DNA of 64,000 nucleotides, from the NCBI GenBank assembly GCA_964036195.1, contig OZ038451.1:21779927-21843926 (forward strand), given 5' to 3'. The notes under the pieces are model-generated. The model searched no databases, had not been told where the DNA came from, and saw only the letters and a list, made by a program, of their open reading frames with translations. Made by a program: the position numbers and the translations under genes. The stretch's first letter is position 1. Each line of letters starts with the position of its first letter. Shown here piece by piece: positions 1-64,000 of the stretch. The DNA comes from Sphaerolaimus hirsutus (lineage: Eukaryota; Nematoda; Chromadorea; Monhysterida; Sphaerolaimidae).

Positions 1-205
1 AGCTTACATAAAAGCTACAAAAAATTCAACCACATAAAATTGCATGGAATTTTGAAGTTACCCAACTGTAACAGCAAGCATTCAAATTAAAAGCATAATC
101 CAGAATCACAAATGGATCAGATTGCAGTGTGATTATAAAATAACAATTTGAAAGGTACATTTTCAATGCGCACAAATCTACGCCCTAAAATCATGCTAGC
201 TCTGC

Positions 206-1867
206 TTAGCCCGGATTCCATTGGGTGCTGGAGCTGAGCCTGGCTTTGTGCTTGCGGCGCGTGCAGGGCTCGCCCCGAGGGTTGGTCACCAGTTGACCAT
301 CGGATTTTCCAGGGTTCACCAACATGAACTCGGCATGTGGTGAAACGCGTTTGGCAGAATTGCGAAAACATTTGGTGGCAGACTTTTTGCGTGGGGGCCT
401 GCCGTAGACCTTGCTGCCCTTGGCGCGTGGCAGTGGAGTGGGCTTTGACGAGTGCGATTTCCGAATGCCAGTAATTGGCGCCAATTCACGATGTGATAGT
501 TTAGTGACCACCGATTGTGTTAGCATTTCCCCCTTAGTTGGAGACCGGCAGGCGTGAATCGATTCACCCATGGCCCTGGGCGTGAAATTGGCTTCCAGTC
601 GCTGGAGCTCAGAAATAGCTGTGCGATTCATTTTTAGAGTGCCATAGAGTGCCTCGTGGCCAAATAAAAGCGGGCTCGATGTGCGCGGGAAGTGTGGTTT
701 CCGTTTAACCACAGCCCAGATGTCTGCCGATTGCTGTTGTCCACTGGGTGTGGTATGCAGCAAATGCATTCTGTAGAGCGCCAGGTGATGCCCTGGAATC
801 GGCTTGCCGGCAGTCCCCAAAGCTGAATCAGGGTATGACCGGTACTTTGCCTTCTCCATGCTGGCATTGCACTGTGCGCGTTTCCAAACATCCTCGAGCA
901 GGTGCTCCTCGATGATGATCCCCTCCTCACAGCCACTATCGAGTGTGCCTGTGAGTGTGCAGCCCATGAAGTCCACCTTGGCCAGTGGGCGATCACAGTG
1001 GGCGTGTTGCACACTTGACGGGTTCATGGTGCAACCCATCTGCTTGTGAGCTGCGTAGCCGCTAGGGAACCACGTTTCAAAATCATCGGGCTCGGGCTCG
1101 GAATCGGATGGCGGATTAGAAACATTTTTAGTCAATTTAGTAGACGGATTACCACTAGGTTCGGTGTCAGATTCAGGGGCACTATAGATGTGCTCATCCA
1201 CTTTCAGATTGAGTTTGCCACACTCAATGCGCATATTTTTCTGAGCATCGTGCTCAGTCTTGCCGGCCTTACGCAGGAAGTCTTGGGCTTGTTCCGCCCG
1301 ATCCAGTCGATAGGCAGGAGAATCAGGATTCAAATAGCATTTTGCCGGCTCATGCGGCATGGGTGCACGATGCATGAAATAGGTGCACCATGGACCCTGA
1401 TGTGTCATTGGGTCAAATTTTGACTGCCTATCCCAGCCATCATTTCGACTGCCAGATCGACCCGAGGCAGTTCTGGATGCAGCCACAGCTGGTGAGACAT
1501 TAGACCATGCAGCATTTCCATTGTTCGACGGATTCGGTGCACGATTAGCACTACGCTGCTCATTTTGTTCAGCCCGATAATGCAGATTTTCCTCGCGTGT
1601 GATGTCGAGGCGTCCAACAGCATCAGCCAATTCGATCTGACCATCTTGCCATTTCTCGCGCCACGGATACCAAAGAGACATTGGCAGCATTCCTCCAATC
1701 TCGAGGAACAATTTATCGCCAATCATTTTCTCGCGCTGTGAGTCGTCAATCTGCTCACTAATATAGTGGAATGTGCTGCACAATCTGCTGTACAGGGTGG
1801 CCACAGAATCAGTAGGTTTAGCCGAAATTCTATACCACTCAGCGACAGAATGCGCCTTGCGGTCCAC
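206..1867 (-). CDS. gag C-terminus / retropepsin-like protease region of a retroelement
   Basis: The frame continues that of the upstream gag-like ORF after a single TGA and begins with GTG, not ATG, so an independent start is doubtful; stop readthrough or a degenerate copy is more likely. About residues 161-177 hold C-x4-H-x5-H-x4-C, a variant zinc knuckle of the kind seen in some Ty3/gypsy-like gags. About residues 298-312 read VDFMGCTLTGTLDSG, matching the retropepsin active-site context with D-S-G; residues 400-407 (LLFGHEAL) fit the later ILLG-type protease strand. The basic tail (RKHKARLSSS) ends at a stop with only 205 bases left in the window, in which no polymerase can be seen. The assignment as a retroelement protease is inferred from motifs. 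Confidence 0.6.
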   Translation of the reverse strand: MDRKAHSVAEWYRISAKPTDSVATLYSRLCSTFHYISEQIDDSQREKMIGDKLFLEIGGMLPMSLWYPWREKWQDGQIELADAVGRLDITREENLHYRAEQNEQRSANRAPNPSNNGNAAWSNVSPAVAASRTASGRSGSRNDGWDRQSKFDPMTHQGPWCTYFMHRAPMPHEPAKCYLNPDSPAYRLDRAEQAQDFLRKAGKTEHDAQKNMRIECGKLNLKVDEHIYSAPESDTEPSGNPSTKLTKNVSNPPSDSEPEPDDFETWFPSGYAAHKQMGCTMNPSSVQHAHCDRPLAKVDFMGCTLTGTLDSGCEEGIIIEEHLLEDVWKRAQCNASMEKAKYRSYPDSALGTAGKPIPGHHLALYRMHLLHTTPSGQQQSADIWAVVKRKPHFPRTSSPLLFGHEALYGTLKMNRTAISELQRLEANFTPRAMGESIHACRSPTKGEMLTQSVVTKLSHRELAPITGIRKSHSSKPTPLPRAKGSKVYGRPPRKKSATKCFRNSAKRVSPHAEFMLVNPGKSDGQLVTNPRGEPCTRRKHKARLSSSTQWNPG

Positions 1868-2818
1868 TCAGAAAACACAAGCCAATTTGTCGAGAACATA
1901 AAGCACGGTATTGCGCTTATCCAGGCGAATAGAAATGTAGTGCGCCTGTGCGCTTCCCTTCAAACATTGCTGGAAAACATTGGTCCAGAATAAATGCTGA
2001 TATGGTGGGGGAACGTTCAGAGCCTGTAGCGCCACATTGTGAAGCCAAAATTTAAAGGGCCCCGATGGCGTGCTCAAATCCCCATTGAATGGTGTCTGCT
2101 TGCTAGCGACAGTGGCTACATGGCCACCACTCATGCGATCACTGGATGAAATTTGTGCCAGTGCACCCACGAGCGACGGAAAGCCATCGGCCAGTGCCAT
2201 GACATATTTGTCAACGTAGGCAGCAATTTGGCCGATCAGGCCACCCGGGGCAGACGAAATTGCCTGCAACCGGCTTTCAGTTGAATCCACTGGCAGGTTG
2301 GTGGATGACATTGACGGGGTGCTCAATGAAGTTCGATTTGGCACGCCCGATGCAGGACCCAAGTTTGGGCTCGTACTTGGATTAGGCGGCACAATGGGTG
2401 CCTGTGTCGCTTGCACAGCCGATAGTTGAGTGACTTGCACCCCAAGCTGCTGGATAGCTGCCAAAAGATCAGCCATGACAGGCATGGGAAGTGCCACCAC
2501 AGGTGGCTGGGTCGCGGGAGCGGAAGGTGGCGCAATGCCGTTATTATCACCCGCAGCCGGTGCCACGTCATCGGGGTCCAGCACCAACTCCAGTGAATCA
2601 TCGGGATCAGTGAAATATAGATCCATGCAGCGCCATAATTGGCGCACCAATGCCACATTGCTCAAACGCGGTGGATCGCTAATTGTGGGCCATTCGTCAT
2701 TATTGTCATCACGATATTGCAGGAGTGTGGTCAGCAACTGCATTAGCTTTTGCCGCTGGCCACGATCGATCCACGCTTCGACGATTGGCTCCAACTCGGG
2801 GCGCTTGTATTGCGACAT
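1868..2818 (-). CDS. gag-like ORF of an LTR-type retroelement
   Basis: A 316-residue open frame reads leftward and ends at a TGA. It starts MSQYKRPELEPIVEAW, has an acidic stretch (LELVLDPDDV), a proline/alanine/serine-rich middle and a more structured C-terminal third (FKFWLHNVALQALNVP) of the kind found in gag capsid regions. The next open frame continues in the same reading frame directly after the TGA and carries a zinc-knuckle-like motif and a protease motif, so I infer a gag product that would form the particle of a retrotransposon. No reverse transcriptase or integrase lies in the window; they would lie left of base 1 or be lost. It could also be a domesticated gag. Confidence rests on the downstream protease signature rather than on direct capsid similarity. 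Confidence 0.6.
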   Translation of the reverse strand: MSQYKRPELEPIVEAWIDRGQRQKLMQLLTTLLQYRDDNNDEWPTISDPPRLSNVALVRQLWRCMDLYFTDPDDSLELVLDPDDVAPAAGDNNGIAPPSAPATQPPVVALPMPVMADLLAAIQQLGVQVTQLSAVQATQAPIVPPNPSTSPNLGPASGVPNRTSLSTPSMSSTNLPVDSTESRLQAISSAPGGLIGQIAAYVDKYVMALADGFPSLVGALAQISSSDRMSGGHVATVASKQTPFNGDLSTPSGPFKFWLHNVALQALNVPPPYQHLFWTNVFQQCLKGSAQAHYISIRLDKRNTVLYVLDKLACVF

Positions 2819-3242
2819 TTTCCCAATTGCAAAGCCGCTAAATCAGCACACGCGAAATTTTTGAACAATAGTGCTGGAATGGCCAAATGCAGTAGGGTAG
2901 CACCAGGACAATGTGGTGCTATTGTTCCTCAAACTGTGCCCGCACAATTTCAGTGCAAAAATGGCACAGGAGTGACTCAGTGCAAATAGGCACAGGGTCA
3001 AATGGTGCAGTGGCGGTAGGCCAATGTTGCACCAATTGCACTAAGCGAAATATTTGCAAAGTGCAATGACGTGTTGCGGCAGAAGTGGCACGCCAGTTAC
3101 GCTGCAGCGATAGGCTGCTACAGCGCCAAAAATGCTGCACTTGCTGCGTCAGCTTCACCAGTGCAAAAACGATGCGGTAATGGCCGCGTGCAGCTGGGCA
3201 AGAGCGTCCCTTTGCTTGGCATGGATCACAAATCGAATTTCA
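2819..3242 (-). other. proximal leader of the retroelement, GTGCAA/TTGCAC-rich
   Basis: Between the gag start and the hairpin array there is no convincing ORF. The stretch holds short dispersed motifs related to GTGCAAAAATGGCACAGG and their complements. I see no clear primer-binding site. Confidence 0.35.
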
Positions 3243-3784
3243 ATCAGCCCCAGTGGCTGATCGATAGGTGCAGGTGCCTCGCAGGACTGTCGCTGGCCCC
3301 AGTGGCACAGCGACACAAGAAAAACAATTTCAATTCCGGTCAACCCCAGTGGTTGATCAGGTCGGAAAACTGGCGCGTAGCGTTGTCGCTACGCCGCTAG
3401 CCCCAGTGGCAAAGCGGCAAAAAAAAACGATTTCGATCAGCCCCAGTGGCTGATCGAAACGAGCGCTTGGCTGCGCAGCCCCAGTGGCTGATAAGCGACT
3501 GCGGCCCAGAGTCAAGTGCCGCGCAGCACCGAAACGCAGCCGCGAGGCGGATCGTCGCTTGCCCCAGTGGCGCAGCGGCGAAAAAGATCATTCCGATCAG
3601 CCCCAGTGGCTGATCGGACTGGAAATGTGGCCGCCGGAATCTGGCGGTGCTGCAACACGACGAGGTGCGTGGCGGCGCGTCAAAGTGCGTCGCGACGCGT
3701 CGATAAAATGTCGCTGGCCCCAGTGGCTCAGCGACAGCGAAAAAACGTGAATTTCCGGTCAGCCCCAGTGGCTGATCGGAAAGC
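3243..3784. repeat. array of ten hairpins with a common CCAGT loop and compensated stems
   Basis: Ten copies of GCCCCAGTGGC (one is ACCCCAGTGGT) have cores starting at 3247, 3296, 3343, 3400, 3440, 3478, 3561, 3600, 3717 and 3762. Each is the apex of an inverted repeat: inner stem GCC/GGC (ACC/GGT in the third), loop CCAGT. Outer stems differ but stay paired. One class has TTTCGATCAGCC against GGCTGATCGAAA (12 bp, 3431-3459) and similar stems at 3600 and 3762, the latter with a G-T pair. The other class has GTCGCTG against CAGCGAC with one unpaired base on the 3' side (3296, 3717) or GCCGCT/AGCGGC (3400). The classes roughly alternate. The array lies upstream of the gag-like ORF, so on that transcript it would be leader RNA with ACTGG loops. 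Role unknown. Confidence 0.85.
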
Positions 3785-3822
3785 GAGACGGCCAGGCAAT
3801 CAGGAGCCTGGGATCGAAAAAT

Positions 3823-4079
3823 CTGGGAGCGAAATTAATCGCTCCCAGTACAGTCACCATGTTATGACCGCGAAATTGCGGTCATAAATATTTCAATTTT
3901 AGTTTGTTGATTTTTTAAGGGATGCCAAGGCCAACTTGCTTCAAACCGGCGCTTTATTGAGCGATATCGGTTTATCAAATATAAGTTGGGGGCGAAAACA
4001 ATAGGTAGATATTTAGAAAATATTTACGAGTCAAAACAGCAAAACATTGACTGCCAGCCGATGGAAAAAGTCGGCTGGC
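3823..4079. repeat. three further perfect hairpins upstream of the array
   Basis: Perfect stems: CTGGGAGCG/CGCTCCCAG at 3823-3848 (9 bp, 8-base loop); TTATGACCGC/GCGGTCATAA at 3862-3887 (10 bp, loop GAAATT); GCCAGCCGA/TCGGCTGGC at 4053-4079 (9 bp). They lack the CCAGT loop but extend the hairpin-rich tract toward the presumed 5' end of the retroelement transcript. Confidence 0.7.
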
Positions 4080-4541
4080 GATGGAAAGAAAAACGGGGAG
4101 GCTTACGACAACGTGCCTCAACAAAATGCATAAAAACGCACACCTTATAGAACGCTATGCCCTTGTGCGCGGGCACTTATTTAGGTAACACGCAATGTCG
4201 CAACGCTACGCGGCGCGTGTGAAACAATAGGCGAGGGGGCATGGAAAACAGGAATTTCAAACCTTACCATCGGAAAATGAATGTAAGTATACCTATATTA
4301 AATGGCGCCGAACAGCGGCATAACATGATGAAAAGTGTGCGGAAGTAGCCCCAGATGACATTACCGGGCCTAACTCGCAAATTTTCTTATTTTGGACTGG
4401 TCGACTTTTAGAAATGGATGCCTCAATTTGAAATGGTTTCCTTCTTCAAATGACATTGACAGATTTAATTGACCGATCAGCATTGCTTAAATCATGATAG
4501 AGCAATCTGTACTAGCAAACAGATTTTTTTCTAGTGCAGAG
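4080..4541. other. no gene seen; possible distal end of the retroelement
   Basis: This stretch has no coding frame of note. It could hold an LTR, but I cannot define TG...CA ends or a second copy within the window. Confidence 0.3.
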
Positions 4542-5203
4542 TAGGGTTGGAAAAAAAACGTTTTTTTTTAACTCGATGTTTTTTTTATAAAAAAAACGTT
4601 TTTTTTTAAAAGCTCCCAGATATGACCTAGTGTCAACATATATAGGTATATCAGACACTGGCAATACTCTGTGATGTTAAATATGACCATATAATGGCTG
4701 TGGAGCCATGGGATAGCATTATAAGTGGTGATTTGTGTCAAAAATATCCATTTTTCGTCGACATATCGTTTGTATATCGCCTTATAGTCGAATGTTCGTG
4801 ACTTCAGGTAAAGTTTGGCACGGAATGGTGATCAAACAAGGTTATAAAAGGAGGTTGTTACTTTGGGAGTGAAGTTACACACTGTGGAGGTACATGGAAG
4901 CACATTACCTCAATATATATTACAGCAACATATGTCGGCTTATTCACCCATGGTAGCACATAGAAATGGATGTTTTGATACTAAAAATGCAACAAAACCA
5001 ATGAAAACAACCACCAATGTCAATTTGTGTGTGAAATTGCGCGCTTGCGCGCAAAATTTTGCAAAATACCTAGTGCTTAGTACTAAAAATTTTGGCCGAT
5101 GTTTTTTTTTAAAAAAAAACATTTCGGAAGTCATGTTGTTGTTTTTTAAAAAACGTTTTTTTTTTTAAAAAAAACGTTTAAAAAAAAACATCGGCCAACC
5201 CTA
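4542..5203. mobile_element. hAT-like non-autonomous element, AAAAACGTTTTT arms
   Basis: It starts TAGGGTTGGAAAA and ends with the complement CCAACCCTA. It is flanked by a perfect 8-bp duplication GTGCAGAG (4534-4541 and 5204-5211). The arms are A/T runs around ACGT. The roughly 500-bp core recurs at 22741-23596, and a fragment near 47031-47120 resembles it. No transposase ORF. Confidence 0.85.
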
Positions 5204-5460
5204 GTGCAGAGTTCCATTCACCAGAAGCTTGTTTGGTGCATTTGAAAAACAAAAACTGCCAATTATCTCAGGCGAGACATCAAATTTAGAGCACAGTTTT
5301 TGCTTGCTGAGATGAATTTTGATTTAAAGCCAATTTTGCTAAAACGCCCATAAATTGAATCAACATATTTCGAGAGTGGGCCTTATTATTTCACCAGAAG
5401 TTTTTTGAAATTCCAGTACTTAATTGTCCTCTGTAACACAGAGTTGCGAAGGTATATTTA

Positions 5461-5841
5461 CCGTATATCCTTGAAAAAGACCCCTCCCTTGAATGATATC
5501 CCCCCTTGAATAACTCCCCCTGTTGGCCAGGTGAGGAAAAAATAACTCCTCCCCTTGAATAACTCCCCCCTCTTGAATAACTTCCCCTCTGGTTATGAGA
5601 TATGTGTAGTTACAAGCTGTATTTGAATAATTTGGATGCTGATGAACATGAATTTTAGCATGAATACTTTGTTTGTGTTGTTGTTGATCTGTTAAATACC
5701 TCTACTGCATGAGTTGATGGAATGCATTCATACATTGTATAAGTGAAACCTCTGAGGAAAAAATAACACCTCCATAACTCCCCCATCCAAAACGTCTGAC
5801 GAAATAATAACACCCCTGGGGTCTTATTCAAGGATATACGG
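5461..5841. mobile_element. TA-flanked MITE with CCGTATATCCTTGAA ends
   Basis: The ends are inverted copies of CCGTATATCCTTGAA, flanked by TA on both sides. The subterminal DNA is C-rich on one side and G-rich on the other (runs such as AATAACTCCCCC). TA duplication suggests a Tc1/mariner-like mobiliser. No ORF of its own. Confidence 0.8.
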
Positions 5842-5874
5842 TATGCTTACCCGAAATACCCTGATAAATGGGTA

Positions 5875-7038
5875 CCGTATTACCTCGAATTACCCCCCCC
5901 CCTTGAATTAACCCCCCTCGAATTAACCCCCCCTCAAAATGGGCTGGGAAAATAATAAACCCCCCTCGAAATACCCCCCCCCCTTCGGAATGATGTACGT
6001 CATGTACGTAATAAATACGTCATGTATGCAATGTGCATGATGTATATTACTGTTAATTTGTATTGCAGCTACACGTAGACTAGTTTGTGTAGCTAATCTA
6101 CGTTTTTATGTCCAAATATATCCTGTTTGGACACATTTATTACCTGTTTTGGGTATGCAAATGCCTACTATTTACTACGATCCTAACGAAAAATCAAACA
6201 ATTACATTAGATGTATGTGTGTTTATAGGCATACATAACTGTATATACACATAAACCCTGCCCCTCACGTCACTCAATCATCAGTTTTACAGAGTTGTTA
6301 AAAGGTACGTACGTTTACTCGAAAAATACGCGTACGCGAGTACGCGGTAAATACATTTACATATACTTTTCAAAAAAATACCGTACGCACTTGTACGCGT
6401 ACACTCTCAAAGCGTACGCGTACGGAAAATGTATTTATGAAAATTCAATGTGGGACATATTTATAAAGTAACTACCTACACTGCTATGTATGTACAGAAG
6501 TGGTGCCATTGAATATTTTAGATATGCGGGGGTAGTGCCTTTAAAAATTTCAAAATTCGCAACCAAATCGAAATGGTTGTGGAGACAATGGATCTGGTAA
6601 AAGAGTCGGGAGAACGATGATTTTTATCTCCTAGAAAAAAGAGACCTTGAAAACTATATAATCTGTCATTTGCTTAAAGAAAAACATACGTTGTGCTGTA
6701 CACGTATGAAAAAGTGCCCACTTTTACACATTCTATGAAGAAAAGTAGTCGTTTCTACACTCACAAAAAAGTACCCTCATTTACGCGTACGTACGAGTAA
6801 AAAAAGTATTTTACGTTTTCTATACTTTGTGGTGAGTACAAAAAAAATACTTTACGTTTACATATACTTTTAAAAAAGTTCAGTGATTCTAACGACTCTG
6901 CAGTTTTAACGTGTGTTCTGCATTGTACAGATGACAAACTGCGGTTTTTCTCATGTACGTTCTCTTTACACTAAATTTTAGGTGGGGTATTTCGAGGGGG
7001 GGGGGTAATTCAAGGGGGGTTAATTCGAGGTAATACAG
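5875..7038. mobile_element. TA-flanked MITE with CCGTATTACCTCGAA ends, split by a nested hAT element
   Basis: The left end CCGTATTACCTCGAATTA at 5875 pairs with the right end TAATTCGAGGTAATACAG ending at 7038, with TA outside each. The interior is interrupted by the element at 6290-6900. Confidence 0.75.
6290..6900. mobile_element. hAT-like element with ACGTTTACTCG-type arms
   Basis: It begins CAGAGTTGTTAAAAGG and ends ...TAACGACTCTG, with a perfect 8-bp duplication CAGTTTTA (6282-6289, 6901-6908). Arms are imperfect repeats of GTACGTTTAC/GTACGCG. Relatives lie near 9315-9710 and at 53689-54180. Confidence 0.8.
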
Positions 7039-8601
7039 TATCTGAAACATTTTCTAGGGGCTTGGAGATGGAGAACGATAATGAGAATAATGTGAAATAA
7101 TGAATGGAAATGATCAATAAATTCATTTAATAGTGAAAGCAATGGTGTTATCCTATTCTCAATGGCAAGATCACTCTCTTAAAAACATTTACGCTTACAC
7201 TTTTTTACGCTTTTCTAGGGATTTTCAAAATACCTTACACTTTCAGTATCCATACTCAAGATTTGGAAAGTGTATTTACGCTTACGCTTACGTTTTCCAA
7301 AAATACCAGTATTTTAACAACTCTGCTGTAAAGTATGCAGACGTAGAACAATGCAACAAAATCCGCTACATATAAGAGTCTATCGACTTATGTAAGTATG
7401 TAACACTGTTCTAACGTAACAATTCATTGTTTCTAACGTGTTTTGCATTGCCCAAATCACAAACCGCAGTTTTGTCATGTATTATATGTTCTCTGTACAC
7501 TCAATTTGGGAGGGAGGGGGTATTTCGAGGGGGGGGGGCTAATAAATTCATAGTGGCCATTTTGAGGGGGTATTTCGAGACGGGGGTATTTCGAGGAGGG
7601 GTATTTCGAGGAAATACAGTATCACACATTGCTTAACAGTGACCAAGTGGTTGTGAACTGATTAGCAAAGCAATTAATTAGTTTCCAGTGAATAGTTGTA
7701 GCAGTGCAGTGCCCATTACTTGTTGATTATTGTTTTACAGGAGTGTTCAGTTCAATGTTGCCAATCTACCTTGTTTTTCGGTTTATTTCTAGTTTCAGTC
7801 AATTCAATAGCAGCTTATTGTTATCATTGTTTCAACTTCTTCTAGCAGAACCAGTATCATATATTTTAGCATTACATTTTGAAACAGTGCAATATTTATG
7901 GTATTTTCTGCTCGAAAACGAAATATTTTTAAATCTCACTGGAAAAACCTGGAGAAAATATATAATGAGGTGAAAGTTTTATATTTTCTCATAATTAAAA
8001 CAACAAATCTCCCGTGAACACAGGACTCAATGGGCTACCTTTTACCGCGTGGGAGATGGGACTTCTTGTTACTCAATTGTCAAACCATGTACCCGAATAT
8101 GGGGTGTAACATGTGCCTTTTACCCGTGACATCATGCCCGTGTGATTTGTCTGATCTAATAATGCTGACAATCCGTGCAATAATCAAATAACGCACTCCG
8201 CTATACTACAGAGTTGCAAAAGCATATTTAAGTTCACCGGGTACACCTGGGTATTCTGAGTATTTACATTTATATTTTCCAAAATACCATTCAATATGAT
8301 TTGTTACAATTACTGGCTACCAGGGAAAACGTAAAATTCATAGAAAAATGTACAAAAAACTGGACAATAGGAATTTTTTCCATTACTGTGGGTACTTTTG
8401 CATACATATTTCTTCAAATAGGGCACCTCCAATGGAAAGGCAGGTTTTAGATCTTTTTACACTCACAAAAAATATAGTGACACCCTCCAATAGAAGGGCA
8501 GGTTTTAGAACATTTTACACTCACAAAAAAATATAGCGACGGCCTCCAACCGAATGGCAGGTAAAAATTGTACAAAACAAATACCAGCACTCTCCCGTGT
8601 A
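7039..8601. other. AT-rich intergenic DNA with repeat fragments
   Basis: It holds partial arms of the ACGTTTAC family (about 7190-7325) and of the G-run TA family (about 7510-7620), and short tandem copies of a CCAATAGAAGGGCAGG-like motif near 8430-8560. I see no supportable gene; a leucine-rich frame near 7704 has no family features. Confidence 0.4.
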
Positions 8602-9012
8602 CCGTATATCCTTGAATAAGACCCCAGGGGCGTTATTATTTCGTCAGAGGTTTTGGGGGGGGGGGAGTTATTCAAGGGGGGGTACTATTCAAGGGGGGGG
8701 GAGTTATTTTTTCCTCAGAACTTCCAGGAAAACTTTCACTTTATTCATTGTTTGTATGCATTCCGTAACACATCTAATGCAGAAAATGACCAGTTCAACA
8801 AGAACAAAAACAACGTATCCATCCTAAAATTCGGGTTCATCGGCGTCTGAATCATTCAAATACACATTGTCGTTTTACCCAGAGGGGGACTTATTCAAGA
8901 GGGGGGAGTTATTCAAGGGGAGGCGTTATTTTTTCCTCACCTGGCCAACAGGGAGGTGTTATTCAAGGGGGGGTATTATTCAAGGGGGGGGGTCTTATTC
9001 AAGGATATACGG
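8602..9012. mobile_element. TA-flanked MITE, CCGTATATCCTTGAATAAG ends
   Basis: Both ends match the element at 5461-5841 in inverted orientation, flanked by TA at 8600-8601 and 9013-9014, with G-run arms. Confidence 0.8.
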
Positions 9013-10131
9013 TAGATTGTTTTTACACTCAACTTGGGTGGAGATATTTTGAAGGGGGAGTTATTATTTCCTCCATAAAATTTATGGGGGGTGGTTCGAG
9101 GGGTTTTATTCAAGGGGGTTTATTCGTGGTAATACGGTATATATTTATATATTTGAAATACGAATAAAAATCAGTGAGAAAATCAGTCATAATAGACATA
9201 CATATTATATATTGTGTGCTTTATGGCCACACATTTAATCTGTGCAATAGATTTTTTCCAAATAATCTCTCAGCTCAACTAGAGCATTGTTGATGTCTCC
9301 TCCCGATAAAAATATAGTTGCTCACTTATTCGAGTACTTTTAGAAAGTACGCGAGTACTGAAAACGCAATTGCGAAATTTTTGGGGTACATAAAATGCAA
9401 AAACCACTCCATCAAATTGAAACGGGTGAAAAAATAGCAGCGGAAAGAATAGAAGTTGTGATAGGAAGAGAAAGCGACGACTCTCGCTTTTACTTTTACT
9501 CATTTTTATATCTTCCCAGGTACAAAATGGAGAAAAATTCTTGCTTTTACGTTTTGCCTGAGTAAAGATAGCGGTATTTTACGTTTACTCACCTTTTACA
9601 CAAGGTAAAAGTTTTTAAAAAAACTTTTTCTGTACTCAGGGGGTGAGTAAAAAATAAATACTTTACGTTTACGTATACTCTGAAAAAATTTCAGTACTTT
9701 TGACAACTCTGGTTGGAGCTACTTTTCCAAATGGCTCCATGGTGCGTTTCCATCATTAATGTTATCCCAGCATGTCCCAATAGAAAAATGATGGAAAACA
9801 CGCGCAGCACAATTTCATTAAAAAGATGGTAGGTATTGTATTATAACAAGATTTATGAACTATGAAGATTTTTCAGACTGTTTGTGCAAATCAATCATTA
9901 TGAAAGCATTAAAAAGCAGCACAAAACAGCATTTCATTTATTCCATTGTTGCGATTGGTATGTACAAATATTATCATACATATATGAGTTTGTCATGTCT
10001 TTTTCATGTTGTCAATCAATGGAAACTGATGAGTTGAAACATCGTGATCAGAATTTTAAAAAGGGATGGGTTTGAATGTTACATGTTGGTGAAACAAAAG
10101 TCATGCATGACAAATTTGTTATGATTGTGAG
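9013..10131. other. intergenic DNA with degraded repeat arms, no gene seen
   Basis: It holds a partial G-run element (to about 9140) and arms of the ACGTTTAC family (about 9315-9710, ending ACAACTCTGG). The remainder is AT-rich without a convincing coding frame. Confidence 0.4.
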
Positions 10132-11104
10132 TAGTGATGGAAAAAGCGCCAGACTTTTGGCGCCAAGCGCCAAAAGCGCCATGGCGCATTTCCGACCCCC
10201 AGCGCCAAGCGCCAATGGCGCCAGAGCAAAATAGCGCCAAGCGCCAAAAGCGCCATGGCGCTTTTCTGAACCTCAGCGCCAAGCGCCAATGGCGCCAGAG
10301 AGTGATGGCGCCAAGCGCCAATAGCGCCAGCGCCAAAAAACTTTTGTTCTGCAATTCGTTTGTATAAAAATCAATTCGTAATCGTAATTCGTAATTCAAT
10401 CAATAATACCGCTGATGTCGCAGTAGTCGATTTAACTTTTGCCATTCTTTAACATAACTTTAACAGCCATAACTTTAAGTTCAATCAACCACTACATCAT
10501 TAAAATCCCAAGGGATACACCTATTTTTCAGCCAAACAGCCATACGTCCTAAATATTATATCCCATTTAGTCATGTTTTTTACCAGTATGGGTATGTAAA
10601 TACTTATTCTTTACATGATACTTTACGAAAATTCCTGGCAAAATAATAAACCCCTCACTCGAAATACCCCCATCAAAAGTTGCACTCGGAAAAAATAAAC
10701 CCCCTGGTGGTATATCGAGGAAATACGGTATATTCATTTGCCCCAAATATTACCTAACCAATATTTAATTAATATAAATGTCCCATTACACCCTTATATT
10801 TATCAATATTTATTCAGTTAATCTCAAAATTTATCGACTGGCTTGTCCATTTTCACTGAATCATAAGAATTTTATTATCATGGTTGGCGCTTTTCTGGCG
10901 CTATTTAAAATGCCGGCGCCAGGCGCCAATAGCGCCACCTGAAAATGGCGCCAAGCGCCAAAAGCGCCATGGCGCTTTCTCAGATCCCAGCGCCAAGCGC
11001 CAATGGCGCCAGAGCGTTTTAGCGCCAAGCGCCAAAAGCGCCATGGCGCTTTTTGCTTTGGCGCTAGCGCCAGGCGCCAGCGCCATGGCGCTTTTCCATC
11101 ACTA
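10132..11104. mobile_element. hAT-like element with GGCGCC-rich arms
   Basis: The ends are TAGTGATGGAAAAAGCGCC and its complement, flanked by a perfect 8-bp duplication ATTGTGAG (10124-10131, 11105-11112). Both arms are arrays of GGCGCC and GCGCCAAGCGCCAAAA units. The centre is AT-rich and holds a fragment of the TA family near 10640-10730. Related GGCGCC arrays lie inside the CAGGGACGTATCC elements. Confidence 0.85.
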
Positions 11105-11176
11105 ATTGTGAGTGACAATTCATGGCTATAATCACAAAGATTATTATCATATCAAATAAAAATACGTATGTTGAAT

Positions 11177-11958
11177 TAGGGTTCAAACGATATGACTTTT
11201 CGATATCGATATTCGATATTCGATATTTTTTTCTGAAACTCGATATTCGATATCGATACGATATGGAACCTCGATATCGATATTCGATATTCGATATTGA
11301 AAAATGGTCGATATTCAATATTCGATATTTCAATATTTTCGATATTCGATATTGCGATTTGCTTTTGGTATAGCAAGGCATATTTCAAGTGACATATTGT
11401 ATTTTCATGTGGTTGCACGCATGGTTGATCATCTCTTTAGTTAAATGTGAATGGTACAAGTGATTTTAACAAGGTTTACATCACTCAAAAGTACAACATG
11501 TAGAAAAAAACATGATGAATCAATGTGTATCAGACAAATAACAATTGGTAGATATTACAGTTCATACTGATAACCTGATTGCTTAATGGCATGCTGCAAA
11601 AAATAGAATATCAGCATTTTCTGGCTTCAAATTTAGCACTCCAACAAAAATCACATTATAAGTACTGTACTTTTACTCATCTAATACAATTCTCAGATCA
11701 GATCAAGCACATCAGATCAATCATAAATATCTCAAAATGAAAATGATAACTTTTTTAGGCACACAATATAGGTTCGATATATCGAAAAAATGGTCGATAT
11801 TCGATATCGATATTCGATATTTTTTCAAAATTTTCGATATCGATATTCGATATTCGATATTTTTTCAAAATTTTCGATATCGATATTCGATATTCGATAT
11901 TAAAAAATGGTCGATATCCGATATTCGATATTCGATACGATATATCGTTTGAACCCTA
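11177..11958. mobile_element. hAT-like element with CGATATCGATATT arms
   Basis: It begins TAGGGTTCAAACGATAT and ends with its complement, inside a perfect 8-bp duplication TGTTGAAT (11169-11176, 11959-11966). The arms are near-satellite CGATATCGATATTCGATATT. The core is shared with 20834-22414. No ORF of its own. Confidence 0.88.
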
Positions 11959-12185
11959 TGTTGAATAATACCTTACTTTTGTAAGTTAATAATTTTACAC
12001 AGTTTTATCAAATATTGCTGTACTGATTAATTCCACCTAAAATGTTTTGACCTTATCTCCTGAAACCATTAAATGAAGTACACATTACAATTTAAAATAT
12101 TTTCATTTCTGTCTAGTATCTACTGTCTACTTTTTGTCATTTCTTCTCCTGCAACATTTCAAAGCACATCAATGTTCAATATTGA

Positions 12186-12624
12186 CAAGGACGTATCCAG
12201 GGGGGGGCGGGGGGGCTGCAGCCCCCCCCCTTCGTCCCCGGGGTCGGACCTGAAAAACACGGGGAAAATCAATTTTTGGTATAAATTTTAAGGTGTGGTG
12301 TAAAAATTTTTCGTCCTTTACACAGAGTTATTGTAAAAAATCGGCCCTGTAATCCCAATTCTGTATTAAATACACTAAGTGGCTGGGCTGTCGCTCTACA
12401 TATATGTAGACATATTTGCATATTATGTAATACGCGATTTTTGGCGCCAGCGCCAACGCCAATGGCGCCATGGCGTGGCGCCTACGAATAGCGCCAGCGC
12501 CATGGCACCATTCCCTCACTTTATAGGTAAAATTTTAGGGGGGCTGAGCCCCCCCCCCGTTCGCAGGGCTCCGTAAACAAGCAGCCTCCCCCCCCCCCGC
12601 TCAAAAATTCTGGATACGTCCCTG
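12186..12624. mobile_element. hAT-like element, CAAGGACGTATCCAG ends, G/C-run arms
   Basis: The inverted ends CAAGGACGTATCCAG / CTGGATACGTCCCTG are flanked by the 8-bp duplication AATATTGA (12178-12185, 12625-12632). It contains a small GGCGCC block at 12443-12506. Further copies are at 37750-38188 and 50830-51274. Confidence 0.85.
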
Positions 12625-14694
12625 AATATTGATGCAAGAAAGATCATTGTTAAAGTGTAACATATTGTATATGTAAACAAACAAAATTTTGTCAGTGTAT
12701 TTTTCCAAAGCTTAAAAAACAAGACAAAAAATGTGAAAAAGGACACACCCAATAAACACAAAATTTTTATTTAAATCTATATGAAATGACTGAAAATAAC
12801 TTATTGCAGTCCAATCTAGTTGTCACACATTTATTTCAATGTTGACAATTTAGTTAGGTTCTGAAAAAGTTGAGGAAAGCTTTTCAAATGAAGTACAGTG
12901 ATAAATCACTTTTTATATTGAAATAAATCATCCAAATCATTCCTCTAAAAACATGATTTATGTCTCTCCTAATGAGATGTTTGCATAAAGTAGATTTTCC
13001 CTTTTTCACATTTGAATAAATTTTATCAAATGAGCCATACTTTTAGAATTGACCTAGACCAAACAACATCAAACAACATGCACAATCGATGTTGCAGTAA
13101 TGAAAGTGTTGATAGCATTTCACAATATTGTTACAATTTAATAATGATCTATTGAACAAAAAATCCTATGTCAATTGTATACCCAAGATGTTGGCTGCAA
13201 TATCATTGCTTGGATCTTTGCTAATTGTTGAATTTTGCACTGGGATCAATCAAAATGGTCTTCGTGGTTAGTGCTGCATACTTCAGAAAAAAACTACCCA
13301 TTTGATTAAATGCAAACAGTGACATTAAATAAAACAGGGGTCAGGAACTCCTCTCACTGTGAAGCCAATTCAATATTGTATGTTGGTTTGTGCTGGACAG
13401 TTGATTGGACAGGCAAGAATTGGACAGAAGCCTGGGACACTTTCCACCTGGCAGACTCTGTGCACTTCTGGCAGCTGGCCATTGTACAAAGTGCACCTGT
13501 CAGACTTGCTGTCTTTGCATTCCTACAGGCATGATACGTTATACAAAATATAAAATAATGAATATGGTGCTGCTGACTGATCCAAGCTCACAAAAAAAAC
13601 CTTTGGAATTGATTGATTGGACATGGATCATTTGAACAAATAATAATCATTTTAACACAATAACACCTAATATTTAGTATGTACCACTTTAAAAACTGCT
13701 GATGAGAAGGTATTGCATGAGAATCAATTGAATCCCATACTTATATATTTATGATCCATGTTATGTAAGAATCATGTGTTGTGCTCAAACTTGATATGGT
13801 AGTCATGTGATACTGACAAAAACTCTCAAAAGCCTGGAAATGCTGAACATTGTGAACACAAAATAACTTTATCTGTAAAATGGCACACTTACATGATGTT
13901 AAAAACAATGAAAAAAAAGTGAATCAGTGAATGGATCCTTAATTATACCAACTTAGTGAATACTTACATGAAACAATATATTTACCCCAAAAGTGTAGAA
14001 TTTCAATGAGACACAGCAGATCAGGGTGGCCTTGCACAGAAACACCACTGACTTACTTGGATACACATACAGAGATAATTATGTTGGATGGCAGTGGCAT
14101 TCAAAGGATGAGAGTCATTTTCTAACAGTCCCTGATCAACAAATTCAAGATGCCTGGCAGACACAAGACTATACAATGCATGAGCCAGTTGACAGGCCAT
14201 CCGATAAGTGTAGAAAGTGTAAACTAGATTATTATTTGATTTTATGGAACTTGATCACTGATGGTTGATGTATTACACTTGTTACCCAAAACTGGTCCCA
14301 GTCACAAAAACTTTTATGGCATTTGGCAATGTATGAGCCATTTTTTAAAGTATCTGGTATATTGATGAAGTTGAAAATAATCATAATGAAAAACTTTATT
14401 ATTCAAGTAGAGCACCATACAAAAGTGCAAGGACATCAGTCATAATTTTATGCTAAGTGTGTAATAAAATGTTCAACTGAATTGTCAAACAAGAGGGAAT
14501 CAGGGACACTGTTTGGAGGCATGCTGCACTCAACACCAGATGAAGCCCTCCTCCCAAGTCTCTACATGTATGGTTGGTCTCTTCAACCATTCCGATCACT
14601 TCAGAGCAACTGCACTCTACAAACTAAATTTCAGAACCAACTTCAAGGCAACTTCAAACAAATTTTGCTTGTCATCCCTGTAAGGCTGTGTCAG
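12625..14694 (+). other. possible upstream exons of the PAN/CCP gene (unresolved)
   Basis: Two stretches have higher coding look than their surroundings: about 13333-13530 and about 14015-14205. Each has splice-like borders, but several frames are open and I cannot choose one. A frame at 12073-12187 starts with a signal-peptide-like MKYTLQFKIFSFLSS and is interrupted by the element at 12186; its link to the downstream gene is speculative. Confidence 0.25.
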
Positions 14695-16952
14695 AGTCCA
14701 CTTTGTCAGTGCATGAGAACACAGCACATGGCATGTGCATGCAGAAGTGCAGCCAGCTGCCCCTGTGTGCTGCTTACAGCCAGCAAGCCACCAAATGCAC
14801 CCTGCATGGCTTGGGTTTCTCTGCCGACTGCACAGTAGAACAACACAGGGCAGTCAAGTTCTGCCAGAAAGTTCCTGAAGTTAAAGGTGAATATTTTATC
14901 AACATTATAAACAGATTGATGCATGTTGATTTTCATTTTATGAGCCATACAAAGGTTGCATTGTGCCTCCATTGGGTTCAAATGTGGTTATACAATCTGG
15001 TGCATATGGTGTATATGATCAGGTAAAACAATGATGTGCATAGTTTTGAACTTCGGGTTGTTTCCAGATGCAGAACTTTGTATCCTTTGAGTTTTTATTG
15101 AGCAAATCACTTGGTTGATACTTTGATATTTACCCCCACCATGAAATAAAAAAATAAGGGGACTCAACACTATTTATTAACGCACTTAACATGGCACATT
15201 TTTGGTTGTGGAAATAAGATCAAAAGTGACAAGGGAAAGTTGCTTGGCACCACAACAAAACCCAATTGGGAGTGGAATTTCAGTGTGTCAAGCAGATATG
15301 ACCTGGAGTCTACCCATGACAGCTGAGAGATTCTGTGCTGCAGGTGATATTTGAGTGAACACAAACAAAATATTTTGTGAGTCAACTGATTGTTTGTACT
15401 TTGCCTTCACAGCATGTGAAGAGGTGAATGATGATCCAGGAAATGTGTATGAAACTCCTCTAATGCTAACTGCTGATGGGGTTGATTACTATAGACAAGG
15501 TTAGAGGATCACACCCAGAATATGTTCAGATTTGCCATATGAGATGGAACACAAACTCACTCACAACTTATAGGTACTCATGTGGAAATGAATTGTAGTT
15601 ATGACAAATTATACCACAGCAAGTATGGCACACTGGATTATATGTTAACAACAGTTGTGTGTGGTGCTGATAGCCAGTGGATACCACCAGGCACATGCAT
15701 GCCACATAGTTTGTTTTTATGTTGTTTGATTTTGTCATTACACAGCAAAAACAGTGCTGGTGATCTGCCATGATCTGCAAAGAAGTGGCTTCAACAACTT
15801 AATGTATAATATTGACAAACACTAAAGATGTAAAAAATATGTTATGTAATTTGTGATGTGTTATCAGCGGGACACTTCATGAGCACTTAATTTGCCATGT
15901 TATTTGACTGGTACAAAAATGTTTTATCAAACACAGTTTGTCCACATGAGCAGCCTGCTGATGAACTTTCCACACTGAAATTCTGGGATACTTATGTCAC
16001 ACTTTCAGATCACCCAGTCCTTGCAGATGGGGACTATTCTCTGGTCAGTTATTACACTGCAACTTGTCACAGAACACTCCAATTCATAATGTTTTGTATA
16101 CCAGCTGGGCCATAATGCCACTCAGAGATGTGTAGATTATTATGCAATTGATGGAAACCACACAGTGAGGGAGACTATTGTATCCTGTCAGCCTGGTGGA
16201 ATCTGGGTACTCAAACCTTGTATTCAAGTTGGTAAGTCAATAATCTGTATGACACCTGGCGCCAGTTCCGCAAGTGGAGAAGTGAGAAGTGAAATGGCGA
16301 AAGAGAAGTGAAAGAGCAAGGGAATGGGCAAAAGTGTAGTAAAAAAGTAATTACACTTTACTTTGCCATTTTACTTCTCAATTCACTTCGCTTTTGCCAT
16401 TTCAGTTCTCAGCTTTCCACTTGTGGAACTGGCCCCTGGTGCACTCTGGAATCATGGAGTGCATTTTAACTAGTGCTCCCATCTATTCTTGACAAGTTAG
16501 GTATATAAAAAAAATACCTATATATAATACATACCTAAATATGTACCTTTAAAGCAAGGATATTTCATTGGTTGCTTTGGAAACTGCTGGTTTGCACAAG
16601 TCTGTGGAATCTGTCATAATTGGAGTGCATGACTCAAATAGTTCTATGGCTGGACAGTCTTCTTAATTAAATATGACTACTTTTATAATTTTAAAATTTT
16701 CAGATCCACTTCTTACACTCGTTGTCTATTGACTCATGGGTATCCCCTTACACAGTCTTTCAAACTCTGAACAAGCTTCATCAAAAACTGCCTTGCATTT
16801 TCAGAGGCATTTTATCCAGATCCACGTTGGCTGCAAGGGCAAAGGATCAACACCTGGCTCTGTGAGGGTGACCCATGTGGAGGTCCCTCCGAGGCGGCGA
16901 GACGTTTCTGCACAGAGATGGGTCATGCAAAGGCTGTTGAGGTGGAAACATG
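14695..16952 (+). CDS. extracellular PAN plus sushi (CCP) protein, partial gene model
   Basis: Exons that join in frame: 14695-14886, 15413-15499, 15574-15708, 15937-16043, 16105-16231, 16805-16952. Most junctions are phase 1, as is usual for extracellular modules. The first exon is PAN/apple-like (CMQKC...LPLCAAY...KCTL...DC). Exons 2-3 and 4-5 each make one sushi module with four cysteines (CEEV, NCSY, VVCG, GTC; then CPHE, QRC, VSC, KPC) and the terminal G/Q-W pattern before the last cysteine. In each module an intron falls just before the second cysteine. The last exon encodes a cysteine-rich segment (RINTWLCEGDPCGGPSEAA, then RRFC) I cannot name. Such proteins are secreted or on the cell surface; the ligand is unknown. 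The 5' end, and the 3' end (perhaps 17271-17312), are unresolved. Confidence 0.65.
16255..16440. repeat. short palindromic element with GGCCAGTTCC ends
   Basis: The left arm GGCGCCAGTTCCGCAAGTGG pairs with the right arm ending CCACTTGTGGAACTGGCCCC; inner arms are AAGTGAAATGGCGAAAG-like. It lies in the last intron of the PAN/CCP model. A related palindrome occurs at about 60395-60545. Confidence 0.65.
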
Positions 16953-17312
16953 GTTTGTACTTTGAATTTATAGTTTAAATGATAATTTGAACAATGTGAT
17001 GGAAAATTTACTTGGTTGTCATCAAATCATGCACTAACAGACACCATTCCAAGCTAATCACGCACCCACACAGGGCCATAAATGACAACACTTACCGGCT
17101 TAATGACAAGACATGGTGTATTGCTACTACATCCAATAAATGTCCCAGGATATATAGTGTAAAATGTGCTTTTTACCAGTGACTTTTTTACGCTGAGCAA
17201 ATTTGGATGAAAAAATGGCCACGATGTTTGGTGATGCATGTTTGATGATTTTGGCAATTTTGAATTGCAGGAGGCACAGTGCCTATTTGTCTCATAAGTT
17301 TTTCACATAGTT

Positions 17313-18089
17313 AAAAATCATCCATTTAGCTTTAGCTATAGAGATTCTGCATACATGTGTGACATTAAACTAGGTAGAAATGAAGTTTCAAACATCTATA
17401 ACTTTTCAGTGACAGGTACAAATTATCTGCAATTTGACTGCATGTGTGTACACTTGTGTGACATGTTTGACAAGTAGTATGTATACTTCACTGGCAGATA
17501 TAAAACTTTTACTCTGAATTATGGAACTTTTACACATTTTTTGTTCTCAGAGCACGGCCGTATAAGTCGGCAGACATGATACTATACAATGAGTCGCATG
17601 ATGTCATATCATGCACGCTGTATCCAACCCGTAGAACTCGTTTTGGTGACTCGTGCTTACGCTTATATGAACACCTTTAAAAGTCTCAGATTTAAAAGTT
17701 TAAATCTCAAATGCCCTGTAAAATGCAAAATGACCAGTAATATGTATAAGTGAGCAAAATTTGACATTTCCCAGGGCATTTTACATTACTTTTGGCACTA
17801 TAAATAAAAATTTCGACATTTTACACCAGAGCCCTGAGAATACATGTATTAAAAACATTTCGCCCTAAGAATACATGCATAAAAACATTTCCTATAAAAA
17901 AGCAGACTGTAAATGAACAGAAAAATCATGATCCAGGGTAGGTAGAAAAACGGACGAACAGAACTTGCAGAGGCAAGCAGACAAAGAGGCATTACGCATA
18001 AACCCATCGGAAAATCCTACAGTACTTCTGTGGCAAGGCTTTTGGAATGTTGCCAAAATATCGTCGTAAGGCAAGGGATGTGGCACATA
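17313..18089. other. no gene seen; one CCTGTAAAATG palindrome
   Basis: About 17705-17800 holds a copy of the short inverted repeat CCCTGTAAAATG ... CAGGGCATTTTACAT that recurs at 45272, 53283, 57230 and 63340. The rest is unassigned. Confidence 0.4.
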
Positions 18090-20035
18090 AACAGGGGACA
18101 CGCCAGGTCCGCCACCCAAATCCTGAGTCGGTGCCGGACGCCATATCTCCAGTTGTAGTGGGGGGATTTTTTCAAAATTTTGAGGTTATATACTAGACAT
18201 CCCCCCACTACTATATACGGGCTGGGGAAGGTCGGCGATCCACCTGAGTGTGGGTCGCCGTATACATTAATAGTTTTTTTTGAAAAAATCGCTGTCCACG
18301 CGAGGTCCGCCACCGCTTGTTTTTTTCATAAAACGGGCTGCCAAACTAAAACTGTTGGGGGGAATTGATCGAAATTTTGAGGGGGTGTACACGACACCTC
18401 CCACTACTTTTCACGGAAAGTTGAGCCCCCTGGCGACCCCCCTGAGAGTGGACCGCTGGAAAATATAATGATATTTTTGAGAATTCGCTGTCCAGGTTTG
18501 GCACTGGACAGCAAAAAAAAAAAAATTACATTTCGGCGGACATTTCACCCTACAAAATCGGAGAGTTAGAATTCGCTCGTGAATAGAGCGAACAACGAAA
18601 CTTGTGTCCCACGCGGACGCTAGAAATTGAAAAAGAAAATCATATTAAAAGAAAAATGGACGTTTCGCTGCGTCCGTGCGTGCCACGCCCTAATTATCTA
18701 CTAGTTATCTACATTCTCGTAAAGAATTTGACGGTTCAAACTACCGTTTTACCGTTCATACTACCGTTTTTGTTTTTATTTTATTTTTCATTCATTGGCT
18801 CCGTTCCAACAAAAGAGAACTTGGCAGCCGGCCAAAATTTCGAAATCCGCTATTAATATGAATAAAATAGGCTCACAATAGCTATATAACCATGTATATA
18901 AACAAAAATAGCGATTATGAAGGTGGAAATTGGCAAAGCGAAGCAAATTTTAACGATTTTTAGCTAACTTTCAGTTTTCACTCTCATTTGTACAACTGGT
19001 AACTGGGATAAGGGCCAAGTTTTCATACGTGACCCGATCTATTCCAATCGTTAAAATATTGCGTCACAACTCACAATACCTAATGCCGTCCCGTCATGCA
19101 CTCTCCACTGGAGAGATTGACGCAAATGTTTGTAGGGCGATACGTCTGCCGACTTTACACACTTTTAAAGCTGGTTTATGATGCCTTCTAGGAGATGATT
19201 TAAGGTAAAAATTCGCGTAAACAACATTGCCCCAAAAATCAACCATGGAGGAGATTTGATGGGGTCACTGTAATGATGTCATCGATGACATCATTCCAGG
19301 AACAAAATTCACCTTGTGGGACAGCTTTTGTATTGACCCCCATCAAATCTCCTCCATGGTTGATTTTTAGGGTAATGTTGTTAACTCAAATTTTTACCTT
19401 AAATCATCTCCTAGAAGGCATCGTAAACCAGCTTTAAAAGTGTTTATTAAAGACTTGACTTAAATCGAAATTTAATCTGGAACTTGTGTATGGGTGTCAA
19501 ATACACTTTCGAACCAGATCAAATTTTCGTTTTAAAATTTGCTTTTTGAATACACACTTTTTACAGTGGTATACATTGTCCTCCAAGGGACGTTCTTATG
19601 TAATTTTTATTTTTGCTGTCCAGTGCCAAACCTGGACAGCGAATTCTCAAAAATATCATTTTATTTTCCAGCGGTCCACTCTCAGGGGGGTCGCCAGGGG
19701 GCTCAACCTTCCGTGAAAAGTAGTGGGGGTGTCGTGTACACCCCCTCAAAATTTCGATCAATTACCCCCAACAGTTTTAGTTTGGCAGCCCGTTTTATCA
19801 AAAAAACAAGGGGTGGCGGACCTCGCGTGGACAGCGATTTTTTCAAAAAAAACTATTCATGTATACGGCGACCCACACTCAGGTGGGTCACCGACCTTCC
19901 CCAGCCCGTATATAGTAGTGGGTGGGTTTCGAGTATATGCCCTCAAAATTTCGAATAAATCCCCCACTACAACTGGAGATATGGCGTCCGGCACCGACTC
20001 AGAATTTGGGTGGCGGACCTGGCGTGTCCCCTGTT
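18090..20035. mobile_element. TA-flanked element with about 425-bp terminal inverted repeats
   Basis: The arms are 18090-18513 and about 19616-20035, near-perfect complements starting AACAGGGGACACGCCAGG, with TA outside both ends. The 1.1-kb spacer has no transposase ORF but contains a second palindrome (19155-19445). A different element with related ends (AACAC...) is at 60559-61883. Confidence 0.8.
19155..19445. repeat. inner palindrome inside the long-TIR element
   Basis: About 115-bp arms (ACTTTTAAAGCTGGTTTA ... ATTTGATGGGGTCA and its complement) surround a loop of about 50 bases. It may be an independent foldback insertion. Confidence 0.7.
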
Positions 20036-20454
20036 TACAATAAAAGTATGATCACTGCAAGCGCATTGTGAAAATTCAACTGTGCACTTTCACACGAATA
20101 CAAAAACCCAAAACCGGCTAAAATGTACGAGCCGTCACAGCAGCGCGAGAGTACTACAACAAAAGAAGGGTTACGATCAAATACCGTTTTGTCGGCATGC
20201 ACGTTTTTTCCGTTACATTCAGCCCGGAAAAATGGGTAGCGAGATTCAAGTGCGACAACATTTTTCGGCACACGGAACGATGTCAAATATGAATATATAT
20301 ATATATATATACGCAAACGTAAGCTTCAAACATCGCTAATTCATCAGCGCTGGCTTATTCGGCATATGACATTTAGAATAATGGTAATTGTACACCGCTA
20401 AGGGCACCCTTTTTCGGGAAAAAATTGTACATCGCAAATTTTTTCGACAAATTG

Positions 20455-20724
20455 TTAATATTTAAAATTGTTCACCGCAAAGCATTTGTCTGGCGGTATA
20501 TTTACAACTGGAAAACTTGTGGCCTGTACTCGGCTGCCACCCGCAAAGACATCGCCAGTTCCATTTATCGCGGCGCTGATGTTTTCCAGCGTTGTCTGGT
20601 TGATCCGCTTGCTCAGAGGTCCAGGGTTTTCATTTGGCAGCGTGCCAAATTTATGTCCTTTCGACGTCGCTTGAGTCAAACTCGTGAGTTTCGTTACCTT
20701 TATTCTCCTAACTCCACTCTTCAA
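20455..20724 (-). CDS. candidate exon, unassigned, strand uncertain
   Basis: The minus-strand frame is open for 89 codons with balanced, hydrophilic composition (NQTTLENISAAINGTGDVF). The plus strand is also open in two frames here, so strand and reality are unsure. Base composition is less AT-rich than the flanks. No family recognised. Confidence 0.25.
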   Translation of the reverse strand: MKSGVRRIKVTKLTSLTQATSKGHKFGTLPNENPGPLSKRINQTTLENISAAINGTGDVFAGGSRVQATSFPVVNIPPDKCFAVNNFKY

Positions 20725-20833
20725 TTGAAGCGAGTTCCAAGGGTTTAAGTTTTACATTTTGTTGTGGTTGGAACCTTTCGATTTCTCGATGACTCCATTT
20801 TTGCGTTGGGTGTCCCTCATGTGCGCTCTCGAT

Positions 20834-22414
20834 TAGGGTTCAAACGATATGACTTTTCGATATCGATATTCGATATTTTTTCAAAATTTTCGATATCGAT
20901 ATTCGATATTCGATATTTTTTTCTGAAACTCGATATTCGATATCGGTACGATATGGAACCTCGATATCGATATTCGATATTGAAAACTTGTCGATATTCG
21001 ATATTTCGATATTTTCGATATTCGATATTGCGATATGCTTTTGGTATAGCAAGGCATATTTCAAGTGGCATATTGTACTTTCATGTGGTTGCACACATGT
21101 TTAATCATCTCTTTACTGAAATTTGAATGGTGCAAGTGATTTTAACAAGTTTTACATCACTCAATGGTAGAAAATAGAAGAAAAACATGATGAATCAAAG
21201 GTGCACCGCACACTCAAAATTTACAAGGGCGGTTCAAACGTTTTTGAGTTCCGCCAAGGCAGAACTCCAAGGGCAGTTTGAACATTTTTATTTAGGAAAA
21301 ATGTGGCATTTTTAGGACATTCGGATGAAATTCACACGAATCCGGATGAATTCACACAGTTTTTGTCCATTTGCATATCATAACAAAACGTTTCAAAAAC
21401 ATTGGGACACTTTCAATTCCACCCTTGACTTAAGAGATACGCCCTTTAGAGAAAGTTGTTACGAGAAACACATCTTATTTATCTTACCAAACATATTTGT
21501 GAAAAAAATTTTAGGCTTTGTCTTCAAAAATGAATAGAGAATTTTTTTGTAATATCCACTTGTTTAAAAGATATTGAAGTTCACCGTGTGGCATATTTGT
21601 GTAAACCGAAACTGAATTCCACCCTCTAGAAAGTGTCCGAATGTTTTCTTGCCTAGATAGCGCACTGCACACTCAAAATTGTCAAGGGCGGTTCGGACGT
21701 TTTTGCATTGCACACTCAAAATTGTCAAGGGCGGTTCGGACGTTTTTGCATTCCACCAAGGCGGAATTCCAAGGGCGGTTCAGACACTTTGCACTTTCCT
21801 ACCTGTCTGAAATAATTCCGCCCATGCACAATCCGGGGCAATTCCGCCATCGTGCAAAGTGTTCGAACGTTTCATGTGCAGAATTGAAATCGAGGGCAGT
21901 TCAAACGTTTTTTGATTCCGCCCCCGTTTTTAATTCCGCCCTTTTGAATTCCGCCCTTGAAAAAGTGTTTGAACTGCAACTGAAAATTTGAGTGTGCCGT
22001 GCAACAAAGTGTATCAGACAAATAACAATTGGTAGATATTACAGTTCATCCTAACCTGATTGCTTAAGGGCATGTTGCAAAAAAAGTATATCAGCGTTTT
22101 CTGGCTTCAAATTTAGCATTCCAACAACAATGACATTATAAATACTGTACTTTTACTCATCAAATACAATACTATAAGCACATCAGATCAACCATAAACA
22201 TCTCAAAATGAAAATGAAAAGTAAATTTGGGGACACAATACAGGTTCGATATATCGAGAAAAAAAATGGTCGATATTCGATATTTTTTCAAAATTTTCGA
22301 TATCGATATTCGATATTTTTTCAAAATTTTCGATATCGATATTTGATATTCGATATTAAAAAATGGTCGATATCCGATATTCGATATTCGATACGATATA
22401 TCGTTTGAACCCTA
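20834..22414. mobile_element. hAT-like element with CGATATCG arms, second copy, carrying an insertion
   Basis: Ends as at 11177-11958 (TAGGGTTCAAACGATAT), with the 8-bp duplication CTCTCGAT (20826-20833, 22415-22422). About 50 bp of outer flank (TTTCTCGATGACTCC...) is also repeated on both sides, so the target was probably a tandem duplicate. The core is interrupted at 21201-22004. Confidence 0.85.
21201..22004. mobile_element. nested element with TGCACSGCACACTCAAA ends
   Basis: The ends GTGCACCGCACACTCAAAAT and the inverse of TTGCACGGCACACTCAAAT are flanked by CAAAG (21196-21200, 22005-22009). The sister copy at 11177 has a single CAATG there, giving an empty-site comparison that supports a 5-bp duplication. 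The interior repeats CAAGGGCGGTTCRRACG and CCGCCAAGGCGGAATTCC-like units. No ORF recognised. Confidence 0.75.
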
Positions 22415-22578
22415 CTCTCGATTTCTCGATGACTCCATTTTTGCGTTGGGTGTCCCTCATGTGCGCTATCGACTTACAAAGTTGTTTTAGGCACCGTGAC
22501 ACCTGAATACATTTGTTCCTGACTCCTAGACTCAAAGAAACCTGAAACCTCCCGCACTAAATCACTTCTACATTGCAG

Positions 22579-22724
22579 GTATCTGACTGCCGACGGCGAC
22601 TTAACCATCGTTGTTGCTCGATGGCCTCCACTTGACATTATAAAGCTCACCCCACGGTTTGTGGTGCATTGCGTTCAAACGGGATTTGTTTCTCGCTATG
22701 TTCACGGCGTATTTTCACAGTGCG
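22579..22724 (+). CDS. candidate exon, unassigned
   Basis: Acceptor ...CATTGCAG before 22579 and a possible donor GTTTGC after 22724 bound an open frame reading YLTADGDLTIVVARWPPLD...FSQCG. It looks like coding sequence but matches no family I recognise. A hAT-like element sits 16 bp downstream. Confidence 0.3.
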
Positions 22725-22740
22725 GTTTGCGATTCGGGAC

Positions 22741-23596
22741 TAGGGTTGGAAAAAAACGTTTTTTTCAACTGTTTTTTATTAAAAACAAACGTTTTTTTAA
22801 AGCTCCCAGATAGGCCTTGTGCCAACATATATAGGTACCGTGTTTGCTTGAATAATCCCGATGGGGGATTATTATTTCGTCAAACTTTTCAAGCATGTTT
22901 GTATCAAAAAGTGTCACGAAAGATGCTTTATCAACACAATGTGCCATTTTGGTTCAAAGTGGGCAAAAGAAATTGATCAACTCTCTTAAGGGGGGATTAT
23001 TCAAGGGGGAGGGTTATTTTACTAGGGACTGGTCTTACAGGGGGGAACTATTCACGCAAATACGGTATATCAGACAAGTGACAATACTCTGTGATGTTAT
23101 ACATAACCATATAATGGCTGTGGAGCCATGGGATAGCATTATAAGTGGTTATTTGCGCCAAAAATGTCCATTTTTTGTCGACATGGTCATATATCGCCTT
23201 ATAGTCGAATGTTTGTGACTTCAAGTGAAGTTTGGCATGGAATAGTGATCAAACAGAGTTATAAAAGGAGGTTGTTACTTTGGGAGTGATCTTACACACT
23301 GTGGAGGTACATGGAAGCAAATTACCTGAATATTATATACTGCAGCAACATATTTATGATGGCTTATTAACCCATGGTAGCACATATAAATGGATGCTTT
23401 GATTCTAAAAATGCCACAAAACCAATGAAAACAACCACCAATGTCAATTTGTGTGTGAAATTGCGCGCTTGCGCGCAAAATTTTTGCAAAATACCTAGTG
23501 CTTAGTACTAAAAATTTCGACCGATGTTTAAAAAAAAACGTTTCGGACCTCGTGTTTTTTATAAAAAACGTTTAGAATAAACATCGTCCAACCCAA
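22741..23596. mobile_element. hAT-like element, AAAAACGTTTTT arms, second copy with a nested TA element
   Basis: Same family as 4542-5203, with the 8-bp duplication TTCGGGAC (22733-22740, 23597-23604). It is interrupted by 22838-23065. Confidence 0.85.
22838..23065. mobile_element. TA-flanked MITE nested in a hAT-like element
   Basis: The ends CCGTGTTTGCTTGAATAAT and ...GCAAATACGG are flanked by TA. The uninterrupted sister copy (TATATAGGTATATCAGAC near 4640) shows the single-TA empty site. Confidence 0.85.
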
Positions 23597-23723
23597 TTCG
23601 GGACTCGCGTATTTTAATTCGTCCATGTTGTCTAGTCGAAGTGCTGTTTTCACTGTATTGTTGTATTTAGTATACTCGACGGACGGCAGAGTATGCTCAG
23701 AATCCTACCATATGTCACTGAAT

Positions 23724-24221
23724 CAGGGGTCTCCAAGATTTTGGCCCTCGCGGGGGCTGGATAGATAGCAAATCGCTCCTCCGGAGGGATAGATAGCTGA
23801 AAAAAATTTCTGGGGGGGCTGGCGGGGGCACAATATATAGGCTTTTTCAAGGTTAAGAAGGCAGAAAGGGGAAAAAATCGCTAATAATCAGTTAAAAGTA
23901 GCCAAAAGTAGCTTTCAAATGGCTCAAAATAGGTATATAACCATGTATATAGCCGGAAAGCACGATTTTGAAGGTGAAAAACTATAAAAAGGTGCGAAAA
24001 TTAGTGATTTTTAGCGAAAATTGGGGCAAAATTTCTCAAAAACCACTCCAGATAGGTAGATAGCTGAGCGATTTGGGGGGGGGGTCTTTTGGGGTAGTAG
24101 CCAAAAATTTTGCCTCGGGATAGATAGATAGCTGAGCGGCCTCCGGGATAGATAGATAGCTGGCCGATTTGGGGGGGGCAGCCCCCCCCCCAGCCCAGCC
24201 CCCCCCCCTAGGAGACCCCTG
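23724..24221. mobile_element. hAT-like element with CAGGGGTCTCC ends and GATAGATAGCTG arms
   Basis: The inverted ends CAGGGGTCTCC/GGAGACCCCTG sit inside the 8-bp duplication CACTGAAT (23716-23723, 24222-24229). The arms carry repeated AGCTATCTATCYATCCCGGAGG motifs. Copies: 31583-32065, 45480-45607, 51435-51948; fragments near 25650-25780, 36060-36540, 40550-40720, 58350. Confidence 0.85.
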
Positions 24222-24366
24222 CACTGAATAAAATCGTGAAAAAAAATTTTAATTTATTATTCCACAGTAAAAACTAAATATTTTGATGAAAAACTGTCTG
24301 ATCTTTGGTTGATTATTCAGATGGGTTACGGTAGGTTTCCATTCTAGATATGATGTCCGCCGGTAT

Positions 24367-25293
24367 GTCCCCACACACGCTAGTTGACATCGACACAAAT
24401 GCCAACTGGTTCCGATCCCAATTCCGAGGTGGCATCTGAAAGTAGGGTTGGGACGATATATCGTATCGAATATCGGATATCGACCATTTTTTCATATCGA
24501 ATATCGAATATCGATATCGAAAATTTTGAAAAAATATCGAATATCGATATCGAATATCGACCATTTTTTCGATATTTTTCGATATTCTGGTATTCTTTTT
24601 GAGGTATTTGTGATCCCATAAAAAATGGCAGAAGCCAACAAAAAGTGGATGCTGCAGCCAAACACGTATGCTTATGAATGCACAAAGTAGGATATCAAGG
24701 GTAATGTATACACATCCTTATAAAATAAATGATATTAACACAGCAAACAACATCACAAGGAAACCATTTCACCAAACCTTTGCATGGCAGCATGGCTCAA
24801 AAATGTGGCTGTTTATTTTAAAATAACAACCTTTTAAAAATGTAAAAAGCCAGCCACCCCTAGTCACAAGTATGACCTGAAGTGTTTGCTTAATAATTTT
24901 TCACCTTATATAAATTGATTCATCCTGTTTTTATTTCATTACCTCATTTCAACTGTTGTGAGCCTCATTTTAAAAGATTATCAACCATGTTTGTGTCCAA
25001 ATGGAAATACAATATGCCCCACTGTACCAAAATATCGAAATATCGAAAATATCGAAATATCGATATCGAATATCGAGCATATTTTCATATCGAATATCGA
25101 TATCGAATATCGAGGGTCCATATCGTATCGATATCGAATATCGACCTTTAGAAAAAAATATCGAATATCGATATCGAAAAGTCATATTGTCCCAACCCTA
25201 TCTGAAAGTCGTTCGTTGGATCGCCAGCAAGCTTTGAATTGGGATCGGAACCAGTTGACATTTGTGTCGATGTCAACTAGCGTGTGTGGCGCC
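24367..25293. mobile_element. MITE with CCCACACACGCTAGTTGACAT ends, split by a hAT-like element
   Basis: The inverted ends CCCACACACGCTAGTTGAC ... GTCAACTAGCGTGTGTGG are followed inside by ACTGGTTCCGATCCCAATT. Copies: about 40872-41175, 50107-50273, 58471-58630, 58976-59136 and about 59795-60004. The element at 24443-25200 is inserted in this copy. Confidence 0.75.
24443..25200. mobile_element. hAT-like element with TAGGGTTGGGACGATAT ends
   Basis: Perfect 8-bp duplication TCTGAAAG (24435-24442, 25201-25208). The arms are ATATCGAATATCGATATCG repeats. The core is shared with 34861-35630. Confidence 0.88.
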
Positions 25294-25351
25294 AATATCA
25301 CCTACTTTTCGAACTTTCACTCGAATTATTCGAATTCTCTCTAATCCACAG

Positions 25352-25490
25352 CTACGTGCGTTTTGGCGCTCTGCCAGTTCCGGTCGCTGCGCTGTGGCTA
25401 TGCAAATTTCCCTGCTTCCGGTGGATGCCGCTGGGATCTGGTCGCAGTAATTCCTCTGTAACGTTGGTCAATTGTTACACCATTCGAAAG
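25352..25490 (+). CDS. candidate exon, unassigned
   Basis: Acceptor ...AATCCACAG and donor AAG|GTCCGT bound an open frame (YVRFGALPVPVAALWLCKF...NCYTIRK). Its start phase does not match the end phase of the candidate at 22579-22724, so they are not directly consecutive. Function unknown. Confidence 0.3.
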
Positions 25491-26038
25491 GTCCGTTGCT
25501 TGAAGTTCTAGATTTGTTCGCGAAGATAATTCCTTTGGCTTGTTATCGCATCTTTGCGCCCCTCCGTTAGAGATTGATGAAATTTTGCGATTTTCAGCAA
25601 AAGTGTGGTTATAAATTTCTCGAAAATCGCTCCAGGTAGATAGTTCGCCGATTTGCGGGGGGGGGGGTGTCAGGATAGTAGCCAGGTGTCAGGATAGTAG
25701 CCACAAATTTTGCCTCCGGGATGGATAGATAGATGGATTTTGCCACTTACCCCCGCCACCCCCCATAGGAGACCCCTGTAGGGGGCTGAGCACTGCTGTT
25801 TACCTGTAATCAAATTCCCTGCTTCTCTGTAAACAAATTCACCCCCTGCTTCTCTGTAAACAAATTCACCCCATTCTAAAATTCCTCGGTAGTCCTGGAC
25901 GCATAATAGCGGGTACCCTCTGGTTATACTCCGCGGGCTGGATGCAATGCATTTTTCTGAAAAAATTTCGTGATATCAGGTCCGAAACATGTGATGGATG
26001 TGCTCCGCTCTACCATTCCTTTTGGCAGTGCGTACATA

Positions 26039-26172
26039 CCGCATATCCTCGAATAATACCCCGTACCCATCAAATAACTCCTCCCCATGAATAACTCCCC
26101 CCGTGAATAACTCCCCCTCAGAAACTCTGACGAAAAAATAACTCCCATGGGGTCTTATTCAAGGATATACGG
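26039..26172. mobile_element. short TA-flanked MITE
   Basis: The ends CCGCATATCCTCGAATAA and ...TTATTCAAGGATATACGG are flanked by TA. It abuts the candidate exon at 26174-26401. Confidence 0.7.
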
Positions 26173-26173
26173 T

Positions 26174-26401
26174 ACCTAAGTGTTCTTCTCGCGCGTTATC
26201 CACCAAGACATAAGTAATTTTGGGCGCACAATTTGCGGCCCGCCGAGTATACGTCAAGGGGTTATTCAGAAATTCGCTGTATTGTTTTGCTTGTTTCAGA
26301 TCGCGTTCGCGCCGTAGCCCCTGTACCATGGCTTTGTGCTTATTATGAGTTATGATTGTACCTCGTGCCAATGGTTTGTTGTTTTTTGCGTGCTTTTCCA
26401 T
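26174..26401 (-). CDS. candidate exon, unassigned, lysine/arginine-rich
   Basis: The open minus-strand frame starts MEKHAKNNKPLARGTI and runs to ...VLVDNAREEHLG, where a possible donor AG|GTACCG follows; that GTACCG is the flank and first bases of the adjacent TA-type MITE. The composition looks like real protein, but I recognise no family and no partner exon. Confidence 0.35.
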
Positions 26402-26755
26402 TTTCTGGCTCGAACCTTTATATACCGTTTTTTGAACAATTCCCCATGGGTATTTTTTGAGGGGGAATTGTTCGAGGAGGGTTGATTATTATGTTTTCAC
26501 ATTTTTCGAGTATGTTTCTGTCAACTATACCGTTTTTAAATGATTCCCCATGGGAATTTTGTGAGGTGGGAATCGTTCAAGGAGGGGTGATTATTTTTCA
26601 CATTTTTCGAGCATCTTTCTGTCAACTGAGTTCATAAAATATGCTTTAGTCAGAACAAAAATGGTATGTTGTGTCAAGGACGTGGCCAGGGCTGGGGTCA
26701 GTTGTCACTCTATAAAAAAATTGTTTCATGGCATTTTTATGTTTGCAGACCTGCA

Positions 26756-27562
26756 GTGCCGCGTCTTGGCGCTGTTTGAACGGTGCGGTGCCACGTCTTG
26801 GCGCTGTTCCAACATGCAGTGCCGCGTCTTGGCGCTGATCGAACGGTGCGGTGCCACGTTTTGGCGCTGTTCCAGCATGCAGTGCCGCGTCTTGGCGCTG
26901 ATCGAACGGTGCGGTGCCACGTCTTGGCGCTGTTCCAGCATGCAGTGCCGTGTCTTGGCGCTGTTCCAGCATGCAGTGCCGCGTCTTGGCGCTGTTCCAG
27001 CATGCAGTGCCGCGTCTTGGCGCTGTTCCAGCATGCAGTGCCGTGTCTTGGCGCTGTTCCAGCATGCAGTGCCGCGTCTTGGCGCTGATCGAACGGTGCG
27101 GTGCCACGTCTTGGCGCTGTTCCAGCATGCAGTGCCGCGTCTTGGCGCTGATCGAACGGTGCGGTGCCACGTCTTGGCGCTGTTCCAGCATGCAGTGCCG
27201 TGTCTTGGCGCTGTTCCAGCATGCAGTGCCGCGTCTTGGCGCTGTTCCAGCATGCAGTGCCGCGTCTTGGCGCTGTTCCAGCATGCAGTGCCGTGTCTTG
27301 GCGCTGTTCCAGCATGCAGTGCCGCGTCTTGGCGCTGATCGAACGGTGCGGTGCCACGTCTTGGCGCTGTTCCAGCATGCAGTGCCGCGTCTTGGCGCTG
27401 TTCCAGCATGCAGTACCGCGTCATGGCGCTGTTCCAGCATGCAGTGCCGCGTCTTGGCGCTGTTCCAGCATGCAGTGCCGCGTCTTGGCACTGTTCCAAC
27501 AGTGCGGTGCCACGTCTTGGCGTTGGTGCGGTGCCACGACTCGGCGCTGTTCCAGCATGCAA
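26756..27562. repeat. 31/32-bp minisatellite, about 26 copies
   Basis: The unit is GTGCCGCGTCTTGGCGCTGT followed by TCCAGCATGCA (31 bp). A 32-bp variant ends ATCGAACGGTGCG and occurs at semi-regular intervals, so there is a higher-order pattern. Because 31 is not a multiple of three, several frames on both strands remain open for over 200 codons; these are by-products of the repeat, not genes. Confidence 0.9.
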
Positions 27563-27820
27563 TAAAACGTTTCTTATTACTCTAAAAACTTTAAAAAACG
27601 CACTTTTTGAAGAAAAAAATGTTGTTGGGAACTTTGGGGAAAAACAATATTTGAGAACTTCTGAAAAAACAACGTTTTTTTAAATAAACAGGGTCATTGA
27701 AAAAGCAACATTTTTTATCCCTAGTAGTACTCGCATCCAATCTTCTTGCTTGAATAATTCTAGCCAATCTGTTCATAGGATGCAGGAATTTATGTTTTCA
27801 AAGGGTCCACACACATATCG

Positions 27821-28076
27821 CTCTTGTTCGATACCGTGCGGCGTGGGCACATCGCATGAGGTTTTATCGATTGGTTAAAATTCAACCGTGTGAATGAAGG
27901 GCGGGGTGCCTAACACATCATCAGCACGTAAGAAAACGTACATGCATACCTAAATATTTACATACAGTGTGACAGACAGCTGGAGGGGGGTGAAAGGACA
28001 TAGATTGGGCTGAATTCGAACCAATCGATAAAATGTCATGCGATGCGCTCACGCCGCACGGTATTGAACAAGAGCC
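27821..28076. repeat. palindromic element with CTCTTGTTCRATACCGTGCGG arms
   Basis: Arms of about 65 bp (CTCTTGTTCGATACCGTGCG ... ATCGATTGGTT) are inverted around a loop of about 125 bp. No ORF. Confidence 0.7.
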
Positions 28077-29284
28077 ACTGGCTCGAACATGGTTAATAGT
28101 TGACATCGCAAATTCGTGTCAACTGAATTAATTTTAGTCAACTTAATTTTGTTTAATTATGCAATTGCGACATTCCTATATGATTGACCGCATAGCTAAC
28201 TTTATACCCTTAATTTTCATTGTTTCTCTTAGGTGTGATGCTTTGAAAATACATTTAGTGTTATTTAGTTGACACGAACTCGTGATGTCAACTGTCAAGT
28301 GTGGGCCCAAAATGTCACGGTGTATATTTTTCGAAACTAACCAAATAACACTGGCGCATTAATGGCGCAATGTTTTTTTCGGCGTTTTGATTCATATATA
28401 TGTGGTTAAGCGGTCAGTTTTTGTCTTACCTATCTCGTTTTATGCTTCAATTTTGTTTTGTTCCGTTTGGTCGTTCATGCCGTTTATGTTAATTTTTTCA
28501 TCAGGGCCTTTTGCGTTGTTCCCGTGAATCGAAGAATTTTCTTTTACGGTGTGTCTGGTAATTACAATGGCGCACCATCCAAGGAATTTTGAGTTATGTA
28601 CTCCGCATCCAAAAAGCGTTTGAAGGCATATCCTCAAAAAATCTAATTTTTGGATGAAGACAAACTCACCAAAAAGTTTCAAGAAATCCCTGCTTGTTTA
28701 AGCGTTTTGCGTGTAAGCCTAACTTTTTTTGTTTTTCGTTCGATGGATTTTTTCCGCTATTTTATTCGGATTCAAAAACGTACTAGCGCACAACTAAAAT
28801 TTCTTGCGTGGTGCGCCTTTCAAATTGGTGAAATCTCCATTTCCGCGTTTGAATATTTATTTTGAACTAGTACGATTTTGTACATATTTTGAGTATATTT
28901 TGAACTAGCCGTTACGATTTACCGTACTGTACCGTAGCGTGTAACACGCTTTTCAGATTTACCGTACCGTACCGTGTACCGAGAAATTTGAGATTTACCG
29001 AACCGAACCGTTTACCGAAAAATAGAAAATTTAAGCGTACGGTACTATGTACCGCGGCGCCGTACTGTCTGCCACCCTAGGGGCAACCCCCCTCCCCCAA
29101 AGCGCCCGGAGGCCGATTTTGTGGTTACTATCCCCTGAACCCCTCTCCCCAATCGGCCACTTTCGGGATCGTGATATGTATCTTATTTTTGCTCAAAATC
29201 GCTAATTTACATAACTTTTTATAGATTTTCACGTTCAAAATCACTACGTAGTTTTATTGCCTATTTTCAGCTTTTTTAGTACTA
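28077..29284. other. intergenic DNA with repeat fragments, no gene recognised
   Basis: It includes a partial TAGTTGACAT-type repeat (28090-28310) and one half of a GGTACGGTA hAT-like element (about 28905-29080, ending CTGCCACCCTA). An open frame on each strand near 28440-28865 has no recognisable features. Confidence 0.35.
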
Positions 29285-29817
29285 CTGTATATTCTCGAAT
29301 AAGTCACCAGGGGAGTTTTTTCGTCAGACTTTTTCCAAAAATGCGTGGTCAATTTACTGTGTAAATGGGTTAAAATAAAGTCCATAAATTATAAAAAAAG
29401 TTGGAATACGAATTCAACAGATGAAACAATGGAATAATTGCCTATTAACTGCATCAACTGCAGAATATTTACTTATATTGTAAACAAACATTTTTTGTAG
29501 ATGTTACATCTTTCCCATGGGGGGGGGGGGGGTTCGAGGGGAGGAATCATTTTTCCCCACTTCCCTAATGTGCCTGCGCACGCTAGTTTTCACAGGAAAT
29601 TTCGAAAACTCACAAATCAACTTAGAATGCATTTGAGTTTTCTACAGTGAGGTGGCCGTCAACTACAGTTGACGGATATTAAAAATGACTCATTGTGGAA
29701 AACTCAAACGCGTTCAAAACTCATTTATGAGTTTTCGAATTTCCGTGTGAAAACTAGTGTGCGCAGTGCCAATGGGGTTTTATTCGAGAGGGTATTTACT
29801 TATTCGAGGATATACGG
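29285..29817. mobile_element. TA-flanked MITE with a nested CACGCTAGTTTTCAC element
   Basis: The ends CTGTATATTCTCGAATAAG and ...TTATTCGAGGATATACGG are flanked by TA. Inside, about 29570-29765 is an inverted repeat with GCGCACGCTAGTTTTCAC ends, also seen near 54529-54760 and 56690-56770. Confidence 0.65.
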
Positions 29818-30155
29818 TATATGTGCTTATATACCTATTTTTCACCTACGATTTTTCTCCCTTTCTTTGTCTACGCCTTAAAAAGGCTATGATTGACCCC
29901 CCCCCCCCCCCGAGAAAAAATTTCATCTATCTATTCCTCCGCAGCGGCGCTTTTTAATGTATCCTAACCCCGGAGGGTAAAAATTCAAGGTAACCCTGTC
30001 AGCGGTCGGAAAACGGAAAGGTAGAATGATTTCAGCTGTTGAACATCTCAATATACACAATTGACACTTTACTTTATATCGATTTGACACTTTAAATTCG
30101 TCTTGACAGTTGACACTTGACAGTTTGCATGACAATTGACACTTCACTTTACATG

Positions 30156-30268
30156 GTTTGCGACTTCCTTTAGCGCTGCGGCTGAAAATAGTCTCAGGGT
30201 TGTGTCTGAAAATGCGGACACCATTTGGCGCATGGAATTTCGTCGTCGATCGATAATCGCCTTCTTTC
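30156..30268 (-). CDS. candidate exon, unassigned
   Basis: The minus-strand frame reads KEGDYRSTTKFHAPNG...RHNPETIFSRSAKGSRKP, between a possible acceptor TTGACAG and a donor GTAAAG. It would face away from the corepressor gene. Family not recognised. Confidence 0.3.
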
Positions 30269-31582
30269 GCTGTCAATTCGAATAAGTCCAGTTATGGGAC
30301 TTTCGCCATATTGGATTTTCGCGGGGTCAATGGCGTGCGTGGTACAATGATCCTGCGTGTGCGAAAAAATACGTCCGCCGCGCAAGTGATGTAATTCGCG
30401 AGCAGATGTAAATAAATATTAATATCCCAACTTCACCACAATTTCCGTATTTACTTTTACTATTATTTATTTTCTTTTACGTTTACCGTATTTCTTCTAA
30501 TAGAAGGGCAGGTTTCCAATAGAAGGGCGTCTCCAATAGAAGGTACACTAACCTAAATAAGAAAACACGGTAGTAACTATTATCTACTTCTTTATCATGC
30601 TGGTGATCATACTTTTTCATATTAATCTCATAAGTGTAAATGACGCTTTACTTAACACTTTACCACAAAGTAAATCCACAAAGAGTACCACTACCAGTAC
30701 CACAAAGAGTTGTTACTTCTGCAAGCGAATTACATCATTATTGGCGCTACGCACACTGAAGCCGAAATATTCGGCATACGCACGTTTTTGACAAATGCCG
30801 AATTAAATGCTGAATAGAAAAAAACTTGCTGAACTCAAATCGTCCGTACTCTTGAAAATTAGGCGGTTTGTCAATTCAGCATGTATTTCAGCATTCAAAA
30901 GATGCGTACACTTTTTCATGCGGAAACATTCAGCAATAGGATAAAATCTCAAATGCTGAAATGCAAAGATAAACGAGGATTGGTTTTTGAGATCTCGGGA
31001 TCGGATCGGGATTGACCTTTTGGTATTGGGATCGGGATTGGTTTTTGAGATTTTGGGATCGGGATTGACCTTTCGGGATCGGGATCGGTAATGGCATTTT
31101 TGAAAACATTCTAATATACACGTTTTTTGCCAATGTTTTCACAAAACAGGCTCAAAAACACGTCTGGATGCCAGAAAAGAGGCATAAAGTGGACATTGGA
31201 TAAAATTTATTAATGCAAAAAGGGCATTTAATGAGGTTGACCAAATTTTCTGGGATCGGGATCGGGATTGTATAAATTTTTTCGGGATCGGGATTGTGAT
31301 TTTGAAAGTTTCTGGATCGGGATAGGGATTGGCTTTTGAGATTTCGGGATCGGGATCAGGATTGAGGTTTAAGGATCGGGATCGGGACCACCAAATCCCG
31401 AAATGTTTTAGGATCGGGATCGGGATTCCGTTTCGACCATAGTGCCAACCCTATCCAATATACATAATCACTATTGTCTATTGACCGAAGTTGATGCTGT
31501 ACAGAGAATGTAACTAATTATATCTTGTCATAAAGTTGACATCAAAAATTGTCATCAATTATATCTTGTCACACACACTAGT

Positions 31583-32065
31583 CAGGGGTAGGAAAGGGGG
31601 GGGTTCCCCCCCCCCCCAAATCGCCCAGCTATCTATCTATTCCAGAGGCCGCTCAGCTATCTATCTATCCCGGAGGCAAAATTTTGGGCTACTATCCCCT
31701 AAACCCCTCCCCCCAATCGGCCAGCTATCTACCTATCTGGAGCGATTTTTGGGAAACTATACCCTAAATTTCGCTCAAAATCGCTATTTTCATACCTATA
31801 TATAGATTTTCACCTCCAAAATCACTAGTTCGTGCATCTAACTGCCTATTTTGAGCTATTTTTAGTACTATATGTCCTTATATACCCATTTTTAGCCATT
31901 TTTCACCTACTTTCAGCAATTTTTCTCCTTTTCCTCCCTTCTATGCCTATATATTGAGCCCCAGCGACCCCCCCCCCCAGAAAAATTTTCAGCTATCTAT
32001 CCCTCCGGAGGAGTGATTTGCTATCTATCCAACACCCAGGAGGGCCGAAAACTAGAATACCCCTG
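31583..32065. mobile_element. hAT-like element, CAGGGGTA ends, GATAGATAG arms
   Basis: 8-bp duplication ACACTAGT (31575-31582, 32066-32073); same family as 23724-24221. Confidence 0.8.
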
Positions 32066-32129
32066 ACACTAGTTGACATCAAAAATTGTGTCAACTAAAT
32101 TTTGGATAATTATTGGTTTTACTTGGCAG

Positions 32130-32403
32130 CAGGGTTGGCAAAATCTCAGAAAAAAAAAATCAAATACAATTTTTATACAATTTTACTACAATTTTAGTAA
32201 AAAGAATTTCACAAAAACTAATCCTGGTCACAAAGAATAAAAAATAAAAATAAAATAATAATAAAATAATAATAAAATGGAAAATTGAAGAATAAAAAAA
32301 TAAAAATAAAATGGAAAATTGAAGAAAAAATAAAAATAAAATATAATTTATTTACAATTTTACTGCAGTTTCAGTAAAAATAATCTTACTAAAACCAACC
32401 CTG
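32130..32403. mobile_element. small hAT-like element, CAGGGTTGG ends
   Basis: The ends CAGGGTTGGCAAAA and ...CCAACCCTG are flanked by a perfect CTTGGCAG duplication. The inside is TAAAATAAAAATAAAAT-type sequence. Confidence 0.8.
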
Positions 32404-32658
32404 CTTGGCAGACGCCACAGTGTATGCACAACTTCATGTGTGCAGTGGCAAAAAGGATGAAAATTGGGGTTAAGGGTGACTTCTAGTGAAAATTATGGTC
32501 ATCGTTTTTAAAAATACTTACTTTTACATTTTCCCATGGAAATAAAAGTAAAAAATTCTACTATACGTTTTCTGCACTCAGGAGTGACTAAAAATGAATA
32601 TTTTACATTAACTTTGAAAACATTGATTACTTTCAACAATCTGGTTTGCAGGCATGCT

Positions 32659-33216
32659 TAGGGTGACAAATTTCCGTTTCCGTTTTCTGCAGGCAAATTT
32701 TTTCCATTTTCCATTCCGTTTTCCGGTAATTGAATTAATTTTTCCGTTTTCCGTTCCGTTTTCCGACTACAAAATTTTTTTCCATTTCCGTTCCTGTTTT
32801 TCTGGCTAATTATCCCTTTCTGGCTAAATTTTCAGTTTTTCTGCCTTTTTCCGGCTGAATTTTCAGTTTTTCCGGCTGAATTTTCAGTTTTTCCGCCTTT
32901 TTCCCGTTTTCAGGCTCAATTTTCAGTTTTTCAGCCTCATATTCCCCTTTTCTGGCTCAATTGTCTGTTTTCTGTTTCAGCCAAACTGGTAAACATGCAT
33001 GCAGGTTTTCAATTATGTGACTTTTTCCATTTTCCATCAAAATTTCAGCAATTTTTAGCATTTCCAGGAAATTTCCACAATTTTTTTTGTTTTCTGGCAA
33101 AATTTCCAGTTTTCCGGCCTTGTTTTCCTTGTTGCTGAAATTTTATTTCCGTTTTCTGGCAAGTGCAAAAAAATTTCCGTTTCCATTTTCCATAACAAAA
33201 TTTTTTTGACACCCTA
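32659..33216. mobile_element. hAT-like element with TTCCGTTTTCCG arms
   Basis: The ends TAGGGTGACAAATTTCCG and ...TTTGACACCCTA are flanked by GGCATGCT/GGCACGCG (6 of 8 match). The arms repeat CCGTTTTCNGGC. A second copy is at 52717-53205. Confidence 0.7.
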
Positions 33217-33260
33217 GGCACGCGCTGTTCCAATGTTTATCATTACTATTCTCTCATGTA

Positions 33261-33761
33261 TAGGGTTCAAACGGGATCCCGATCCCGGATCCCATGAAAT
33301 TCCGGGATTTACCAGTCCCGATCCCGATCCTGAAACCCCAATCCTGATCCCGATCCCGAAATCTCAAAAATACCAATCCCGATCCCGAAAGTTTTCAAAT
33401 CCCGATCCCGATCCCGAGAAACTCCCAAGTCCGGGATCCCGATCCCGGAAAAATTAGTGGAAATTATAAAAAGTGAAATAATGACGTTTTTGCATGCAAA
33501 AAAGTGGATGCAAACCCCCAGCGTCAATTTTATGCCACTTTTCTGGCATCCAACAGTGTTTTGAGACCTTTATGAACAACTGTGAATGCCAGAAAAATGG
33601 CCAAAATTTCTATCCCTAGAACCCAATCCCGATCCCGGAAAAATGCCTATCCCAATCCCGATCCCGTGACCCCAATCCCGGCCAATCCCGATCCCGAAAT
33701 CTCAAAAAGTGAATCCCGATCCCGATCCTGATCCCGAAAAGTCAATCCCATTTGAACCCTA
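33261..33761. mobile_element. hAT-like element with GATCCCGATCCCG arms
   Basis: The ends TAGGGTTCAAACGGGATCCCG and ...TTTGAACCCTA sit inside a perfect CTCATGTA duplication (33253-33260, 33762-33769). Another copy is at 62190-62916; fragments near 31000-31450, 37620-37725, 42060-42330, 47995. Confidence 0.85.
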
Positions 33762-34352
33762 CTCATGTACACACATTGCCCAAATTCCCAAAATGGTTCG
33801 TACGTTTTTTCTGTTTACACACTGTTGAACTGTGCTGAACTACAATATCTCAAGAATGAGCAGTTTTTAAAAAAAATTTATGGTCTTCATTTTTGAAGAT
33901 CATGTTCATACATGTTCATAAAAAATGTTTCATGAAGATGTATGAAAAACTAGATGAGATCTGGATCATTTCACAGCAGTAGATTTTCTGCCAATTGCTG
34001 AACTGGTTTGCTGAATTGAAAGTGTCCGGTTACAATTTTTTCACAAGATGCTGAAATGTTAAATTCAGCATATGACCAAAAATGCTGGAAAATCATCTAA
34101 ATCCGTCCGAATTTGTCCGAATTCGTACGGTTGCTGAATGTCTGGACCCAAAAATGCTGGTCTAAAACCGTCCGAACAGCATTTTTTTAGTTCGGATTCG
34201 GCAGATGAAAACGTGCGTATGCCGAATATTTCGGCTTCAGTGTGCGTAGCGCCATTCGGATCATTATCGACTTCTCGCCGCGAAATTCTTGGCGCCGAGC
34301 CAAATTCCCAAATAATAAAAACAATGGTGCTGTGAACCAACCTCCACCCGCC

Positions 34353-57764
<23,412 letters not shown>

Positions 57765-60051
57765 AATGGGTAATCGATACTATTCAGACTTGGTATCTGC
57801 GGATTTACAGTGGAATTTATGTGGGAGGGGACATTTTTGAGTTGACAGCGGAAATTTTCGAAGCTGATAAATCTGTTTGTAACACATTTTAGTTTACTGC
57901 TATGAGTAGGTCAGTCAATATCACGGATAATTCATAATGGTAAATTCAAATGTGCTCAGAACAGATTATTCGGTTATGGAAATTTCGGTTGTCAACTACT
58001 TTGCAAAACTGGGATAGTTGACACAGACATTTTTATTTATGTGGGTCGAAAGCTTTTTAACGTGTTTGTTACTGTATCTATCGACATAATTTATATTTGT
58101 GTGTCGTAGGGATGTATGTACCCAGAAATTTATTGGAGGTTGGGCTATTATATTGGCGAATGTGGACAGTTGTAAATTTTATGAGCTCTAATTTCCAGTA
58201 TATTTTGAAGTTTTTCGAACCTACGTATGAGTACGTAGTTTGATGTGTGGGAAAAAAATATGTTCATTTTTGTATCAATATGCAACAAACACCGGTGGAC
58301 AACCGTGACACACCCATACACATTATGCTGACGCACAGCGCCCACTGAACCAAGGGGTCTCCAGGATTTTGACCCTGGTAAGATTGAAAGCTGAAATAAA
58401 GATTTTTGGTTGAGGTTCAATGAAAAAGTGAAGAGAGGGTTCAATGAAAAGGTGAAAATGGGATGCAATTGGCCCACACACGCTAGTTGACATCGACACC
58501 AAATGTCAACTGGTGCCCATCCCGATTCAAAACGTGCTGACGAGTGGACGAACGACGTTCAAACGAAATCTTTGAATTGGGAGCAACCAGTTGACATTTG
58601 GTGTCGATGTCAACTAGCGTGTGTGGGGCCAATGAAACAGTGAAACGTGGGCTGTTTCTAGGTGTAGAAGGCAGAGGTTACACGGCTATTTAAACCTGTT
58701 TTAGCGATTTTTTTGAAAGTATTTAGCTAAAAAAAAGTAGGGCGAAAATACGATAAATTTAGCGATTGAGTGAAAATTTCTCCCAATTTCACAGATTTCT
58801 CAAAAAATGGTATATGTGGCTAGACAGCTGAGCAAATTGCACAAGTCTGCATCGTAGATATCCTGAACATATTGAAAGTTATGGCACAAATTTTCATCAA
58901 CACAATGTTTCCAAATACACAAAACGATACAATCAAACACAAAAAATGTGCTGCACGCATGGTGGCCTGCACATTGGCCCCACACACGCTAGTTGACATT
59001 GACACAAATGTCAACTGGTTCCGGTCCCAATTTCAAGCTTGTATTTGAAGGTCAATCGTTGGCTCGCCAGCACGCATTGAATTGGGATGGGAACCAGTTG
59101 ACATTTGTGTCAATGTCGACTAGCGTGTGCGGGGCCATTGGCACAAGAGCTGCAGTTGCACTGCAGCAATGGTGCGAGCGGGGCAAACGCATGTGCATTG
59201 GCGCCGCTTTGGCAGGCGCTGTGCAGTCACTAAGCATGTGCCGCTGTTGTCCAGGGGTGTTTGGTGCCCACTGAGCGAGTTGCCCAGGAGTGCTTGTTGT
59301 TCACAGCTGCTGGAAAGATACCTATCCGATCGAGTAGGAGCTGTTAGAGGTTGTTTGGTATCGAAAAAAGTCGTCTCCTGATAAAGCGGCACTTTTCGGA
59401 GCCAAGTTTTTGAAATCTTTTCATTGCATTTAGCATTTATTCCGTATGTCTTCAACGTAATTCATCTATACTACCGCAAATCCTTGAATATTTCCTTCCT
59501 TGAGTAACTCGTCCACGTGAATGATTCCTCATTGCTGACCACGTGAAGAAATAATAATTCCCCCCTCCGGGCTCCTGGTTGAAAATATTCCACCCCTTGT
59601 ATAATTCCCCAGTAAAAAGTACCCTGGGCCTATTCGAGGATTTGCGGTATGTGTTTCCCTTTCAGTCTGCTGAAACCACTTTTGTCGTTTGATCATATTT
59701 GAGCATTATTATTATTCATTAAAAGAACAACACGTTACAACGAGGCATTATTGTCCTATATCTGATTTATCTGTTGTCTATGTTATGCTCCTGAGGCCCT
59801 ACACACACTAGTTAACAACGGCACCTAATGTCAACTGGTTCAGATCCTAATTAAAAGGTTTTTTTCAAGGTTATTAGTGTTATTTTCAACACAACAGCTT
59901 CATTCGTGACATAATTCAACATTGTTGCGTTTAAACGTCGGTTCTGCGGCAAACTTTGAATTGGGACCGGGACCAGTTGACATTTGGTGTCCTTGTCAAC
60001 TAGTGTCGTTATGGTCAATAATCAAACTCCAACATCGGTAGCCCAGTTCGC
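57765..60051. other. intergenic region between corepressor and TMEM234, repeats only
   Basis: It holds the corepressor 3' flank, two intact CCCACACACGCTAGTTGAC MITEs (58471-58630, 58976-59136), a third at about 59795-60004 ending some 50 bp before the TMEM234 ATG, and a TA-type element at about 59475-59647. No gene seen. Confidence 0.6.
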
Positions 60052-62145
60052 ATGCCAAGCGTAGAGGAATCCATTCTGGTGCTGTGCGTGGCTGCGATTT
60101 GGGGCTGCACCAATCCGTTTTTGAGGGCTGGCGCAGTTTCGGCTGGGTGTGGGAAACGTGCCGAGGGTTGGCTGCTTGCCAGATTGGCTGCGGAGTGGCG
60201 GTTTCTGCTGCCGTTTGGCCTGAATCAGGTGGGTGTTAGAATTGTTTTGTGTAACATTGGCTGGATGCGGTTGGGCTAACGGGGAGCAACAAATTATCTA
60301 TGGCTGCCTCTGAATGTGTGCCCCTTCGGACCCTGTAACATTTAAAAATTTATTTTTTTACTGATCCGTTGAAAGTTTACCTGCCATTTTGCACGCCCTG
60401 GGAGTAAAATGCAAAGTGAATTGAGAAGGAAATTGGCGAAAGCGAAGGGAAATTATTTTTACTTGCCATTTCACTTCGCTTTTGCCAATCTTCTTTTCAA
60501 TTCACTTCGCATTTTACTTCTCACTTTTCAATTTGCGGAACAGGCACCTGATTATGTAAACACCCGCCCGATCAAGTCCGGCCCCCATATTTGATTTTAC
60601 TTCTGATGTCCTATCAACAGTTCTAGGACGCGCCAGGAGCTGAAACTTGGGCGAGATATTGGCGCAACCCCCCTCTACTTCGCATGAATTGGAGGGGTCG
60701 CGGCGAGCCCCTACAGGGTGGGTCGCCCTGAGTGCAAAAAAAATTTGCGGCTTTTTTAGTGTCCCACACAGGTCTGGCCCCCACTGATTTCTTACACTGG
60801 GTACCGTACCGCCAGCTGTGGGAGGGGTATAAATAGGGCTCGAAACTCGATTTTTTTCAAACTCGAGTTCGAGTCGCAACCACAAAATTTTTCCGGTCGA
60901 GTCGGCGAGTCGAGTCGGGCGAGTTTGTTAAAAGTCGAGTCGAGTCAGGCAAAAATCTCGAGTCTCGAGTCGAGTCGGATGCGTTACTTTTTGGAATGAC
61001 GCTCGTAGAAATTTCAGATACTGGTTTCTCTACCAATGTTTACACACACACTTAATGAAGTCTAATGCAAACAGTTCATTTCCATACCAAGATAAAGCAA
61101 AACTATAACTTTTTGTCACACTTTGCACTCTCTGATGTTCCCACAAAAAGTCACAAGAAAACCAGCCTGGCAATGGAAAAAGCAACATATTTTATTGACC
61201 CAGTTTTTTAAAATAATAAGTACAATTTTTTAAAGAAAACCATTGATAAAATTACATCCCTAAACCAGCCAGGAAATTACATGCATAGTTGTTACATTAG
61301 ATATTTAAATAAATACGTACCTATACTCGAGTATATAAATACGTTATGATTTTTACATTCAGCGTCGAAATGCGCGCTTGCGTGCAAAATTTTTGAAAAA
61401 TGTTTCAAAATTCATATTAAATTAGATATCTTTGACATGCTTCAGTGGTGATCCCCGACTCGAAATTTGCCAAAATTTCGAGTCGAGTCAGGCAAAAACC
61501 TCGAGTCTCGAGTTTGGGCCATATTTTTTCGGTCGAGTCTGTCGAGTCGAGTCGGTACCCAAGTTTACCCTCGAGTCACGAGTCGAGTCGAGTCGAGTCG
61601 AGTTCGAGCCCTAGGTATAAATCTAAAATTTTGGTGATGTGTCGCTAACACCCCGCCCCTCCCCCACTGACCTGTGTAGGACACTAAAAAACCGCAACAA
61701 AATTTTTACACTCAGGGCGACCCACCCTGTAGGGGGTCGCCACGACCCCTCAATTCATGCGAAGTAGAGGGGGTTGCGCCAATATCTCTCCCAAGTTTCA
61801 GCTTCTGGCGCATCCTAGAACTGGAGATAGGACGTCAGAAGTAAAATCAAAAATATGGGGCCGGACTTGATCGGGCAAGTGTTTATTAACTATAAAACGA
61901 TTAGCATTCACATCTCACCCCCCCCCCCCTAGCTGGGCTCCGTACTCTTCATCTACACGCTTTCCCTTCCTACAACATCCATCTCGTTCGCCGTGCCCGC
62001 CGCCAACTCGCTCACCCTGTTGGTGACCGCCATCGTGGGCCAGTTGCTGTGCGACGAGCCGCCCATTAGAAGCGTTTGGATGTTTTTGAGTGGATTGGGG
62101 TTGATTGGAGTCGGATTGTGGCTGTGTAGCGTTGGGGAAGTGTGA
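60052..62145 (+). CDS. TMEM234: TMEM234-family small multipass membrane protein
   Basis: Two exons, 60052-60228 and 61933-62145, join in phase 0 to give 129 residues, close to the compact size of the family. Exon 1 begins MPSVEESILVLCVAAIWGCT, where the WG-T-P segment (AIWGCTNPFLRAG) matches the family start, and ends LLPFGLNQ at the intron. Exon 2 continues LGSVLFIYTLS...SFAVPAANSLTLLVTAIVG...EP, the family pattern of Q-G-S-L, AVP-NSL and VG. I count four hydrophobic segments. This belongs to the drug/metabolite transporter-like (EamA-related) fold; the vertebrate gene is linked to kidney filtration, but the molecular substrate is unknown. The 1.7-kb intron is filled by nested transposons. 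Confidence 0.9.
60559..61883. mobile_element. TA-flanked long-TIR element in the TMEM234 intron
   Basis: Arms of about 225 bp (AACACCCGCCCGATCAAGTC ... and complement) are flanked by TA. Split by the element at 60834-61613. The ends resemble those of 18090-20035. Confidence 0.8.
60834..61613. mobile_element. hAT-like element with CTCGAGTCGAGTC arms
   Basis: The ends TAGGGCTCGAAACTCGA and ...TTCGAGCCCTA sit inside a perfect 8-bp duplication GGTATAAA (60826-60833, 61614-61621). Confidence 0.87.
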
Positions 62146-62189
62146 TTGAGGGTTGGTTGTATGTTTGTGGGGTTTTTATGGATTTGAAC

Positions 62190-62916
62190 TACGGTTCAAA
62201 CGGGATTGACTTTTCGGGATCGGGATTGACCACTCTGGATCGGGATCGGGATTGGTTTTTTAAAATTTCGGGATCGGGATTTGCCACTCTGGATCGGGAT
62301 CGGGATTGGCTTTTTGAGATTTCGGGATCGTGATTGGCGTTTTTTTCGGGATCGGGATTAGGCTTTAAAAAATGGTTTTCAGGGGGGGGGGGTTTACCTG
62401 AAATTTCACAAAATGAACGAAAACACCAAAAACAATGGATGCCAGAAACGTTGGATTGAATTGGCATCCAAAACAATGCTATAGATTCATCAATGCCAGG
62501 CAGCTCATTGCGCAGTGCCTTGTCATTCACACCACTGTCTACCATATGCATGTGTATTAACCTTAAACTATGGTAATGGGCACTGTATCGAGTACATTTG
62601 TAGTGGTGTCCATGCCCACGCAAGAGATATGTAGAGGGAGGAGAGGAAATGCGCGCTTGCGCACAAACGTTTTGCAAACTGCCTACACAACTGTCCTTTA
62701 AAAGTGCCATTTCTGGCACCTTCTGTGTCTGTGAATTTTTTCGGGATCGGGATTGGGGCATTTTTTTCGGGGTCGGGATTGGGATTTTCCAAATCTCGGG
62801 ATCGGGATTGGCTTTTTTAAATTTTGGGATCGGGATTGAGGTTTCGGGATCGGGATCGGGACCACACAATCCCGAAATTTCTCGGGATTCGGGATCGGGA
62901 TCCCGTTTGATCCCTA
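62190..62916. mobile_element. hAT-like element with CGGGATCGGGATT arms
   Basis: Same family as 33261-33761. The flanks ATTTGAAC/TTTTGAAC match at 7 of 8. It lies 44 bp after the TMEM234 stop codon, so it may carry the transcript's 3' end. Confidence 0.78.
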
Positions 62917-63237
62917 TTTTGAACTGGGCGGTTTTGTAGCGCACTCTTTTGCGTGACCGTGTGAGACGCGGTTTTAGTATTCATATGACAGACGCGTGGT
63001 TTATAAGCGCCATAATACCGGAGTTATTTAAAAATAAATTAATTTTTTACGATGTTGATGTAGACGTATTTACGACGTATCTACGGATCCATGTTTAAAA
63101 ACATTTCGTTGATTTTTGTATTTTCAAAGAAAGATGTTTTAATTTTTTATGGTGATTAGGGTCGAAAATGTGGATACAATTTCACCTGGTCGAAGAAAAA
63201 TTGAGCATTACAAAATCCAGTCGCCCACTTTTCCCAG

Positions 63238-63756
63238 ATGGCCGCGCAGTCCGATCATATCCCCGACGCCGCGATCGCCACCAACTCCAGCGAGCCAACC
63301 GACAGTCTCAACAACGATACCCAACACGAATTGGACCCGGTGCCACTCCCAAAGCCTGTAAAATGCCCTGTAAAATGTAAAATGCCATGCAAGTGAAAAG
63401 CCTGTGAAAATGGCAAGTGTACGTGACTTTTGACACTTGACATTTTACATGTTTCAAGGCATTTTACAGCCTCTGTGAGTACCCCCAGATGGCCCCAAAA
63501 GCGGCCATTCTCGGCCCCTGTGTTTCCTGCTCCAAGGAAACATCCGCATACACGTGTCCCAAATGCAATGTACCCTATTGCTCGCTGAGCTGCTACAAAG
63601 CGCCCGCCCACTATGATTGCACTGAGAAGTTTTATGAAACGTGCGTCAAGGAGCATTTGAAAGGAGCCGCGGGGGGTGCCGAAAAGGGGTTGGAAAAAAG
63701 GAATGGTGGAATTGAGAGTCGACCAAATGACGATGTTGTCCCATCGCTGGATGATA
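63238..63756 (+). CDS. ZNHIT2: zf-HIT protein, ZNHIT2-like, 5' part
   Basis: Exon 63489-63756 encodes a zf-HIT finger: C11-x2-C14, C23-x2-C26, C31-x3-C35, H41 and C44 counted from its first ATG, with YTCPKCNVPYCSLSCYK and EKFYETCVKEHLKG. The FY...V...L segment after the finger is typical of ZNHIT2, a cofactor of the RUVBL1/2 ATPases in U5 snRNP assembly. An upstream exon 63238-63339 (MAAQSDHIPDAA...HELDP) joins in frame; alternatively translation starts at 63489, where the ATG context is also good. The donor after 63756 (A|GTTGGT) is inferred; the rest of the gene lies outside the window. Other zf-HIT proteins (ZNHIT3, ZNHIT6) fit less well. Confidence 0.8.
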
Positions 63757-64000
63757 GTTGGTTTCATTTTCTATTTTTCTTCAATGAAGTCAATGTAATG
63801 AATATATTTACGTTTATTTTCATAAACCTGAAGTGACACCTAAAGCCTACATTATATTGCAAGTGAAAAACTGATATACTCGGTTGACCGCAAAGTATGT
63901 GAAAAATCCTACCATAATTAAATGAATAAAATCTTGTGGTAAATTTCGTAATTAATTATTCCAAAGTACAAACTAAATATTATGATGAAAAACTGTATAA

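What the first reader, a model, noticed from the sequence alone, without database searches (positions are those of the whole stretch)
3243..3784. Ten hairpins with one pentaloop and covarying stems in a retroelement leader
Seen directly: GCC-CCAGT-GGC apices occur ten times in about 540 bp; the outer stems have different sequences yet remain complementary, including G-T pairs and a repeated one-base bulge in the GTCGCTG/CAGCGAC class. Two stem classes roughly alternate. Plain tandem duplication would keep stems identical; compensated change suggests that the fold is, or was, maintained. The array precedes a gag-like ORF on the same transcript strand, so it could be a packaging or dimerisation signal, a translation element, or an array of protein-binding sites. 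I know of no described family with this layout.
Basis: partly seen in the sequence, partly recalled or inferred. Interest (0 to 1): 0.8.

Follow-up and report, generated by a model that had tools for sequence, protein, structure and literature searches.

The report
Retrotransposon leader with same-loop hairpin array
The start of a mobile genetic element's RNA carries about ten small hairpins that all show the same five-letter loop on several different stems, a layout kept across many copies of the element in this genome and probably used to mark or prime its RNA.

Summary
The array is real: ten hairpins at 3243-3782, nine closed GCC/GGC, one ACC/GGT, all with loop CCAGT (ACTGG in gag sense). 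The window copy is a 4.86 kb pol-less LTR retrotransposon: LTR 4325-3860, tRNA-Arg primer site 3859-3842, structured leader with the array, gag-protease frame interrupted by TGA, 3' LTR just outside the window (LTRs 99.4% identical). The genome holds 1061 copies of the 11-mer (reversed control 53). On the listed part of contig C1, 12 of 12 clusters sit beside the primer site and the gag. In 38 array regions (4-12 cores each) the loop stands on at least six stem sequences. Own-arm pairing beats arm-swapping within single elements (z 5.6 and 5.9, 0 of 5000), and four stem pairs rank in the top four of 325 column pairs. Pol-bearing Ty3/gypsy relatives (two examined) carry the loop too. So selection has kept hairpins presenting a fixed loop. 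Multivalent binding by Gag, marking RNA for packaging, seems likeliest (0.4); primer-tRNA docking, host proteins and a DNA-level role remain open. Which strand folds is unresolved. My searches found no described equivalent; palindrome arrays of plant Sireviruses come closest.

The parts
3860..4325 (-). 5' LTR, TGTTATG...CATAACA, 466 bp; the 3' LTR lies about 70-534 bases left of the window (99.4% identical)
   Evidence: homology of many copies ends at 4325; LTR pair in L052; whole-genome LTR search
3842..3859 (-). primer binding site TGGTGACTGTACTGGGAG, complement of the last 15 nt of a tRNA-Arg(ACG) gene plus the added CCA
3823..3848 (-). hairpin that takes in the 3' part of the PBS; one G-C pair is T-A in some other copies
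3243..3261 (-). hairpin A1 (loop 3250-3254)
3288..3315 (-). hairpin B1 (loop 3299-3303)
3338..3358 (-). hairpin A2, closing ACC/GGT (loop 3346-3350)
3393..3418 (-). hairpin B2 (loop 3403-3407)
3431..3459 (-). hairpin A3, 12 bp (loop 3443-3447)
3476..3490 (-). hairpin X inner stem (loop 3481-3485); the outer stem pairs in most of the 11 distinct X hairpins of other copies, partly not here
3553..3580 (-). hairpin B3 (loop 3564-3568)
3592..3618 (-). hairpin A4, 11 bp (loop 3603-3607)
3709..3736 (-). hairpin B4 (loop 3720-3724)
3752..3782 (-). hairpin A5, 13 bp with one G-T on the + strand (loop 3765-3769)
2819..3859 (-). structured leader between LTR and gag; depleted of ATG in gag sense
1868..2818 (-). 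ORF1, N-terminal part of the gag-protease frame, ended by TGA 1868-1870
206..1867 (-). ORF2, rest of the gag-protease frame, with a C-X4-H-X5-H-X4-C motif and LDSG; no pol follows before the 3' LTR

Best explanation
The array is a conserved hairpin structure in the 5' leader of a Ty3/gypsy LTR retrotransposon family: 4-12 hairpins, each presenting one pentaloop (ACUGG in gag sense) on interchangeable stems. Shown: the anatomy, the linkage to PBS and gag, the one-loop/many-stems pattern, and compensatory change. Inferred: the loops act in RNA and are recognised by one ligand that binds many sites at once. The most likely ligand is the element's own Gag, so the array would mark genomic RNA, of both the pol-less and the pol-bearing copies, for capture into particles. 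Pol-less copies would need such a mark to be carried by pol-bearing relatives that share leader and PBS.
For: Among 54 loop sequences (3-7 nt) on perfect stems of 6 bp or more in 38 array regions, CCAGT stands on 6 different stems and no other loop on more than 2 (the 38 include near-identical copies). Own-arm pairing exceeds swapped arms: z 7.0 (86 distinct A hairpins) and 7.5 (79 B) over all copies, z 5.6 and 5.9 when arms are swapped only within one element, 0 of 5000 each (26 elements per class). Pairs A10, A3, B8 and B9 rank 1, 4, 2 and 4 of 325 by APC-corrected G (64 A, 52 B hairpins from 30 loci), including a double transversion (B9 GC 40, TA 8). The array lies in the leader, same orientation, beside PBS and gag, wherever I looked. 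A pol-bearing relative (2492-codon frame; RNase H, integrase and the end of RT in L106) has 9 such hairpins (L085) and a second has 4 ACTGG in its leader (L105), so helper and dependent copies can share the mark. The Cys/His motif and LDSG are invariant in the 9 sequences aligned. Of 8 LTR pairs compared, 6 are at least 99.5% identical and 4 of these 100%, so the family moved recently.
Against: No binding or packaging data. Wobbles do not favour the gag-sense strand: single-sided changes read as G-T on the + strand 72 times and as A-C 43 times (42/19, 22/21, 8/3). Local folding relative to shuffles favours the antisense strand in 16 of 18 array regions (24 shuffles each), although single hairpins do not (A and X about equal, B better in gag sense). 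Class X shows no excess pairing over swaps (z 0.1), and many changes in A pairs 5-9 and B pairs 4-7 are uncompensated. Four leaders of more distant gag-pol families (gag about 36-58% identical) have no such array (0-1 ACTGG each), so it is not essential to the lineage as a whole. One gag piece left out, L089, has a stop and shows neither motif.
Confidence: 0.4

Rival explanations
1. Primer docking: in gag sense each loop (ACUGG) repeats the middle of the PBS (TGGTGACTGTACTGGGAG), so the array offers extra sites that hold primer tRNA-Arg (its CCAGU, T-stem/acceptor) near the PBS, like a multiplied primer-activation signal.
For: The PBS matches tRNA-Arg(ACG) over 18 nt counting the added CCA, and a variant PBS matches a second tRNA-Arg(ACG) gene. 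The core ACTGGG-GC resembles PBS ACTGGGAGC. Of four leaders of more distant families, three have a PBS-like site without ACTGGG (TGGTGATCGTACCGCG, TGGTGATCGTACTGCG, TGGTGACCACAC), in one none was recognised, and none has an ACTGG array.
Against: A given 5-mer falls in an 18-mer by chance about 1.4% of the time, and this was found post hoc; the PBS/loop contrast between families may be one evolutionary event; a 5-nt contact is short; the tRNA stretch is itself paired in the folded tRNA (inference).
Confidence: 0.15
2. DNA-level array: inverted-repeat sites for a transcription factor or insulator protein, like Sirevirus palindromes or the gypsy Su(Hw) sites.
For: Palindrome arrays in cis-regulatory regions of LTR elements are known (PMC2829016; PMC10760457). 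Wobbles show no preference for gag-sense RNA.
Against: A duplex site would be expected to keep its flanks; here the flanking stems change together while the loop stays, and B keeps a lop-sided bulge. One-loop/many-stems is hard to explain by duplex binding (inference).
Confidence: 0.13
3. Host RNA-binding protein or translational control: loops read by a host protein (for example a Smaug-type reader of CNGG loops) or hairpins that tune ribosome scanning or internal entry.
For: Gag-sense loop A-CUGG contains CNGG (motif recalled). ATG is the most depleted trinucleotide on the gag-sense leader 2819-3860 (3 against 17.7), so ribosomes may scan it.
Against: The Smaug pentaloop is CNGGN (recalled), here NCNGG; 2 of 122 other window stretches by strand have an even lower ATG z-score, and CAT (ATG of the other strand) is depleted too; hairpins of this stability should hinder scanning (inference).
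Confidence: 0.12
4. Mutational origin only: palindromes kept matched by template switching (quasi-palindrome correction) and by recombination among modules, with no function.
For: Modules duplicate and core number differs between copies (4-12). Such correction copies one arm onto the other and gives paired changes (established mechanism, recalled).
Against: It would be expected to repair the B bulge too and would not hold the loop constant across unrelated stems; array present beside 12 of 12 PBS on the listed part of C1.
Confidence: 0.1

Closest known systems
Sirevirus repeated palindromic motifs (PMC2829016: section 9 and passages seen; the 2016 Genome Res paper is not held, known from passages of PMC10760457)
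   Same: 8-32 palindromes clustered in non-coding parts of an LTR retrotransposon, kept by the family
   Different: Ty1/copia of plants; in the LTR and before ENV, not in the leader after the PBS; motif copies mostly over 85% identical within an element; I saw no fixed loop on varying stems described there
TR-GAG elements (PMC8704663, abstract and passages seen)
   Same: LTRs, a single gag-type frame, no pol, a pol-bearing relative as likely helper
   Different: described there for plants; here the frame includes a protease-like motif and the host is not identified
Retroviral and Ty3 5' packaging/dimerisation structures (PMC11381356, passages seen; repeated-loop packaging signals of MLV and alphaviruses recalled)
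   Same: structured 5' leader next to the PBS; repeated hairpins with a common loop are known as packaging signals (recalled)
   Different: few hairpins there (recalled), 4-12 here; the proposed Ty3 dimer site is a self-complementary palindrome, this loop is not
Drosophila gypsy Su(Hw) insulator (recalled; only a search listing seen)
   Same: about a dozen repeated sites between LTR and gag of a Ty3/gypsy element (recalled)
   Different: duplex-binding sites without hairpins (recalled)

Membership tests
Ty3/gypsy LTR retrotransposon | two LTRs beginning TG and ending CA | tested here: met
   LTRs at L052 494-958 and 4887-5352, 99.4%; TGTTATG...CATAACA
Ty3/gypsy LTR retrotransposon | tRNA primer binding site next to the 5' LTR | tested here: met
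   18-nt match to tRNA-Arg(ACG) counting the added CCA
Ty3/gypsy LTR retrotransposon | RT, RNase H, integrase in that order | tested here: inconclusive
   met in a pol-bearing relative with the array (L106; L085); absent from the window copy
TR-GAG-like pol-less element | LTRs with a gag-type frame and no pol | tested here: met
   L052 and L054 read between both LTRs; 12 LTR pairs start 4.1-4.5 kb apart and one 1.5 kb, among 40 scored of 219 candidates
Gag-protease | recognisable Gag or protease domain by profile | tested here: inconclusive
   no Pfam hit above cut-off; weak HIV protease match, E 0.34, for ORF2 and none for the L054 frame at E<=1; LDSG and Cys/His motif invariant in 9 aligned copies
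Sirevirus palindromic motif array | Ty1/copia element, motif in the LTR upstream of TATA or before ENV | tested here: not met
   RT-RNaseH-integrase order in the relative; array lies between PBS and gag
Known Rfam RNA family (including iron-responsive element) | match at the gathering score | tested here: not met
   none in the window; three hits at E<=1 far below their cut-offs in 2800-4400, none an IRE
Retroelement packaging signal | needed for RNA capture by Gag | not testable with these tools
   needs binding or particle assays

The most novel reading that the evidence does not exclude
The array is a primer-tRNA docking array: the leader multiplies the core of its own PBS (ACUGG) onto 4-12 exposed loops, so that loop sequence and PBS evolve together, coupling tRNA-Arg capture with RNA selection in both the pol-less and the pol-bearing copies.
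Probability: 0.13. Interest if true: 0.85.

Novelty: new variant of a known kind. Interest (0 to 1): 0.66.

Why it matters
How LTR retrotransposons and retroviruses pick out their own RNA is still poorly defined outside a few models. Here a family with over a hundred PBS-bearing copies, some of them recent, has written the same loop up to twelve times on changing stems, which makes the recognised unit readable from sequence alone and gives a direct, testable handle on Gag or tRNA recognition. It also shows pol-less copies sharing the putative mark with pol-bearing relatives.

Tried and rejected
Viral contigs: 21 stretches with two GCCCCAGTGGC 20-50 nt apart look, by eye on the flanks printed, like short coding-type repeats without matching stems; rejected as relatives. 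Protein relatives outside the genome: none at the thresholds used for ORF2 (E<=0.001), ORF1 (E<=1) or a putative host exon (E<=0.01); no related viral contig; no phage match for the array. Coding reading of the array on + (APVA repeats): rejected, the copies change frame (positions, inference). Iron-responsive element: not among the Rfam hits. Kissing-loop dimer: loop not self-complementary. The 11-mer equals the 5' end of animal tRNA-Arg(CCT) (recalled) and class B resembles a Pol III A box (recalled): kept as coincidences; no B-box-like site on + in the leader, one short likeness on -. Structure prediction of ORF2 alone was useless (mean pLDDT 37.9). Wobble strand bias in the window leader: 6 GT, 1 AC, too few. 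Proximal leader GTGCA motif: not beyond the shuffle maximum. The covariance model of the B-A module also scores 24.9 bits (E 7.8e-5) on a GC-rich palindromic repeat at 11017-11085, and minus-strand echoes of the array, so its weak hits mean little.

Dropped before counts: one search left out 61 of 344 hairpin-like sites (other loops or stems); one search put 16 of 348 CCAGT sites in no class; one search kept 26 elements per class after removing those sharing over half their hairpins with one already kept; one search left out L086 (a stop), L089 (a stop, neither motif seen in that piece) and L045 (short) of the 12 pieces considered and the window.

Full report
Observation. The window holds nine exact GCCCCAGTGGC and one ACCCCAGTGGT between 3243 and 3784; shuffles give a mean of 0.69. 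They sit at the tips of hairpins of class A (straight stem), class B (one-base bulge or 1x2 loop) and a mixed one, X. B and A recur as a 63-71 bp module four times. Inside the window the covariation is real but thin: two two-sided pairs of 12 in A, three of 18 in B-A, with 10 and 45 of 500 shuffles reaching the covariation score. A covariance model of the module finds in the window its four copies at 83-91 bits; next come A1's region (28.7 bits), an unrelated GC-rich palindromic repeat at 11017-11085 (24.9 bits) and minus-strand echoes.

What it sits in. Many copies in the host genome (348 Mb, 762 contigs, unnamed) end together at window 4325. From there the gag-sense strand reads LTR TGTTATG...CATAACA (4325-3860), then TGGTGACTGTACTGGGAG. 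That is the complement of the last 15 nt of a tRNA-Arg(ACG) gene plus the added CCA; a variant site TGGTGATCGTACTGGGAG matches a second tRNA-Arg(ACG) gene. The 3' LTR lies about 70-534 bases left of the window and is 99.4% identical. Between them are the leader, the array and a gag-protease frame, here split by TGA at 1868-1870; many other copies have an uninterrupted frame of about 870-890 codons. No pol is present in the window copy or in L054. In one search, which scored 40 of 219 candidates, 12 LTR pairs start 4.1-4.5 kb apart, too close to hold pol beside this leader and frame, and one pair 1.5 kb apart. Of the 12, I compared eight: 97.8-100% identical, four of them 100%. So this is a largely pol-less group with recent movement. 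Thirteen places with a gag at least 65% identical have frames of 2411-2492 codons. One of them, C1:4021809, has RNase H, integrase and the end of RT in a piece I searched (L106) and nine array hairpins (L085). Another, C3:29557328, has four ACTGG in its leader (L105). The other eleven were not read.

Linkage. The 11-mer occurs 1061 times in the genome, its reversed control 53 times. Of the 100 places listed, all on C1, 92 fall in 12 clusters and 8 are single. The LTR-end/PBS pattern (up to one mismatch) occurs 127 times, control 0; at least two of these are tRNA-like loci seen (C7:25400151, C4:28872445). Its 12 places on the same part of C1 match the 12 clusters one to one, in the opposite strand sense as expected, and a gag match lies beside each. 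All 30 loci from the DNA search carry a gag-protease match in the same orientation, 28 in ORF1 and L028 and L044 in ORF2 only, and so do the 8 further clusters fetched.

Selection on the fold. In 38 array regions, near-identical copies included, there are 4-12 cores each, median 9. Among 54 loop sequences on perfect stems of at least 6 bp, CCAGT is on six stems and 138 places; the next loop is on two stems. Further stems were seen that this list groups or misses, such as TCTACCTGGCC/GGCCAGGTAGA and one with an 8-bp outer stem and bulged A. Column statistics on 64 A and 52 B distinct hairpins put pairs A10 and A3 at rank 1 and 4, B8 and B9 at 2 and 4 of 325. Rank 1 in B is the bulge-side pair L4-R5, not counted as a stem pair beforehand; other high ranks are within one arm. 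Pair types: A10 TA 30, CG 27; A3 GC 59, AT 4; B8 TA 36, CG 12, TG 4; B9 GC 40, TA 8. Swapping arms among all hairpins of a class lowers Watson-Crick pairing of the outer stem (A 490 of 602 against 450, z 7.0; B 455 of 553 against 412, z 7.5). Swapping only within one element, which controls relatedness between copies, does too (A 580 of 700 against 544, z 5.6; B 557 of 658 against 518, z 5.9; 0 of 5000). Against: X shows nothing (z 0.1), and pairs A5-A9 and B4-B7 vary mostly on one side, as decay of dead copies would give. None of these tests uses a tree.

The rest of the leader. The whole leader folds locally at z -11.9 (+) and -9.2 (-), while four finished control segments lie between -1.9 and -4.9; a fifth control did not finish. 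Outside the array there are four perfect stems of 8 bp or more against 0.17 expected. The PBS itself is partly paired in a hairpin in which one G-C pair is T-A in some other copies.

Which strand. The LTR-PBS-gag order makes the gag-sense RNA the obvious carrier, and ATG is depleted there (3 against 17.7 in 2819-3860; + strand 13 against about 22.5), though a few other window stretches show as strong a deficit. Yet single-sided changes are G-T on + 72 times and A-C 43 times, and relative to shuffles the + strand folds better in 16 of 18 regions. Single hairpins show no such bias (+ better/- better: A 38/48, B 21/57, X 12/9). I leave it open.

Mechanism. A constant loop on interchangeable stems, repeated about ten times next to the PBS, reads as a multivalent binding platform. 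Gag is the likeliest reader because pol-less and pol-bearing copies share the array and an LTR element must select its RNA; this is inference. The alternative I find most interesting is tRNA docking: ACTGG is the centre of the PBS, and of four leaders of more distant families three have a PBS-like site lacking ACTGGG and none has such an array (for L104 the gag start was estimated, so its leader may not be fully covered); chance for a 5-mer in 18 nt is about 1.4%, judged after the fact. DNA-binding sites, host proteins and mutational palindrome repair are less likely for the reasons given.

Known kinds. Sirevirus palindromes (PMC2829016; passages of PMC10760457) are the nearest array; TR-GAGs (PMC8704663, passages) the nearest element type; Ty3 and retroviral 5' structures (PMC11381356, passages) the nearest function. 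Paper searches for hairpin arrays in LTR elements listed no equivalent; subscription papers are not in that library.

Noticed in passing
window 42902-42962: A perfect 27-bp inverted repeat made of two facing tRNA 3' halves (CGGGTTCGATCCCCGGCGTGGGAA; tRNA-Glu-like, recalled), 7-nt loop.
   Followed up: no
L094 and L095, around position 1501: tRNA-Arg 3' half followed by an encoded CCA, as if a primer tRNA had been copied into DNA; ARAGORN still calls L094 a tRNA-Arg(gcg) gene and L095 none.
   Followed up: no
L101, L102 (leaders of distant gag-pol families): They use the first 12 nt of the same tRNA-Arg primer site but have another repeated motif, CCGCTCA/TGAGCGG, around it; a stretch of L101 from before the PBS to gag folds at z -5.8.
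   Followed up: partly
window 4539-5158 and 22738-23573: A second dispersed repeat flanks the element, 83-88% identical between the two places.
   Followed up: no
window 2837-4242: Nearly the whole leader and LTR is a chain of neighbouring hairpins, beyond the ten of the finding.
   Followed up: partly
window 26646-27585: A 31-bp tandem repeat, about 25 copies, with open frames on both strands.
   Followed up: no
L053: This stretch of C16 has a third LTR-like piece, and two arrays lie 6.1 kb apart in the same orientation, which suggests neighbouring or nested copies.
   Followed up: no
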